Below are positions 1 through 64,000 of a stretch of DNA of 64,000 nucleotides, piece by piece. Made by a program: the position numbers and the translations under genes. Below the pieces are notes generated by a model that saw nothing but the letters and a program-made list of their open reading frames with translations, ran no database searches and was not told the DNA's origin. Numbering within the stretch: the stretch's first letter is position 1; the number at the start of each line of letters is the position of its first letter. The stretch lies in NCBI RefSeq assembly GCF_900109575.1, contig NZ_FOAF01000011.1:1-64000 (forward strand), read 5' to 3'. Source of the DNA: Olivibacter domesticus (GTDB lineage: Bacteria; Bacteroidota; Bacteroidia; Sphingobacteriales; Sphingobacteriaceae).

Positions 1-238
1 TCCTCTATTTTCAAGAATTCAACAAGATACATATCGGCTATACCTCTAATTTGGTAGAAAGGTTCAAATCACACAATGAACTTGCAAAGAAGGGATGGAC
101 AATCAGGTCAGGCCATGGATCATCCTATTCACCGAACAATTCCCTTCGAAGGAACTCGCAAGCGCACGTGAAAAACAACTCAAATCCGCCAAAGGTAGAA
201 GTTATATCCGGCAGCAGATCAATCAATCAAAAATGTAG
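1..238 (+). pseudogene. GIY-YIG endonuclease-like gene, 5' truncated by window edge and frameshifted
   Basis: The reading frame that enters the window at base 3 gives a GIY-YIG-like middle part (KIHIGYTSNLVERFKSHNE) as far as about base 110. The rest of the family pattern (PWIILFTEQFPSK, then EKQLKSAKGRSYIRQQ) continues only in another frame from base 113 to a TAG at 236-238. One base therefore seems to be missing, or two added, near 107-112. The N-terminal GIY motif lies left of the window. This family is common in Bacteroidota as short proteins resembling the UvrC nuclease domain; its cellular role is unclear. It is either a pseudogene or carries a sequencing error. The continued first frame (to 317) is read-through without homology. 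Confidence 0.7.
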
Positions 239-253
239 ACCGCCGGGCTCTTA

Positions 254-269
254 TCCGCCAGCTGGCGGA
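254..269. repeat. Short GC-rich palindrome TCCGCCAGCTGGCGGA
   Basis: A perfect 16-nt palindrome sits just after the GIY-YIG stop codon. Its 14-nt core CCGCCAGCTGGCGG recurs at 38461-38474 in another intergenic region. It is far more GC-rich than the surroundings, which suggests a dispersed palindromic element. Its function is unknown. Confidence 0.6.
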
Positions 270-270
270 C

Positions 271-300
271 ATCAGTTCGAGTCTGGTCCCCGCTACTACA
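271..300 (+). other. tRNA 3'-end-like sequence (T-arm plus acceptor-like strand), no complete tRNA
   Basis: Bases 271-287 fold as a five-pair T stem (ATCAG / CTGGT, one G-T pair) around a TTCGAGT loop, as in a tRNA. CCCCGCT and an A follow, as in a 3' acceptor strand. I found no matching 5' acceptor strand (AGCGGGG) or anticodon arm upstream. It is therefore a tRNA remnant or mimic rather than a tRNA gene. A terminator follows immediately, as after a real tRNA gene. Confidence 0.5.
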
Positions 301-328
301 GCCGGTCAAGAAATTGATCGGCTTTTTT
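301..328 (+). terminator. Rho-independent terminator
   Basis: GCCGGTCAA (301-309), loop GAAA, TTGATCGGC (314-322) with one G-T pair, then six T. It ends transcription of the GIY-YIG/tRNA-like unit before the isocitrate dehydrogenase promoter. Confidence 0.85.
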
Positions 329-375
329 ATTCAACCTAAATCTTACATTTTTACCCCCATTAGACCTTTATTAAA

Positions 376-406
376 TTGCATAATAAAAGCAATTTACATA
401 AGTTTG
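376..406 (+). promoter_or_regulatory. Bacteroidota-type promoter of isocitrate dehydrogenase
   Basis: TAAGTTTG at 399-406 matches the -7 consensus TAnnTTTG. A TTG at 376-378 stands 20 nt upstream as a possible -33 element. It lies about 73 nt before the ATG at 479. Confidence 0.5.
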
Positions 407-457
407 TGCACCACAATCCGTGTCAAACAGACACCGGATAAAACGTTCTTATTTTGA

Positions 458-2707
<2,250 letters not shown>

Positions 2708-2719
2708 ATCCCCACAACA

Positions 2720-2763
2720 GTTGCATAAAACACAGCTCTTTAATAAGCTGTGTTTTATGCAAC
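2720..2763. terminator. Bidirectional terminator between convergent genes
   Basis: A perfect 18-bp stem (2720-2737 with 2746-2763) closes an eight-base loop and contains A/T-rich tracts on both sides. It separates icd from the converging metallophosphoesterase gene. Confidence 0.85.
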
Positions 2764-2775
2764 TTTATCCTGCAA

Positions 2776-3915
2776 TTACAAAGAATATTCAGGGTACCTT
2801 AATGGCACATAAAACCGTTCAAATAGTACTGCATTAGCAACGCCATCCAAGCAGTTGTCTGCCAAGGTATGGTATTCACCCGTTAATAGAAGATTTCCGT
2901 TTATCTTTTTAATTTCCACTTTGAGGAAACCATAACAGTCGTCGCAGTAATTTTCCAACCTTACATCTTTTAAGATGGCTAGATCATCCGTAACGTTCGC
3001 ATCATCCAACTTAGCAATCGGATGCAATCCTGCGTACCCCCCTGCCCCTGCCACTATGTATGGTACAATGGTACCGTCGGTATAGTGCTTACTGAATCGT
3101 TGATAACTGTGGACGTGCCCGCTGAACACAATATCAGGCTTTACACCTGCCTTATCATAAGATTTTTCTAAAAACGAAATCATTTGTAAGCTCGAGCCAT
3201 GATTCGTATCCGCCGAATAAGGAGCATGGTGCAAACATATAATAAGTGCTTTATCTGGTCGTTCCAAATGCGCATTCAATAATTCCTGTATAAACCAAGC
3301 CTCTTGCTCTTCCGTTATCGTACCAAACTTTGTGATATTTCCATACAAGCAAATAAAATTTGCAAGCGGAGTTTTCAGGGTCCAATACACATTCGGCTGT
3401 ATCATACTCAATCGATTACTTCCCTTCGAAAAAGCTATCAATTGCTGCTCACGAGCGCAAAAAACTTCGGTAAATGCCGCTAAACTAGCATAAGGTGTTT
3501 TGCTATCAGGATTTATATCGGCATCATGGTTTCCAGGAATTGCAAATATTGGAGCGGGATACTGCTCATACGGGTCAAAAAATTGAGCTGGATACTCGTT
3601 CGCTTCACCATGATTGTAAACGATATCCCCCAAATGCAGCAAAAAGGAAGGAACGGTGAAATCCTGTTCGGCCATTGAAATTTGGCTTGTCATTTCTTTG
3701 GCAACTAAACGCTGAAAATCAGAATGTTTAACACTTCCTGTATCTCCAACCATATGAAACTGCATAGAAGATGACAAGTCTTCCCCCAGTAGCACTTTAT
3801 TTATATCTAATCGATAGGGCCACTTACCAGCAGCCTTAGGCAATGGCTTCCACTTAAATGAATCATCCTGCACATTATTCAATACCACAGGTCTTTTCCT
3901 TTCTACCTTTGTCAT
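2776..3915 (-). CDS. Calcineurin-like metallophosphoesterase (purple acid phosphatase-like)
   Basis: The 379-residue protein carries the metallophosphoesterase signatures in order: a GDTG motif (metal 1), LHLGDIVYNHGE, IPGNHD, LHHAPY and SGHVHSYQR. Together these supply the Asp, Asn and His ligands of a dinuclear metal centre for phosphomonoester or diester hydrolysis. The substrate cannot be told. I chose the ATG at 3915 (protein start MTKVERKRP) over the one at 3963 because a promoter box (TATTTTTG, minus strand) lies at 3950-3957, inside the longer frame, and the extra 16 residues look non-coding. No clear signal peptide is seen with this start. Confidence 0.8.
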   Translation of the reverse strand: MTKVERKRPVVLNNVQDDSFKWKPLPKAAGKWPYRLDINKVLLGEDLSSSMQFHMVGDTGSVKHSDFQRLVAKEMTSQISMAEQDFTVPSFLLHLGDIVYNHGEANEYPAQFFDPYEQYPAPIFAIPGNHDADINPDSKTPYASLAAFTEVFCAREQQLIAFSKGSNRLSMIQPNVYWTLKTPLANFICLYGNITKFGTITEEQEAWFIQELLNAHLERPDKALIICLHHAPYSADTNHGSSLQMISFLEKSYDKAGVKPDIVFSGHVHSYQRFSKHYTDGTIVPYIVAGAGGYAGLHPIAKLDDANVTDDLAILKDVRLENYCDDCYGFLKVEIKKINGNLLLTGEYHTLADNCLDGVANAVLFERFYVPLRYPEYSL

Positions 3916-3949
3916 ATTATACTTCTTCTTAAAGCCTAAATCAATTGCG

Positions 3950-3957
3950 CAAAAATA
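3950..3957 (-). promoter_or_regulatory. -7 promoter box of the metallophosphoesterase gene
   Basis: On the minus strand this reads TATTTTTG, a match to TAnnTTTG, 34 nt before the chosen ATG. It decides against the start at 3963. Confidence 0.5.
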
Positions 3958-4078
3958 CACCACAAGTATTACGCCTACATTAACAATTTTACAAAAAAAA
4001 TGAATATTATGTTAAATTAAGTCAATCCAAAGAGGAATAGACATCATCATCCATACACGAAATATCAATCCTTATCAT

Positions 4079-4086
4079 TAACTTTG
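4079..4086 (+). promoter_or_regulatory. -7 promoter box of der
   Basis: TAACTTTG matches TAnnTTTG and ends 37 nt before the der ATG. No clear TTG -33 element is seen. Confidence 0.45.
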
Positions 4087-4123
4087 CCGCCATACAGACT
4101 ACACAAAGGATAAATAAGAACAA

Positions 4124-5425
4124 ATGTCTAATATCGTTGCTATCGTAGGCCGACCGAATGTTGGCAAATCCACCCTCTATAATCGATTAACAGAAAGTAG
4201 AAAAGCTATTGTTGATGATTTTAGCGGGGTCACACGTGATCGCCACTACGGCCAAGCGGAATGGACAGGAAAAACGTTTACCGTGATAGATACTGGCGGC
4301 TATGTACATGGTTCTGATGACGTGTTTGAAGCAGCCATTAGAGAGCAAGTATTAATAGCTATTGAAGAAGCATCCATAATCCTTTTTATGGTGGATGTAA
4401 CGGTGGGTGTCACAGATTTAGATGATGACATCGCAAAGCTCTTACGTCGATCCAAGAAACCCGTTTTTGTGATAGCAAACAAGGTAGACCATCACCAGTT
4501 GCATAACGAAGCTTCAGTATTTTATAGTCTCGGCTTGGGAGAAATATATAATTTGTCGTCTATGACTGGCTCCGGAACGGGTGAATTACTAGATGAAGTG
4601 GTTAAGCATTTTGACGATGTACAAGAGGAAGAGAATACATTACCTAGATATGCCATTGTTGGAAGACCAAATGTCGGCAAATCTTCTCTTATAAACGCGT
4701 TGATTGGGAAGGATCGAAATATTGTAACGCCTATCGCTGGTACCACACGTGATTCTATCCAAATCCACTACAATCAATTTGGACATGAATTTATGCTCAT
4801 TGATACAGCGGGTTTACGGAAAAAAACGAAGGTTAGAGAAAATATAGAATTTTATTCGGTAATGCGTAGCATTAAAGCATTGGAAGATGCTGACGTGGTA
4901 ATTTTAATGATAGATGCAGCCGAAGGTATTGAATCACAAGACATCAATATCTTCCACTTAGCAGAGAAAAACAAAAAGGGAATAGTGTTATTAGTAAATA
5001 AATGGGATTTAATAGAGAAAGACCATAAGACTACAAAAAAATTCGAAGATCAGATAAGAGAAAAGACTGCTCCATTTACTGATTATCCAATAGTGTTTAC
5101 ATCTGTTACAGAAAAGCAAAGAATTTTCAAAGCCATCGAAGCAGCTTCTAAAGTATATGAAAGCAAATTCAAAAAAATCTCTACTTCCAAACTGAACGAT
5201 GTAATGCTTCCGATTATTGAAAACAATCCTCCTCCAGCTCTTAAGGGAAAATATGTTAAAATAAAATACATTACTCAAATTGCAGGCAAATCACCAATGT
5301 TTGCTTTTTTCTGTAATTTACCCCAATATATCAAAGATCCCTATAAACGATTCATTGAAAATAAGCTTCGCGAAAATTTCGATTTTGAGGGCGTTCCTAT
5401 ACAAATATTTTTTAGACAAAAATAG
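4124..5425 (+). CDS. der: Ribosome biogenesis GTPase Der (EngA)
   Basis: The 433-residue protein has the diagnostic two GTPase domains in tandem. Walker A motifs GRPNVGKST (residue 9 on) and GRPNVGKSS (about residue 180) are each followed by DTxG (DTGGY and DTAGL) and NKxD (NKVDHH and NKWDL). A C-terminal KH-like domain ends in [12 protein letters not shown], as is typical. Der acts in assembly of the 50S subunit and is usually essential. It is a single gene with its own promoter. The length matches the family. Confidence 0.97.
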
Positions 5426-5553
5426 ATAGATTCCCTTTCGTTCCATTGTTAAAATCAAGCGCGGTTAAGCAATAGCTTTTTGCTTAAATATTTGCTATAT
5501 TTACCAACGTGCTACTAATTAAACCTGTGCTGTAACAAGGGACCTTACTAATA

Positions 5554-5567
5554 TTTAAGCGCTTAAA
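5554..5567. promoter_or_regulatory. Palindromic operator candidate for the adjacent LacI regulator
   Basis: TTTAAGCGCTTAAA is a perfect 14-bp palindrome with the central CG typical of LacI-family operators, 20 nt before the regulator's ATG. A 13/14 match lies at 15773-15786, upstream of the susC gene of the facing operon. The exact 8-mer AAGCGCTT was seen at these two places only. It suggests autoregulation. Confidence 0.5.
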
Positions 5568-5586
5568 AAGAGCGGAAGCTGCTATT

Positions 5587-6639
5587 ATGTCAAATCCGAC
5601 TACGATAAAAGATCTCGCAAGAGCCCTCAACATATCGGTTTCCACCGTATCAAGGGCCCTCCGAGATACTTATGATGTCAGTCAAGAAACAAAAGATAGG
5701 GTTCAGGCAATGGCCGCAGAACTCCGCTATAAACCTAACTTTAATGCAATGAGTTTGGTTAATGGAAAGACGCATAACATTGGTATTATTCTTCCCTTCA
5801 TAACAAATTATTACTTCTCAACCGTCATCACCGGCATCCAGGAAGTAGCTTATAATCACGACTATAATATCATTTTGTATGTTACAAATGATTCACCAGA
5901 AAGAGAGCTCAATATAACCCGTAACCTTTCCGCCACGGGCCTGGACGGACTATTAGTTTCTACATGTTGCAATTCAGGGGAACATTTCAAAGAGTTAATG
6001 TCCCGGGAAATACCAATCGTCTTTTTCGATCGCGTAATTGACGACCTCATTGTTTCAAGAGTTACTCAAGACGACTACAATGGTGCTTTTCAGGCTACCA
6101 GTCACTTGGTAAAACAAGGATATACAAAAATTGCACATATTGCTGGCCCAAAGGGGCTCCCCTTTACTGAAAAGCGTTTAAAAGGCTATACGGACGCTCT
6201 TAAACGCCATTGCTTGCCCATGCATGAGGAATGGATTATATATTCAGGCTTCTCACAAGAATGCGGCGAACAAGACACGAACACTCTTCTTAAACTGCAA
6301 CCGCACTTACTGCCCAATGCTATTTTTGCGGTCAACGACAGAAAGGCTATTGGAGCAACAGTAGCTTTAAAGAGAAGAAATATACAAATTGGAAAAGAGA
6401 TGGGAGTCATTGGATTTACCAATGACCCTGTTTCATCACTCCTCTCTCCAACCATAAGCACAGTAGCAGAGCCGGCGTTTGATATTGGTCGTATAAGCTG
6501 CGAATTATTGTTAAAACACCTTAACAAAAAACAAACACCTATACAAGACATTATCTTACCGGGAAAACTTATTGTAAGACAATCAACACAAAAAGAAGGT
6601 AGTTACACTAGCAAAGAGGCAGAAGACGCATCTAAATAA
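5587..6639 (+). CDS. LacI-family transcriptional regulator
   Basis: The 350-residue protein has a LacI-type N-terminal helix-turn-helix and hinge ([20 protein letters not shown], then [17 protein letters not shown]). A periplasmic-binding-protein-like sensor domain follows ([41 protein letters not shown]). It is convergent with the NagB-like gene, and the two overlap by 37 bp at their 3' ends. It very probably controls the facing SusC-to-NagB operon, since such regulators normally sit beside the sugar genes they control. The ligand would then be an amino sugar or its phosphate. That is inference. Confidence 0.92.
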
Positions 6640-7334
6640 AAAGTACAATGAGGATGCCTTTGCAGAATACTTGCCGGATAAAGATTACTCACTTCTTTTT
6701 CTATACTATCCTTAACCGCTTGTGCTTTTCTAGCATCAGGTACTGAACAAATAATATATTTGGATTTAAGTATCTGATTCACCGACATGCTTATGGCTTT
6801 TGAAGGCACTTCTTCAAGAGAATTAAACCAGCCCTCACCCAACTGTTGCTGACGGCATTGATGGTCTAAATCTACTGCCAAATAAGGTTCTTCTGTATCA
6901 AAATCTGCAGGTGGATCATTAAATGCTAAATGACCATTTTCACCGATACCCACTAAAGCAACATCTATTGGATGCTCTTTAATTAATTCACCTAGCCGTT
7001 TACGTTCATTATTTTCGTCAGCCTCACCATCAATAAGATAAGCGGCCTTTAAATTACCTACCTTGTCAAGAAAGCGTTCCTGTAAGTATTTTCTAAAACT
7101 GGCAGCATGCGTTATGGACAAACCGATATACTCATCAAGATGAAACATCGTAACTTTTGACCAATCAATATCCTCTTTGATTAACTGATTAATCGTTTCA
7201 AACTGACTGGTTCCTGTAGCTAAAATAATATTAGCTTCCCCATTTTTACGTATAGCTTCAGCAATAAGCTTTCCCGCAGCTTTACCTGCCTCTTTACCAA
7301 GCTCTGTCGGATTTTCTGTTTTAATAATATTCAT
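6603..7334 (-). CDS. Glucosamine-6-phosphate deaminase-like protein (NagB/6-phosphogluconolactonase superfamily)
   Basis: The 243-residue protein follows the NagB pattern: the phosphate loop near [11 protein letters not shown], then FHLDEYIGL containing the general-base Asp, then [13 protein letters not shown]. Family members convert amino-sugar 6-phosphates to fructose-6-phosphate-type sugars and ammonia. Compared with E. coli NagB (GNDGHIAFNEP) the catalytic loop has Asn for Asp141 and Asp for Glu148, while the His is kept. Substrate or mechanism may therefore differ, for example galactosamine 6-phosphate or another isomerisation. It is last in the minus-strand operon, 86 nt after the GH109-like gene, which fits catabolism of a released amino sugar. 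Confidence 0.82.
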
Positions 7335-7420
7335 ATATTTTATTTTGTTTAAATGCTAAGGATAAAATAAATTACAAGTGCTGCATAAATCTAAAACCTC
7401 ACCTGTCAATTGTCTAAAGC

Positions 7421-8872
7421 TTACATTTTTACTTCTGTTGTTCCACCACTTTTCAATGTAATATCAACGGGTGTATTATTTTTCCATGCGCCACCTGTAA
7501 AATCCGGAATATCAATCGAGCCACTTTTATTGGCAACAGACCACTCACTAAGCGGACATATTACGCTCCAGGCAGCCGCGTCATATACATCCATATCCAT
7601 TGGTAAACCATTTCTTAAGCAATCAATCAACCGCCAGTCCATCATGAAGTCCATCCCACCGTGACCTCCAACTTTTTTTGCCAGCTCGCCTATTTTCTTA
7701 ACGATAGGCGGTGTATAACGGTCCTCCAATTTTTTCATTTCTACTTCATCAAGCCACCCTTCATGACTAGTAGCTATCTTACCAGGTAAAGGATATTTTT
7801 GCGCAGTAGCCTTCGTACCGCTTAAAAGATGAATGCGCGAATAAGGTCGTGGTGAAGAAACATCATGTTGTACCATAATCGTGCGCCCCTTACTGGTACG
7901 AATTGTGCTTGTATTCATGTTGCCTCTAAACGGACGGTCTACAAACTCTTTAAAAGAAGCGTCCTCCTGCGCTTTTTTTTCTGCATAAGACTTCAATAAG
8001 AAATCGTTGGAAGACATAGAAACCATATATTCTAAACGATCCCCGCGATTTATGTCCATTGCCTGGCAGATAGGACCAAAGCCATGTGTAGGATACAGAT
8101 TCCCATTGTGCGCAGCATTTTCTCTTAAACGCCACAAGTTCCAGCGTGCATCCTTCTTGAAGAAACTATCTAAAATATCATGGATATAAGCACCTTCTCC
8201 ATGTATAAGTTCACCGAAAAAACCTTGTCTGACCATGTTAAGGGTAAGGAGTTCGAAAAAATCATAGCAACAATTTTCGAGCATCACACAATGTTTCTTT
8301 GTTTTTTCTGATGTTTCTACCAGCTGCCAGCAGTCGTCTACCGTGGTAGCGGCAGGAATTTCAACTGCCACATGTTTGCCATGTTCCATTGCATAAACAG
8401 CTATTGGTGTATGAAGCGCCCAGTGTGTGCAGATGTAAATTAAATCAATATCTTCTCTCTCGCAGACTTTTTTCCAAGCCTCTGCACCATCATGATAAAG
8501 AGTAGGATTATGTCCTGGCCGCTTAATGCGTTCTTTAGCCTCACTTACTTTCTCAGGTCTTATGTCGCACAATGCATTGATCTGTATCCCATCTAAATAA
8601 CTTATTCTCTCAACAGCTGCACCCCCTCTATTCCCTAATCCTATGTAGCCAATTCGCACCGTATCGATCTTCGGAGCCCCATAACCGCTCATATTAAACT
8701 GCTGTGTATATTTCCGACTGCTCGCTTCCAAGATATGATGAAGTTTATCTTCCGGATTCTTTGCCTTCTGTTCTGTTCCTGAGCAAGACGAAATAGCACC
8801 TCCCGCTACAGTACCAAGACCGGCGATACCGGTATATTTTAAAAAATCACGTCGGTTACTTTTCATTTTCAT
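7421..8872 (-). CDS. Gfo/Idh/MocA-family oxidoreductase resembling GH109 alpha-N-acetylgalactosaminidase, Tat lipoprotein
   Basis: The 483-residue protein begins with a twin-arginine signal (NRRDFLKYTGIAGLG) ending near a lipobox-like ISSC, so it is exported folded with its cofactor. A Rossmann NAD-binding motif (YIGLGNRGG) follows. GH109-like stretches come next: LCDIRPEKV, MLENCCYDFFELLTLNMVRQ and NLYPTHGFGPICQAMDINRG. GH109 enzymes use bound NAD+ in a redox-assisted hydrolysis of terminal alpha-GalNAc. Function is inferred from similarity and context: SusC/SusD upstream, a NagB-like enzyme downstream. The start at 8872 follows the hydrolase stop by 7 nt; a second ATG (MKSNRR) is two codons inside. 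Confidence 0.85.
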   Translation of the reverse strand: MKMKSNRRDFLKYTGIAGLGTVAGGAISSCSGTEQKAKNPEDKLHHILEASSRKYTQQFNMSGYGAPKIDTVRIGYIGLGNRGGAAVERISYLDGIQINALCDIRPEKVSEAKERIKRPGHNPTLYHDGAEAWKKVCEREDIDLIYICTHWALHTPIAVYAMEHGKHVAVEIPAATTVDDCWQLVETSEKTKKHCVMLENCCYDFFELLTLNMVRQGFFGELIHGEGAYIHDILDSFFKKDARWNLWRLRENAAHNGNLYPTHGFGPICQAMDINRGDRLEYMVSMSSNDFLLKSYAEKKAQEDASFKEFVDRPFRGNMNTSTIRTSKGRTIMVQHDVSSPRPYSRIHLLSGTKATAQKYPLPGKIATSHEGWLDEVEMKKLEDRYTPPIVKKIGELAKKVGGHGGMDFMMDWRLIDCLRNGLPMDMDVYDAAAWSVICPLSEWSVANKSGSIDIPDFTGGAWKNNTPVDITLKSGGTTEVKM

Positions 8873-8879
8873 AATTCAT

Positions 8880-10928
8880 CTAATTATCATTGATTAAAAA
8901 TTCAACCTTAATGGGTTTATGCAACTGTTTTGTGAAAAATTCAATTTCATTATGTAATACTTTTGCGCGTTCTCGACTAAGCAATCTCCCAGACATACTA
9001 CGCGGTCGATAAAAACACACCTTACTTGATGATAATGCTGCCATTAGGGAAATGTCGCCCCATTGTAAAACATTTGGTAAATGAATGGCCATATTAAAAA
9101 AATCAATCCCCGCTCGTTGGTCGAATTGGTAGCTATAGGGAGCATCGTATAAATTCAATACTTCTATGTTATTCGAAGCAGAAAAAAGCAACGCAGCAAC
9201 AGCAGCTTCTTTGTACGCATTCAATTCCACACGCGTATATCCCTGTTGTTCCAGCCAATCGTATATAACATTTATATCGGCAAACCACTCCGCCATCACT
9301 GTTCTTCCCAGCCAAATGGATGATCTCGATAGTGTATGAAAATCTGGTAACTGTCCGTCAATCGCACGCGCTTCAGCAGAGCTTTGTTCACCTGTACCCC
9401 AAAGATCTACTAAAAGAACATTTTCATCTTTCTTGATCGCATGGTCAATCAATTCTGTTGATATACTATCTTTACCCCCTGGATGGAAAAATACACGACA
9501 TCGTTTATCCTCAGCAGCAGCCGGATGCCATAAAAAAGGGATAGATTGACCTTCTTCCGTAACTAATATTTTCTTTTGCCAGCCATCCTCCATCCCGAGC
9601 TGTCTTATTTCTTTCACTTTTCGCTTCTCAACTTGACTAATTAACAAGCTCAAATCTGCTCGCTTCTTATCTATCGACAAATCATTTTGTTTAAACACTT
9701 GGTCGTGCATCAACAAGCCTGCCGATTGGCAGAAGGAGGCGGTTGTTTCAATATTTAAGTCGCGATCACCATTCGGATAGGTAGCTAAACGAGCAGCATC
9801 TAATGGTGAAACTTCGGCAGTCGCACTAGCCTTTCCATCCCCCTTCCCCTTCAACTGTAAATTAAACCAGCCAAGCATTGCCTCTCGCATAAGGGGCCAG
9901 TAACCATGTCCCGTATCAAACGTTTCGTATGTAAGCTTGTTTTCCGCACCCATTATAGAGAAAAGAGGTTTCGCTCTTTCATAACTTTTAAGCATTTCAG
10001 AAGGAACAAATGAAGGATTAGTATCTTTATCAGCACTTAAAATTTTCAATGCCCGTGGCGCTACTAATCCAAGTACCGCAGCCTCTTCTGTAAATGTTAA
10101 ACCTTTCGGCAGAAGTTCACAAACACAATTGCTGTTCATAATATATGATTGAAAAGTCCCGACACTAACAACCGGAACAGCAGCTTTAACACGTTCATCT
10201 AAAGCAGCTAACCACATTGTCTGGTTTCCTCCTCCACTTGCACCAGTAGCACCAATATTCGTAGGATCAACTTCTGGCAAAGAACAAAGTAAATCTATCC
10301 CTCGAATATTATCGGTTAACTGCATTCCCAGTAAAGACTGTCCCACATTTAGTAGCGAGGCACCTAAATTGGCGCCATGATATTCTTGCTCGCGAATGTC
10401 TGTACAACGTTCACCAGCTCCCCATGCATCTATTGTCAGCGCAACATATCCAGCTTGTACTAATACTTGTGCTACTGATTGGAATAAGTCGGATCTTCGG
10501 GCATCCGGCCAATGTCCGTGTGTAATGATTACTGCTGGAAAAGGACCTTTACCCTCAGGCAAATATAAATTCGCCGTAGCAGACACATTTGGTCTGGTTT
10601 GAAATTTTATATTCTTAATGATATAGCCGTTTTGCTGTACATGTCCTGTTTCTTTCATTTCCAATGGCAATGTTTGAGACAAGTGTACGCCCGAATAAGT
10701 CACTATATCTTTCTTGATTGCCTCCTTCTGTTTTAACCAATCTGCCTTATTGTTAGCAACCGTTAAATTCCGGAATGCACTTGTTGCCAGTAGACGATAA
10801 TGAGATGCAATGAAATCAACCTTAGGTTTATCTTCAAAAACTTTTGGCAGCATATTTTCCTGTGCATTTAGCATCATTGGTAGCATTAGTATATAGAACA
10901 AATATTTTGTACTTCGAAAACAGCTCAT
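8880..10928 (-). CDS. Exported alpha/beta hydrolase (acetyl-xylan-esterase/dienelactone-hydrolase-like), two-part
   Basis: The 682-residue protein has an N-terminal hydrophobic signal (YLFYILMLPMMLNAQ) and an alpha/beta-hydrolase core. PAVIITHGHWPDARRSD carries the oxyanion region, LTIDAWGAGER follows, and GATGASGGGNQTMW holds the nucleophile Ser. A second hydrolase-like half is seen in the C-terminal third (FFHPGGKDS, LLVDLWGTGEQ), apparently without a GxSxG, so it may be a degenerate duplicate. Such proteins in Bacteroidota sugar loci are usually carbohydrate esterases. It lies 7 nt before the GH109-like gene and 19 nt after SusD. The acyl group removed is unknown. Confidence 0.75.
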   Translation of the reverse strand: MSCFRSTKYLFYILMLPMMLNAQENMLPKVFEDKPKVDFIASHYRLLATSAFRNLTVANNKADWLKQKEAIKKDIVTYSGVHLSQTLPLEMKETGHVQQNGYIIKNIKFQTRPNVSATANLYLPEGKGPFPAVIITHGHWPDARRSDLFQSVAQVLVQAGYVALTIDAWGAGERCTDIREQEYHGANLGASLLNVGQSLLGMQLTDNIRGIDLLCSLPEVDPTNIGATGASGGGNQTMWLAALDERVKAAVPVVSVGTFQSYIMNSNCVCELLPKGLTFTEEAAVLGLVAPRALKILSADKDTNPSFVPSEMLKSYERAKPLFSIMGAENKLTYETFDTGHGYWPLMREAMLGWFNLQLKGKGDGKASATAEVSPLDAARLATYPNGDRDLNIETTASFCQSAGLLMHDQVFKQNDLSIDKKRADLSLLISQVEKRKVKEIRQLGMEDGWQKKILVTEEGQSIPFLWHPAAAEDKRCRVFFHPGGKDSISTELIDHAIKKDENVLLVDLWGTGEQSSAEARAIDGQLPDFHTLSRSSIWLGRTVMAEWFADINVIYDWLEQQGYTRVELNAYKEAAVAALLFSASNNIEVLNLYDAPYSYQFDQRAGIDFFNMAIHLPNVLQWGDISLMAALSSSKVCFYRPRSMSGRLLSRERAKVLHNEIEFFTKQLHKPIKVEFLINDN

Positions 10929-10947
10929 ATAAATAAATTAAACCCAA

Positions 10948-12504
10948 TCAATCTACGTCCCACCATACCTTTGTAGCGGCATTGTCTGCACCACCAAGCA
11001 ATTTCCTTCCCGCCTCTAGTGCTTCTCCATTAGTAGAAGCCTCTACAGAAGAATAGGGCAATCTATTAATAAAGCTGCCCAATGGCAAATCAGCATTGTC
11101 CGATTGCAATAGGGGATACATGACTGGGTAACCTGTACGACGAAATTCCGACCAAGCTTCTATTCCATCAGGGAAAATAGCTATCCATTTCTGTGTAGCA
11201 ATTTGGGCACGCTGTACCACTTCAGAAGCACTCCAAGCAACAGGTATGTCTGATACTGCTGGTGAATTTGCCTCATCTCCAGGGGCAACAGGAATAGCAT
11301 TGCTTTGAATATAAGAATTGATGATTGATGCATCCGTAACACCCCACTGTTGCAAGCTCAATGTTATACCCTTTTCATACAATTCTCTCGCAGATCCGCC
11401 CATATTCCAGCCATTTAAAGCTCCTTCAGCCCGAAGAAAATAAGCTTCCGCGGTGGCTAAAACCTCTTGTCGAGCTTCTAAATGGGCTTCCCATGCACTC
11501 CCTTCACTATTTCTTTCAACCCATTTTACCCCAATATTAGATGTCTGATTTGGCCTGTTTCCAGGCATATTAATAGCTGTGGCCGATGACCCATTTCTTA
11601 ATCCTTTAAATTCACCCGTAGCTACAGCCGGTTGAAAGAACACCGCAAGGCGAGGGTCCTGATAACCCTTTAAATAAGAGGCCATGGTGGAGCTCATGCT
11701 AAACTCATTATTAGCCGCATTAAATGCTAAACCATTTGCGTCGTCTCCATTCAGGGAACGCTGTATAGTGGCACTTTCGCCATTATCAGTCATTACTCCA
11801 GCTGCTACAGCAGCTTCCGCTTCTTGTTGTGCTCTTGTCGGATTCACTTTCGAAATCCGCATCGCCATGCGCAAACGTAATGTGTTTGCGAATTTAATCC
11901 ACTTCGAGACATCCCCCTCATAAATAAGATCCTGCGTTCCAAAAACATTATTCACATTTCCATTTTTCAAATTCACGACCGCTGAATCCAGACGTTTAAA
12001 TAAATCATCATAAATAGCTTCCTGTGAATCATAGGGGATACTATTTGCTGTACTGCCTGCTTGAAAATAGGGTACCGGGCCAAATTGGTCCGTATAACGT
12101 TGAAAAGTATATGCTTTCATGATATTGGCTAAAGCGTATTCTCCAGATGTTGGTTCAGTATTATCAAAAATAGCCTGTAGTTGAGGCATGGTCAGCACAT
12201 AGGTTATAATTGCAGGTCTAGATAACCAGGTATCATTTAGCGCATATCGATCGGTGGTAAAACTAGTCGTAGTAAGTGCATAATACTGCGCGTATAAATC
12301 TGGCATCAAAATAGAGATCGTTTGATAATAGGGTCGATGAATAGTGGCTGCAGATTGTGCACGTGAAAACATAAAAGGAATCTCTCTAGCCCCAGCTTCC
12401 GTTAATTTCGATGGATTTGTATTAATATCTTCGAAATCGCTTGTACAAGATATTACCAATAAGAGCCATACTGGTAAGCATATATATTTAAAATGTGCCT
12501 TCAT
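10948..12504 (-). CDS. SusD/RagB-family outer-membrane lipoprotein (SusD-like, type 2)
   Basis: The 518-residue protein has a lipoprotein signal (WLLLVISCTSDFEDINTNP) with Cys at about residue 20. It shows the TPR-rich SusD-like pattern of the second SusD family (FMFSRAQSAA, YTFQRYTDQFGPVPYF, WIKFANTLRLRMAMRISK, WIAIFPDGIEAWSEFRRTGYP). It sits on the cell surface as the lid and glycan-binding partner of the SusC channel encoded 19 nt upstream. The pair defines a nutrient-uptake locus. Confidence 0.93.
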   Translation of the reverse strand: MKAHFKYICLPVWLLLVISCTSDFEDINTNPSKLTEAGAREIPFMFSRAQSAATIHRPYYQTISILMPDLYAQYYALTTTSFTTDRYALNDTWLSRPAIITYVLTMPQLQAIFDNTEPTSGEYALANIMKAYTFQRYTDQFGPVPYFQAGSTANSIPYDSQEAIYDDLFKRLDSAVVNLKNGNVNNVFGTQDLIYEGDVSKWIKFANTLRLRMAMRISKVNPTRAQQEAEAAVAAGVMTDNGESATIQRSLNGDDANGLAFNAANNEFSMSSTMASYLKGYQDPRLAVFFQPAVATGEFKGLRNGSSATAINMPGNRPNQTSNIGVKWVERNSEGSAWEAHLEARQEVLATAEAYFLRAEGALNGWNMGGSARELYEKGITLSLQQWGVTDASIINSYIQSNAIPVAPGDEANSPAVSDIPVAWSASEVVQRAQIATQKWIAIFPDGIEAWSEFRRTGYPVMYPLLQSDNADLPLGSFINRLPYSSVEASTNGEALEAGRKLLGGADNAATKVWWDVD

Positions 12505-12523
12505 TTCGTATACTTTTTATAAG

Positions 12524-15500
12524 TTAAAAAGATAAATTTAAATTGAAACCAAAACTGCGCGTAGAGGGTAATATCCCACTTTCGATCCCCTGAAAATTGC
12601 TCGTACCTATCGCGGCCTCAGGATCTACCGGTAATGTACGCTTTCCAATACCGGGAATATCCAATTTAGACTTTCCGCGGTAGAAGAAGAACAAGTTTCT
12701 TCCGGTAAGCGAAAATCTAGCCGTTTTAATGGGGCTATTTTTTAAGGTTAATGTATAACCTAACGACAGTTCACGTAAGCGAAAATTAGTAGCATCATAA
12801 GCAAAAAAATCACCATAGGCATTTGTTCCACCCTGTGATACTTGCGTCCATAACTGCTCAGCAGATATAGCGATATTATTTGGACTTCCATCAGGTAGTA
12901 CTCCAGGCAATACCAATCCGCCTTCCCGATTTTTCGTCGTATAATCGGCTAAACCAAAATAGCCCAATAAAGCATCTGTTCCTGAAATAACAGTTCCACC
13001 AACACGCCCATCAATCATAAAAGAGAGTGTGAATTGTTTATAATCTACCTGATTCAACCAGCTGATGGTATAATCAGGATTAAAATTACCTATGTTTTGC
13101 AATTGCTGCACTACAGGCAACCCGGCGTTGTTAATTTGATAGGCGCCATTTGCGTCTTGAGCCCATTTAAAGCCATAAATATCACCATAAGATCCTCCAG
13201 GTTTAATTAATAGGCTGCCAAAATTAGTTGATGGCGATAGGTTCGCTTGTTCAATTCCAGGTAATAACGACAATACCTTATTACGGTTCAAAGCAAAGTT
13301 CAGCGTTGTATTCCATGATAAATTATCCTTTTTAACTGGATTTCCAGTTAACATAATCTCTAAACCTTTATTTTCGATATCACCCACATTTACATATTGA
13401 TTATTATAGCCCGATGGTTGTGGTAAGCCGATAAAGATTAGCTGATTAACAGTATTAGTTTTATATACAGAAGCATCCAAGCCCAAACGTCCTTCAAAAA
13501 AACGCCATTCAGTACCGATTTCCCAAGCCTTTGTTTTTTCAGGCTTTAAATCATCAATATATTTTATTTGATCTCTCGCAACAAAGCCATCACCAGCACC
13601 TGGGCTATAGGAATAAGTTTGCTGTAGCAGATAAGGATCTGCATCATTACCAACTTGTGTATACGCACCACGAACTTTTGCATAACTTACCCATGATGGC
13701 ATTTTTATCATTTCAGAAAGAAGTCCCGAAAGGCCGAACGAAGGATAAAAATAACTATGAGGAGCAGGCAACGTAGATGACCAATCATTCCGTGCCGTTA
13801 CATCCAAGAATAGCTGCTGTTTATAGTTAAGCGTTGCGCTTCCATATACCGATTGAATTTCTTTTTCAGCCGCTATGTTTGCAAAAGTAGGTGTGCTGGC
13901 AAAATTCAAATCAAACATATTAGGAATACGCAAACCATTTGCCAATGATTGTGTATTGTAACCACTGTTATTAAGCAATGCGGCCCCAATATTATAATTT
14001 ACACCGAAATCAGTTCCTATTTCATTGGTTCCGGAGAGAAGAAAATCAATATTTCGTTCCCATCGGTTCACATGATTCTCTTGATAACGCCCTCCGGCCA
14101 GTGTAGGGACGGGCAAGGTACCCTCGTGAAATGCACCCGTAATTTTATCATCGTACCTGTCTAAACTATACCGCCCTTGAGCAAATAACCAGTCCGTTAA
14201 TTGATATTTCACGGAACCAACCAACATAATACGATTACGTTCCTCGTTTAATGATGTGCGACGCACATCCCAATAGGGATTTTGAAAAAAAGAACTATTC
14301 GTCCAATATAAGGGCTGTGGTTGTAAGGTCTCGGCATTTATGCTTTCAAAATTCTTTAGCTCTTCAGATGACATGTCTCTCGGCATGATCAAGGCCTCGT
14401 TTGTTACCCCATTATCTCCTAACCGTGGTTTATTTTTTATTTTTTGATTGAGATAGGTAACTTTAACATCCGTAGTTAAACCTGGTAAAATTTCATTATT
14501 CAATCTTAAATTTAATGTATTACGATCTAAGTGGTTAGTGGGAACAATACCAGCGATTGCATTATTCGTATAAGAGGCGTAGCCTTGCATTTTCGCTGTT
14601 CCTCCAGAAATATTAACGGAATTATTTATCGTAGTACCGGTGTTATAGAAGCTACGTACATTATCCGGATAAGTAGCTGCCACAGCACCCCAACTGCCTG
14701 CGGCATCCGTTCCCGCAACACCACCATTGCCCCTGCCGTATGTATTCTGAAAATCCATTAATAATAATGGTTTATCGGTTGTTATACCGCCGCTATAATT
14801 TAGCTTCACCGCTCCATCTTTACCCTTTTTAGTAGTAATCATTAAAGCACCATTAGCAGCACGACTGCCATATAAGGCGGCAGCGGCTGGTCCTTTTAAG
14901 ACGGTAATTGATTCTACGTCCTCAGGATTGATACTTGCCCCACCGTCACTTCCTGAATAACCGCTACTTAAGCTCTTTTGTTGCGTGGCAACTGTATTGG
15001 CAGATCCCCCTCCCCCTTGTTCTGTACTCATTGTATTATCAATAGGCACACCATCTACTACTATCAATGCATTATTATTTCCACTAATGGATCGGTTTCC
15101 CCTTAACACCACCCTTACCGCACCGCCGGGCCCCGTTGCTGCGGGTGTGACTACTGCTCCTGCTACCTTTCCATTTAAGCTATTCATTACGTTGCCACTA
15201 GGATCTTTCACTGTAGTTAGATCCTCATTTTTCAATTCCTGAGTAGCATAGGTTAACGATTTAGTTTGTCTTTCAATCCCCAAGGCAGTTACCACCACTT
15301 CATTTAATTGAGCAGCGTCTTCTATTAACAGTACATCAACAATTGCGTCATTACCTATTGCTAGTTCTTTCGTTTGGTAACCAACCGAAGAAAAGACTAA
15401 TATATCACCCGTTTTTGCTTCAACACGATAGCGTCCTTCCGTATTAGAAGAGGTGCCGGTAGTTTGTCCTTTGACTTTCACACTTACTCCTGGCAAAGTA

Positions 15501-15637
15501 GTATTATCTGTCTGACTTCTGATTGTACCTGCTATAGAAGTAAGATTTTGCGCAAGAATCCTTATAGGCAGAGAGATTGTCAGTACCACTAACAATAGTA
15601 TAAATAGCTGGATTTGAAAAGGCTTGTTTTTTTCCAT
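12524..15637 (-). CDS. SusC/RagA-family TonB-linked outer-membrane transporter
   Basis: The 1037-residue protein has a signal peptide (LFILLLVVLTISLPIRILAQ) and a carboxypeptidase-regulatory-like domain (IAGTIRSQTDNTTLPGVSV). A TonB-box-like EVVVTALGIERQ comes next, then a plug with the SusC signature (SITVLKGPAAAALYGSRAAN), and a long beta-barrel ending in aromatic FNLNLSF. It imports oligosaccharides or similar ligands using TonB energy, paired with the SusD protein downstream. It is the first gene of a five-gene minus-strand operon (12524 side to 6603). The S41 peptidase gene upstream ends 130 nt away. Confidence 0.95.
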   Translation of the reverse strand: MEKNKPFQIQLFILLLVVLTISLPIRILAQNLTSIAGTIRSQTDNTTLPGVSVKVKGQTTGTSSNTEGRYRVEAKTGDILVFSSVGYQTKELAIGNDAIVDVLLIEDAAQLNEVVVTALGIERQTKSLTYATQELKNEDLTTVKDPSGNVMNSLNGKVAGAVVTPAATGPGGAVRVVLRGNRSISGNNNALIVVDGVPIDNTMSTEQGGGGSANTVATQQKSLSSGYSGSDGGASINPEDVESITVLKGPAAAALYGSRAANGALMITTKKGKDGAVKLNYSGGITTDKPLLLMDFQNTYGRGNGGVAGTDAAGSWGAVAATYPDNVRSFYNTGTTINNSVNISGGTAKMQGYASYTNNAIAGIVPTNHLDRNTLNLRLNNEILPGLTTDVKVTYLNQKIKNKPRLGDNGVTNEALIMPRDMSSEELKNFESINAETLQPQPLYWTNSSFFQNPYWDVRRTSLNEERNRIMLVGSVKYQLTDWLFAQGRYSLDRYDDKITGAFHEGTLPVPTLAGGRYQENHVNRWERNIDFLLSGTNEIGTDFGVNYNIGAALLNNSGYNTQSLANGLRIPNMFDLNFASTPTFANIAAEKEIQSVYGSATLNYKQQLFLDVTARNDWSSTLPAPHSYFYPSFGLSGLLSEMIKMPSWVSYAKVRGAYTQVGNDADPYLLQQTYSYSPGAGDGFVARDQIKYIDDLKPEKTKAWEIGTEWRFFEGRLGLDASVYKTNTVNQLIFIGLPQPSGYNNQYVNVGDIENKGLEIMLTGNPVKKDNLSWNTTLNFALNRNKVLSLLPGIEQANLSPSTNFGSLLIKPGGSYGDIYGFKWAQDANGAYQINNAGLPVVQQLQNIGNFNPDYTISWLNQVDYKQFTLSFMIDGRVGGTVISGTDALLGYFGLADYTTKNREGGLVLPGVLPDGSPNNIAISAEQLWTQVSQGGTNAYGDFFAYDATNFRLRELSLGYTLTLKNSPIKTARFSLTGRNLFFFYRGKSKLDIPGIGKRTLPVDPEAAIGTSNFQGIESGILPSTRSFGFNLNLSF

Positions 15638-15766
15638 AATTTCTCGTTAGGATTGGTAATTCAAAAGGATAAACCCTTTTTATTAAAACCAAATCACCGA
15701 GAAAAATGCATGAATAACAAAAATACTAAGAGAAATCAGCGAGAACGTTATCGAGAAACGAAGCAA

Positions 15767-17383
15767 TTATCTTTTAAGCGCTTCAACCGTTCTAACCAGC
15801 ATATGGTCCGAACTATTTTTTATTCTGAAATAAGCTTCGCCTCCAAAAAAGAAGCGGGCAACGAGTGCTTTCATATCCGATTCAATTAAATTACGGGCCA
15901 ATGCAGCTTGTTTATTATTTACTTCAATTCCTTTTTTTTGTGAAAGCTTCACAAAATTACTATAGGTATCTTTTGGAAGGTTGTAGTGGTTCATATAATG
16001 ATCTATGGAAAAATCTGGCGGAGTGGAAACCAAGTTGCTATAAACATAATCATTGATCAGATTTTCTCTAATTACCTTTTTGTAAAAGCTATTTATACCT
16101 AAGGTGTCAATAGGCACATAAATGTCTGGCATGATACCTCCTCCTCCATATATGGGTCTTCCTGACGTAGTATGATATAGCAAGCCTTTAAACAAGGAAG
16201 TATCTACAACGTTTTCTTTGTCGCGTGTGAGTTCACCAGAGATATATCGCTTATTTATCTCATTAAAATACTGGTCAATACCGTCTTTATATGACTTTTG
16301 TATGCTTCTTCCAGATGGGGTATAATATCTTGCGATGGTAAGGTTCACGGCCGATCCATCTTCAAATTCAAACTGATCTTGTACTAAACCTTTTCCAAAA
16401 GACCTTCTCCCTACAACGATACCCCGATCAAGGTCCTGCACCGCTCCAGCAACAATTTCGCTCGCAGACGCTGATTTTTCATCTATCAGTATGGCCAGTT
16501 TACCTTGGTCAAAAATGCCATTTGCAGTCGAAAAATAATCTGTGCGGGGTTCATGCGCTCCCTGTGTATAAACAAGTAGTTTTTTATCCTTAAAAAACTC
16601 GCTGGCAAGTGCGGTCGCCGAACGTAAATACCCACCACCATTTTCTCTCAAATCTAGTATCAGACGGTTTACACCATACTGCTTCATACGATTGAGATTT
16701 TCTTTAAAATCATTGGCGGTTTGTGCACCAAAACGCTTAATTTTTATATAGGCGATAGCCGTATCAATAATATATGCCGCATCAATGCTGCTTACAACGA
16801 TCTTATCACGACGTACCTTTATTGGTTCCGAAAGATCTACCCCTTCCCTATTAATCCACAAATTAACGATACTTCCCCGTTTACCGCGTACTCTGGCAGC
16901 CACCTCTTGCTCCTTCATATTGACACCCGAGATAGGCTTATCATCCACTCCTATTAATTTATCACCAATCTTTATTCCAGCTTTATCTCCAGGACCTCCC
17001 AGTGTTACAGCGGTTATCATGAGCGTATCCCTCAGCCGATAATACTCTACACCAATACCATCAAAGCTTCCATTTAAATCTTCTCCTAATGCCTTAGCCA
17101 GTGCGGGGGCCATATAAGTTGAGTGGGGATCTAAGTGAGACAAAACCTCCTTTATAGCAAAATCCTGCAGTGTATCGCTTCCTACAACATCTACATAATA
17201 TTCATTTATCATCTGTACAAGCTGTTGAAGCTTCCCATTTTTATCCACTAAAACTGAAGGAAAAATACTATTATTAGGCCTCGTATTTTCATCCACAAAA
17301 CTTTGTCCGAGTAATAAACCCACAAATAGCACCCCGGCGTAAGTAGCGGCAGCAAGTAAGTTTTTTCTAGTTTCAGGACTCAT
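15767..17383 (-). CDS. C-terminal processing peptidase, S41 family, with PDZ domain
   Basis: The 538-residue protein has one N-terminal membrane segment (LLAAATYAGVLFVGLLLGQSF). A PDZ domain follows (GIGVEYYRLRDTLMITAV, GIKIGDKLIGVDDKPISG), then the S41 core: LILDLRENGGGYL, the catalytic Ser in DEKSASASEIVAGAVQD, and the Lys in GRRSFGKGLVQ. Such periplasmic carboxyl-terminal proteases trim or degrade envelope proteins. It is about 540 residues, as is common in Bacteroidota. It stands alone; the susC operon begins downstream on the same strand, and I see no clear terminator between them. Confidence 0.93.
   Translation of the reverse strand: MSPETRKNLLAAATYAGVLFVGLLLGQSFVDENTRPNNSIFPSVLVDKNGKLQQLVQMINEYYVDVVGSDTLQDFAIKEVLSHLDPHSTYMAPALAKALGEDLNGSFDGIGVEYYRLRDTLMITAVTLGGPGDKAGIKIGDKLIGVDDKPISGVNMKEQEVAARVRGKRGSIVNLWINREGVDLSEPIKVRRDKIVVSSIDAAYIIDTAIAYIKIKRFGAQTANDFKENLNRMKQYGVNRLILDLRENGGGYLRSATALASEFFKDKKLLVYTQGAHEPRTDYFSTANGIFDQGKLAILIDEKSASASEIVAGAVQDLDRGIVVGRRSFGKGLVQDQFEFEDGSAVNLTIARYYTPSGRSIQKSYKDGIDQYFNEINKRYISGELTRDKENVVDTSLFKGLLYHTTSGRPIYGGGGIMPDIYVPIDTLGINSFYKKVIRENLINDYVYSNLVSTPPDFSIDHYMNHYNLPKDTYSNFVKLSQKKGIEVNNKQAALARNLIESDMKALVARFFFGGEAYFRIKNSSDHMLVRTVEALKR
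15773..15786. promoter_or_regulatory. Second AAGCGCTT operator candidate, upstream of the SusC operon
   Basis: TTTAAGCGCTTCAA matches the palindrome in front of the LacI gene at 13 of 14 positions. It is 136 nt upstream of the susC ATG and overlaps the last codons of the S41 peptidase gene, so codon constraint could also explain it. Confidence 0.4.
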
Positions 17384-17705
17384 AGCAATTTAGAGGTGCT
17401 AAGGTAGTTATTATAACGGAATTATGCCTTGCACTATATGAAATTATCAATTCTGAAGTAATAAGATACTCTATTATAAAGATTATTCACTTAATGGATA
17501 CAAATAGCATTTACTTTTTAAGAATAAATCACTTTCGATGCTTTTGCAAATCATATATAAAAGTAATTTATCTATTTTTGTAAAAAATTATTTGATGGTT
17601 GTATAGCGCCTATTAGTAAACAAATAATTCTATTTCCGTTAACAATTCAAGCTATCAAATGTTTCAACAATAAATATTTGATAATTTAAATTTATAAGGT
17701 TAAAA
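17384..17705. other. AT-rich intergenic region with one promoter-like box
   Basis: This 322-nt divergent region holds TATTTTTG (TAnnTTTG) at 17573-17580 on the plus strand, about 125 nt before the next start. No ORF, repeat or stable hairpin stands out. Confidence 0.4.
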
Positions 17706-18272
17706 ATGCATGAGATTGAACCATATTATCGTTGGCGCGATGATTATGTCGCCGCTGAAGACGAACAATCTCCATTTTATGGAGCAGAATATAGTGAATT
17801 TGAATTTGACAAACAGATTTACAATTTTTTATTGCATCCACAATGGGATTCCTTCGGTTCCAACACCTTATATTTAAAAGTACTATTTGCCGATTACGAT
17901 CATAATTTTTCGATTATAGAATTTATCGGCGAGTGGAATGATGCCATTAATAACGATATCATGCTTTTAAAAAGAGAAGTTGTCGAAGTAATGCTTGCTG
18001 CTGGCATCAACAAATTTATTTTAATCGGTGAGAATATCTTAAATTTCCATGCATCGGATGATTGCTACTATGAAGAATGGTTTCAGGAAATTGAGGATGG
18101 ATGGATTGCCGGTATTAATTTTAGACATCATGTAATTGAAGAATTTAAAAACGCAAATATTGATTACTATATCAATTTTGGCGGTTTATTAGATGATATG
18201 AGCTGGCGCAATCATAAACCTATACAGGTATTCAGAGCTATTGAAGAACAGTTAACAAAGCGCCTACACTAA
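17706..18272 (+). CDS. Conserved hypothetical protein, acidic, cytoplasmic
   Basis: The 188-residue protein is rich in acidic and aromatic residues, with stretches such as EPYYRWRDDYVAAEDEQS, ADYDHNFSIIEFIGEWNDA and DDCYYEEWFQE. It has no signal peptide or membrane segment. I do not recognise a characterised family; it looks like a conserved Bacteroidota hypothetical protein. It is a single gene with a long AT-rich leader. Full-length codon use like its neighbours and an uninterrupted frame support a real gene. Confidence 0.75.
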   Translation: MHEIEPYYRWRDDYVAAEDEQSPFYGAEYSEFEFDKQIYNFLLHPQWDSFGSNTLYLKVLFADYDHNFSIIEFIGEWNDAINNDIMLLKREVVEVMLAAGINKFILIGENILNFHASDDCYYEEWFQEIEDGWIAGINFRHHVIEEFKNANIDYYINFGGLLDDMSWRNHKPIQVFRAIEEQLTKRLH

Positions 18273-18325
18273 ACCACCTATTTTTAAATTAACATTTAGG
18301 CATTCTTTTTTTCATCTCAGATAAT

Positions 18326-18333
18326 TATCTTTG
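18326..18333 (+). promoter_or_regulatory. -7 promoter box of the DUF4833-like gene
   Basis: TATCTTTG matches TAnnTTTG and ends 66 nt before the ATG at 18400. Confidence 0.45.
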
Positions 18334-18399
18334 GTACAAACCTTGTTCTTATTAAGGCGAACGATATAGTAATTTATTATCACAATAAACCAATGGCCT

Positions 18400-18966
18400 A
18401 TGAAAACTTTTGTTTTAGTATTGGTCGCGACTTCGTTTTATAATGTACATGTGGAAGCGCAAGAAGGCAAAGACAACAAGAATAGCAAACAAGTAAATAA
18501 AGCATCTCTTCCTACACCAAAGGAAAATGAGCAACTATTCTACTTGCAGAGGGACCCGAATGCTAATACCGTGGTGTACACCTTGAATAAAAAGGATGGA
18601 AAAATAGATGAAGAAGATCCTGTTAAGGCCTATTGGATTTTATACGAGGAAGATGGCGAGCGTAAAGATCTAACCTATATACAGCGAAAGTTTGCTTATG
18701 GTGTGAATTACAAAAAATTAGCAGAAGATGAATATGAAATATCGCTAACATCCTGCAAAAAAATCCCCATGCGTTTAGCCTATTGCCCTGAAAGTAAACA
18801 ATATGAAGCATTTGCTTCCATAAACAACAAGCAAACGATTATTGAGCGGATATTTGTACGCATAAATGGTGGATCATTATTTAAACCCCATATCGATTAC
18901 GTCGAATTTACCGGCCGTGATAGTAAATCAGGAAAAACCGTCAAACATCAACTACAGTTAGAATAA
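18400..18966 (+). CDS. Exported DUF4833-like protein
   Basis: The 188-residue protein has a signal peptide (MKTFVLVLVATSFYNVHVEA). It then has the pattern LFYLQRDPNANTVVYTLN, DPVKAYWILYEEDGERKDLT and a C-terminal VRINGGSLFKPHIDYVEFTG, which I associate with the uncharacterised DUF4833 family of Bacteroidota. It probably acts in the periplasm; its role is unknown. It ends one base before the stop of the oppositely oriented formylglycine-generating-enzyme gene. Confidence 0.75.
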   Translation: MKTFVLVLVATSFYNVHVEAQEGKDNKNSKQVNKASLPTPKENEQLFYLQRDPNANTVVYTLNKKDGKIDEEDPVKAYWILYEEDGERKDLTYIQRKFAYGVNYKKLAEDEYEISLTSCKKIPMRLAYCPESKQYEAFASINNKQTIIERIFVRINGGSLFKPHIDYVEFTGRDSKSGKTVKHQLQLE

Positions 18967-18967
18967 A

Positions 18968-20068
18968 CTATTTTTTAGGTTTTTGATCGCTTACACATCG
19001 AAATCCAAGGTTATTACTAGCGCTGCTCACTTCTCCCTTCCCCCTACTTCCAGCCTTATATCGTTCGCAATACTGATTATTGCATAAAAATGACCCTCCC
19101 CTTTGCACTCTTTTTACAAGGCCGGGTTCAGCCGGATCATAGCTATCTGCGGGGCCCTTAGGATTATCTTTCACAGATTTTTCATACGCATCAGGACGAT
19201 AAAAATCAGCACACCATTCCCAAACGTTTCCATCCATATCAAACAACCCGTACGGATTTGCAGGAAAGGACTTTACTGGTGCTACGTCAGCATAACCATC
19301 TTCGGTTGTATTTTTCGAGGGAAAATCACCTTGATAAACATTCGCAACCCATTTCCCCTTTGGTTTTAATTCATTACCCCAATAGTATACATTTCCAGTT
19401 TTACCTCCATTCGCTGCATATTCCCATTCGGCCTCCGTAGGCAGCCTCTTTCCTGCCCATTTAGCAAAAGCATCCGCATCTTCATAACAAACCTGCACCA
19501 CTGGTTCATTTTCTTTGCCTTCTGTATTACTGCCTGGTCCTGTTGGATGACGCCAGGACGCACCAGGTACATACTTCCACCATTGTAAGTGATTATTCAA
19601 ATCAACCTGCTCCTTTGGCGGCGTAAAAACGGCTGACCCCGGGACTAATAAATCCCTGGATACACCCGGAAAATCTTCAGGATTCAGCGCCCTTTCGGCC
19701 ACAGTAAGATAACCCGTTGCTTCAACAAATCTCGCAAACTGGGCATTTGTTACCTCATGTTCATCCATCCAAAAATCGTTCACCTTTACTTCGTGAATCG
19801 GTTTGGCATCGGCAAATTCTTCCGATCCCATTTTAAAAGTACCGCCCTTAATTAGTACCATATTCGCATCATCGGCCCCCATGAGAATCGCTTCCTGTGC
19901 ACGCTTAGCTGCAGCAGCTCGAGAAGGGATTCCTTCAGATATGCACATTGCTACAGAGTCTGTCTCTTTTTCCTGCTTTTTCGCTGCATTATTACATCCT
20001 ATGAAAAGGCCAATGCTGGCTATTCCAACCACGCAAGTAGATAAAAAACTATATATGTTAATATTCAT
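18968..20068 (-). CDS. Formylglycine-generating enzyme (sulfatase-modifying factor), lipoprotein
   Basis: The 366-residue protein has a lipoprotein-like signal ending in LFIGC. A complete FGE-sulfatase domain follows: MVLIKGGTFKMGSEEFAD, RLPTEAEWEYAANGG, GLFDMDGNVWEWCADFY, and the active-site segment RGGSFLCNNQYCERY. Both catalytic cysteines (C329 and C334) are present, so it should be a true copper-dependent formylglycine generator and not a paralogue. It converts the sulfatase active-site Cys to formylglycine. The likely client is the arylsulfatase in the same operon, which has the CxPxR motif. I prefer the ATG at 20068 over that at 20083 because the signal peptide begins there. Confidence 0.9.
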   Translation of the reverse strand: MNINIYSFLSTCVVGIASIGLFIGCNNAAKKQEKETDSVAMCISEGIPSRAAAAKRAQEAILMGADDANMVLIKGGTFKMGSEEFADAKPIHEVKVNDFWMDEHEVTNAQFARFVEATGYLTVAERALNPEDFPGVSRDLLVPGSAVFTPPKEQVDLNNHLQWWKYVPGASWRHPTGPGSNTEGKENEPVVQVCYEDADAFAKWAGKRLPTEAEWEYAANGGKTGNVYYWGNELKPKGKWVANVYQGDFPSKNTTEDGYADVAPVKSFPANPYGLFDMDGNVWEWCADFYRPDAYEKSVKDNPKGPADSYDPAEPGLVKRVQRGGSFLCNNQYCERYKAGSRGKGEVSSASNNLGFRCVSDQKPKK

Positions 20069-20084
20069 AAACCACACATCCAAA

Positions 20085-21401
20085 CTAGCTAAATAATAAT
20101 ATTGCTAGCGCTAAGGTAACTAAGATATTAAATAATTGAGCAATCAAAAATACCCAAAATGGGCGTTTACTATTCTCTTTAATTAAATCCTTAAAATTTG
20201 TTTCTAAACCAATACTTGTAAAAGCCAATGCGAACCAAAGACCTTGAACGCTCTTTATATCGCCTTTAACCGCCGCAACCGTATCTGCATGCAGCACGAA
20301 CGAAAACAATAAGGATGCTGCAATAAAACCAAGCACGAATTTCGGAAAACGCTCCCAAATCACCCCTAAACCTGGTTTCGTTGCCGCTTGCTGTCCAGCT
20401 GGGTGATTAGTATAAGTCCAATATACGGAAATTGCTAAAGCCGCCACACCTAGTAAAACATTTTGGGAGAACTTTACAATAGTACTGATTTTCAAAGCCG
20501 TCTCACCTACCAATGACCCCGAGGCAACTACAGCACCGGAGGTATCGATGCTGCCACCTAACCATGCTCCAGTAACTTCTTCAGAAAAACCAAAATAGCT
20601 CGCAATATAAGGCATACCAATCATCATCGGTATAGCCGTAATGAGCACCATAGAGACCACATACGATAATTTTTTTGAGTCTCCTTGTATAGCACCTGAT
20701 GTAGCGATCGCCGCAGAAACGCCACAAATAGAAACGGCACTTGAAAGCATGAGCGCCAGCTCATCATCTATTTTGAACTTTTTACAGAGCCAAAAAGCAA
20801 AATACCATACTGACAGTACTACTACCAGCGATTGAATCAATCCGAGTGATCCAGCTTTCAGAATATCTGAAAAAATCACATTGGTACCTAATAGAACTAA
20901 ACCAATCTTTACCAATAATTCTGCAGACAATGCTTCTTTTAACCATACCGGCAATTTTATAGTATTACCAACAATTAACCCGATACATAAACTAAATATT
21001 ACCGCCTCTAAACCCAGCTCTTCCATTTTTGAATTACCAGCAAGCAATAACGCAAGCGCGGTTAAAAAAAACACGACTGGAAACCCCAGCAGATAAGGTT
21101 TAATTTTCCGTCCCGTTAGCAATCCACCAATAACCAAAATAACGAAGGTAAAAACGAGTTGCTGCAATAAACTCACAAAATTTGCTGTAGAGAAAGCTGC
21201 AAAAAGACTATTCGCATCAGACCATTTATATTTTGGGGCGCCTATATGAAATCCTGCAACGGCCAATCCTATAATAATAAATCCTAGGATTACAACCGTC
21301 CAATCCTCCGTTAAAAAGTTTTTTTTAGGCAAATTTTGCAGCTCGGGAGATAAGTCTTCTTCCTTGGTTGTTGATTCTTTTGAAATAATTTCTTCATTCA
21401 T
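20085..21401 (-). CDS. YeiH-family (UPF0324) putative sulfate exporter
   Basis: The 438-residue protein has a short hydrophilic N-terminus, then about ten hydrophobic segments. YeiH-like motifs are seen: FSLCIGLIVGNTIKLP, ALMLSSAVSICGVSAAIATS and GGSIDTSGAVVASGSLVGE. Relatives are annotated as putative sulfate exporters because some lie with organosulfur degradation genes. Next to an arylsulfatase this fits well: sulfate released in the cell envelope or cytoplasm must be moved. Direction of transport is not shown by sequence. It ends 16 nt before the FGE start. Confidence 0.88.
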   Translation of the reverse strand: MNEEIISKESTTKEEDLSPELQNLPKKNFLTEDWTVVILGFIIIGLAVAGFHIGAPKYKWSDANSLFAAFSTANFVSLLQQLVFTFVILVIGGLLTGRKIKPYLLGFPVVFFLTALALLLAGNSKMEELGLEAVIFSLCIGLIVGNTIKLPVWLKEALSAELLVKIGLVLLGTNVIFSDILKAGSLGLIQSLVVVLSVWYFAFWLCKKFKIDDELALMLSSAVSICGVSAAIATSGAIQGDSKKLSYVVSMVLITAIPMMIGMPYIASYFGFSEEVTGAWLGGSIDTSGAVVASGSLVGETALKISTIVKFSQNVLLGVAALAISVYWTYTNHPAGQQAATKPGLGVIWERFPKFVLGFIAASLLFSFVLHADTVAAVKGDIKSVQGLWFALAFTSIGLETNFKDLIKENSKRPFWVFLIAQLFNILVTLALAILLFS

Positions 21402-21475
21402 ATTTAGTATCTGATTAGTAAAACACCAAAACTATCATAATATGTTAAAAGGAAAAAGAAATATCTAAAAACATT

Positions 21476-22432
21476 TTAACCTGTTAAACCTGGGGTAATA
21501 GCTTTTGTTTCTAAGATAATTTCTTTATTCTCTTGCTTGTGAATAACTGGTCCCTCCTGTTTAACGATGTCTTCTCGCACCATGGGGCCATTTGCTGCCA
21601 ATTCACTCCCTGCCACTTTTGATTTAAATATAGGCCAAAGAAGCTGTGCATACCATTCATCGCCTTCATAGTGCGAGATACCGTAAGATTTAGGATATTG
21701 CCGTGTTATTAAGGCTGTTCCAAAAATAATATCCCAAAGGAAAAACATATTTCCGAAATTTCCCTTATAATGTCCCACACCATCGTTTATTGTATCTGCA
21801 TGATGTGCATGATGCGTAGCTGGTGTAGAAATCGTTCTTTCAAGTATCCAAGCAATAGGGTGAAGCCATTTCTTTTCATAAAAAGGCTTGTCCCATTTAA
21901 TACTGGAATGCGCCATTTTGGTTATTAACGATTTAATTCCTTTTGCAAACAAAGCTGGGTAGCCCAAGCCAAGATACACCAATATAACGGTTAAATAGGT
22001 TTGAGAAAAGAAAATAGTATAAATGATATTCTGCCTTGAAGCCATGGCCATTCCCATATACGAAGCTGAATGATGCGTTCTGTGAAACCGCCATAACCAG
22101 GGGATTTCATGATGAAGTCGGTGATACCAATACTGCGTCAGGTCATCATAAATACAAATAATAATAAAACCCCAGAAAAACGGCACCCATTCGAACGCAT
22201 CTTTCGAGTGTGGCAAAATAAATGGAACAAATTTCAACCCAAAATAGGCTACCAAGGGCCGTGTAACTAAACGGGGTAAGGCATAGCAAGCAAGGTCGAG
22301 CAACTTTTCATTACGATTCCATTCCTTACCGTACAAGCCAAAAGAAAATTCAAAAACGCCTATAATTAACGTGAGCACCGCCAATCCCCAAGTATTAAGG
22401 TTGGTGAAGATTGCTTCTATAAATTGTATCAT
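21476..22432 (-). CDS. Sterol desaturase / fatty acid hydroxylase family membrane protein
   Basis: The 318-residue protein carries the di-iron histidine motifs of the fatty acid hydroxylase superfamily: YHRLHHEIPWLWRFHRTHHS in the middle and THHAHHADTINDGVGHY later. They lie between membrane segments (LAVLTLIIGVFEFSFGLY, FFWGFIIICIYDDLT). Family members hydroxylate or desaturate sterols, sphingoid bases, fatty acids or alkylglycerols. In this operon a lipid or sterol-like sulfate ester would be an attractive substrate, but that is inference only. It is 74 nt before the YeiH gene and 47 nt after the small membrane ORF. Confidence 0.88.
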   Translation of the reverse strand: MIQFIEAIFTNLNTWGLAVLTLIIGVFEFSFGLYGKEWNRNEKLLDLACYALPRLVTRPLVAYFGLKFVPFILPHSKDAFEWVPFFWGFIIICIYDDLTQYWYHRLHHEIPWLWRFHRTHHSASYMGMAMASRQNIIYTIFFSQTYLTVILVYLGLGYPALFAKGIKSLITKMAHSSIKWDKPFYEKKWLHPIAWILERTISTPATHHAHHADTINDGVGHYKGNFGNMFFLWDIIFGTALITRQYPKSYGISHYEGDEWYAQLLWPIFKSKVAGSELAANGPMVREDIVKQEGPVIHKQENKEIILETKAITPGLTG

Positions 22433-22479
22433 GATAATGGGCCATTAAATGATTAAATAATAATAAATTCCACAAGTGT

Positions 22480-22611
22480 CTATTTAATCCAAGGTTTTTC
22501 GCCTGTTAAATAGAAATAGAGAAACATCAGCAAGATTGGTAGTGCATAAATAAATATACTAAGCAAAACATTTCTCACGATTCGATCTTTTACTTCTTTT
22601 TCTAATTTCAT
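22480..22611 (-). CDS. Small single-pass membrane protein (43 aa)
   Basis: This short ORF reads MKLEKEVKDRIVRN, then a hydrophobic segment (VLLSIFIYALPILLMFLYFY), then TGEKPWIK. It has a full Shine-Dalgarno sequence, AGGAGG, seven bases before the ATG, which is unusual in Bacteroidota and supports translation. It sits inside the sulfatase operon, 11 nt after the second small ORF and 47 nt before the desaturase-like gene. The charged N-terminus and single helix suggest a small subunit or anchor of a membrane complex. I do not recognise a family. Confidence 0.7.
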   Translation of the reverse strand: MKLEKEVKDRIVRNVLLSIFIYALPILLMFLYFYLTGEKPWIK

Positions 22612-22622
22612 CTGCAATCCTC

Positions 22623-22742
22623 CTATCCGATGAGTTTTTGTAAAAAGTTAATAGCAAAAATAATAATCAGTGTCGGGATGAGTGTTACAACAATTCCCAC
22701 TAGAATTTTTTTCGCCAACAAAAGAATATCTTGAAAAGTCAT
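22623..22742 (-). CDS. Small hydrophobic membrane protein (39 aa)
   Basis: The ORF begins MTFQDILLLAKKILVG, continues with a long hydrophobic segment (IVVTLIPTLIIIFAINF) and ends LQKLIG. It starts 4 nt after the stop of the rhodanese-thioredoxin gene, which suggests translational coupling, and ends 11 nt before the next small membrane protein. The next gene's Shine-Dalgarno sequence overlaps its end. The two together look like a small-subunit pair within the operon. Family unknown. Confidence 0.6.
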   Translation of the reverse strand: MTFQDILLLAKKILVGIVVTLIPTLIIIFAINFLQKLIG

Positions 22743-22746
22743 GTCG

Positions 22747-23451
22747 TTAAATTTTATGTTTGTTCAACTGGGCAATAATTTCTTCCTTAGAGCTCAACCC
22801 GTGTTTTTTCCAAACAACTTCTTTTCCTTTATATAAAATCAGTGTGGGAAGTGCATCCACAGCAAGTTCTTTTGTTAACTGCTTATTATCATAAGCCTCG
22901 ATATTAACTAATTTAAATTTATCCTTATTTTCATCCGCCACATTTTCTACAATCGGTTTCAGTTTTTTGCATCCGCCACAGTACCGGGAACTCACATCCA
23001 CCAATACCAATTTTTCTGAGGTGATTTGATCATGAAAGGCTGCCAACGATAAACCTTCACCAACGGTAGACTCAACTGGTTTTCCCTCCCCTATCCATTT
23101 ACTAAGCCCTCCGGGAAACTCATATACCTCTTTAAAATCCTGTGCGCGCAAAGTTGCCGCCAGCTTAGCACTCCGCCCATTACCTATGGAATAAATAAAT
23201 ACCGGCTCGCTTTTCTTTAGTTGCGCCAATACTGATTTAAACTGCTTTTCGTCAGATACATTCTGTGCGCCCTTCACATGATTCTGAATAAATTCTTCTT
23301 CAGAACGAGCATCTAAAATCTGAGCATATGCGCCTGCATTCAATAATTTCTTTTCAAATGTCTCGAAAGGTAACAGTTTAACGCCCCTTTCCTGTGCTAT
23401 TACGATTCCAACAGTGAATAGTAGTAGCGTCAATGAGATGAATTGTTTCAT
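22747..23451 (-). CDS. Exported rhodanese-like/thioredoxin fusion with a cysteine-less rhodanese loop
   Basis: The 234-residue protein has a signal peptide (LTLLLFTVGIVIAQ). A rhodanese-like domain follows (ILDARSEEEFIQNHVKGAQN; active loop VFIYSIGNGRS), then a thioredoxin-like domain with CGGC (C158, C161; VDVSSRYCGGCKKLKP) and VDALPTLILYKG. The rhodanese catalytic Cys position is Ser88. The paralogue at 39203 keeps it (VFVYCLGGGRS). Sulfur transfer by this domain is therefore unlikely and it may serve for binding. It lies 33 nt after the arylsulfatase and may act as its thiol-redox partner, for instance to keep the Cys reduced before formylglycine formation; that is inference. Confidence 0.85.
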   Translation of the reverse strand: MKQFISLTLLLFTVGIVIAQERGVKLLPFETFEKKLLNAGAYAQILDARSEEEFIQNHVKGAQNVSDEKQFKSVLAQLKKSEPVFIYSIGNGRSAKLAATLRAQDFKEVYEFPGGLSKWIGEGKPVESTVGEGLSLAAFHDQITSEKLVLVDVSSRYCGGCKKLKPIVENVADENKDKFKLVNIEAYDNKQLTKELAVDALPTLILYKGKEVVWKKHGLSSKEEIIAQLNKHKI

Positions 23452-23484
23452 TCTTTTGCATTTTAATTATTTGACACTTTGTTA

Positions 23485-25317
23485 TTATTGTTTTGGTAAT
23501 GTATTTCGCCTATCCGCGACATCGTCCCAGGTGATATAGGGATAGATATTATTCTTTTTTGCCTCTTCTTCAAACAATGATTTAAGTTCCTCGAGTTTTT
23601 CGGGGTTCTTTTTAGCCAAATCGTGCTGTTCATTAAAATCTTCATTCAGATTGAATAATTGCCACTCGATATGATTTGGATCTGGAAAACTAACATTTCG
23701 TAACCTACCTCCTTTATTATCATCAATTTTAAAAGCTAGGCCTGCTTTCCAGCCATCCTTATAGATAGATCGAGAACCAAAGATGTAGTAGTACTGTGTT
23801 TTATGTCTAGAAGGCGCTTGCTTATCTGAAAACGAATACACTAATGATGTTCCTTGAATGGTATCCTGCTTAATACCTCGGATATATGCAGGTGCCTCGA
23901 TGTGTAGGAACTCTAGTGTAGTGGGCAACAAATCATTTACGTAACCATATTGATTACGTATTCCTCCTTTTTCTGTAATGCCTTTGGGATAAAAAACAAT
24001 CAACGGGTTACGTGTCCCACCTTCAGAATGCGCATCCTGCTTCCAGTATTTAAAAGGGGTATTAGCGGCTTGCGCCCACCCTAATGGATAATTCCCATTC
24101 GTTGCCTGTGGAGTACCTATAAGTTCTAGATTGTCAAGATTTGCTTTAACAGCCTCTTTCTCTGATAATACTTGTTGTAAAGCTGTTGCAGGTGATCGTG
24201 TAACCGTTCCGTAGAGTGTCCCCTCTTTACTCGCACCATTGTCTCCAACCACCAATAAGATCAAGGTGTTATCAAGCTGATTGATTTCTTTAAGGTGATT
24301 AACTAATCGTCCCACCTCGTAATCGGTGTAGGTTAAGTATCCTGCATACACTTCAAAAAATCTCGTATAAACTTTTTTCTCGTCGTCGGAGAGTTTTTCC
24401 CAAGCTTTGATATTAGGATTTCTAGCCGGTAATGTGGCATTAGCAGGTATGATTCCAAGTTCCTTCTGACGTTTAAATACCTGCTCACGATAGTTATCCC
24501 ATCCTTTATCAAATTTTCCCTTATATAGATCTCTCCATTTCCCTTCTACTTGGTGGGGTGAATGTGTTGCACCAGGAGCATAATATAGGAAGAAAGGTTT
24601 ATTTGGAGCAGCATTCTTTTGCCGATCGATAAAGCTGATAGCTTTGTCCGTAATCTGTTCGCTCAGATGCCTGCCATCTGGCACTACATGGGCATTATCT
24701 TCTACCAGATCCGGCTTATATTGATCGGTTGCCGAACCTAAAAAACCAAAGAAATGATCAAAACCTTTTCCCGAAGGCCAGCGATCAAATGGTCCAGCAT
24801 CCGTTGCATCTTGATCGGGTGTTAAACCATATTTTCCTACAGCAAAAGTACTGTAGCCATTTTCTCTTAGTATTTCGGCGATCGTTCCCTTGTCAGAAGG
24901 GATCCTTCCATCCCAGCCAGGAAAGCCAAAGGCCGACCAGCGATGAGAGAACCCGCCTTCATGTACGCGGTGGTGATTGCGCCCGGTTAATAAAGCTGCT
25001 CGTGTTGGTGCACAGATCGCTGCTGTATGGAAATTCGTATAACGCAAGCCATTATTTGCTAAGCTGTCAAAGGTTGGTGTATTGATTAACCCTCCAAATG
25101 TGCTGCTCGCACCAAATCCCACATCATCCAATAAAATCCAAACAACGTTAGGAGCTCCTGAAGGAGCTGTTATGGGGTCTACCCAAGCTTCTTTAGAGCT
25201 AGCAAAATCTTTTCCAACCACACCTTTAAATGACTCCTGCTGCTGCGTAATATTTTGTGCATGCGCAAAGGAAACGGCAAACGTGAAACCGAAAATTGTT
25301 GTAATTAATTTGCTCAT
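23485..25317 (-). CDS. Arylsulfatase (type I sulfatase), exported
   Basis: The 610-residue protein has a signal peptide (LITTIFGFTFAVSFAHAQ). It carries the metal-binding Asp pair in WILLDDVGFGAS and the sulfatase motif CAPTRAALLTGR with the modifiable Cys102 (CxPxR). GGxNxPxH-like and VGDNGASKEG regions, and the family-typical FAVGKYGL, are also present. It hydrolyses sulfate esters in the periplasm once Cys102 is converted to formylglycine, for which the operon has its own enzyme. Length and pattern resemble the AtsA-type arylsulfatases. A 131-nt gap separates it from the SusD gene. Substrate unknown. Confidence 0.94.
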   Translation of the reverse strand: MSKLITTIFGFTFAVSFAHAQNITQQQESFKGVVGKDFASSKEAWVDPITAPSGAPNVVWILLDDVGFGASSTFGGLINTPTFDSLANNGLRYTNFHTAAICAPTRAALLTGRNHHRVHEGGFSHRWSAFGFPGWDGRIPSDKGTIAEILRENGYSTFAVGKYGLTPDQDATDAGPFDRWPSGKGFDHFFGFLGSATDQYKPDLVEDNAHVVPDGRHLSEQITDKAISFIDRQKNAAPNKPFFLYYAPGATHSPHQVEGKWRDLYKGKFDKGWDNYREQVFKRQKELGIIPANATLPARNPNIKAWEKLSDDEKKVYTRFFEVYAGYLTYTDYEVGRLVNHLKEINQLDNTLILLVVGDNGASKEGTLYGTVTRSPATALQQVLSEKEAVKANLDNLELIGTPQATNGNYPLGWAQAANTPFKYWKQDAHSEGGTRNPLIVFYPKGITEKGGIRNQYGYVNDLLPTTLEFLHIEAPAYIRGIKQDTIQGTSLVYSFSDKQAPSRHKTQYYYIFGSRSIYKDGWKAGLAFKIDDNKGGRLRNVSFPDPNHIEWQLFNLNEDFNEQHDLAKKNPEKLEELKSLFEEEAKKNNIYPYITWDDVADRRNTLPKQ

Positions 25318-25448
25318 CTGTTTATAATTTGTTTTTAAATTATTTTCAAATCGTTACGTATCTTCTCTTTTATTGCCCGGTAAGCCAAACGGCACTTATT
25401 ATACTTAAGATAGTGGCCATACTTAAACCGTCATCATTCCGTACAGCT

Positions 25449-27008
25449 TTAAAATCCCGGATTCTGGGTTAATAAGTGATTGTTATCTATTTCAGATTGC
25501 GGAATAGGGTACAAAGCATGTTTTTCGGCAGCATTGTTTTTACCAACTTTATGAAGGCTCTTCACAAAAATCCCATTACCAGAAGCGTCCTTTTCCCTTA
25601 TTAGATCAAACCAGCGTTGGTATTCATATACCAGTTCAAGTCGCCTATCTAAGTAAACAGCATCGCGAAACTGATCTTTGCTTAAACCCGCGGTTAGGTC
25701 TGGCAAGCCTGCTCTGCGCCTTACCCGATTAATTGATTTATAAGCTTTTGCGCTAGGACCATTTACTTCGTTTTCAGCTTCAGCATGAATAAGCAACAAA
25801 TCCGCATAACGTATGATGGGCACATTTGCAGCCGACTCACTGGTTACCGCTGTTGAATTAGGATCCCACCATTTGTTAAAGAAAGGTGTTGAGTCTCCCG
25901 GTACTGCCGGATTGTTTAAGGGTAAATTATAACTTCTACCATTAGACGGACTAGTAAAACTTGTCACGAACGTTACATACTTACGTTTATCGTTAGGTTT
26001 AAATAATTTGAAAATACTAAAGAAGTTATCGTTCCCTTCTTTATAGTATCTTGCCATATGTGCGTAATTCCCTCTTAGACCCGGTATACTACTTAGTATT
26101 GCACGTGGTGCCTCGTTATTTCCCTGATTTAGGGAATTTGATTTAAATTGCGCCGAAAAAATATGCTCTTTCCCATTCTTAAACGCCGGCAGAAAAACCT
26201 CCGCATAGTTCTCAATCAAATCATACCCATAACTCCCAGAGCCGCCATCCTGCGATGAAAGCACTTCCTCGGCTATTTTGACAGCATCTTCATAATGTTC
26301 TTGTATCTTAAGCGGCAATGAGGCTTCCGTAAGGTATACCTTCGCTAGCAGCGCCTTTGCGGCTCCTGCCGTTGCGCGACCTACATCGGGTGAACTATAA
26401 CTAGCAGGTAAAACCGCTGCGGCTTCCTTTAAATCTTTTTCTATCTGGCCATACACTTCGGTAGCGGCGCTCCGAGGAACTGCATAGTCATTTGCATCTA
26501 TATATTTCTGATATGCTACAATAAGCGGAACATCTCCATACAAACGAACCAAATTGAAGTAATAAAGCGCTCTTAAAAATTTAGCTTCCGCAAGCAATCT
26601 GTTCTTAAGGTTTTCATCAAAATCAATTTGAGGTATTTTCTCCAGCGCAACATTCGCACGCTTTATGGCAGCATAGTGTTGCTGCCAAATTTCATAAATC
26701 CTCAGATTTGTTGAAGAATGTGCCAAAACCGACAGTGAACGCACATCTGGATTCGTGGCCCCTGGTCCTGGATCCTCATCATCACCCGCCATATTCATTC
26801 CTGTATTAAACAAGGTATTATAAGGTGTTTGAACGGAAGTACCTCCAGAATTAAGGAAGAAATAAACGGCGTTAATGGCATTTAATGCATCATCTTGCGT
26901 TTTGTAAAACTGTTCTTCTGAAATGATAGCAGCAGGCTCCTCTTCAAGAAATTTCTTACAAGAGGTAACAGTAAGGCTTATGAGGATGATATAGATAATT
27001 CTTTTCAT
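25449..27008 (-). CDS. SusD/RagB-family outer-membrane lipoprotein
   Basis: The 519-residue protein begins with a lipoprotein signal (IIYIILISLTVTSCKKFLEE). It has the standard SusD pattern: EEQFYKTQDDALNAINAVY near the start, AEAKFLRALYYFNLVRLYGDVPL, IIRYADLLLIHAEAENEVNG, and a C-terminal IPQSEIDNNHLLTQNPGF. It is the ligand-binding partner of the SusC protein encoded 19 nt upstream. With the sulfatase downstream it suggests uptake of a sulfated compound. Confidence 0.95.
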   Translation of the reverse strand: MKRIIYIILISLTVTSCKKFLEEEPAAIISEEQFYKTQDDALNAINAVYFFLNSGGTSVQTPYNTLFNTGMNMAGDDEDPGPGATNPDVRSLSVLAHSSTNLRIYEIWQQHYAAIKRANVALEKIPQIDFDENLKNRLLAEAKFLRALYYFNLVRLYGDVPLIVAYQKYIDANDYAVPRSAATEVYGQIEKDLKEAAAVLPASYSSPDVGRATAGAAKALLAKVYLTEASLPLKIQEHYEDAVKIAEEVLSSQDGGSGSYGYDLIENYAEVFLPAFKNGKEHIFSAQFKSNSLNQGNNEAPRAILSSIPGLRGNYAHMARYYKEGNDNFFSIFKLFKPNDKRKYVTFVTSFTSPSNGRSYNLPLNNPAVPGDSTPFFNKWWDPNSTAVTSESAANVPIIRYADLLLIHAEAENEVNGPSAKAYKSINRVRRRAGLPDLTAGLSKDQFRDAVYLDRRLELVYEYQRWFDLIREKDASGNGIFVKSLHKVGKNNAAEKHALYPIPQSEIDNNHLLTQNPGF

Positions 27009-27026
27009 CTGTTTATTTTTTTGTTT

Positions 27027-30000
27027 TTATAAGGTTAACGAGACACCCAGTTGAACGGACTTATTATTCGGATAAATACCTTGATCAATACCTCTGTTAA
27101 TGAGCGACTGCTCCGACTGGCTCACCTCGGGGTCAAAGCCTGTATAGTCTGTCCATGTCCACGCATTTTGTGCCGAAACATAAATTCTCAGGGAATCCAA
27201 ACCCGACTTTCCAAAAACACGCTTTGGTATCGTATATCCGAACGAAACATTCTTTAGTCGAACATAAGAAGCGCTTTCTATAAAGCGATCTGAGATGGTA
27301 ATGGCTGGATCCTGAAAAGCTGCTTTTACATCAGTACTTGTGTTGTTAGGTGTCCAGCGATTCAATACTTCACGGGATGCATTCACATAACCAGTTCCTA
27401 ACTCCAAGTTGGCTCTATTTGCATTATATAATTTACCCCCGAACGATCCTTGGAAGAACACTGATAAGTCAAAACCTTTATAACTGAAATTATTGGTGAG
27501 TCCGGCAGTAAAACCTGGTTGATTAGCGATTACTATTCGATCACCAGCCTGTGTAATTTGGCCATCGCCGTTGAGATCCTTGTATTTTTGTCCACCTGGA
27601 CTTTTATTTTGCTGCGGCGTAAGTGGGTTGTCTCCCTCCTGAATAATACCATCTGTTTGATAAACAATAAAAGAACCTAAAGGGTACCCAACTTTTGCAA
27701 TAGATGGTTGTGATATCACGGGAATAATTTGATCCACACCTTCCCCTAAGTCGGTAATTTTATTGGTGTTTTTTGAGAATATGGCAATAGTTTTCCAAGT
27801 AAAATTTCCCGTTATGTTATTTGAATTTACATATACTTCAATCCCTTGATTGGATACAGCCCCAATATTTTGATAGATGGCTGCAGTTTGTCCGCCTCCA
27901 AACTCGGCTAAACCAGAAGTTCCTGGAACCGTCCTATTCAGCAGTAAATCGGTGGTTTTCTTGTAATAATAATCAGCAACCACGGTTATTCTATTATTAA
28001 ATAGACCTACATCTACACCGGCATCAAATTGAAATGTCTTTTCCCATCCGAGGTTGGGATTGGGAACAGTTACGGGAGCGAACCCGTGTACGGTGGTATT
28101 AGAAAAGTTATACCTGAAATAGTCAAGTTGTGAAAGCGATTGGTAGGAAGGTATATTCTGATTACCTGTGGTACCAGCACTCAAGCGTAATTTAAGCTGA
28201 CTTATATTCTTAATATCCTTAAAAAAATCCTCATTACTCACATTCCAACCAAGAGCTGCTGAAGGGAAATACCCCCACTTATTTCCCGCCCCAAATTTTG
28301 AAGAACCATCTGAACGAAAAGTAAGAGTCAATAGGTAACGATCGTCATAGACATAATTAATTCTTCCCAGAAATGAAGCGAGCGACCAATCGTTTGCAAT
28401 TGAGCTGGGTGTTCGGTTAGTGATACCCGTTCCCAAATTATTAAAAGAAAAAACATCTGTCGCAAATCCAGCAGCCTCTGCCACAGCCCCCTCACTATTT
28501 GATTGTTGTGCAGTAAATCCAACAATAGCATTAATTCGGTTTTTGTCATTAATCGTTTTGTCATAACTTAAGGTATTCTCGTTAAGCCAATTGGATGTAA
28601 ACAGCGAACCAACTTGCGCCAAACCTCCCAAATCCAGTCCTTCAGCCGTAGTTTTAGGCAGATAACGATTCTGCTTATTATCTACAACATCTACCCCCAC
28701 TAATACTTTTGCTTTAAGTCCGTCAATAATTTCATATTCGCCTGTTATATTTCCCAAAAGTCGATTTGTTTTACTTTCATTCAGCTGATTATATAAAGAG
28801 TTGATGGGGTTTTGTAAGTTCGATTCGAAGGGGCTATAGATGACAAATGAACCATCATCCTGATAAATGGGAAGTGAAGGGGGGGTAAGCAATAAGTTAG
28901 CAACAACTGATGTTGGCGCTATAGCCGCTTTCGACCTGCTAGCCGATAAATTACTTGTTAACTTTAATCGTTCATTATAATCATGTACGACATTCACTCT
29001 ACCTGATATACGTTGAAACCCCGTATTTTGTAGAATCCCGTCCTGATCAAAATAATTTCCAGATATGGCTAATCTTGTTTTCTCCCCTCCCGTCAGAATG
29101 GAAAGGTTATGATTCTGTATGGCCGCTTGTCGAAAGGCAGCATCTTGCCAGTCGGTGCCTACGCCGCTTGTATCCAACGTATAGCCTGAAACCGAAGGTA
29201 AAGAAGTAGATTTCCCTGAGTTTGCTGCAGCATCTTTGCGTAATTGCCACCACTCGCCGGCATTTAATAATGGGATGGTCTTAACAACTTCCTGCACTCC
29301 ATAATAACCATCGTAATTGATGGAAGACTTATTCTTTGTTCCATTTTTTGTAGTTATAATCACCACTCCATTTGCCCCACGAGATCCATATATTGCCGTT
29401 GCTGATGCATCTTTAAGCACATCAATTGATTCAATATCGGATGTATTTATCGTCGAAAGGGGGTTGATTTTAGAACCGGTATTCACCCCAGCATCATTAA
29501 CAGAATAATCGTTACTGATGGGGAATCCATCAATTACATACAAGGGATCACTACCAGCGGTTATCGAATTGTTTCCGCGAATTTGCACACTGACGCCACC
29601 TCCCGGTTGTCCGGAAGTTTGCGTAACTACGGCTCCTGGTACTGACCCCTGGAGAAGACGTTCTGGAGACGCTACAGGCTGACTCTTTACTTCTGCAGGT
29701 ACCGAAGCTATTGCTCCTGTTAAATCGCCCCTCTTCTGAGTACCATATCCTACCACGACTACGTCTTCCAACTGGTTAAAATCAGGCGCTAGGCCAATTT
29801 CTATCGGACTTCCGGTGGCGACAACCTTATTTACTTTATATCCAATATAATTGACAATTAACGTATAGGGAAATTTCTGCCCAGTTATAAACTTAAATCG
29901 TCCATCTCCATCGGTACTTGCTTTGTGAGTAGTACCCTCGATGGACACTGTGGCCCCGGGCAAGGGTTCCTTCGTATTAGCATCAATTACTTTTCCATCT

Positions 30001-30161
30001 AATGTTGAATTGATAAGAGGTTTAGTTGTTTGGGCAGCTATCTCTCCACTTAAAAATATCGCAAACCCAATAAAGGTTGCTTTTTTAATGAAGGAACAAT
30101 TTTTAACAGCCCTATTTAAGTGAAAAAAATTAAAATATCTTTTAATATGAAAATCGATCAT
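27027..30161 (-). CDS. SusC/RagA-family TonB-linked outer-membrane transporter
   Basis: The 1044-residue protein has a signal region (ATFIGFAIFLSGEIAAQ) and a carboxypeptidase-regulatory-like domain (LDGKVIDANTKEPLPGATV). A TonB-box-like VVVGYGTQKRGDLTGA is followed by the plug signature (SIDVLKDASATAIYGSRGAN) and a barrel ending KSVQLGVSLTL. It is the first structural gene of the sulfatase operon, after a leader of over 200 nt. The first ATG (30161) precedes a long positively charged stretch; an internal start is possible but no better one is evident. Confidence 0.95.
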   Translation of the reverse strand: MIDFHIKRYFNFFHLNRAVKNCSFIKKATFIGFAIFLSGEIAAQTTKPLINSTLDGKVIDANTKEPLPGATVSIEGTTHKASTDGDGRFKFITGQKFPYTLIVNYIGYKVNKVVATGSPIEIGLAPDFNQLEDVVVVGYGTQKRGDLTGAIASVPAEVKSQPVASPERLLQGSVPGAVVTQTSGQPGGGVSVQIRGNNSITAGSDPLYVIDGFPISNDYSVNDAGVNTGSKINPLSTINTSDIESIDVLKDASATAIYGSRGANGVVIITTKNGTKNKSSINYDGYYGVQEVVKTIPLLNAGEWWQLRKDAAANSGKSTSLPSVSGYTLDTSGVGTDWQDAAFRQAAIQNHNLSILTGGEKTRLAISGNYFDQDGILQNTGFQRISGRVNVVHDYNERLKLTSNLSASRSKAAIAPTSVVANLLLTPPSLPIYQDDGSFVIYSPFESNLQNPINSLYNQLNESKTNRLLGNITGEYEIIDGLKAKVLVGVDVVDNKQNRYLPKTTAEGLDLGGLAQVGSLFTSNWLNENTLSYDKTINDKNRINAIVGFTAQQSNSEGAVAEAAGFATDVFSFNNLGTGITNRTPSSIANDWSLASFLGRINYVYDDRYLLTLTFRSDGSSKFGAGNKWGYFPSAALGWNVSNEDFFKDIKNISQLKLRLSAGTTGNQNIPSYQSLSQLDYFRYNFSNTTVHGFAPVTVPNPNLGWEKTFQFDAGVDVGLFNNRITVVADYYYKKTTDLLLNRTVPGTSGLAEFGGGQTAAIYQNIGAVSNQGIEVYVNSNNITGNFTWKTIAIFSKNTNKITDLGEGVDQIIPVISQPSIAKVGYPLGSFIVYQTDGIIQEGDNPLTPQQNKSPGGQKYKDLNGDGQITQAGDRIVIANQPGFTAGLTNNFSYKGFDLSVFFQGSFGGKLYNANRANLELGTGYVNASREVLNRWTPNNTSTDVKAAFQDPAITISDRFIESASYVRLKNVSFGYTIPKRVFGKSGLDSLRIYVSAQNAWTWTDYTGFDPEVSQSEQSLINRGIDQGIYPNNKSVQLGVSLTL

Positions 30162-30195
30162 TTTTTAGCATATAGAATGTAGGACATACGCTATC

Positions 30196-30218
30196 AAGTT
30201 CATTTATGAAATGAACTT
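30196..30218 (-). promoter_or_regulatory. Perfect 10-bp hairpin in the sulfatase-operon leader
   Basis: AAGTTCATTT and AAATGAACTT (in minus-strand sense) pair perfectly around a three-base loop, 35 nt before the susC ATG. No T-run follows, so it is not a standard terminator. It could be a pause, an RNA-processing or a translation-control element in the leader, or an operator. Confidence 0.5.
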
Positions 30219-30277
30219 AGCAAGCAACGTAAAATTTCCCGAATGGAAGATTGATTATTTTGTAGATGTTATGTACC

Positions 30278-30293
30278 GTTGTTTTTCAACAAC
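30278..30293 (-). promoter_or_regulatory. Hairpin GTTGTT-GAAA-AACAAC over the cysteine codons and stop of the leader peptide
   Basis: On the minus strand a six-pair stem closes a GAAA tetraloop. Its 5' arm consists of the last two of three TGT codons, and the loop includes the TGA. A ribosome stalled on these codons would prevent the stem, as in amino-acid attenuators. Confidence 0.5.
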
Positions 30294-30375
30294 AACAGGA
30301 AGGAAAGAAAAGCTTGTGAACAGATGGGGCTTTGGCCCGCCTAAAAACTGAAATGGCAACTTTAGCTTGTTTCAT
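30286..30375 (-). CDS. Leader peptide (29 aa) ending in three cysteines
   Basis: An ATG at 30375 opens a frame that begins MKQAKVAISVFRRAK, continues APSVHKLFF and ends PSCCC followed by TGA. It is basic and has no membrane helix. It lies 57 nt downstream of a promoter box (TATATTTG) and 124 nt before the susC ATG of the sulfatase operon. Three cysteine codons before the stop, in a hairpin, are the layout of a transcription-attenuation leader peptide. Cysteine is the amino acid one would expect to control sulfate-ester use. There is no strong Shine-Dalgarno sequence. The frame is short and could occur by chance, so translation needs proof. Confidence 0.55.
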   Translation of the reverse strand: MKQAKVAISVFRRAKAPSVHKLFFPSCCC

Positions 30376-30431
30376 CGCATTATAAATTATTACACATTAA
30401 ATCTATCTTTTTAGTAGATATTTAAACCAAA

Positions 30432-30439
30432 CAAATATA
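30432..30439 (-). promoter_or_regulatory. -7 promoter box of the sulfatase operon
   Basis: On the minus strand this reads TATATTTG, a match to TAnnTTTG. It implies a leader of about 260 nt before susC that contains the cysteine peptide and the hairpins. No clear TTG -33 element is seen. Confidence 0.5.
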
Positions 30440-30541
30440 CATAGCATAAAGTAGCTTTGTTAGGACGAAAATATTCCTAATTAGCCCATAAATAATACGC
30501 ATAAAAGGTATTATTTGTACCTACTCTATGAAAATTGGGAT

Positions 30542-31990
30542 TTATTCTTGAAATGAGGGCACGCTCCCCTTGAAGATTTCTTGTAATGCTTTTTGAGCGG
30601 CATGATAGCCACACATGCCATGCACACCTCCACCGGGGGGCGTAGAGGAAGAACAAATATAAATCCCTTTGGCCGATGTGCTGTAAGGTGACCACTTAAG
30701 TGCCGGTCTTGTAAACAATTGCCGAATATCCATGGCACCTCCATTAATATCCCCCCCTACGTAATTCGGATTATACCTTTCATAATCCGTAGCATTGATT
30801 GTTTGTTTCATTAAAATACGATCACGAAAACCTGGAGCAAAACGTTCTATCTGCTGCTCGATAGCATTGCTCATGTCTATCGTAGATCCATTAGGAACGT
30901 GACAATAGCCCCAAACCACCTGTCTGTTATCCGGCGTCCTGCTCGTATCAAAAAGACTTTGCTGTGCCAGTAATACAAATGGCTTTTCTGGGTGCTTTCC
31001 TTTCCAAACAGCTTCCTCACCTGCAGCAATTTCGTTAAAGGTATTACCTATATGTACCGTTCCAGCCTTCTTGCATATTTCCGATGCAAAAGGTATGGGC
31101 CCGTCTAATATCCAATCCATTTTAAAAACCCCCATACCGTAACGATAAGATTTCAATTGCTTCTTATAATTTGACGAAAACTTTTGTCCCGCTATCTTCA
31201 ATAGCTGCTTTGGTCCAATATCAAATATAATCGCCTTATATCTCGGAAGCTTTTCCATCGAATCTACATAATAATTAACAAGCACTTCTCCGCCTAAGGA
31301 TTTAAAATAAGAGTTTAGTGCATTGGCAATACTTTGCGAGCCCCCTATAGGTATAGGCCACCCCCCCTCGTGCCCGGCTATAGAGAGCGCAAGTGCAATC
31401 GCAGAAGTCGTTGCATGAGTAAGGGGAAGCATGGAATGTGCCGCCATGCCAGCCCACAAAGCCTTCATTTCTTCACTCTTAAAGCTCCGTGCTGTGCTAG
31501 CTGCCGATTTTAATGCCTTCATGCCAAATTTCAACATTTTCAATGGAGATGAGGGTATGTGAAGGGGGGCTAAAACGTCTTCTACAATTTCGGGCCACAA
31601 TTTTACTAAGGGGTCAAAAAGATGCTCGTAAGTTTTTGCATCCTTACCAAACTGACGAGCGGTCTCCAACAATGATCCGTATAACCCTACTGCCCCTCCA
31701 TTGTCCAACGGATGGGCGGCTAAAACAGGTGGTTTAACATAGGTTAAACCATGCTCTTTTAGTGGTAATGATTTAAAAAAGGGAGATTGTATCGCCATAG
31801 GATGAATCGCAGAACAGATATCATATGTATAGCCAGGCAGCATCAACTCTCCCGACCTAAGTCCGCCTCCTATTGTATCACTTCCCTCAAGGAGCAAAAC
31901 ATCCAAGCCTGCCATTTTCATCGTTATCGCTGCAGCCAAACCGTTTGGTCCAGAACCTACTACGACGACATCATATTTATCTTTAAGCAT
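30542..31990 (-). CDS. FAD-dependent oxidoreductase of the phytoene desaturase/PYROXD2 type
   Basis: The 482-residue protein starts with a dinucleotide-binding motif (YDVVVVGSGPNGLAAAITM, then LLEGSDTIGGGLRS). It ends with the second FAD-contact region of CrtI-like proteins (GIYICSSSTPPGGGVHGMCG). No carotenoid genes are near, so it is more likely of the PYROXD2-like NAD(P)/FAD group than a true phytoene desaturase. Substrate unknown. It is a single gene; its end lies about 100 nt from the promoter of the sulfatase operon on the same strand. Confidence 0.85.
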   Translation of the reverse strand: MLKDKYDVVVVGSGPNGLAAAITMKMAGLDVLLLEGSDTIGGGLRSGELMLPGYTYDICSAIHPMAIQSPFFKSLPLKEHGLTYVKPPVLAAHPLDNGGAVGLYGSLLETARQFGKDAKTYEHLFDPLVKLWPEIVEDVLAPLHIPSSPLKMLKFGMKALKSAASTARSFKSEEMKALWAGMAAHSMLPLTHATTSAIALALSIAGHEGGWPIPIGGSQSIANALNSYFKSLGGEVLVNYYVDSMEKLPRYKAIIFDIGPKQLLKIAGQKFSSNYKKQLKSYRYGMGVFKMDWILDGPIPFASEICKKAGTVHIGNTFNEIAAGEEAVWKGKHPEKPFVLLAQQSLFDTSRTPDNRQVVWGYCHVPNGSTIDMSNAIEQQIERFAPGFRDRILMKQTINATDYERYNPNYVGGDINGGAMDIRQLFTRPALKWSPYSTSAKGIYICSSSTPPGGGVHGMCGYHAAQKALQEIFKGSVPSFQE

Positions 31991-32158
31991 CTTCCGTATT
32001 TCCCAATGTTAAGTATTTTCTAAAGATACCTGCTTTTAATAAGTCTCCAAAGGATTTGACAGTTTTAATAGTTCTAAGTACTGCAAGGCATTGATACGTA
32101 AATCTAGGTGTATCAAATTACATTTGATAATCACCAAATTATTACCGACATTTGCAAT

Positions 32159-32256
32159 GCTTATTGAGAAAGACGGAGGGATTAGACCCTGCGAAGTCTT
32201 GGCAACCTGTGCTTACAAGGTGCTACATTCTACCCGATAAACTGGGACAGATAAGC
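32159..32256 (+). ncRNA. SAM-I (S-box) riboswitch
   Basis: P1 pairs GCTTAT (32159-32164) with ATAAGC (32251-32256). Between them lie the S-box landmarks: GAGAAAGACGGAGGGA after P1, CCCTGCGAAGTCTTGGCAACC, and AAGGTGCTACATTC. It binds S-adenosylmethionine and controls the methionine synthase downstream. It lies inside the 5' extension of the longest metH frame, which supports the later metH start. Confidence 0.92.
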
Positions 32257-32280
32257 GAAAGTCACTTTCTGGGCTTTTTT
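32254..32280 (+). terminator. Riboswitch expression-platform terminator
   Basis: AGC-GAAAG (32254-32261) pairs with CTTTC and, past a TGG bulge, GCT (32273-32275), followed by six T. Its first three bases belong to the P1 3' strand. The stem is short, so strength is uncertain. It suggests control by transcription termination when SAM is high. Confidence 0.65.
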
Positions 32281-32343
32281 CTCAATGCAAGCATAATATA
32301 TAAAAGAACCCACTGGGATATCCAGCGAGAGAGAGCGTGTCGT

Positions 32344-35300
32344 ATGAGTATAAGAGAAGAATTAAACAAACGTATTTTAATAATCGATGGGGCAATGGGC
32401 ACCATGATTCAGCCATATGGCTTAAATGAAGAAGACTTCCGCGGTGAGCGCTTTCGTGCGCATCCATCGGAGGTGAAAGGCAATAACGATCTTTTAAATA
32501 TTACGCAACCAGCTATAATAAAAGAAATACACAAAGCCTATCTCGAGGCTGGAGCAGACATTATAGAAACCAACACCTTTAGCTCACAGATAATTTCTAT
32601 GGCAGATTATCAGATGGAGTCATTGGTTTACGAATTAAACTATGAGGGAGCAAGGCTCGCAAAGGAGGCTGCTACCGAATATACTGCGCTTACGCCAAAA
32701 AAACCTCGATATGTAGCCGGCGCTATCGGACCAACTAATAGAACCGCCTCACTCTCACCTGATGTAAACGATCCGGGCTATCGAGCAGTAACTTTTGACA
32801 ATTTAGTGGATGCCTATCATGAACAGGTAAGAGGTTTGATGGATGGAGGGGCTGACGTTTTGCTTATCGAAACAATTTTTGATACCCTAAATGCTAAAGC
32901 GGCTATCTTTGCCATCATAAAATATGAAAAGGAGCTCATAAGCTCGGGCAAACGCAGCACTCCTATTGATATTATGATATCTGGCACCATAACCGATGCT
33001 AGCGGGCGGACCTTATCTGGCCAAACGGTTGAGGCATTTTTAAATTCGATCAATCACGGCAACATCCTCAGTATCGGCTTAAACTGCGCTTTGGGTGCTA
33101 AAGAAATGCGTCCGCATATTGAAGAACTGGCGCGTAAAGCCGAATGCTATGTGTCGGCTTATCCTAATGCCGGACTTCCTAATGAATTTGGTGGATATGA
33201 CGAACAGCCACACGAAACGGCGCATCTATTGGAAGATTTTATCGAAAATGGCTTTGTTAATATCGTTGGCGGATGCTGCGGTACTACACCAAAACATATT
33301 GGCTGTATTGCAGCGAAGGCTGCCAAGGCTAAGCCTCGAAAAATAAGTAAACAAAAACCTCATTTGCGCTTAAGCGGATTAGAGCCTGTTACATACTCCC
33401 CAGAAAGTGTTTTCATGAATATTGGCGAACGTACGAATGTAACAGGTTCTCCAAAATTTGCAAAACTTATATTAAGTGGCGATTTTGAGGCAGCACTTTC
33501 CGTGGCACGCCAACAAGTCGAAGGTGGGGCTCAGGTGATCGATATCAATATGGATGAGGGGATGCTTGATTCTGAAGAAGCTATGACACGCTTCTTGAAT
33601 CTCATTGCTTCAGAGCCAGACATCGCTAAGCTTCCTATCATGGTAGATTCCTCTAAATGGAGTGTTATTGAGATAGGACTGAAATGCCTACAAGGGAAGG
33701 GCATAGTGAACTCCATCTCCCTAAAAGAAGGGGAAGAGCTTTTTAAAGACCGAGCGAGCACCATTATGCATTATGGTGCTGCAGTAGTGGTCATGGCCTT
33801 CGATGAGCAGGGGCAAGCAGATAATTTCCAGCGACGTGTAGAAATCTGTCAACGATCTTATGGCATTTTAGTAAAGGAGGTGGGATTCCCTCCTCAAGAT
33901 ATCATTTTTGACCCGAATATCTTAACGGTAGCAACAGGTTTAGAAGAACACAATAATTATGCAGTAGATTTTATCAATGCTACACGATGGATTAAAGAAA
34001 ATCTTCCCCTTGCAAAAGTAAGTGGTGGAGTAAGTAATATTTCCTTTTCTTTTCGCGGTAACAATGTAGTACGGGAGGCAATGCATGCTGCCTTTTTATA
34101 TCATGCCATCAAAGCAGGATTAGATATGGGAATAGTGAACGCTGGCATGTTAGAAGTATATGAAGAAATAGATCCTACATTGTTGGAGTATGTAGAAGAT
34201 GTGTTGCTTAACCGTAGGGAAGATGCTACCGAACGCTTAGTAGATTTCGCAGAAACCGTAAAAAGTAAAGGTAAGGTAGAAGTAAAGAGCGCTGAATGGC
34301 GGAATGGTAACGTTGAGGAGCGTATATCACACTCGCTCGTAAAAGGAATAATTGATTATCTTGATGAAGATGTAGAAGAGGCAAGGTTAAAATACCCCAG
34401 ACCGTTGGAAGTGATAGAAGGACCACTCATGGATGGCATGAATATCGTTGGTGATCTTTTTGGTGCCGGGAAAATGTTTTTACCTCAGGTAGTGAAATCG
34501 GCCCGTGTGATGAAAAAAGCTGTTGCTTATTTATTACCATTTATTGAAGCCGAAAAAGCAAAGAACCCGTCAGCAAGCGACCGAAAAAACGCGGGTAAAA
34601 TCTTAATGGCTACTGTAAAGGGAGATGTACATGATATTGGCAAAAACATCGTCGGAGTGGTTTTGGCCTGTAATAATTTTGAGATTATTGATCTTGGCGT
34701 AATGGTTCCGAGCCAACGGATTTTGGAAGAAGCAAAAAAGCAACAGGTCGATATTATAGGCTTGAGCGGACTTATCACGCCCTCTCTTGATGAGATGGTA
34801 CATGTTGCCAAAGAAGCAGAACGGGAAGGTTTCAAGATTCCTATTATGATTGGTGGAGCCACCACATCACGCATCCATGCTGCAGTAAAAATTGCACCCG
34901 CCTATTCAGGCACCATTGTTCATGTGTTGGACGCTTCCAGAAGTGTCGGTGTAGCCAGTAATCTCTTAAACGCAGAAACACACCAGGCCTACGCCGCAAA
35001 TATTCGTGAGGAATATGATAAGGCTAGAGAAAACCATCTAAAAAAAAGAGCAGAAAAAAAACTTATCCCAATTGAAGAGGCTAGAAAACAATCCTTTAAA
35101 ATTGACTGGACAAATTACGAAGCTCCAAAACCATCCTTTCTGGGGACAAAAGTGTTTGCTAATTTTCCGCTAGCAGATCTTCTACCCTATATCGATTGGA
35201 CACCCTTCTTCCACACATGGGAATTAAGGGGTAGCTACCCCCGTATTTTAACCGATAAAACCGTTGGCGTTGAGGCAAGCAAACTTTTTGAGGATGCGAA

Positions 35301-36036
35301 ACAACTTCTTGACAAAATCGTGTCCGACAAGCTTTTGACAGCGCGCGCGGTAATTGGATTTTGGCCAGCCAATGCGGTGGGTGATGACATCATTCTGTAC
35401 ACCGATGATACACGCAAGGAAAAATTAACCACTATACATACGCTTCGTCAGCAAGCAGAAAAAGCAAAAGATCAGCCTTATTATGCCCTTTCAGACTTTA
35501 TTGCTCCAACGGAAAGCGGGGTATCCGACTACTGGGGAGGTTTTGCCGTAACTACCGGCATCGGTTGTGACGAATTAGTTGCCGAATATGAAAAAAATTA
35601 TGATGACTATAATAGTATCATGGTGAAAGCTTTAGCTGATCGTTTGGCAGAAGCCTTTGCTGAAAAAATGCATGAGCTGGTACGCAAAGAATATTGGGGT
35701 TATGCTTCCGGTGAACAGTTGAGCAACGAAGAACTTATTAAAGAGCAATATGCAGGTATCCGACCGGCCCCTGGATATCCGGCATGTCCCGAGCATAGCG
35801 AAAAAACTACTTTGTTTACTATTTTAGATGCCGAAAAGAATACGAGTATCTACCTAACGGAGAGCTTGGCAATGCATCCTACGGCAGCAGTAAGCGGCTT
35901 TTACTTCGCAAACCCCGCTTCGCGCTATTTTGGTGTAGGAAAGATTGGCAAAGATCAAGTGGAAGATTACGCACAGCGTAAAAATGAATCTGTAGAAGTG
36001 ATTGAGAAATGGCTGGGACCGAGTTTGGGGTATTAA
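32344..36036 (+). CDS. metH: Methionine synthase, cobalamin-dependent
   Basis: The 1230-residue protein has all MetH modules in order. The homocysteine domain comes first ([17 protein letters not shown], zinc ligands in NCALGA near residue 246 and GGCCGTTP near 309). The methyltetrahydrofolate domain follows ([20 protein letters not shown]), then the cobalamin domain ([11 protein letters not shown] near residue 760) and the SAM-dependent activation domain ([12 protein letters not shown]). It transfers the methyl group from methyltetrahydrofolate to homocysteine. The start at 32344 ([10 protein letters not shown]) lies just after the riboswitch. MetF, which makes its co-substrate, is encoded downstream. 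Confidence 0.96.
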
Positions 36037-36039
36037 TTA

Positions 36040-36051
36040 GTTGTGAGTTGC
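36040..36051. repeat. Left arm of a perfect 12-bp inverted repeat around the four-helix-bundle gene
   Basis: GTTGTGAGTTGC here is the exact reverse complement of 36510-36521. Further degenerate seven-base units (GTGAGTT-like) continue to about 36075. Confidence 0.7.
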
Positions 36052-36114
36052 TAGTCGTGAGTTGTGAGTGTTTTCGCGTTAGGTTAATGGCAGTGCTTGT
36101 AGACAAGTTATAAA

Positions 36115-36498
36115 ATGAAAGAAAATATAAAATCTTATACTGAGTTAGAAGTGTGGAAGAAAGCCAGAGAATTGGTTAAAGAGATTTATTTAACAACCGC
36201 CAATTATCCTCAAGACGAAGTTTTTGGCCTTGTCAATCAAATGAGAAGATGCGCTGTTTCTGTCCCTTCGAATATTGCTGAAGGCTGTGGTAGAAATCAT
36301 ACTAAAGACAGCATTCAATTCTTTTTTATAGGGAGAGGATCTTTGTATGAATTGGAAACCCAAATACATCTTTCTTCTGATTTGAACTTCATCAACAAAG
36401 AGGAACTTGAGAAGTTATTAAGCCAGCTTCTGCATGCTAGAAAATTATTAAATGGTTTTATACGCTACTATCAACAACTAAAGGACAAGGAGCAGTAA
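36115..36498 (+). CDS. Four-helix-bundle protein (S23/IVS-type)
   Basis: The 127-residue protein shows the pattern YTELEVWKKARELVKEIY, FGLVNQMRRCAVSVPSNIAE and GRGSLYELETQIHLS. This is the four-helix-bundle family first seen in intervening sequences of 23S rRNA genes. Its biochemical role is unknown. It lies between metH and metF, which are functional partners, and is flanked by a perfect 12-bp inverted repeat. It therefore looks like an inserted cassette rather than part of methionine metabolism. Confidence 0.9.
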   Translation: MKENIKSYTELEVWKKARELVKEIYLTTANYPQDEVFGLVNQMRRCAVSVPSNIAEGCGRNHTKDSIQFFFIGRGSLYELETQIHLSSDLNFINKEELEKLLSQLLHARKLLNGFIRYYQQLKDKEQ

Positions 36499-36509
36499 CT
36501 GTTATCCTC

Positions 36510-36521
36510 GCAACTCACAAC
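36510..36521. repeat. Right arm of the 12-bp inverted repeat
   Basis: GCAACTCACAAC, exact reverse complement of 36040-36051, directly after the four-helix-bundle gene and before metF; similar heptads follow to about 36536. Confidence 0.7.
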
Positions 36522-36545
36522 AGGCAACTGACAACTATATTATAA

Positions 36546-37502
36546 ATGAAAATAACAAACCACATATCAAACGCTAAAGGCAAAACACTTTTTTCTTTTG
36601 AATTATTACCTCCGATAAAAGGACAAAGTATACAGGGCATATTTAATACGATAGATCCTTTAATGGAATTTAATCCTCCATTTATTGATGTAACTTATCT
36701 TCGTGAAGACTATATCTACAAACAACATCCAACAGGTTTATTGGAAAAGGTTGCTTATAGAAAACGCCCTAGCACGGTTGCTACCTGTGCTGCTATTATG
36801 AATCGATATAAGGTTGATGCGGTGCCTCACCTTATATGTGGTGGATTTACCAAGGAAGAAACGGAAAATGCATTGATAGATCTCCAGTTCCTTGGCATTG
36901 ATAATGTCTTGGTTTTAAGAGGAGATGCTCGTAAAAGTGATAGTTCTTTTATCCCTACACCGGGCGGACATGCATTTGCATCGGATCTTTTAGGTCATGT
37001 TGTTAATATGAACAATGGTAAATATCTACACGATCATATGGATGATATGGAAAAAACCGATTTCTGTATCGGCGTGGCAGGGTATCCTGAGAAACACTTC
37101 GAATCTCCTAATTTAGAAACAGATTTCAGGTATCTTAAACATAAAGTGGATATGGGGGCGAATTTCATTGTGACCCAAATGTTTTTTGATAATACTAAAT
37201 ACAAAGCCTTTGTAAACAAATGCCGTGAAAACGACATAAATGTTCCCATAATCCCAGGCTTAAAACCCATTACTACTAGCAAACAATTAATTAGTTTACC
37301 AAAGATCTTTCATTTGGACATCCCAGTAGCACTAAGCGAAGCCATCCATGCATGCAAGAATGAAAAAGATGTAAAAGAAGTGGGAATTGAATGGATGATC
37401 AACCAATGTAAAGAGCTTATTGGCATGGGCGCTCCCGTATTACATTTTTATACCATGGGCAATCCAGAGCCAACAAAACGCATTATTAGAGGGGTCTTTT
37501 AG
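36546..37502 (+). CDS. metF: Methylenetetrahydrofolate reductase
   Basis: The 318-residue protein matches MetF: FSFELLPPIKGQSIQ at the start, FIDVTYLRED, LVLRGDARKSD, the flavin and folate region FCIGVAGYPEKHFESPN, then FIVTQMFFDN and PIIPGLKPIT. It reduces methylenetetrahydrofolate to methyltetrahydrofolate with NAD(P)H, supplying MetH. It probably shares the riboswitch-controlled transcript with metH, across the inserted four-helix-bundle cassette. It ends 5 nt before the stop codon of the convergent gene. Confidence 0.95.
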   Translation: MKITNHISNAKGKTLFSFELLPPIKGQSIQGIFNTIDPLMEFNPPFIDVTYLREDYIYKQHPTGLLEKVAYRKRPSTVATCAAIMNRYKVDAVPHLICGGFTKEETENALIDLQFLGIDNVLVLRGDARKSDSSFIPTPGGHAFASDLLGHVVNMNNGKYLHDHMDDMEKTDFCIGVAGYPEKHFESPNLETDFRYLKHKVDMGANFIVTQMFFDNTKYKAFVNKCRENDINVPIIPGLKPITTSKQLISLPKIFHLDIPVALSEAIHACKNEKDVKEVGIEWMINQCKELIGMGAPVLHFYTMGNPEPTKRIIRGVF

Positions 37503-37507
37503 GCCCC

Positions 37508-38035
37508 CTACTCCTTTATTCGCTCTTTACTATAATATGCTAATACCTTGTACTCGTCTTTTACTTTTCCAAAAATAAACGCAAAATAATCGTCACCCAC
37601 CGTGCTGTCTTCCGAATATTGGCAATAAAGCTCATATAGTGTATTTTGTCCGTCTACCACCTTCGCCAACCGCCTATAGTAATCACCACTCGATTCCACA
37701 TCAATTTGCTGCAAATGTTCAATGTCCATTTTTGGAATCAATCGTTTTACATCTGAATGGTAGATTTTTGAAACAAGGTGAGCAAACTCTTCCTTCTTGA
37801 TCAGGCCATCAGCCTTCTCCTCCTCGTTTAATTCATTCACGCCATCTACCCAATAAATGGTCTGAAAGGGAAAGTACATGCTCTCTGATAATGCATTAAT
37901 GTCATCCGTACGGATTGATCCTTGAAATGTCTTATAGAAAGTTTTTAATTTGCCATCCATTTTTTGTGCAAAGGTTGTTTGGCTTAAAACAAACAATACC
38001 ACAAAGGTTCCTTTTATTTTAGTTTTAACACTCAT
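37508..38035 (-). CDS. Exported hypothetical protein
   Basis: The 175-residue protein has a signal peptide (GTFVVLFVLSQTTFAQ) and a mature part rich in charged and aromatic residues (FYKTFQGSIRTDDINALSES, YWVDGVNELNEEEKADGLI, DDYFAFIFGKVKDEYKVLA). The shape recalls small NTF2-like secreted proteins, but I do not recognise a defined family. It is convergent with metF and has no operon partner. Confidence 0.7.
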   Translation of the reverse strand: MSVKTKIKGTFVVLFVLSQTTFAQKMDGKLKTFYKTFQGSIRTDDINALSESMYFPFQTIYWVDGVNELNEEEKADGLIKKEEFAHLVSKIYHSDVKRLIPKMDIEHLQQIDVESSGDYYRRLAKVVDGQNTLYELYCQYSEDSTVGDDYFAFIFGKVKDEYKVLAYYSKERIKE

Positions 38036-38533
38036 CTAATTAAATAATATTAAAAAATTACATTTTTTGTTTGGGGCCTAATAACCTGAGTTCGATTATT
38101 CTTTGTGAGCTCAGGTTAATAACAAAGAAACAAAAATACTTCTATTCCGCGATTCATGCACCACAATGATCATAGCATCCTTGTTTCCAAACAATTTCCT
38201 CTAAAAGCAGTTTGATGCAAAACAAAATCTTTAATGACATGTTTTTAACGAACCATATGATAATATCGGATATTAATTCCTTAATTTCATCCGTAAATAA
38301 TTATTCGCTAATTTTATTTTACAATTTGGCACTCATGAACCGCAAAGCGGTTTTTATCTATCGGTCAGATGGAGCTTACCATGTTTAAACCCCGAAGGGC
38401 TCATGAACACAATTGAATATTTAAAATTTGTGAATAAATTTACATTCTCTTGTGATGAATCCGCCAGCTGGCGGGTAAACATGGACGGTTCATCATTCGA
38501 TATTCATAAGGTATTAAATATAAAACAGAAAAG
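38036..38533. other. Non-coding region with short repeats and palindromes
   Basis: This 498-nt region has no credible ORF. It holds the direct repeat CTCATGAAC at 38332-38340 and 38400-38408, and the hairpins CCGCAAAGCGG (38340-38350) and CCCCGAAGGG. It also carries a second copy of the GC-rich palindrome CCGCCAGCTGGCGG (38461-38474) known from 255-268. The segment between the direct repeats is more GC-rich than its flanks and may be a small inserted element. Confidence 0.45.
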
Positions 38534-38947
38534 ATGAAAAGAAATGCAACCGCCATCTGGTATGGATCAGGTCAGAATGGAAAAGGTAAACTATCTACTG
38601 AAAGTGAAGCGCTCAAGGAAGCACAGTATTCTTATAAAACCCGATTTGAAGATGGTGTCGGGACAAATCCTGAAGAGCTTATTGCTGCCGCCCATGCGGG
38701 ATGTTTTACGATGAAACTAGCCTTCAATATCGACTCGGCTGGATTCGAGGCCGAAAGTTTAGAAACCACCTGTAGCATTGAGCTAAAAGATGGCGTGATA
38801 ACCAGTTCTTATCTGGACGTAAGAGCGAAGATTCCAAATATCCAAAAAAACAAACTGGATGAATTAGTCACAAACGCAGAAAAGAACTGCCCCATCTCAA
38901 AAGTATTAAATACTAATATTTTTGTAGATGTGCATTTGGAGAATTAA
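38534..38947 (+). CDS. OsmC-family peroxiredoxin
   Basis: The 137-residue protein matches OsmC: MKRNATAIWYGSGQNGKGKL, NPEELIAAAHAGCFTMKLAF with the first catalytic Cys, and AEKNCPISKVLNTNI with the second. Both Cys are present, so it should reduce organic hydroperoxides. It is cytoplasmic. Single gene after the repeat-rich region. Confidence 0.93.
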   Translation: MKRNATAIWYGSGQNGKGKLSTESEALKEAQYSYKTRFEDGVGTNPEELIAAAHAGCFTMKLAFNIDSAGFEAESLETTCSIELKDGVITSSYLDVRAKIPNIQKNKLDELVTNAEKNCPISKVLNTNIFVDVHLEN

Positions 38948-39202
38948 TTGATAAATCGTTGTGTAGTTGGTTTGTTGAGTAGTTGAGTAGTTAAATTGTT
39001 AAGTAGGTGAGTAGTTAAATTGTCAAGTGGTTGATTATTAGAGTATTGGTAGTTTACATCTTGCTACTTGCGTCTGATATCTTGATACCACTGCTCACAA
39101 CTCGTAACGGATAACTCACAACTAATATAGTCTTGATACTTCACTAATAACTAATAACTGGCAACTCACAACTAATATAGTCTTGATACTTATATCTGAC
39201 AT
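38948..39202. repeat. Seven-base periodic repeat tract with an exact 29-nt direct repeat
   Basis: The whole 255-nt gap consists of degenerate heptads of the types GAGTAGT, TAACTCA, CAACTAA and TTGATAC. An exact 29-nt sequence occurs at 39113-39141 and again at 39163-39191. Similar tracts occur at 36040-36075, 50262-50305, 50500-50530, 56203-56275 and 56985-57032. They resemble short tandemly repeated intergenic elements; no ORF is present. Confidence 0.65.
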
Positions 39203-39928
39203 CTAGATACTTGTTATCATATCACGCAACGCAGATTCTTCTTGATAACCTTCTACTACCTTAACAAGTTTGCCATTTTTGTACAAATGAAATAATGGAA
39301 TACCTTCGATTTTCAATTTACTAGATAAGGCTTTCGCTTCATCAACGTTTAATCTATATACTAACACATTATTTTTATATTCTTCTTTTAATCTATTCAA
39401 AGCAGGCTCCATTTTCTTACAGGGTATACACCAATCTGCATAAAAATCCACTAGCACAATAGGATTTTTATGCAGCATTTGGTCAAAATCTCGATCGGTA
39501 AAAAGATCAGCCTTCTCCGGAAGGATACTCGCTGTTACCGGTAATCCATCATTTTTCCATGACATGATGCCTCCTTTCAAATCATAAATCTGTGTAAATC
39601 CCAAGCTCTTTAACTGCTCGGCAGCAGCCTCGCTCCTTCCACCACCCAAACAATAAACAAACACAGGTTTTTCCCTATCCAGTGCACTGATTTTTGATTT
39701 AAACTGTTCATCTTTGAAGTCGATATTCAGCGCATTTTCTAAATGCCCTTGATCAAACTCTTCCGGCGTACGTACATCAAGCAGCTGTGCTGCTGTTTTC
39801 TCTTTTAGCGTTTGTTCAAAAGCAGTAGCAGACAGCTTCTCGTTGGTCTGTTTAACACCTGTATTACAGCTTAACAGAACCGCTAATAACAAAGCTAATC
39901 CGAAAATTTTCATGAAATCTCTAAACAT
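39203..39928 (-). CDS. Rhodanese/thioredoxin fusion lipoprotein
   Basis: The 241-residue protein has a lipoprotein signal (LALLLAVLLSC). A rhodanese domain with intact catalytic Cys93 follows (VFVYCLGGGRS; LLDVRTPEEFDQGHLENA), then a thioredoxin domain with CIPC (C167, C170; VDFYADWCIPCKKMEP). It probably transfers persulfide sulfur and reduces it in the periplasm. It lies 33 nt after two YeeE/YedE membrane proteins, which import thiosulfate-like sulfur compounds. The sulfatase operon has a paralogue lacking the rhodanese Cys. The ATG at 39913 is an alternative start. Confidence 0.92.
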   Translation of the reverse strand: MFRDFMKIFGLALLLAVLLSCNTGVKQTNEKLSATAFEQTLKEKTAAQLLDVRTPEEFDQGHLENALNIDFKDEQFKSKISALDREKPVFVYCLGGGRSEAAAEQLKSLGFTQIYDLKGGIMSWKNDGLPVTASILPEKADLFTDRDFDQMLHKNPIVLVDFYADWCIPCKKMEPALNRLKEEYKNNVLVYRLNVDEAKALSSKLKIEGIPLFHLYKNGKLVKVVEGYQEESALRDMITSI

Positions 39929-39960
39929 AATATGCGTTTATATAAATATAATATCCACCG

Positions 39961-40377
39961 TTAATGAGGTAGCCTATTTCGAAATTTCCCATATACCCAA
40001 GTGCCTAAAATAGCACTTATTAATGTTACCACTACAACGGTCGCACCCGTTCCTATCTGCGCAAATAGAGGGCCAGGGCAAGCTCCAGTAACCGCCCATC
40101 CTAAACCAAACAAAATACCGCCGTAGATTTGTCCTTTATTAAATTCTTTTGGTTTTATAACAATCGGTTCACCCGATACTGTTTTAATACGAAATTTCTT
40201 AATCAGCCATATCGACAACATGGCTACCAGCACTGCGCTTCCAATAATGCCATACATATGGAACGACTGCAATCGAAACATTTCTTGTATCCTAAACCAA
40301 CTAATCACCTCAGCTTTAACGAAAACAATGCCGAAAACTAGCCCAACCATTAAATATTTAAAATTATTACGAAGCAT
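39961..40377 (-). CDS. YeeE/YedE-family sulfur transport protein, second half
   Basis: The 138-residue membrane protein has four hydrophobic segments and the family motif GWAVTGACPGPLFAQIG with its conserved Cys. I chose the ATG at 40377, 5 nt after the preceding stop, because the longer frame to 40470 overlaps the upstream gene and adds a non-homologous stretch. Together with the upstream gene it makes a split version of the single-chain YeeE transporter. Confidence 0.88.
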   Translation of the reverse strand: MLRNNFKYLMVGLVFGIVFVKAEVISWFRIQEMFRLQSFHMYGIIGSAVLVAMLSIWLIKKFRIKTVSGEPIVIKPKEFNKGQIYGGILFGLGWAVTGACPGPLFAQIGTGATVVVVTLISAILGTWVYGKFRNRLPH

Positions 40378-40382
40378 CCTTT

Positions 40383-40952
40383 TTAAAAGGTTAAAATGTA
40401 AGGTAAAATTAAATTCGCCATCAAAAATCCCCCAAGCATAAAACAGCAAGTAGCAATTATCGAGGGCCATTGGAGGCTAGCGATGCCCATAATAGCGTGT
40501 CCACTGGTACAACCTCCTGCATAACGCGTTCCAAAACCAACCAAGAAACCTCCTCCTACCATCATTGCAAGGCCACGCCAGCTGAATAATTGCGACCAAC
40601 TAAATAATTCTACCGGCACCAAAGAATCAAAACGGGTAATCCCGTAAGGGGCCAGCTCCTTTGTAAGATCTGGGTTAAGGGCTATAGTTGTTTGATCACT
40701 TAACATAGATGAAGCGATAAACCCTCCTATTAATATTCCCAATACAAAAAATAGATTCCACATCTCCTTCTTCCAGTCGTAATGAAAGAAAGGAATTTTT
40801 GCGGGGATACACGCTGCGCAAATGTGGCGCAGATTAGCACTGATACCGAATGGTTTATTTCCAAATATAAGTAATGCCGGCACGATGAGTCCTATCAAAG
40901 GACCAGCAACATACCATGGCCATGGTTGTTTTATAAGCGCTAGGATCGACAT
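40383..40952 (-). CDS. YeeE/YedE-family sulfur transport protein, first half
   Basis: The 189-residue protein has several membrane segments and the motif FGTRYAGGCTSGHAIMG, whose Cys corresponds to the thiosulfate-handling Cys of YeeE/TsuA. The ATG at 40952 (MSILALIKQ) fits better than the one three codons upstream. A promoter box lies 23 nt ahead. It is first of a three-gene operon with the second half and the rhodanese-thioredoxin lipoprotein. Thiosulfate or a related sulfur compound is the likely substrate. Confidence 0.9.
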   Translation of the reverse strand: MSILALIKQPWPWYVAGPLIGLIVPALLIFGNKPFGISANLRHICAACIPAKIPFFHYDWKKEMWNLFFVLGILIGGFIASSMLSDQTTIALNPDLTKELAPYGITRFDSLVPVELFSWSQLFSWRGLAMMVGGGFLVGFGTRYAGGCTSGHAIMGIASLQWPSIIATCCFMLGGFLMANLILPYILTF

Positions 40953-40974
40953 ATTTACCAACTATAAGTGCAAA

Positions 40975-40982
40975 CAAAGCTA
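40975..40982 (-). promoter_or_regulatory. -7 promoter box of the YeeE operon
   Basis: On the minus strand TAGCTTTG, a match to TAnnTTTG, 22 nt before the ATG at 40952. Confidence 0.45.
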
Positions 40983-41016
40983 CCTATTTTTAATAAAGAT
41001 TTGGGTCTTACTGCTG

Positions 41017-41048
41017 TTGTCTATTAGTCATTTTATTATGTACCTTTG
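41017..41048 (+). promoter_or_regulatory. Promoter of porD
   Basis: TTG at 41017-41019, 21-nt spacer, TACCTTTG at 41041-41048; this fits the Bacteroidota -33/-7 pattern, 25 nt before the ATG. Confidence 0.5.
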
Positions 41049-41073
41049 ATGTTATTATCATAGAAACAATAAG

Positions 41074-41982
41074 ATGACTAAACGATACGCTATTCTATTG
41101 TTCATATTAACAACCGTATTATTACAAGGGAGTGTTTTAGCACAGGGTCTGAACGCCAAGGTACAAATACTTTCCCCTCAGGTGCAATCGACCAATAAGC
41201 GGGCTTTTGATGTGCTCAAACAATCTATTACCGACTTTTTGAATAATAAAAAATGGAGCGAAGGCAACATAATGCCCGAAGAGCGGATAGATTGCAGTTT
41301 TGTTATTACTGTAAAAGAATGGGATGGCAGTTCAAACTTTAAAGCTGAAGCGCAAATTATTTCAACTCGACCTGTATTTAATAGTGCCTATAATAGTCCT
41401 ATTTTAAGTGTTTCTGACAGAAATTTCGATTTCACCTATAACGAAGGGGAACCATTGGATTTTTCGGACCAGCAATACATCAACAATTTGACCTCGCTGC
41501 TAGCTTATTATGCTTATATCATTGTAGGAATGGATGCTGATAGCTTCAGTGAGGATGGCGGTTCTGCTTATTACGCAAAAGCGCAAAATATTGTCAACAA
41601 CGCACAGTCGTCAAATTTCAGTGGGTGGAAATCCATTGAGAGTCTTTCGAATCGCTTTTGGCTCGCTAATAATATGCAAGATAAAAACTTCGAACCACTA
41701 CGCAATTTTTCCTACAAATATCACTTGACGGTGCTCGACAAAATGGCCGACAACCAGAGCCTTTCCAGAAGGAGTATTATCGATCTATTGCCATTATTGA
41801 AACAAGTTGACCGTATGGCACAGGGAGCTATGTATAATCAGTTATTCTATACCGCAAAATCAGACGAATTAGTAGGTATTCTCAGTGGTCTTTCCGGCCC
41901 AGATCGCATAAAAGCCATTAACCTTCTTTCCGAAGCCGACCCGGCCAATATTAACAAATACGAGAGTTTAAAAAGTCTTTAA
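41074..41982 (+). CDS. porD: PorD-like protein (DUF4835), type IX secretion
   Basis: The 302-residue protein has a signal peptide (ILLFILTTVLLQGSVLAQ). It then shows the DUF4835 pattern: LNAKVQILSPQVQSTNKRAF, ITDFLNNKKWSEGN, LTSLLAYYAYIIVGMDADSF and FSYKYHLTVLDKMADN. In Porphyromonas this protein is PorD, linked to type IX secretion and gliding. It is often encoded before recN in Bacteroidota, as here (20 nt gap). Confidence 0.85.
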   Translation: MTKRYAILLFILTTVLLQGSVLAQGLNAKVQILSPQVQSTNKRAFDVLKQSITDFLNNKKWSEGNIMPEERIDCSFVITVKEWDGSSNFKAEAQIISTRPVFNSAYNSPILSVSDRNFDFTYNEGEPLDFSDQQYINNLTSLLAYYAYIIVGMDADSFSEDGGSAYYAKAQNIVNNAQSSNFSGWKSIESLSNRFWLANNMQDKNFEPLRNFSYKYHLTVLDKMADNQSLSRRSIIDLLPLLKQVDRMAQGAMYNQLFYTAKSDELVGILSGLSGPDRIKAINLLSEADPANINKYESLKSL

Positions 41983-42002
41983 CAGAAACCGTTGCTAATC
42001 CC

Positions 42003-43658
42003 ATGCTGAGCCGCTTATCCATAAAAAATTACGCATTAATAGATGAACTTGATATCCAGCCCGCTAAAGGACTTAATATTCTTACCGGAGAAACCGGAGC
42101 AGGAAAATCAATTATACTGGGGGCTCTATCGCTTATTCTTGGCCAGCGAGCTGAAAGTAAATATTTCTATAACCAAGCGCAAAAATGTGTGATAGAAGGT
42201 TTTTTTAACATTGCAGATTATCGTTTGCAAGATTTTTTTGAAGAACAGGATTTAGACTACGAAGTGGAGACTATTTTACGGAGAGAAATAAGTGCAGATG
42301 GGAAATCACGTGCCTTCGTAAATGATACTCCCGTAACGTTAACCACCTTGAAAGCGCTCGGTGAACGTTTAATAGACATTCACTCACAACATGCCACCCT
42401 TGAAATTAATACAGAAGATTTTCAGTTGATGACTTTGGATAGCGTAGCAGAGAACAATACTCTTTTAAGTCAATACAAAACCTCTTTTAAGCAATATAAG
42501 CAAACCAACACTGCTCTAAAAGAATTGCTGGAAGAGGTTAAACAGGCCCAAACAGAGGCCGATTACCATCAATTTCTGTTCGATGAGTTAGCGGAAGCTA
42601 AACTTGTTGCAAACGAGCAGGAATTATTGGAGCAGGAGCAAAATCAGCTGAGTCATGCGGAAGAAATTAAACGGTCGTTATTAGGCGCCAACTTTGCGTT
42701 GAACGACCAAGAGCAAGCCACTATCAGTTTATTAAAGGAGGCTGTTTCCCAGTTGCAACAAGCCGAACGCTATCTTCCGAATCTGCACGAATTGACAGAG
42801 AGACTGCAAAGCTCTTTAATTGAAATAAAAGATATCGCTGAAGAAATTGAAAAGACCGAACAGCACACGTTATTTGATGAAGAGCGACTGTCTACCGTAA
42901 ACGATCGTTTAAGTTTACTCTTTCAGCTACAGCAAAAGCATCATGTCGATAACGTTTCAGCGTTGATTTTTATAAAGGATGATTTGGAGAACAAATTATT
43001 AAAAAATTCTTCGAATGATGAGCAAGTTGAAAAATTAACGCTCGAGACGGCGAAGCTAAAGAAAGAATGCGAAGCATTCGCCCATCAACTAACGGAGAGT
43101 AGAAAAAAAGCTATCCAGATGGTGCAACAAGAAGTCGTAAAAGTACTAACTGAAGTAGGAATGCCCAACAGCATACTGCAGATCGAACTTTCTTCTTCCG
43201 AACACTTACGGAACTCGGGTCAAGACGCCATTCGTTTTCTTTTCAGCGCTAACAAAGGGCAAGAACCACAACCATTAAATAAAGTAGCCTCCGGTGGGGA
43301 GCTCTCTCGCTTGATGCTCGCTATTAAGTCGCTCATTGCCAAAACCTCTGCTTTGCCAACTATTATTTTCGACGAAATTGACACCGGTATTTCAGGTGAA
43401 GTTGCTTTAAAAGTAGGAAATGTAATGGAATCCATGGCTAACTATATGCAGGTCATTGCCATTACCCATTTACCTCAAATTGCCTCAAAAGGTCAATCGC
43501 ATTATCAAGTTTATAAGGCGGACGAGCAAGAAAAAACACGCACCAATATGCGGAAGTTAGCACAGGGAGAGCGGATAGTGGAGATCGCACAAATGTTAAG
43601 CGGACTTAATCCGGGTGAAGCAGCCTTACAGCATGCCAAAGAGTTATTGGCAGGTTAA
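42003..43658 (+). CDS. recN: DNA repair protein RecN
   Basis: The 551-residue SMC-like ATPase has Walker A GETGAGKSI near residue 30, a central coiled coil rich in Gln, Glu and Lys (about residues 150-370), the signature VASGGELSRLMLAIK and Walker B TIIFDEIDTGISG. The first residues (LSRLSIKNYALIDELDI) are typical. RecN acts in double-strand break repair. It is probably co-transcribed with porD. Confidence 0.97.
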   Translation: MLSRLSIKNYALIDELDIQPAKGLNILTGETGAGKSIILGALSLILGQRAESKYFYNQAQKCVIEGFFNIADYRLQDFFEEQDLDYEVETILRREISADGKSRAFVNDTPVTLTTLKALGERLIDIHSQHATLEINTEDFQLMTLDSVAENNTLLSQYKTSFKQYKQTNTALKELLEEVKQAQTEADYHQFLFDELAEAKLVANEQELLEQEQNQLSHAEEIKRSLLGANFALNDQEQATISLLKEAVSQLQQAERYLPNLHELTERLQSSLIEIKDIAEEIEKTEQHTLFDEERLSTVNDRLSLLFQLQQKHHVDNVSALIFIKDDLENKLLKNSSNDEQVEKLTLETAKLKKECEAFAHQLTESRKKAIQMVQQEVVKVLTEVGMPNSILQIELSSSEHLRNSGQDAIRFLFSANKGQEPQPLNKVASGGELSRLMLAIKSLIAKTSALPTIIFDEIDTGISGEVALKVGNVMESMANYMQVIAITHLPQIASKGQSHYQVYKADEQEKTRTNMRKLAQGERIVEIAQMLSGLNPGEAALQHAKELLAG

Positions 43659-43722
43659 TTTAAAAAAAAGTGTATTTTTACGGCCTTAATCTAGTATATA
43701 ACAATAAATAAATAAAACCGAT

Positions 43723-44541
43723 ATGGCTTACAACCTACTAAAAGGGAAAAGAGGAATTATATCTGGCGCTTTAAATTCGAGCTCCATTGCTTGGAAAGTT
43801 GCCGAAAAGGCACATGAAGAAGGTGCTACCTTTGTATTAACAAATGCTCCTATTGCAATGCGCATGGGAGAATTGAACGCTTTGGCAGAAAAGACAGGTG
43901 CTGAAATTATTCCAGCTGATGCGACAAGTGTAGACGATATAACCAACCTTTTTACCAAATCTCAAGAAATTTTAGGTGGTAAGATCGACTTCGTTTTACA
44001 TTCTATCGGCATGAGTGTGAACGTTCGTAAAAACATCCCTTATACAGAAGCGAATTACGACTACTTCCAAAAAGGTATGGATGTATCAGCTTTATCTTTT
44101 CATAAAATGTTAAGTGTAGCGAAGAAATTAGATGCTATAAATGAATGGGGAAGTGTAGTGGCCCTCACTTACGCTGCCGCACAACGCACTTATTCCTTCT
44201 ACAACGATATGGCAGATATCAAGGCTGCCTTAGAATCCATTGCACGTAGCTTTGGTTACCATTATGGGGTAGAGAAGAAAGTGCGTGTTAATACCGTTTC
44301 ACAATCACCAACTAAAACGACTGCTGGATCAGGCATCAAAGGATTTGGCGACTTTTTCGACTTCGCTGACGCCATGTCTCCACTAGGAAATGCTACTGCA
44401 GAACAATGTGCTGATTATTGTATTACTTTATTCTCCGACCTAACCCGCATGGTAACGATGCAGAACTTATACCATGATGGTGGTTATTCGTCAACTGGTG
44501 TTACTAGCACGATTTTGGAGAAATTTGGAATAGACTCTTAG
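43723..44541 (+). CDS. fabI: Enoyl-[acyl-carrier-protein] reductase (NADH), FabI type
   Basis: The 272-residue short-chain dehydrogenase has the FabI N-terminus (LLKGKRGIISGALNSSSIAW) and VLHSIGMSVN. The catalytic Tyr and Lys lie in YAAAQRTYSFYNDMADIKAA and the C-terminal VTMQNLYHDGGYSSTG is present. It catalyses the last reduction step of each fatty acid elongation cycle. The next downstream feature is a strong terminator. Confidence 0.95.
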   Translation: MAYNLLKGKRGIISGALNSSSIAWKVAEKAHEEGATFVLTNAPIAMRMGELNALAEKTGAEIIPADATSVDDITNLFTKSQEILGGKIDFVLHSIGMSVNVRKNIPYTEANYDYFQKGMDVSALSFHKMLSVAKKLDAINEWGSVVALTYAAAQRTYSFYNDMADIKAALESIARSFGYHYGVEKKVRVNTVSQSPTKTTAGSGIKGFGDFFDFADAMSPLGNATAEQCADYCITLFSDLTRMVTMQNLYHDGGYSSTGVTSTILEKFGIDS

Positions 44542-44608
44542 GTCTTTTTTTAGGTTCTTTTAATAAGATACTAAACAAATCTGTTCATTTACGAAGAGCT
44601 TTTTACTA

Positions 44609-44644
44609 AAACGGCTGCCTCACTTTGAAGTGAGGCAGCCGTTT
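44609..44644. terminator. Strong bidirectional terminator
   Basis: A 17-bp perfect inverted repeat (44609-44625 with 44628-44644) lies between the convergent fabI and metallopeptidase genes. Confidence 0.85.
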
Positions 44645-44678
44645 GAATTTCGCCGATCAATATGGAGCATTATTTTCG

Positions 44679-47600
44679 CTACAATTTGATTTCATTATCT
44701 GCGTCACAGGGGGCCAAGCCGGGGTTCCCACCATAATGAGCGGCTATACGTTTTGGTTTTATCTTGTCATATTGTTGTATTTCTCGAATAAAGAACTCTC
44801 CCTTTGCACCCAGATTAACCGTAATTGTGATAGCTTCCTCTATTTTTTCGGCGAAGAAAGTAATGTAGGCGTTCCCGCTAGCAGGACTACCGTCATCTAC
44901 AACGATCACTCTTCCGAAAACACTATTATCAGCGTGTTCAAATTGCTCAAATTTAGTGGCACGTCCCGAACCTACGTTGATCTGAACACCTCCAAGTAAT
45001 ACGGGGTGCGCTGGCGTATTGGGCGGAACACCATATCCTACTAACGACATACGCGTATCTTCAGAAAAAAATCGTTCATTAATTTGTTTCTTTTTTAACT
45101 GTTCATTGAACCATTGCTGTCCGGCATATTCAGATTCAACCATTACTTTTACCTTCTTAGTCTCTCCAGGATTCAATTTGAGGGATGAATGCTCGAGATA
45201 TAAGCGGTAAAAATGTGCAAAGTATCCCTTGATTTGCGGAATAACGTAAATATCCGTTATCTTGTCGAAAGGATTATGCAATGAAACCGCTGTTATTTCC
45301 CGATGAGCCGGAGAAGCTGCTGCCGAAATATAACGACTATAGTTAGTCTGCGCCATATTATTGCTATCCGTTACTTCCACAATATTTGGGTTTACTGAAG
45401 TATCAATATACAAGGGCGTTCTTGCGACGATACACTTATGACCGTCATTATTGGGTATCCACGATGTAGTAAACTCAACGAAGGGTGTCGCAGCCGATTC
45501 TGGCGGTATATCGCGTATATCACTTCCCAAGAACGCTTCCGGTGCTCCACCAACTGTAAAATCCTTAATAAAGAAGTCGACCTTTACATTTCGAGCGGTC
45601 ACCGGACCTCTATTTTTAAAGCGGGCGACTAGCGTATTAGGATGTCCTATCCATGGCTGATTGTGGAGCGCAGGGTCGGCTAAAGATTTTGTATTCTGAA
45701 CTTCAATATCTGGGCTTTGCCAGATATCACCTCCAGGCCAAGGACGAATGTACAGGTCAGGACGCCCATTTGTACCATAACGTATCCGTACTGTTGCAAA
45801 ATCACTAGCTGTTGATAGTACAGTCATATTAAAATCACTAATGGCCATACTGGAAGTATCTGTCTCTTTGTAATCTTCACCTGCATCAAAAAAAGAGTTC
45901 TCATTTTCCGCATCGCGGGGCAGCCTCATAATTTGTGGGCGAGCAATGGGGAAGGTAAATGTAGAAGATATCATATCAGTTCCCAGCACCACATTGGTAC
46001 CTGTATCATCTCCGGAGGGATTCTGAAATTGTTGATCGCCAATCTGAATAAGCTGGCCAGCTCTGTATTCGAAATAGTAATTCCAACCGTCTGCAATTCT
46101 TATCTCTATCGCCGATACTCTGCCTGCTGGGGGGGCACCTAACTCCGAAGCATGAATATTTATCGTCATATCCAAGGGGATGGTAGATCGAGAAAAGTCG
46201 AGCGGCAATACCCATTCAGGTCTTACCCACCCTAATTGCATTTTATTACCAATTGAAAAATGAGGTAATAGTTGTTCACTACTCATAAGATCAAAGCTCG
46301 TAACATCCCTCGCAGCCACCGCAGCAGAGTAAAAGGTGTTACCACTGGTATATAAATCCGGCAACCCAAGATTATGGCCTATCTCATGTGACAAGGTCTC
46401 AAAGACCGTGCGCGAATCCCTTACGGATGACCAGTCATCCGGCATCCCCAGTACACTCATAGATGCCGAACCTCCCGGAACCGTAAATGCACCTCCCCAA
46501 GCCTGGGGCCAAAAGAAATTATCTGTTGTTGCCGTACCCTGAGAGCGGACAATTAAGATGAGTGATTGCACTTGCTGAAAATTGATTAAAGCATTACCGC
46601 CACCATCTGTCAGCGTTGCGGCGGCAGAAATACAAGCTTGTGCAAAGGCAGAAGCATCTATGGGTCTAAACGAATTACTGGGCCAGGGGGACACCATAGC
46701 ACTAAAATAATCTGTCCATGCATTCGGTAAATTCACAACTGGCGCTTGTCCACCAACAAGATTCAGCGTAAAAACATGCTGCGATACTTCTTGAAAATAA
46801 GCCCTTGCACTTCTCACTTTACCATCTGCATCCGGAGCGGTTCCTACCGTACCATTTACCCATTCATCTTGAATAGTGGTTAAAGCAGCGCCTCCTGGAT
46901 ACCTAGCGGAACTAGTGTCAACCATTAAAAGACAGACATTACGCGTTCCTGATTGTGGTAAAACATCAATATTCTGCGGTGTAGTTGGTCCGCCACCCCA
47001 GGTGTAACCGGTATTAAAGTGCGACAAACTACCTGTTAACCAATGTGAAGGGCTAGCATTATTATCTGTCCATACATCGGTTATTTCGTACTCAAGAACT
47101 CCCACTACCTCAGCTGTCCCTTTTTTGGTAATTTCAAGTTTATGATTACCTACCATGTATCCAACGAGCATCATCACCTCATTCGGTGCAGACTCGTTGT
47201 CTTTTGATAGCGAAATCCGTCCCGATCCCTCTCCGCTACTAAATGTATAAACAAGGTCTTCTAATGTTAACCCAGAAGTATCGAAATGAAAGACTAATCG
47301 TTCAAATGTGCCTATAAAAGGTGTTTTGTTATGAACTTCTATCTGAATAGGATATGGATTAAAATCATACCAAAATAAACGTTTTAGTGCGTTTACAATA
47401 ATCAAGTTGCCGTGCTTCACGGCACCGGCAATGGAAGTACCTAATTTATCTTCTACCACAACAGCCGTTTCGTTGTTTAAAAGATGATAACTTTTAACAG
47501 TATCTGTAACAGATGCCTCCGTGAAAAGAATTTCTTTCTTTGCGCCATCTATCCAGGACAAATATGCAGGTTTTTTTAACCCGCTTAATACCTCGCTGTT

Positions 47601-48140
47601 TACCCCTGTATTTAAAACTACTTCCTGGATAGTGCCTGTTTTATGCTCACTTACGTAGGCTTTACCATTTCCATCAAGCAGTAATCCGATGGGTTTATTT
47701 AAGGCGCTGGTAATGACCTTGGCTTGCTTTTTAACAAAACTAAAAACAGAGAGGCTATTATGCGCTTGATCCACAAAGTAAAGTACCTTATCATCTATCG
47801 CGAGTTGCATAATTTGCCCGGGCTGACTCCATACTTTTTTGGCCGAGGATTTATTGGCATTTGGCAGCGATACTTGATAGATAGTAGCAATATTGGCAAC
47901 AGTATCATTGTCTGCTACGAATAGTGTCTTTCCATCATCGGCTATCGCCATACCAGACACTTTTTTATAACCCTTACCAAGGAGGCTCAGCGTACCGGTT
48001 TTTAAATTCTGTGCCCTAATACGGCCCGTATTCGATGAAAAGATAAAGGCCGTTTCCTTTAGTTTAATTAGCTTGCTGGGAATTGGTGCCAATATACCAC
48101 AAACAAGCGTTGCTTTAAATTCTTTTAGTTGAGTAGACAT
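44679..48140 (-). CDS. Large M6-like zinc metallopeptidase with N-terminal propeller
   Basis: The 1153-residue protein begins with about 270 residues of NHL/WD-like repeats (SGMAIADDGKTLFVADNDTV, LLLDGNGKAYVSEHKTG). A peptidase domain follows with the zinc motif TLSHEIGHNLGLPDLY near residue 580 and a downstream FDLMSSEQ resembling the Met-turn. The C-terminal part has beta-sandwich-like stretches (VTARNVKVDFFI, LNPGETKKVKVMVE). It resembles M6/immune-inhibitor-type enzymes. No signal peptide is evident at the start MSTQLKEFKATLV, which is odd for such a protease: it may be cytoplasmic, use another route, or start elsewhere. Confidence 0.8.
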   Translation of the reverse strand: MSTQLKEFKATLVCGILAPIPSKLIKLKETAFIFSSNTGRIRAQNLKTGTLSLLGKGYKKVSGMAIADDGKTLFVADNDTVANIATIYQVSLPNANKSSAKKVWSQPGQIMQLAIDDKVLYFVDQAHNSLSVFSFVKKQAKVITSALNKPIGLLLDGNGKAYVSEHKTGTIQEVVLNTGVNSEVLSGLKKPAYLSWIDGAKKEILFTEASVTDTVKSYHLLNNETAVVVEDKLGTSIAGAVKHGNLIIVNALKRLFWYDFNPYPIQIEVHNKTPFIGTFERLVFHFDTSGLTLEDLVYTFSSGEGSGRISLSKDNESAPNEVMMLVGYMVGNHKLEITKKGTAEVVGVLEYEITDVWTDNNASPSHWLTGSLSHFNTGYTWGGGPTTPQNIDVLPQSGTRNVCLLMVDTSSARYPGGAALTTIQDEWVNGTVGTAPDADGKVRSARAYFQEVSQHVFTLNLVGGQAPVVNLPNAWTDYFSAMVSPWPSNSFRPIDASAFAQACISAAATLTDGGGNALINFQQVQSLILIVRSQGTATTDNFFWPQAWGGAFTVPGGSASMSVLGMPDDWSSVRDSRTVFETLSHEIGHNLGLPDLYTSGNTFYSAAVAARDVTSFDLMSSEQLLPHFSIGNKMQLGWVRPEWVLPLDFSRSTIPLDMTINIHASELGAPPAGRVSAIEIRIADGWNYYFEYRAGQLIQIGDQQFQNPSGDDTGTNVVLGTDMISSTFTFPIARPQIMRLPRDAENENSFFDAGEDYKETDTSSMAISDFNMTVLSTASDFATVRIRYGTNGRPDLYIRPWPGGDIWQSPDIEVQNTKSLADPALHNQPWIGHPNTLVARFKNRGPVTARNVKVDFFIKDFTVGGAPEAFLGSDIRDIPPESAATPFVEFTTSWIPNNDGHKCIVARTPLYIDTSVNPNIVEVTDSNNMAQTNYSRYISAAASPAHREITAVSLHNPFDKITDIYVIPQIKGYFAHFYRLYLEHSSLKLNPGETKKVKVMVESEYAGQQWFNEQLKKKQINERFFSEDTRMSLVGYGVPPNTPAHPVLLGGVQINVGSGRATKFEQFEHADNSVFGRVIVVDDGSPASGNAYITFFAEKIEEAITITVNLGAKGEFFIREIQQYDKIKPKRIAAHYGGNPGLAPCDADNEIKL

Positions 48141-48407
48141 ATAACATTAATTTATCGGTGAATAATTCTTTAATGTTTAGTCGTAGGGAAGGATAAAAAG
48201 GGAAACAATAAGATGCAGGACAAAACGATGATTTTGAAAAAGAAGGAAAAATCATGCAGGTAGTACCTTTAAAAATTTCCAATTTCACTTGTAATTTCTT
48301 ATCTTGTCTTGACTTTTTTATGATAATAATCTTTTCAGACACCTATTAAAAAAACAGAAATTTCCTTGAAGCACAAAAACACTAGCGAGTAGTTTGCAAG
48401 GTATTTT

Positions 48408-48524
48408 CTTCGAGGTGAGTCCAGGGTGAGTCTACATTGAATCCAGGGTGACACTAGGTTTTTATAGTAAAAACCTGGACTTACCGTAGACATAGTGTAG
48501 AAAGTGCCTGTAGTAAACTCGAAG
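48408..48524. repeat. 117-nt imperfect palindrome made of 11-nt units
   Basis: Left units of 11 nt: GGTGAGTCCAG, GGTGAGTCTAC, ATTGAATCCAG, GGTGACACTAG (48414-48457). A hairpin forms the centre (AGGTTTTTA / TAAAAACCT, 48456-48476). Right units are in inverted sense: CTGGACTTACC, GTAGACATAGT, GTAGAAAGTGC, CTGTAGTAAAC. CTTCGAG (48408-48414) and CTCGAAG (48518-48524) close it around the same centre, 48466. It lies about 105 nt before the DUF6266 gene. No other feature is seen in the 490-nt gap. Confidence 0.7.
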
Positions 48525-48630
48525 CAATTAGCTAGAAGGTGTTACCATGGTATGAGGGCGGGTCGCAGAAGATAGGAACAGCTATTAAGATTGCCAAGCG
48601 TATTGGCTATAACAACGAATATACGACATT

Positions 48631-49536
48631 ATGGCGAAAATAAACAAAAAAGGACAGCCGAGTGGAAAAATAGGAAATGTTGTTTACCGGGAGTTAAACA
48701 ATAAATCTATTATGCAAAGGATGCCGACAAAGGTGAAACAAACAACAAACACTCAAATTGCGGCACAGGAATTTGGTATCAGCAGCAATGCCACGAAAAT
48801 TATCCGACAGATAGCAAGCTTACTTTTCGAGTATATAGATCCTTATATATCCGGCAGGTTAAACGCTATCATGCAAAAATGTATCAGCCAGATACCAGAA
48901 GCCGCGGGACACAAAAACCTAAATCATATTGACCCCAGTCCTTTCATTGGTTTCCAATTTAACCCAGATGCTGCTTTTGAGAAAACTTTCCAAGCATTTC
49001 CCCACTGTATTATCCAGCAGGACGGTTCTGTAGAGATTACGATCCAAGCCATTACACCCAAGAAAGATATTCCCTTCTTACAACGCGATATCAATCCGGA
49101 TCCCGGTGCATTTTTACGCGTAGCACTTGTAAGCATAGATTATGCTCATGAAGAATATCAGATACTTGCTCATGAAGAGATTGTCCTCGCTAAAGCAAAA
49201 ATGGAAAATGAACCATTACCCGACACCTTTGACGTGCAATGGAAATGCCTCAAAAAAACACCCAGAGAAGCCGTGGTATTTGTATATTTTTCCTTACACT
49301 ATTACCAATTGGATTGGTTGGAACACAGAAAAATTATCGGCGAAAAAACAATGAATCCAGCCGGCTTCTTACATGCTTTTGCTGTTAATGAGGAAATGTA
49401 TACGCAGAATCATGCTGTCGCCATAGGCCCGGAACACCAGCCCTTAAGGGAAGCCGAATGGTTTTACACCATACTTTCAGCAAAAAAGATTGAAATAGAT
49501 CGCATCAAAACCAACGCTGGAAAGAAGAAGAAATAA
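48631..49536 (+). CDS. DUF6266-family protein
   Basis: The 301-residue protein starts with the family signature MAKINKKGQPSGKIGNVVYR, then MQRMPTKVKQTTNTQIAAQE. I associate this with DUF6266, a multi-copy family of Sphingobacteriia without known function. It has no signal peptide and ends in a lysine tail (NAGKKKK). The basic N-terminus could bind nucleic acid or ribosomes; that is a guess. The palindrome upstream is the most striking nearby element. Confidence 0.85.
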   Translation: MAKINKKGQPSGKIGNVVYRELNNKSIMQRMPTKVKQTTNTQIAAQEFGISSNATKIIRQIASLLFEYIDPYISGRLNAIMQKCISQIPEAAGHKNLNHIDPSPFIGFQFNPDAAFEKTFQAFPHCIIQQDGSVEITIQAITPKKDIPFLQRDINPDPGAFLRVALVSIDYAHEEYQILAHEEIVLAKAKMENEPLPDTFDVQWKCLKKTPREAVVFVYFSLHYYQLDWLEHRKIIGEKTMNPAGFLHAFAVNEEMYTQNHAVAIGPEHQPLREAEWFYTILSAKKIEIDRIKTNAGKKKK

Positions 49537-49806
49537 TTTAGAACATTCATAAAAAGAACCTTTCATCATTGAAGGTCCAATCCATTGCCTCTATGTGGCC
49601 CGCTCTACCCCTATCCATTCGACATGCCTTAGCCGTGTCCTATCCATGTTCCATATATCATACCCCTGAACAGTATGTAAAAAGCCTTAAAGATCAATAT
49701 AGACAGTACCTATTAAGGTGTATATCGAACTAGCTTCAGGAGGACGACAATTATATAAAGTTCACTTTAAGTGCATTAAATAATAATGCTACCTAAAGGC
49801 AAATAT
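49537..49806. other. Intergenic region, no clear element
   Basis: The 270-nt gap between convergent genes contains an imperfect hairpin near 49558-49577 (ACCTTTCA / TGAAGGT) that might end transcription, and the nonamer CCTATCCAT twice. No ORF or RNA gene is seen. Confidence 0.35.
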
Positions 49807-50229
49807 CTATTGAATAAAATCAGAATCTGAGAGTACAATCTTAACAACAATTGACGCAGCTGGTGGTTGTAACTCAATTCCATCCTCAAGTAGTGGGTCT
49901 TCTACCTTAAGCGTTACAAATCCAGCCGTATAATTAACAGAATAAGAATATCCATTATAGGTGGCTGGCAGAATATCATAACTTTGCTCTTTGTCTCCAC
50001 TTATAGCCACACTCACATTACCCTGTTCGAGATAATACTGTTCTAATTCTGGCAAATCAATATCATGAAATAAAGTTAAACCATCCTGTGAAAGCTGCCA
50101 CTGATTACTAGTAACAGTATAAATAAATGTTCGATTTGGCATTATAGTTTCCACCACCTCCGTTTTCTTACACCCACTCATTCCCATTAAGCCTACTACT
50201 GCGATCATTAAAAATAAATACTTCTTCAT
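49807..50229 (-). CDS. Hypothetical lipoprotein
   Basis: The 140-residue protein has a clear lipobox (LMIAVVGLMGMSGCKKTE; Cys 20). A short beta-rich mature part follows (TFIYTVTSNQWQLSQDG, IDLPELEQYYLEQGNVSVAI, YSVNYTAGFVTLKVEDP). I do not recognise a family. It is a single gene, bordered by intergenic repeats. Confidence 0.7.
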   Translation of the reverse strand: MKKYLFLMIAVVGLMGMSGCKKTEVVETIMPNRTFIYTVTSNQWQLSQDGLTLFHDIDLPELEQYYLEQGNVSVAISGDKEQSYDILPATYNGYSYSVNYTAGFVTLKVEDPLLEDGIELQPPAASIVVKIVLSDSDFIQ

Positions 50230-50604
50230 TCGCTATTGTTTTGGTTATTCGTTGTTAGTTATTTGTTAATGGTATCAAGATACAGGTATCAAGTATCGAG
50301 ATCTGTATATCATCCTTTTTTCAAAAATAAGAAATATCACTAGTTATCCTATTTAATATAGAGATTTCTCCGCTCCACACAGTCCCTTACACTGCCTTCG
50401 GTCGAAATGACGACTTGGGCCTTATGTCTTTCTTTCATCTTAGAGTCATAAAACTCTAAAAGGTTTAAGCAAGAATCGATCCAGCTTTATATATAAGTAG
50501 CAAGACGTAAGTATCAAGATATAAGTACTGATTGTAATCCGTTGGTGGTGTTTGAATAAGGTTATTACATTAAGACTGTTCTAATCTAGGTTGTCCCATT
50601 AAAC
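50230..50604. other. Intergenic region with heptad repeats
   Basis: The 375-nt gap has heptads such as GTATCAA, GATACAG, GTATCGA near 50270-50305 and again AAGTATCAAGATATAAGTA near 50510. No ORF with coding features. Confidence 0.45.
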
Positions 50605-50817
50605 TCACCGGTTGCACAGCTTATCATAATCCTTGTTGGTGATCTTTTTTTCGGAAACTACTAGATCTATTTCATCCCCTAATTTATCAGAATAATGCTT
50701 AACAAGTAAATCTCTGATTTCAACAGACTCTTCGTAGCTCATCTTGCGATTGAACATTCTGAGTAAGCTTAATTGAACATCGTTTAGTCCAGCTGCTTGT
50801 TTATCAATACTTGTCAT
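50605..50817 (-). CDS. Small conserved hypothetical protein (70 aa)
   Basis: The protein reads DVQLSLLRMFNRKMSYEESV in its centre, then EIRDLLVKHYSDKLGDEIDL, and ends KDYDKLCNR. I have seen this pattern in small Bacteroidota proteins of unknown function, some near toxin-antitoxin genes. It is helical and charged, without membrane segment. It has its own promoter box (CAAATTTA at 50841-50848, that is TAAATTTG on its strand) and is divergent from the VapBC-type pair. Confidence 0.65.
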   Translation of the reverse strand: MTSIDKQAAGLNDVQLSLLRMFNRKMSYEESVEIRDLLVKHYSDKLGDEIDLVVSEKKITNKDYDKLCNR

Positions 50818-50840
50818 ATTTATTATTTTTAACAGTTAAA

Positions 50841-50848
50841 CAAATTTA
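50841..50848 (-). promoter_or_regulatory. -7 promoter box of the 70-aa gene
   Basis: TAAATTTG on the minus strand, 23 nt before the ATG. Confidence 0.45.
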
Positions 50849-50915
50849 ATAAATTTACCACGTAACTCGAAAGATCGTTTAAAAGACTCACCATCAATAT
50901 TTCAGTATGTTTTCT

Positions 50916-50923
50916 TATCTTTG
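50916..50923 (+). promoter_or_regulatory. -7 promoter box of the VapBC-type operon
   Basis: TATCTTTG matches TAnnTTTG, 37 nt before the ATG at 50961. It makes the longer frame from 50907 unlikely. Confidence 0.5.
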
Positions 50924-50960
50924 TAATAGTAAGAGCATTGACATTCAACATTTTTCAATT

Positions 50961-51182
50961 ATGTCAGATATTCAATTAAAATATAATCTACTTGATGCCG
51001 CCTCTAAAAGGGAAGTAAGTGATTTTGTTGATTTTCTATTGAATAAGAAGAAGAAAAAGACGGAAAGCATCTCATCCTATAAAAAGAAAATTCTGAAGGT
51101 TTCCTCTTGGACAGACGAAGATATTGCAAAGATAGAAGAAGCACAAAAACATATGAATAACTGGACCCCTTTGCAATGGTAA
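50961..51182 (+). CDS. VapB-like antitoxin (DUF2281-like)
   Basis: The 73-residue protein starts MSDIQLKYNLLDAASKREVS and has a lysine-rich middle (FLLNKKKKKTES). It ends with a Trp-rich segment (VSSWTDEDIAKIEEA, NNWTPLQW), typical of the C-terminal part that wraps a PIN toxin. It overlaps the toxin gene by seven bases (ATGGTAATAG region), the usual antitoxin-toxin coupling. The start at 50961 is chosen because the promoter box lies just upstream. Confidence 0.8.
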   Translation: MSDIQLKYNLLDAASKREVSDFVDFLLNKKKKKTESISSYKKKILKVSSWTDEDIAKIEEAQKHMNNWTPLQW

Positions 51183-51547
51183 TAGATACAAGTGTATTTA
51201 TAGAATATCTTCGCGCGCCTAATAAGCACAAAACCACTTTATTTACACTTCTGAATGATCAGGAATTTTATATTTCTTCTATATCTATCTATGAATTGCA
51301 TATGGGAGCCACTAATCAGCAGAAAAAGAAGGACATTCAATTATTAACTGAAAACCTTACCGTCTTGGAATTTGATGAAATTATCGCGATAAAAGCATCT
51401 GAGATTTATTACGATCTAAGGGTCAAGAATAAAATGATTGAATTTAGAGACATCTTTATTGCAGCAACTTGCATAGTTAATAACCTTCCTATCAAAACTC
51501 TTAACCATAAGCATTTTAATAGAATTAAAGATTTATTGATAGCATAA
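51176..51547 (+). CDS. PIN-domain toxin, VapC-like
   Basis: The 123-residue protein has the PIN acidic residues: VIDTSVFIEYL (Asp4), ISIYELHMGA with a Glu, and FRDIFIAATCI with an Asp. It ends with the family LxTLNHKHFNRI. PIN toxins cleave RNA, often initiator tRNA or rRNA. It is translationally coupled to the antitoxin gene. An independent type II toxin-antitoxin pair is the most likely reading. Confidence 0.9.
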   Translation: MVIDTSVFIEYLRAPNKHKTTLFTLLNDQEFYISSISIYELHMGATNQQKKKDIQLLTENLTVLEFDEIIAIKASEIYYDLRVKNKMIEFRDIFIAATCIVNNLPIKTLNHKHFNRIKDLLIA

Positions 51548-51681
51548 ACTTCACCGGGGAAATCTCGTACTCAAACTTTATAAATATTTTTATGCCTTGC
51601 CTCTTGGTACTTAGGTCTTCATATCCATTGGTACTTAGGCCTGACGCTAATACGACACCTTAATACTACTCAATAAAAAAA

Positions 51682-51704
51682 AGCGTCGCTATTAAAACGA
51701 CGCT
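51682..51704. terminator. Bidirectional terminator between vapC and clpC
   Basis: AGCGTCG (51682-51688) pairs with CGACGCT (51698-51704), with A-run on the left and T-run on the right. Confidence 0.85.
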
Positions 51705-51731
51705 CTTTTTATTTAAATGGTTGCATTTTAA

Positions 51732-54326
51732 TTATGCATTATCCTTCTTCTCACTACCATCTTTTTCATTATGCTCTTCATGCTCCTTTTCCTTTTTGAT
51801 ATCGGTTGGTTTTGAAGAGTTTTTTGCTTTTCCATTAGAACCATTTACTACAATCTCTTCTTTTTCTTTATTGTAGTCGATTTCTAATGTTGCACCATCA
51901 GCAAGATCTCCCTTCAGGATTTCTTCAGCGATCGGGTCTTCTAAGTACTTCTGTATTGCTCTCTTTAACGGACGAGCACCAAAGTTACTGTCAAAGCCCT
52001 TATCTGCGATAAACACCTTCGCGTCTTCCGTTAGCTTAACGGTATAACCTAGCCCTTGGATACGGGTAAACAGTGATCTCAATTCGATATCGATGATTTT
52101 GAAGATTTCTTCTTTTCCTAATGAATTGAATACAATCACATCGTCTACACGATTTAAGAACTCAGGTGCAAAAGCACGTTTAAGCGCATTCTCGATCACA
52201 CTACGCGAATGGGTTTCAGCTTGTGTAGCTTTAGCATTTGTGGTGAAACCTACGCCTTGTCCAAAGTCCTTCAACTGACGTGCGCCAATGTTAGAAGTCA
52301 TGATCACGATCGTATTTCTAAAATCAACCCTTCTTCCCAAGCTATCGGTAAGTTGGCCTTCATCTAAGACCTGCAATAACAAGTTAAACACATCTGGATG
52401 GGCCTTTTCAATCTCATCCAATAATATTACCGAATATGGTTTTCTACGAACCTTTTCAGTAAGCTGGCCACCTTCTTCATAACCAACATAACCCGGAGGC
52501 GCTCCCACTAAGCGGGATACCGCGAACTTCTCCATGTACTCACTCATGTCGATCTGGATCAGCGAATCTTCACTATCAAACATAAAGCGCGCTAATTCTT
52601 TGGCTAATTCCGTTTTTCCTACGCCTGTTGGACCTAAGAAAATGAATGAACCAATTGGTTTTTTAGGATCTTTCAATCCGGCACGCGTACGTTGAATCGC
52701 TTTCACCAATTTATGAACGGCATCATCTTGACCAATAATCCTACCTTTCATCGAGTCGCCCATACTTAATAGCTTTTGACTATCAGTCTGACCCACCCTT
52801 TGTACCGGAATACCAGTCATCATAGAAACCACCTGTGCTACATCATCCTCGGTTACCGTATAACGTTTTGTTTTCGTTTCCGCTTCCCAAGCTTGCTTTT
52901 CGCGATCAAGTTCTTCTAGTAATTTCTTTTCAGTATCTCTCAGTTTGGCCGCTTCTTCATATTTTTGGCTTCTTACAACTTTGTTTTTCTCAATTTTGAT
53001 ATCTTCGATTTTCTCTTCGATATCAATAATACTTTGAGGAACATGAATGTTTGTAAGATGCACTCGAGATCCAGCTTCATCCAAAGCATCGATTGCCTTA
53101 TCTGGCAAGAACCGATCCGTAATATACCGTGTAGTTAAGCTCACACAAGCGTCAATAGCTTCTTGCGTATAGGTAACGGCATGGTGTTCTTCATACTTAT
53201 CTTTAATTCTGTTAAGGATTTCGATGGTTTCTTCATGCGTAGCCGGTTCAATCATTACCTTCTGGAAACGACGATCTAAGGCACCATCTTTCTCAATATA
53301 CTGACGGTATTCATCCAGCGTAGTAGCTCCAATACATTGGATCTCTCCACGGGCCAAGGCTGGTTTAAACATGTTAGAGGCATCCAAAGAACCCGATGCA
53401 CCACCTGCACCCACAATGGTATGGATTTCATCAATGAATAAAATTACATCTGGCGATTTCTCCAGTTCATTCATTACTGCCTTCATGCGTTCCTCAAACT
53501 GTCCACGGTATTTCGTACCCGCAACCAACGAGGCTAGATCAAGCGTAACTACTCTCTTGTTAAAGAGTACTCTAGAAACTTTACGTTGAACAATACGTAA
53601 GGCTAAACCTTCTGCAATAGCAGACTTACCTACCCCTGGTTCACCAATTAGGATAGGGTTATTCTTTTTACGACGTGAAAGAATCTGAGACACACGTTCA
53701 ATTTCTTTTTCACGTCCTACAATAGGATCTAAACGACCTTCCTCTGCTGCTTTGGTTAAGTCTCTACCAAAATTATCCAATACAGGGGTTTTCGACTTAA
53801 TATCAGAGACTTTTTTAGGTTGACTGAAACTATCTTCATCCCGATAATCATCATCACCTGCGGTTGACCCACTGGCCTGATCAGTTACTTCCGTTTTATT
53901 CTGCTCTACCTCAGCTTTAAAGATATCGTAATTGATATGAAACTGTTGAAGTATTTGTGAGGCAATATTATCTTCGTCCCTTAAAATAGAAAGTAGCAGA
54001 TGTTCAGTACCTATTATTTCACTCTTAAATATTTTCGCTTCCAGGTAGGTGATTTTCAACACTTTTTCCGCTTGCTTGGTAAGCGGGATATTCCCCAGGT
54101 TAGCAGTAGTCGATGAGGTACCCTTTACTGCATCTTCAATAGATCGGCGCAGTCTGGTGGTATCTACCCCTACATGCTTTAATATCTTGATCGCTAAACC
54201 ATCTCCCTCGCGGATCAGGCCTAGCAAGAGGTGCTCGGTGCCGATATAATCGTGTCCAAGTCGTAACGCTTCTTCCCTGCTATAGGAAATAACGTCTTTT
54301 ACGCGTGGCGAGAATTTTGCTTCCAT
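51732..54326 (-). CDS. clpC: ClpC-type AAA+ ATPase of the Clp protease
   Basis: The 864-residue protein has two N-terminal Clp repeats ([20 protein letters not shown] onward, to about residue 150) and a first AAA+ domain (Walker [10 protein letters not shown] near residue 228; [13 protein letters not shown]). A UVR-like middle segment ([19 protein letters not shown]) and a second AAA+ domain (GPTGVGKTE near residue 568; [13 protein letters not shown]) follow. Middle-segment and length fit ClpC rather than ClpB. It unfolds proteins for ClpP. The C-terminal tail is highly charged ([18 protein letters not shown]), which is variable in this family. Confidence 0.92.
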
Positions 54327-54518
54327 GAATGTATTTACCTTTCTTTTAATGCTCTAAATGTAAAAAAATTATTAATTAAACATCTAGCGCTTTCTGTAAC
54401 TTTTATCAACAATTACGCCATTTGTAATTTCTGATAAGCTTGTCAGTCCTAATGATATCTAAAGTTACGTCATTATGACTAAATATCACCATCTTTGCAG
54501 GAGAATTTTATCAAAGAT

Positions 54519-56201
54519 ATGTCAGACGAGAAAGTAATCTTTTCGATGGCTGGAGTAAATAAGATTTACCCACCTCAAAAACAAGTACTAAAGAATATTT
54601 ATTTATCCTTCTTTTATGGGGCAAAAATCGGTGTTATCGGTTTAAATGGCTCCGGGAAATCCTCTCTCCTTAAAATTATAGCTGGTTTGGATAAGTCATA
54701 CCAAGGTGAAGTGGTATTTTCTCCAGGTTACTCGGTAGGATATTTGGCCCAGGAGCCCATCTTAGACTCTGATAAAACGGTTAAAGAAATAGTGGAGGAG
54801 GGTGTAGCAGATACCAAAGCAATTTTGCAGGAATACGAAGAAATCAACGAAAAATTCGGTCTTCCTGAAGTCTACGAAAATCCGGACGAAATGGAAAAAC
54901 TGCTTAATCGCCAGGGAGAACTGCAGGATAAAATTGATGCTACAGGCGCTTGGGAATTAGATAGCAAACTAGAAAGAGCTATGGATGCACTACGTTGTCC
55001 TGACCCCGATGCAAAAATTGTCAATTTGTCAGGAGGCGAACGCAGGCGAGTGGCATTATGTCGGCTTTTATTACAAGAACCTGCTGTCCTTCTGTTAGAC
55101 GAACCTACAAACCACTTAGATGCCGAATCTATCGATTGGCTCGAACAACATTTAAAACAATACCAAGGCACTGTAATTGCCGTAACGCACGACCGTTATT
55201 TTCTGGACAACGTTGCAGGCTGGATTCTTGAACTGGATCGTGGTGAAGGAATCCCCTGGAAAGGGAACTACTCTTCTTGGCTTGATCAAAAAGCGAAGCG
55301 TCTATCTCAAGAGGAAAAAACGGAGAGTAAGCGCCAGAAAACGTTGGAGCGTGAGTTGGAATGGGTTCGTATGGCACCAAAAGCCCGTCATGCCAAATCC
55401 AAAGCCCGCTTATCAAATTATGAAAAACTTGCTTCTGAGGAAACGAAAGAGCGTGAAGATAAGCTGGAGCTCTTTATCCCACCCGGGCCTCGTTTGGGAA
55501 ATGTAGTGATCGAGGCACAGGGTGTTAGTAAAGCTTATGGCGATAGAGTGCTATTTGAAAATCTCACCTTCTCTTTACCCCCCGCGGGAATTGTGGGGAT
55601 CATTGGCCCCAATGGTGCTGGTAAAACAACTTTATTTAGGTTAATCACTGGGCAGGAGCACCCCGACAGCGGTTCCTTCAAAGTAGGCGAAACGGTAGCA
55701 CTTGGGTATGTGGATCAACTGCACGATGATCTTGATCCAAATAAAACAGTATGGGAAAATATTACTGGTGGTCATGATAATATCGTATTAGGCAATCGCA
55801 CCATTAACTCAAGGGCTTACGTATCTAAATTTAACTTTAACGGTGCAGATCAACAGAAAAAAGTAAACATACTCTCCGGAGGTGAACGCAATAGGGTCCA
55901 CTTGTCTATTACGCTAAAGAAAAGTTCGAACGTTTTATTGCTAGATGAACCAACCAATGATATCGACGTAAACACGTTACGTTCATTGGAAGAAGGACTG
56001 GAAAATTTCGGCGGGTGTGCAGTTGTTATTTCCCATGATAGATGGTTTCTTGACCGCATCTGTACGCATATCTTAGCTTTTGAAGGCGATTCACAAGTAC
56101 ATTTCTACGAAGGAAATTATTCAGATTATGAGGAAGATCGTAAGAAACGTGTTGGGGATATCACACCAAAACGTTTTAAGTACAAGAAATTGGTGAAATA
56201 A
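54519..56201 (+). CDS. ettA: Energy-dependent translational throttle protein EttA (ABC-F)
   Basis: The 560-residue protein has two ABC domains without membrane segments: Walker [10 protein letters not shown] and GPNGAGKTT, signatures NLSGGERRR and ILSGGERNR, and Walker [12 protein letters not shown] and [12 protein letters not shown] charged linker lies between ([18 protein letters not shown]). Its pattern fits EttA, which binds the ribosomal E site and senses ATP/ADP. The ATG at 54519 ([18 protein letters not shown]) is preferred over the TTG at 54495. Confidence 0.93.
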
Positions 56202-56202
56202 A

Positions 56203-56275
56203 AGAAGTTGCGAGTTGCGTGTTGTGAGTTACGAGATTTGTCTGGCAACTCATAACTGGTAACTCGTAACCATTT
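56203..56275. repeat. Heptad-type intergenic repeat, imperfect palindrome
   Basis: Between convergent ettA and the methyltransferase the sequence GTTGCGAGTTGCGTGTTGTG and its inverted counterpart (GGCAACTCATAACTGGTAAC) form a degenerate heptad hairpin that could act as a bidirectional terminator. Confidence 0.55.
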
Positions 56276-56934
56276 TATTTCCTTAAAATAAAGAACACAT
56301 CTTCTTTAACAACTGGCTCTCCAGTAAAGGTTTCTCCCTTTGTTGAAATGACTGTATAACTTATATCCTGAAACGGACTTTGTTCAAATAACGCCACCCC
56401 TTCTTCTGGGCTATACAGGGTAAAACCGTATTTTGTGAAAGGTAATGTTTCCATAAACCCCCTACTTCTAATAGCAATACATAAAGCTCCGGCTGGCTTT
56501 AAAACACGATATAACTCCTCCAGCTGTTGAGTAGGATTTCCCCAGAAATAAAGGGTGTTTACGGTCAATATTTTATGAAAAAACTGACTTTCGAAGGGTA
56601 ACGAAAACCCATCGAGTAAATGAAACGAAGCCATTCCTGCTTCGCAGTAAGATTGATTATTTTTCTTCGCCTCATCAATCATCAGAGCAGATATATCTCC
56701 ACCAAAATAGCGAACATCCTTAGCTTTCTCTAACACATACGACGCAAATTTTGCATTTCCAGGACCTAGCTCAAGCACCCTGTCTCCATTATTTATATTT
56801 AACAGATCAATGGCATGAAGCGTCATTTCACCGTTACTCTCATTCATCCTATTTCCAACATCAATACCTTCTGCACCAGAAGGCCTAGCTAGCTGTGCAG
56901 CAATTTTCTCAAAATCCGGTGTATTTTCACTCAT
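56275..56934 (-). CDS. Class I SAM-dependent methyltransferase
   Basis: The 219-residue protein has the SAM-binding motif VLELGPGNAKFASYVLEKA, then DISALMIDEAK, LPFESQFFHKILTVNTLYFW and ELYRVLKPAGALCIA. It is a typical methyltransferase fold with the acidic motifs in place. Substrate cannot be inferred. Single gene, heptad repeats on both sides. Confidence 0.9.
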   Translation of the reverse strand: MSENTPDFEKIAAQLARPSGAEGIDVGNRMNESNGEMTLHAIDLLNINNGDRVLELGPGNAKFASYVLEKAKDVRYFGGDISALMIDEAKKNNQSYCEAGMASFHLLDGFSLPFESQFFHKILTVNTLYFWGNPTQQLEELYRVLKPAGALCIAIRSRGFMETLPFTKYGFTLYSPEEGVALFEQSPFQDISYTVISTKGETFTGEPVVKEDVFFILRK

Positions 56935-57033
56935 ACCACTATAACAATTAAGTATTTAGTCTTTGTTTTCGTTGTGATCGGATACCATAGGAACCAAATA
57001 ACGAATAACTAACAACAAATAACCAGTAACCAT

Positions 57034-57672
57034 CTATTGTAGTTCAAATTTAAGCCACGATTCACCACTTCCTCCGTATACAAAATACTGAGGATATAAG
57101 ATTTCCGCCAACAGTTCCACATCATCTGCGATTTGCATTAAATTCCCCTTTAAATGTTTTGCCCCATCTACAAGAAAGATTTTATTGTTTTTGACAGCAT
57201 CCGTATTTTTCCATTCGACTTGTTCAAGAGTAACAGGCAACTCACCCAGTAGTTCATACATCCCTTTCTCTTTAGTTAAAAAAACGATTAATCCCGGGTT
57301 AGTATCTCCTAATTCAGGTTTATAAGGTTTTCCTCCAGCTGTTTCAATAATGGATCGCAAGTAACCTTTTCCATCGTCGTCTAAAGCATTATGTTCAACC
57401 ACAAGCACCTTTGGCTTCTGCCCCTCTTCAATAAATTTCAGCTTATGGATCACAATATTTATTCGCTCTTCCAGCTCCTCTACTAATGCCTCGGCTCTCT
57501 TTTCGACATCCAATGCTTTACCCACATCAGCAATCCATTGATAGATTTGCTCGATATTAGTTATATTTAATAGGTTAACTTCTTCATTCGTTTCCAGTAA
57601 TTTAACACAGGCTTCATCTAAATCAAGTGCATTAATCAAGGGAGTCAGTATAGCTTCTTTATTTTGCATCAT
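57034..57672 (-). CDS. Short TroA/BtuF-like substrate-binding-fold protein
   Basis: The 212-residue protein has a central VGKALDVEKRAEALVEELEE helix typical of TroA-type binding proteins of the BtuF/FhuD group. Segments such as KPKVLVVEHNALDDDGKGYL, IIETAGGKPYKPEL and KIFLVDGAKHLKGN follow. Unlike true binding proteins it has no signal peptide, and it corresponds to the C-terminal lobe mostly. It may be a cytoplasmic metal- or corrinoid-related protein. It is unclear and rated accordingly. Confidence 0.6.
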   Translation of the reverse strand: MMQNKEAILTPLINALDLDEACVKLLETNEEVNLLNITNIEQIYQWIADVGKALDVEKRAEALVEELEERINIVIHKLKFIEEGQKPKVLVVEHNALDDDGKGYLRSIIETAGGKPYKPELGDTNPGLIVFLTKEKGMYELLGELPVTLEQVEWKNTDAVKNNKIFLVDGAKHLKGNLMQIADDVELLAEILYPQYFVYGGSGESWLKFELQ

Positions 57673-57741
57673 TTTTTTGCTTGGAGCAAACTTAGATAAA
57701 TTGAGGTTTTTTCACAAATTATAAAAGAACCTTTTCTTAAT

Positions 57742-58101
57742 CAACTTTTCTTGATAAAAGTTGAGCAAAATCAAGGCTTTGTATGCTACGTTGCACCTGA
57801 TTGCAAAGTATCCGTGGCGCATATTGCAGCCGCTTCGCTTCTTCAATCCGCTTGTTTATTGCAAACTGAACGACGCTGCATATGCTTTGCTGCTCGCTGC
57901 GGCCGTATCCTCCAAGGCCGTCCAACCTTACGCTCAGAAGTCCCGTTTTGACTACCAATCAGGGCGCTTCTGCTTGCTCGCAAAAGCTCTCCGTTCTACA
58001 TAAAATCCGCCTTAGAGAGTTGCGGTTAGCAATGGGATGCACTAACACTGTAGCGACTCTCTACAGCGGGAGTCTTTGCTACTTTCTGCGGAAGAAAGTA
58101 G
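57742..58101. repeat. Structured non-coding repeat element, copy A
   Basis: The 360-nt element begins with the hairpin CAACTTTT-CTTGAT-AAAAGTTG (57742-57763) and ends with CTACTTTC-TGCGGAA-GAAAGTAG (58079-58101). AGCAAA next to the first and TTTGCT before the second are complementary. The body is GC-richer than the flanks. A diverged copy lies at 60076-60545 with shared blocks, e.g. TTGCACCTGAT, ATGCTTTGCTGCTCG and TCCTCCAAGGCCGT. Open frames here are short and not conserved between copies. It fills the gap between the TroA-like gene and a lipoprotein gene. Confidence 0.75.
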
Positions 58102-58221
58102 ATAAAATTAATCCTTCTTTTTTATTCGACAACAAGAAATAAATAAAACCAACTATTCTATAAGAATCCTCAAGAAATTTGCTGGACCCGAGTAAGACAA
58201 AAATGACAAAAACACAAATTA

Positions 58222-58247
58222 AAAAGGCCCACACATGTGAGCCTTTT
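58222..58247 (-). terminator. Terminator after the HIHF-containing lipoprotein gene
   Basis: AAAAGGC (58222-58228) pairs with GCCTTTT (58241-58247), with inner pairs CACATGTG; read on the minus strand it ends in a T-run. It lies 20 nt past the stop codon. Confidence 0.7.
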
Positions 58248-58267
58248 ATGCAATTAACGTTAGTATT

Positions 58268-59095
58268 TTATTCGCTTAGTTTTACTTCGCGTGTAATAGT
58301 AGTATTATCTCCTTTTACTTCATTTCCATCAGGGCCCACAAGTGTTAATTTAACTTTTAAATCACCTTTAGGAGCTCCTTTGATTTCGTAGGGACCCCAT
58401 TTATCTAACGTGATAGTGGTGTCGTTAATTTCAGCCTTTACTTTATTTCCAGAAGCAGAGAGCTCGGTATTCACTAAGTAAAAATCTAACAGTAGGCTTT
58501 CAGTATCTTTTCCTTTGTATTCTCCTTTCGGGCGACTGTAAAATAACGCAGCGTCCGCTGGAACAGGTAGTTCTTGGTATTTACCGTCATCCGTAATTTT
58601 AAAATGCTTTAGAACATATGCTTTAGGTTCCTTGATAGATTCATGATATGACCTGGATAGGAACGACAACAAGTAATGCTCAGATCCCTTTTTTAAGCTT
58701 ACGCTATTTTCTGGTTTATATAAAGCGGAATACGGACCGTTATCTAAAATAAAATGAATATGTTGCCCTTCCGCAGAATTAGCCATATGATCGGCATTGT
58801 GATCAGCAGTATGTTCTGTTAATGTAAAGTTTTTCACAGCATATTTAACCTCCAATTTAACGGAGTCATTAGATGCACCTGGAGCCGCTGTTATAGCCGA
58901 AACGGCTAACTCTGCTCCCGGAAATGCTTTTGAATCGGCTACTGGCGTAACTGAAATTGGGGTTTTAGTTTCGTCTACCATCGTAGTACTGTCTGTACCG
59001 CTTTCAGTATTGGTTCCAGACTGATTACATGCTGACAAAGAAGCTACAATAAATGCTCCAGCAGCCAGTGCCATAATTTGAGAATTAAATTTCAT
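58268..59095 (-). CDS. Hypothetical lipoprotein with two beta domains
   Basis: The 275-residue protein has a lipoprotein signal (LAAGAFIVASLSACNQSG; Cys 23) and a Ser/Thr/Gly-rich spacer. A segment GQHIHFILDNGPYSALYKP follows, recalling DUF4399-type domains, and a C-terminal Ig-like part (KVKLTLVGPDGNEVKGDN). His-rich stretches (EHTADHNADHMAN) precede it and could bind metal. Role unknown. Single gene with a terminator. Confidence 0.7.
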   Translation of the reverse strand: MKFNSQIMALAAGAFIVASLSACNQSGTNTESGTDSTTMVDETKTPISVTPVADSKAFPGAELAVSAITAAPGASNDSVKLEVKYAVKNFTLTEHTADHNADHMANSAEGQHIHFILDNGPYSALYKPENSVSLKKGSEHYLLSFLSRSYHESIKEPKAYVLKHFKITDDGKYQELPVPADAALFYSRPKGEYKGKDTESLLLDFYLVNTELSASGNKVKAEINDTTITLDKWGPYEIKGAPKGDLKVKLTLVGPDGNEVKGDNTTITREVKLSE

Positions 59096-59250
59096 TTTTT
59101 CTTATTTTTTCAGTGAGTAAGAATTAAGATTAATACCTAACTATACAGCTAAGTAACGGATTTTGTTTAGAAAAAAACGCATAAATCGCCTGTAAAAAAA
59201 CTATTAGAAATAAAATTGATTTAAAATATAACTTAATGCCTGCTCTCTTT

Positions 59251-59364
59251 CGACCCTCCGTCGGGTATCTCTCGCCTCCTATCCGCCCTATATACACGGT
59301 ATATTCGCTGTATAGGGGCCAAAAGCGTATTATTAGCGAATAACTAGCGAACGAATAGCGGGTA
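59251..59364. repeat. 11-nt periodic palindromic region
   Basis: CG dinucleotides recur exactly every 11 nt: 59251, 59262, 59273, 59284, 59306 (one missed), then 59326, 59337, 59348, 59359. Inverted pairs TATTCGCT (59302-59309)/AGCGAATA (59335-59342) and TATCCGCC (59280-59287)/AGCGGGTA (59357-59364, two mismatches) share one centre, 59322. Architecture matches the element before the DUF6266 gene though the units differ. It lies in a 488-nt gap with no other ORF. Confidence 0.65.
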
Positions 59365-59583
59365 AAGATGACATGACGGATCATAAAATTATCTGTAAAG
59401 CCCCCTAGTTTATTTTCAAAAAATTCACTAACAACAGGATAATCTGTTGAAAATTAGCCAAATGTTAACAAATAAACCATATCATTTTTACACCAAGCTA
59501 ACATAAATGCACTAACTTTATACCAGAACAAGAGGCGGACAGGCAGCAATTTAATTAATTGACACATCCTTATATTAACTCTT

Positions 59584-60057
59584 ATGACCTGGAAAAAATT
59601 TAGCGGCGAACCCATTCGCAAACCACTCTTAGATGAAGTAGGCTTGGCCATCTCCAAGGAATATGCATTAGGCAACAAACTCAAAGTATGTATTGGTACC
59701 GATTCACAGGTAAAAGGAAATATTACCGACTTTGCAACAGTGATAGCTTTCATCCGTGAAAAGAAAGGGGGGTTCATGTTTATCCATCAGGAAAAAACGC
59801 TTCTAAAAATGAGCATCAAAGAGCGCATGTTAGCAGAAGTACAACGAAGCATTGAAACAGCCTATGCACTTTGCGATTTGCTCGACCAATACCATGTGGA
59901 TTTGGAGGTACATGCAGATATTAATACAAATCCTATGTTCAAATCAAATCAGGCACTTCATGAAGCGATGGGATATATTCTAAGTATGGGATTTGTGTTT
60001 AAAGCTAAACCTGAAGCTTTTGCCAGCTCAACCTGCGCTAATAAAATGGTTCAATAA
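59584..60057 (+). CDS. YkuK-like RNase H-fold protein (DUF458)
   Basis: The 157-residue protein has the DUF458 pattern: FSGEPIRKPLLDEVGLAI, VCIGTDSQVKGNITDFATVI, LLKMSIKERMLAEVQRSIET and VHADINTNPMFKSNQALHE. The Asp and Glu residues in these motifs suit an RNase H-like metal site. In Bacillus YkuK is uncharacterised but associated with stress or sporulation regulation. Activity is unproven. It is followed at once by repeat copy B. Confidence 0.85.
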   Translation: MTWKKFSGEPIRKPLLDEVGLAISKEYALGNKLKVCIGTDSQVKGNITDFATVIAFIREKKGGFMFIHQEKTLLKMSIKERMLAEVQRSIETAYALCDLLDQYHVDLEVHADINTNPMFKSNQALHEAMGYILSMGFVFKAKPEAFASSTCANKMVQ

Positions 60058-60075
60058 AAGAACGTTTTTCTTAAT

Positions 60076-60545
60076 CAACTTTTTTCATCACTTGTTGGTT
60101 TTAAGGGCATTCAAGCTTTCCCTACGGGAAGGTTCTTGATAAAAGTTGAGCAAACCGAAGAACGTAGTGATGAGTTCATGAACACCTTTAAAAATAAACA
60201 AGAGTGAATAAATCAAGGCTTGTGTAGGCTACCTTGCACCTGATGGCAAAGCATTCATGGTGCGTATTGGAGCCGTTTCACTTTCTCAATCCGCTTGGAT
60301 ACTGCAACATGAATAATGCTACACATGCTTTGCTGCTCGTTGCCTCGGTGTCCTCCAAGGCCGTTCTTCCCACGCGCAAAGCTATATTTCAAGGCTAAAG
60401 ATATTATGTTCGGTTAAAAGTAGAGGCTATCCGTTCTAATTAAAATATCGCCTAGGAAATTTGCGGCTTGCAAGTTGATGCACTACCATTGTAGCTAAGT
60501 TCCAAGCGATGAGTTTTTTGTTACTTTTTTGCGGAAAAAAAGTAA
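60076..60545. repeat. Structured non-coding repeat element, copy B
   Basis: The 470-nt copy begins with CAACTTTT (60076-60083), whose pairing partner AAAAGTTG lies at 60141-60148. A 51-nt insertion (60084-60134) sits exactly in this loop. A second insertion of about 57 nt (60155-60211) follows AGCAAA. The two insertions contain CATCACT and AGTGATG, which could pair. The 3' end is TTACTTTTTT / AAAAAAGTAA (60521-60545). Conserved blocks match copy A in order. It fills the gap before the TlpA-like gene. Confidence 0.75.
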
Positions 60546-60566
60546 AATATCACAGTCGATTTTCCC

Positions 60567-60574
60567 TAAATTTG
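60567..60574 (+). promoter_or_regulatory. -7 promoter box of the TlpA-like gene
   Basis: TAAATTTG, match to TAnnTTTG, 18 nt before the ATG and 22 nt after repeat copy B. Confidence 0.5.
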
Positions 60575-60592
60575 CTAATATTTTCTTAGAAA

Positions 60593-61099
60593 ATGCGATA
60601 TATTCTCTTTTTTATAGTAGGCTTTCTGCCGATATTCTCCTACGCACAAGATCAACAAGAATGGTTGGTTAAAATAGGTGATAACGCACCCAATTTCGAA
60701 TTTACCCTAGCCGACAGCAGCGTGAAAAACCTTCATGATTATAAAGGAAAGATAATCTTAATTAACTTCTTCGCCACCTGGTGCCCTCCCTGTAGAGCGG
60801 AATTACCCAGAGTGCAAAAGGAAATTTACGATATATACAAATCAAATAAGAATTTTGAGCTTTTCGTTTTCGGTCGTGAAGAAGACTGGAACAGATTAAT
60901 GCCTTTTATACAAAAAACGGGTTACACCTTCCCTATCTTACCAGATGTTAAAAGAGAAATATTCTCGAAATATGCAAACAGCGGCATCCCACGCAATGTT
61001 CTTATTGATGAACAAGGAAAAATAATTTACCTATCCCTAGGATACACAGAAGAAGAATTTAATAACCTCCTTGACGTTCTAAAGAATAAATTAAATTAG
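60593..61099 (+). CDS. TlpA-family periplasmic thioredoxin
   Basis: The 168-residue protein has a signal peptide (ILFFIVGFLPIFSYAQ), then a TlpA/ResA-type thioredoxin fold: APNFEFTLADSSVKNLHDYK, INFFATWCPPCRAELPRVQ with CPPC, a cis-proline region SGIPRNVLIDEQG and YTEEEFNNLL. It probably reduces disulfides in the periplasm. Its end overlaps the convergent ABC ATPase gene by four bases. Confidence 0.92.
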   Translation: MRYILFFIVGFLPIFSYAQDQQEWLVKIGDNAPNFEFTLADSSVKNLHDYKGKIILINFFATWCPPCRAELPRVQKEIYDIYKSNKNFELFVFGREEDWNRLMPFIQKTGYTFPILPDVKREIFSKYANSGIPRNVLIDEQGKIIYLSLGYTEEEFNNLLDVLKNKLN

Positions 61100-62148
61100 T
61101 ACACCACAAAATTATCTACTTTCACATCTACCCGTTGTCCAACATGATATTGTCTTGGGTTTTTATTAAGCCATCTTAACCGGAGCATTTGATCCTGCAA
61201 TAAAATTTCTTCGTAAAACCCTTTAAAAAGAATTGAACGTATTTCAAAAGTGCCAATCGGATTGTCTACGATGCTTAACCACTCCGGGTGAATTATAATT
61301 TGATTTCCTTGTATATCTGGTAAAAGAAAGGACGCCTGTTTTCGTGACAGAATGTTACTATTAGCTAATAAAGTTGCAGCATAGGCATTTGGCGGATTGT
61401 TATAAATCGCTAAGGGCGACCCCGCCGCCATTAATTTCCCCTCCTTTAAAATCAATAAAGAATCTGACATGGCCAATACTTCAGCCGGATCGTGAGACAC
61501 CATAATAATGGTAAGACCTATTTCGTCTACAATCTTCCGGATATCTTGTTGTAAATGATCTCGAAAAGATGCATCTACCTGATTAAAAGGCTCGTCCATC
61601 AACAATACTTCAGGCCCGGTAACTAATGCCCGAGCGATAGCAACCCGTTGTTTTTCTCCTCCACTTAAATCCACTACGCGCTGTTTGGCCAATCGTAAAA
61701 TCCCTAAACTGTTAAGCGCAACTTCAGTTTTATCGTGTTTCTCCTGTAAATTAGTATTTGATAAACGAGAGGCGACATTATCCCAAACATTGGCATAGGT
61801 GTTCAAATCTTCAAAGTTTTGAGATACCAAGCGCATAGATGTATGTCCAGGGATCAGCTTCTCATCCGGCCCAGGGACCTTCCACCCCTTAAAGCGTATC
61901 TCCCCATCGTCTGGTTCTAACAAGCCATAAATTAATCGCAGCAGCGTGCTTTTACCACTACCGCTTTCTCCAATTACAGCCGTAATTTTTCCCTTATCAA
62001 CGCCAAAAGATATATCTGTCAACCCTAGACTATCTGGCTTCTCAGAGAAACGCCTGGATAAATTACTTACTTGAATATACGATAGTCCCTGTTTCTGTAT
62101 GTCAGAAGCTATAAAATCGCATGAAGAGAATTCTGTATTGTTTGCCAT
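61096..62148 (-). CDS. ABC transporter ATP-binding protein with C-terminal extension
   Basis: The 350-residue ATPase has Walker A VIGESGSGKSTLLRLIYG, signature VDLSGGEKQRVAIARA, Walker B VLLMDEPFNQVD and the His switch IIMVSHDPAEVL. A roughly 110-residue tail follows with AIYNNPPNAYAATLLANSN and a TOBE-like end (LRLRWLNKNPRQYHVGQRVD). This layout is that of PotA/FbpC/CysA-type importers for small solutes such as iron, sulfate or polyamines. No permease or binding protein is adjacent in the window. Confidence 0.88.
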   Translation of the reverse strand: MANNTEFSSCDFIASDIQKQGLSYIQVSNLSRRFSEKPDSLGLTDISFGVDKGKITAVIGESGSGKSTLLRLIYGLLEPDDGEIRFKGWKVPGPDEKLIPGHTSMRLVSQNFEDLNTYANVWDNVASRLSNTNLQEKHDKTEVALNSLGILRLAKQRVVDLSGGEKQRVAIARALVTGPEVLLMDEPFNQVDASFRDHLQQDIRKIVDEIGLTIIMVSHDPAEVLAMSDSLLILKEGKLMAAGSPLAIYNNPPNAYAATLLANSNILSRKQASFLLPDIQGNQIIIHPEWLSIVDNPIGTFEIRSILFKGFYEEILLQDQMLRLRWLNKNPRQYHVGQRVDVKVDNFVVY

Positions 62149-62358
62149 CTAAAAAACCATCCGCACCCTTAGTGCAAACGCTTCGAAGATATTAATTTTT
62201 TTTAAATCAAGTCGAAGGATTACTATACATAAGACACAAGTAATAAGATTGGACTGCGCTGTGTTTACTTATATCTAGTTTTTATTATATCTGCAAACCT
62301 GCACGGGTACATAAATACGGCAGCGTCTACATACCCTTATGCTATTTGCTTGTTTAAG
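62149..62358. other. Intergenic region, nothing recognised
   Basis: The 210-nt AT-rich gap upstream of the ABC gene and downstream of the barrel gene shows no ORF, strong hairpin or repeat. Confidence 0.35.
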
Positions 62359-63225
62359 CTAAAAAAACAGCATTACTCCAAAGGACAGATTCTTGAGGCC
62401 TTCCTGTTGTGGGCTATTTTCAAACATATCATTAAAGTAGTATTTGGCATATAATCCAAATGACTGATACCCTACTCTCGCAAAGGCACCATAACGAAAC
62501 TTAGCGTAGTTAAAATCGTCTTTCACTTTTCTTTTTCCTTCTTCATCGCTTTTAAATTTCTGGCTTCCACTCAATAAAAAACCACCTATGGGGCCATAGG
62601 CAACTTTCAAATCTCTATCGGAGCCAAAACGATGCTCAAAAGTAATGGGAATTCTGAGATAGCTGGAACTGAATCTATTTTTCTTATAATCTATGTCCGA
62701 CTGAACATAGGTTAATGGGGCAGTATTGCGCTCAAAAATTATATTCTCCTTCAATCTTATGTGCGTCCAATCAAAACCAGCAGCCATAAATAATCTGAAT
62801 TTCTCATTAAACCGATAACCAAATTGAAAAACATCAAAGCCTACATTGATGGTTTTCCAGGTTCTATTCTTTAAGAAACTGTTTTCGGGACTTAAGGTAA
62901 AACTGCCATTGTCTAATAAAGTTGCCAATCCTAAATCAAAACGAGAAAAAGTGATGCCTAATATTACCTTTGGCTTTTTACTGTATGTCTTTACTTCTTT
63001 GTTATCCTTTTCCTTCCCGTCTTCTTTGGTGACCTCCAATAATTTATCGCTATCACTATCGAATTTAAAAGTTATTTTTCGCTTCCTTTTCGTCTCAGAT
63101 TTAACAGTGTCCATATTCGTTGTGTCTGCCGAAAGCGACACAAGGGGAGTTTCCCGAAGCTTGTGACCAAAAACAGTCGTTCCAATGCAAAAGAAAACTA
63201 TTCCAGTTAATAAAATATATTTCAT
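62359..63225 (-). CDS. Outer-membrane beta-barrel protein (PorT-like fold)
   Basis: The 288-residue protein has a signal peptide (YILLTGIVFFCIGTTVFG) and a charged linker (ETKRKRKITFKFDSDSDKL). About eight amphipathic beta strands follow with aromatic ends (LGITFSRFDLGLATL, FQFGYRFNEKFRLFMAAG, LSFGVMLFF), typical of small Bacteroidota outer-membrane barrels. No specific role. It is 62 nt downstream of the anti-sigma-like gene and could be co-transcribed. Confidence 0.8.
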   Translation of the reverse strand: MKYILLTGIVFFCIGTTVFGHKLRETPLVSLSADTTNMDTVKSETKRKRKITFKFDSDSDKLLEVTKEDGKEKDNKEVKTYSKKPKVILGITFSRFDLGLATLLDNGSFTLSPENSFLKNRTWKTINVGFDVFQFGYRFNEKFRLFMAAGFDWTHIRLKENIIFERNTAPLTYVQSDIDYKKNRFSSSYLRIPITFEHRFGSDRDLKVAYGPIGGFLLSGSQKFKSDEEGKRKVKDDFNYAKFRYGAFARVGYQSFGLYAKYYFNDMFENSPQQEGLKNLSFGVMLFF

Positions 63226-63287
63226 ATAGCTGCTTTTAAATATTTCTATAATTTATTATGAAGTTTCGATATTAGTATTAACGTGAT

Positions 63288-63992
63288 TTATAATTTAGTT
63301 TTTAGGGCTTTTAAATCCAGTGCTATTTTTAATATCCCTTCGTCATCATTAGCGAATGAAATTACCTTTTTGTCACCTTGATTTACAGATGCCACCACAT
63401 AATTGAGCACATCGCTCACAGCAAAAGCCTTTTTATTTCTTTTAAGTTTTGTCTCCTCAACCGGTTCAGAAGGGATTAATGCTAAAGAAGCGATATGCTC
63501 AGGTAATTTAACATGGTTTTCAACCAACAAAATATTCGGCCTCGTTATTTCAGCATTAATTGGTTGATGAGGAGAAGTTTGTTCATCCTGAACAGCAACG
63601 TCAATTACCGGCTTCTGTTCAATATATTCTTCCTTTAAGCCTTGAGGTTTATCCGCATGCAATTCAATTACTCCATCGTTCGTGGTGGCCACCTCAGCTA
63701 TTTGGGGTTGCAAAACTTCCTTTTGTTCTACCTGTTGAATCGCTTTGCCACTTAAATAAATAACTTCATGTGGTTTCTTTACGTATAAAGTAATCGTCAC
63801 GAGTACCACGCCAATAGATGCTGCAATTTTTATCCAGCCTAACGAGACATTTCTCCTTTTTAAAGATACCTTTGGTTGCTCATCGATTTCTTTCTCGATA
63901 TTATACCATAAATGTTCAGGCACATTAGGTGTAAAAGCACCTATCTTTTCTCGTAATTTTTCATCAAATCCCCTATCCTGCATATGTTCCAT
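63288..63992 (-). CDS. Single-pass membrane protein, anti-sigma-factor-like
   Basis: The 234-residue protein has a cytoplasmic N-terminus (FDEKLREKIGAFTPNVPEHL, WYNIEKEID), one membrane segment (WIKIAASIGVVLVTITLYV) and a hydrophilic outer part. This is the layout of anti-sigma factors or their partners encoded after extracytoplasmic-function sigma genes in Bacteroidota. The upstream gene lies outside the window, so this cannot be confirmed. An AGGAAATT stands directly before the ATG. The outer part lacks a domain I recognise. Confidence 0.6.
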   Translation of the reverse strand: MEHMQDRGFDEKLREKIGAFTPNVPEHLWYNIEKEIDEQPKVSLKRRNVSLGWIKIAASIGVVLVTITLYVKKPHEVIYLSGKAIQQVEQKEVLQPQIAEVATTNDGVIELHADKPQGLKEEYIEQKPVIDVAVQDEQTSPHQPINAEITRPNILLVENHVKLPEHIASLALIPSEPVEETKLKRNKKAFAVSDVLNYVVASVNQGDKKVISFANDDEGILKIALDLKALKTKL

Positions 63993-64000
63993 AATTTCCT

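Follow-up and report, generated by a model that had tools for sequence, protein, structure and literature searches.

In the window, by which we mean the whole 64,000-nucleotide stretch of Olivibacter domesticus DNA analysed here, a minus-strand gene cluster begins with susC, encoding a TonB-linked outer membrane transporter (27027..30161; TIGR04056 over its cut-off). It is followed by genes for a susD-like lipoprotein (25449..27008; NF033071 below cut-off, assigned by its position after susC), a sulfatase (23485..25317; PF00884), a rhodanese-thioredoxin protein (22747..23451; PF00581 and PF00085), a fatty acid hydroxylase/sterol desaturase-like protein (21476..22432; PF04116), a YeiH-like putative sulfate exporter (20085..21401; PF03601 over cut-off, TIGR00698 below cut-off), and a formylglycine-generating-enzyme-like (FGE-like) protein associated with sulfatase maturation (18968..20083; PF03781). 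Strand and order suggest that susC through the FGE-like gene constitute one operon, which would supply cysteine. The neighborhood is rich in sulfur genes: on the opposite strand, upstream of the leader described below, lie metH (TIGR02082 over cut-off), which is preceded by a SAM riboswitch (32158-32257, plus strand), and metF (TIGR00676 just below cut-off), and genes for two sulfur-transport proteins and another rhodanese-thioredoxin protein follow farther upstream. This riboswitch was the sole match in an Rfam search of the window, and inspection by eye found no Cys ORF after it.

The sequence-only reading had proposed that a short ORF ending in three TGT codons and TGA lies between a -7 box and susC, and the sequence bears this out. 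The leader ORF comprises 29 codons (MKQAKVAISVFRRAKAPSVHKLFFPSCCC followed by a stop; 30375..30286, minus strand) and ends with the codons TGT TGT TGT TGA at 30297..30286. The element TATATTTG at 30439..30432 (minus strand), which we take to be a promoter -7 box of the Bacteroidota TAnnTTTG type, is located 56 nt from the leader ATG, suggesting that the ORF is preceded by a 5' leader; ATATTTG or TATATTTG was also seen by eye ahead of several relatives' leaders. Between the leader stop and the susC start (30161) lies an untranslated gap of 124 nt (30162..30285), in which C exceeds G (0.19 and 0.13, skew 0.20) and which represents a candidate Rho loading stretch. The GTTGTT-GAAA-AACAAC hairpin at 30293..30278 (minus strand) has a predicted stability of -4.2 kcal/mol for its core and -7.6 kcal/mol for a longer stretch, and a strong hairpin, AAGTTCATTT-CATA-AATGAACTT, was recognized by eye within the gap. 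A scan of 29900-30550 identified no intrinsic terminator on the minus strand, in agreement with the earlier remark that no U-run terminator is evident. When the window's own 430 nt were dinucleotide-shuffled 2000 times, a Cys-run short ORF arose by chance in 5 cases.

Conservation of the leader before susC

Orthologs of susC were collected at E <= 1e-280 from a sample of 201 family genomes, with three candidates scored per genome, yielding 26 genomes and 27 loci, the window included. According to a strict rule (an ORF of 6-70 codons within 700 nt whose last seven residues include CC and three or more Cys), a Cys-run short ORF was detected in 16 of the 27 loci, again counting the window, while dinucleotide shuffles of the same loci gave a mean of 0.23 and a maximum of 2. 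The sequence-only reading had made its case dependent on the persistence of the Cys run and stop in relatives, and these 16 loci provide it. A relaxed rule raised the count to 18 of 27, and the nine loci without any Cys leader by that rule count against the leader reading. Among the matches listed, four of the eight named relatives (at least 45% identity, at least 400 nt upstream) carried a leader, as did 1 of 69 more distant susC loci by the strict rule; three of the 80 loci concerned, having less than 400 nt upstream, were left out of the count. Comparing the orthologs and the eight named relatives with these 69 controls, among the matches listed, gave a Fisher p of 4e-11, a value to be read against the fact that the controls are more distant susC loci from many taxa, unmatched by taxon, which counts against it. 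None of the other 19 amino acids gave a comparable result in the same test, the lowest p being 0.04 (Ile).

The Cys run and the stop are kept between genera, while the remaining peptide diverges. Within the last seven codons of the 16 susC leaders, cysteine is encoded by TGT 44 times and by TGC 14 times. In three close leader pairs, the counts by codon position (5, 5, 8; 8, 7, 9; and 9, 8, 11) revealed no strong third-position bias, and the peptide outside the Cys run therefore appears hardly constrained. A Cys run that is kept amid hardly constrained peptide is how a codon sensor should be expected to look at the sequence level. An identical leader was found in L029 (genus g14) and L131 (Pedobacter sp. 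AK013). When the 29 residues served as a similarity query against 59 other genomes, 10 gave matches at E <= 1, all of which proved to be noise, so that peptide-level conservation does not extend that far; likewise, no NCBIfam family was matched by the leader peptide at E <= 1.

A search of 247 class genomes added five loci from three genomes, all five with a Cys-ended ORF once two Cys among the final seven residues were accepted as sufficient. In the Flavobacterium-type loci, a micro-ORF of the form MCxCC-stop was seen by eye approximately 340-400 nt before susC in five of the five read, and a second micro-ORF, ending in CCK, CCSK, or CCCK, was located approximately 130-165 nt before susC in four of them. 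As a separate observation by eye, L071, L072, L073, L083, L442, and L444, all Flavobacterium-type susC loci, hold two Cys micro-ORFs in one leader, MCxCC-stop followed by a second ending in CCK, CCSK, CCFK, or CCCK. After the second micro-ORF of this type comes a hairpin, GCCATTTCTG-CGGCAA-CAGAAATGGC, without a U tract (by eye).

Scanning 28 orthologous loci with the window's proteins (20 of the 26 other orthologous loci and the eight named relatives) located a sulfatase within 3.5 kb of the susC end in 26; the exceptions were G005, in which the sulfatase lies 6 kb on, and Mucilaginibacter achroorhodeus, for which none was found in the stretch examined. The six scanned loci without a leader showed the same sulfatase content as the leader-bearing loci, and the leader is thus likely to be one of several controls.

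A different element was observed in the same upstream regions. A hairpin with the loop TCRATTGGCGTTG is present in 18 of the 27 orthologous susC loci (L020-L031 in part, and L034-L039), as well as in L079 and L131. Its loop is invariant in 15 aligned copies, and its stem changes on both sides (AAACAGG/CCTGTTT, AAGCAGG/CCTGCTT, and ACAAG/CTTGT, by eye). It stands ahead of susC at a distance of 35-41 nt in 17 of the 18 orthologous loci and of 207 nt in the remaining one, L020, and a second copy lies near the -7 box in L034, L036, L037, and L039. Altogether, 25 of the 27 orthologous loci hold either this hairpin or a Cys leader. The hairpin was not found at the window's own locus and had no Rfam match at E <= 2 in the relatives searched; across 11 relatives, Rfam at that threshold returned a SAM riboswitch and three implausible matches to eukaryote RNAs.

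Cysteine-ended ORFs at other sulfur operons

Following metX through 61 family genomes gave matches in 37, for 20 of which the upstream stretch was examined. A SAM riboswitch (RF00162) was found upstream in 19 of these 20 stretches, and a Cys-ended ORF came after the riboswitch in all 19, in 18 cases at a distance of 70-142 nt before metY. An in-frame ATG occurs 8-12 nt past the aptamer end in each of the 19, the own genome included; L247 and L259 hold an additional in-frame ATG farther upstream. Since the metYX riboswitch ends so close to the leader start, SAM may gate translation of the leader. In the own-genome copy (L246:878-1131; G000:C10), the leader ends in SCCMCMCC-stop and metY matches TIGR01326 over cut-off. 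In G002 the upstream stretch missed the place of the leader, and a Cys ORF lies approximately 100 nt before metX (L240). At the metX locus of G004 (L248, L190), metY seems by eye to be a C-terminal remnant, and the riboswitch and Cys leader remain before metX.

Across 80 genomes sampled from the phylum, 110 SAM riboswitch matches were obtained, 70 of which were read with the requirement relaxed to two Cys among the final nine residues. Cys ORFs followed the riboswitch before metY-like genes in G019, G322, G050, G341, and G345, in the last of which the ORF begins inside the aptamer, and before cysH in G304 (NF002537 and TIGR02055 over cut-offs). G341 holds an additional, doubtful Cys ORF after a riboswitch (L368). 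All riboswitch-linked Cys ORFs of this sample belong to the window's class, and the 36 riboswitch loci from other classes showed no Cys ORF after the riboswitch.

A third setting was found ahead of cysD, which was located in 46 family genomes and examined upstream in 20. The first gene of the operon belongs to the nitrite/sulfite reductase family (PF01077 and PF03460 in L296 and L310, the two tested, with all NCBIfam matches below cut-off), and its place ahead of cysD leads us to read it as a sulfite reductase. In 6 of 16 loci (L301, L303, L304, L309, L310, and L311) this sulfite-reductase-type gene is preceded by a short ORF that has CC, CSCC, or CMC close to its end; L302 shares their layout with a single Cys. 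Each of the six leaders is followed by a hairpin and U tract of -9 to -14 kcal/mol, that is, by an intrinsic terminator. In some of them, sequence ahead of the terminator is able to base-pair with its arm; in L310, by eye, GGGAGGCTGT would do so with ACAGCCTCC. As predicted from these elements, the arrangement is that of a classical attenuator. In the window's own genus, no clear Cys leader was seen at this operon (L296-L299), which counts against the cysteine-leader reading.

The same type of leader was also recovered independently of susC. The peptide pattern MRMCC-stop had 32 matches in 27 of 251 family genomes, and the reversed-pattern control had none. Loci were available for 30 matches, one of which (L209) is the same place as L034; 17 of the 30 were set aside as lying inside large ORFs, most of them SusD genes read out of frame. 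Of the 13 matches outside large ORFs, 11 precede susC-like genes, one lies in the metX operon of G004, with a SAM riboswitch just ahead of the leader, and one lies elsewhere. Three of the 11 susC-like targets were tested and carry the SusC signature TIGR04057 (L192, L198, and L199); the rest were assigned by eye.

These occurrences lead us to suggest, tentatively and at slightly worse than even odds, that a Cys-leader regulon exists in this class of Bacteroidota. It would span SusCD-sulfatase scavenging, metYX methionine synthesis, and sulfate assimilation, with SAM gating the translation of the metYX leader such that two sulfur signals act in series, and with some members using intrinsic termination and others Rho.

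Interpretation and mechanism

Because the leader recurs before other sulfur operons and is kept in relatives, it is most likely a cysteine-shortage switch. The locus displays an upstream short ORF carrying consecutive codons for a single amino acid, a run and stop conserved beyond chance, and downstream genes for the supply of that amino acid (sulfatase, FGE-like protein, rhodanese-thioredoxin, and YeiH-like transporter), the last point being backed by the relatives' metYX operon and their sulfite-reductase-type operon with cysD. We assign a probability of about 0.78 to a ribosome-mediated, cysteine-responsive leader-peptide attenuator for sulfur scavenging, a figure that concerns the cysteine leader as such; the ORF would then be translated and would respond to cysteine. 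The sulfur-scavenging logic put forward from the window alone thus holds, with a leader that is conserved and shared among sulfatase, metYX, and sulfite-reductase-type operons.

The attenuator proposal was right in kind; the hairpin assigned to it fared less well. The GTTGTT-GAAA-AACAAC structure is present, and the predicted fold shows it in three of four loci of the own genus, but a swap test did not support its role. The Cys codons paired no better with the 16 or 40 nt after them than did those of leaders swapped in from other loci: real and swapped values were 6.11 vs 6.67 pairs (16 nt) and 7.71 vs 7.85 (40 nt) for susC, and 4.98 vs 4.71 and 7.93 vs 7.12, respectively, for metY. A classical terminator with antiterminator was likewise not found at the window locus.

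Base composition points in another direction. Rho loads on RNA that is rich in C and poor in G, and such a C-over-G skew was observed after the leaders, with a mean of 0.29 in 18 metY gaps (p 3e-8) and 0.18 in 8 orthologous susC gaps (p 0.0009), the window at 0.20 being in line; the corresponding values were -0.03 for 67 family 5' regions and 0.03 for 10 orthologs that had no leader by the strict rule. A further comparison gave 0.25 for 18 susC gaps vs 0.05 for distant susC 5' regions, and the six terminator-bearing gaps had a skew of -0.18. The gap of G022 (L019), with a skew of 0.0, counts against Rho, and the skew, being compositional only, could serve something else. Since the gap after the window's leader has more C than G and lacks a terminator, Rho-dependent attenuation is favored; given a cysteine leader, we would place Rho as the effector at the window a little short of an even chance.

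According to the proposed mechanism, RNA starting from the -7 box would carry the leader ORF. With ample Cys-tRNA, the ribosome would pass the three Cys codons, end at TGA, and leave, exposing the 124-nt gap on which Rho could load, and transcription would stop ahead of susC or within it. Under cysteine shortage, the ribosome would stall at the Cys codons that border the gap and keep Rho off; the susCD-sulfatase operon would then be transcribed, and sulfate esters would be imported and cleaved.

Alternatively, the leader may be a Cys sensor in which ribosome stalling makes the susC start site accessible or permits re-initiation, with no termination being blocked. Terminator-like sites were found in none of 18 metY gaps and in 5 of 18 susC gaps (-4.2 to -9.7 kcal/mol), vs 5 of 63 control susC 5' regions, and the minimum free energy fold of several metY loci has the Cys codons base-paired to the metY start, both of which suit translational attenuation. 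Across loci, however, pairing with the start region was no stronger than with swapped leaders (4.78 vs 5.07 pairs for metY, 2.79 vs 2.32 for susC), and we regard this alternative as improbable. Given a cysteine leader, translational control in general is rather unlikely as the mechanism, and RNA processing or some other mechanism is unlikely as well.

The nascent Cys-run peptide might instead bind metal or thiols and thereby sense copper or oxidized thiols, as in the precedent of the Cys-rich upstream ORFs of some Bordetella TonB transporters. That susC is itself a TonB-linked transporter, and that multi-Cys ends such as CCRCWCCCRM occur, would be in keeping with this; yet the spacing of the cysteines is not fixed, ranging from MRMC and MCMCC to CCCCC, and recurrence with metYX, with the SAM riboswitch, and with the sulfite-reductase-type operon and its terminators fits Cys-tRNA sensing, which leaves metal or thiol sensing very unlikely. 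As to a chance ORF ahead of an operon under promoter control alone, short ORFs are common and a third of the orthologs (9 of 27) lack the leader, but neither the shuffled loci nor the 1 of 69 controls among the matches listed comes near the 16 observed; we consider this explanation scarcely credible.

Relation to known leaders and further own-genome matches

In classical trp- and his-type attenuators, the regulatory codons specify the amino acid whose supply is controlled. The cysteine leader resembles them in this respect and differs in that the window locus lacks a terminator, terminators being confined to the sulfite-reductase-type relatives. Polycysteine short ORFs of mycobacteria, reportedly described by Canestrari in 2020, are said to be leaderless, with the ORF starting at the transcription start; the window's ORF would differ from these in having a 5' leader, if the -7 box is right.

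Leader peptides with Cys runs have been described before the cys operons of Mycobacterium and Propionibacterium and before cbs of Bifidobacterium; they are described as lacking a conserved terminator hairpin, and Rho is suggested for them (PMC1262725). Mycobacterial polycysteine ORFs are also cited in PMC13236596. In layout, the leaders studied here resemble the actinobacterial ones as described in PMC1262725: a short ORF has its Cys run close to the stop, sulfur genes follow, and no terminator hairpin is conserved. They differ in phylum and in their association with SusCD-sulfatase and metYX operons, the latter behind a SAM riboswitch. The uORFC-8-2 motif before cysS of Rhodobacterales combines tandem Cys codons in an upstream ORF with an intrinsic terminator (PMC8632094). 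Tandem Cys codons are common to both systems, and the terminators parallel those at our sulfite-reductase-type leaders; unlike that motif, with its cysS target and terminator stem, the window's locus has susC downstream and neither its stems nor a terminator. Within Bacteroidota, leader-peptide attenuation is mentioned for Flavobacterium psychrophilum and Bacteroides thetaiotaomicron (PMC9723704, PMC7366714). These reports likewise involve short ORFs in 5' regions; their available portions concern amino-acid biosynthesis operons or leader-like short ORFs generally and name no cysteine leader. The earlier statement that no Cys leader has been described in Bacteroidota agrees with the open-licence literature, in which we found none; the letters of the GTTGTT hairpin had no match in the literature search.

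SusCD-sulfatase operons are usually read as serving carbon scavenging from sulfated glycans. A cysteine-shortage switch, if true, would mark this operon group as a sulfur-supply system, thereby changing how such loci are annotated and tested, and would place a cysteine-sensing sulfur regulon in a class for which the open-licence literature yielded none. The SAM riboswitch followed by a Cys leader would be a natural arrangement that could sense two sulfur metabolites one after the other.

Pattern searches of the own genome were also performed. The pattern TGYTGYTGYTRR, whose TRR position also admits TGG, which is not a stop, had 81 matches vs 19 in the control. From these, 65 stretches were read, chosen to hold stop-ended matches, and most matches lay inside large ORFs, where an ORF of 90 aa in whichever frame was enough to count as "inside", and a few may therefore be misjudged. 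L052 and L167 lie outside large ORFs but lack an ATG; besides the window, one match (L174) lies outside large ORFs with an ATG ahead. A second pattern, TGYNNNTGYTGYTRR, had 71 matches vs 28 in the control. Loci were available for 30 of the 71, all of which failed the free-leader filter; among the other 41 the metY match was the one examined. The ORF at L174 (G000:C12, 707749, minus strand) encodes the Cys-run peptide MILSNNTYSIPNQLTRMCLVDGKMCCC followed by a stop and lies 67 nt before a PhyH-type dioxygenase gene, which is a candidate for sulfur regulation.
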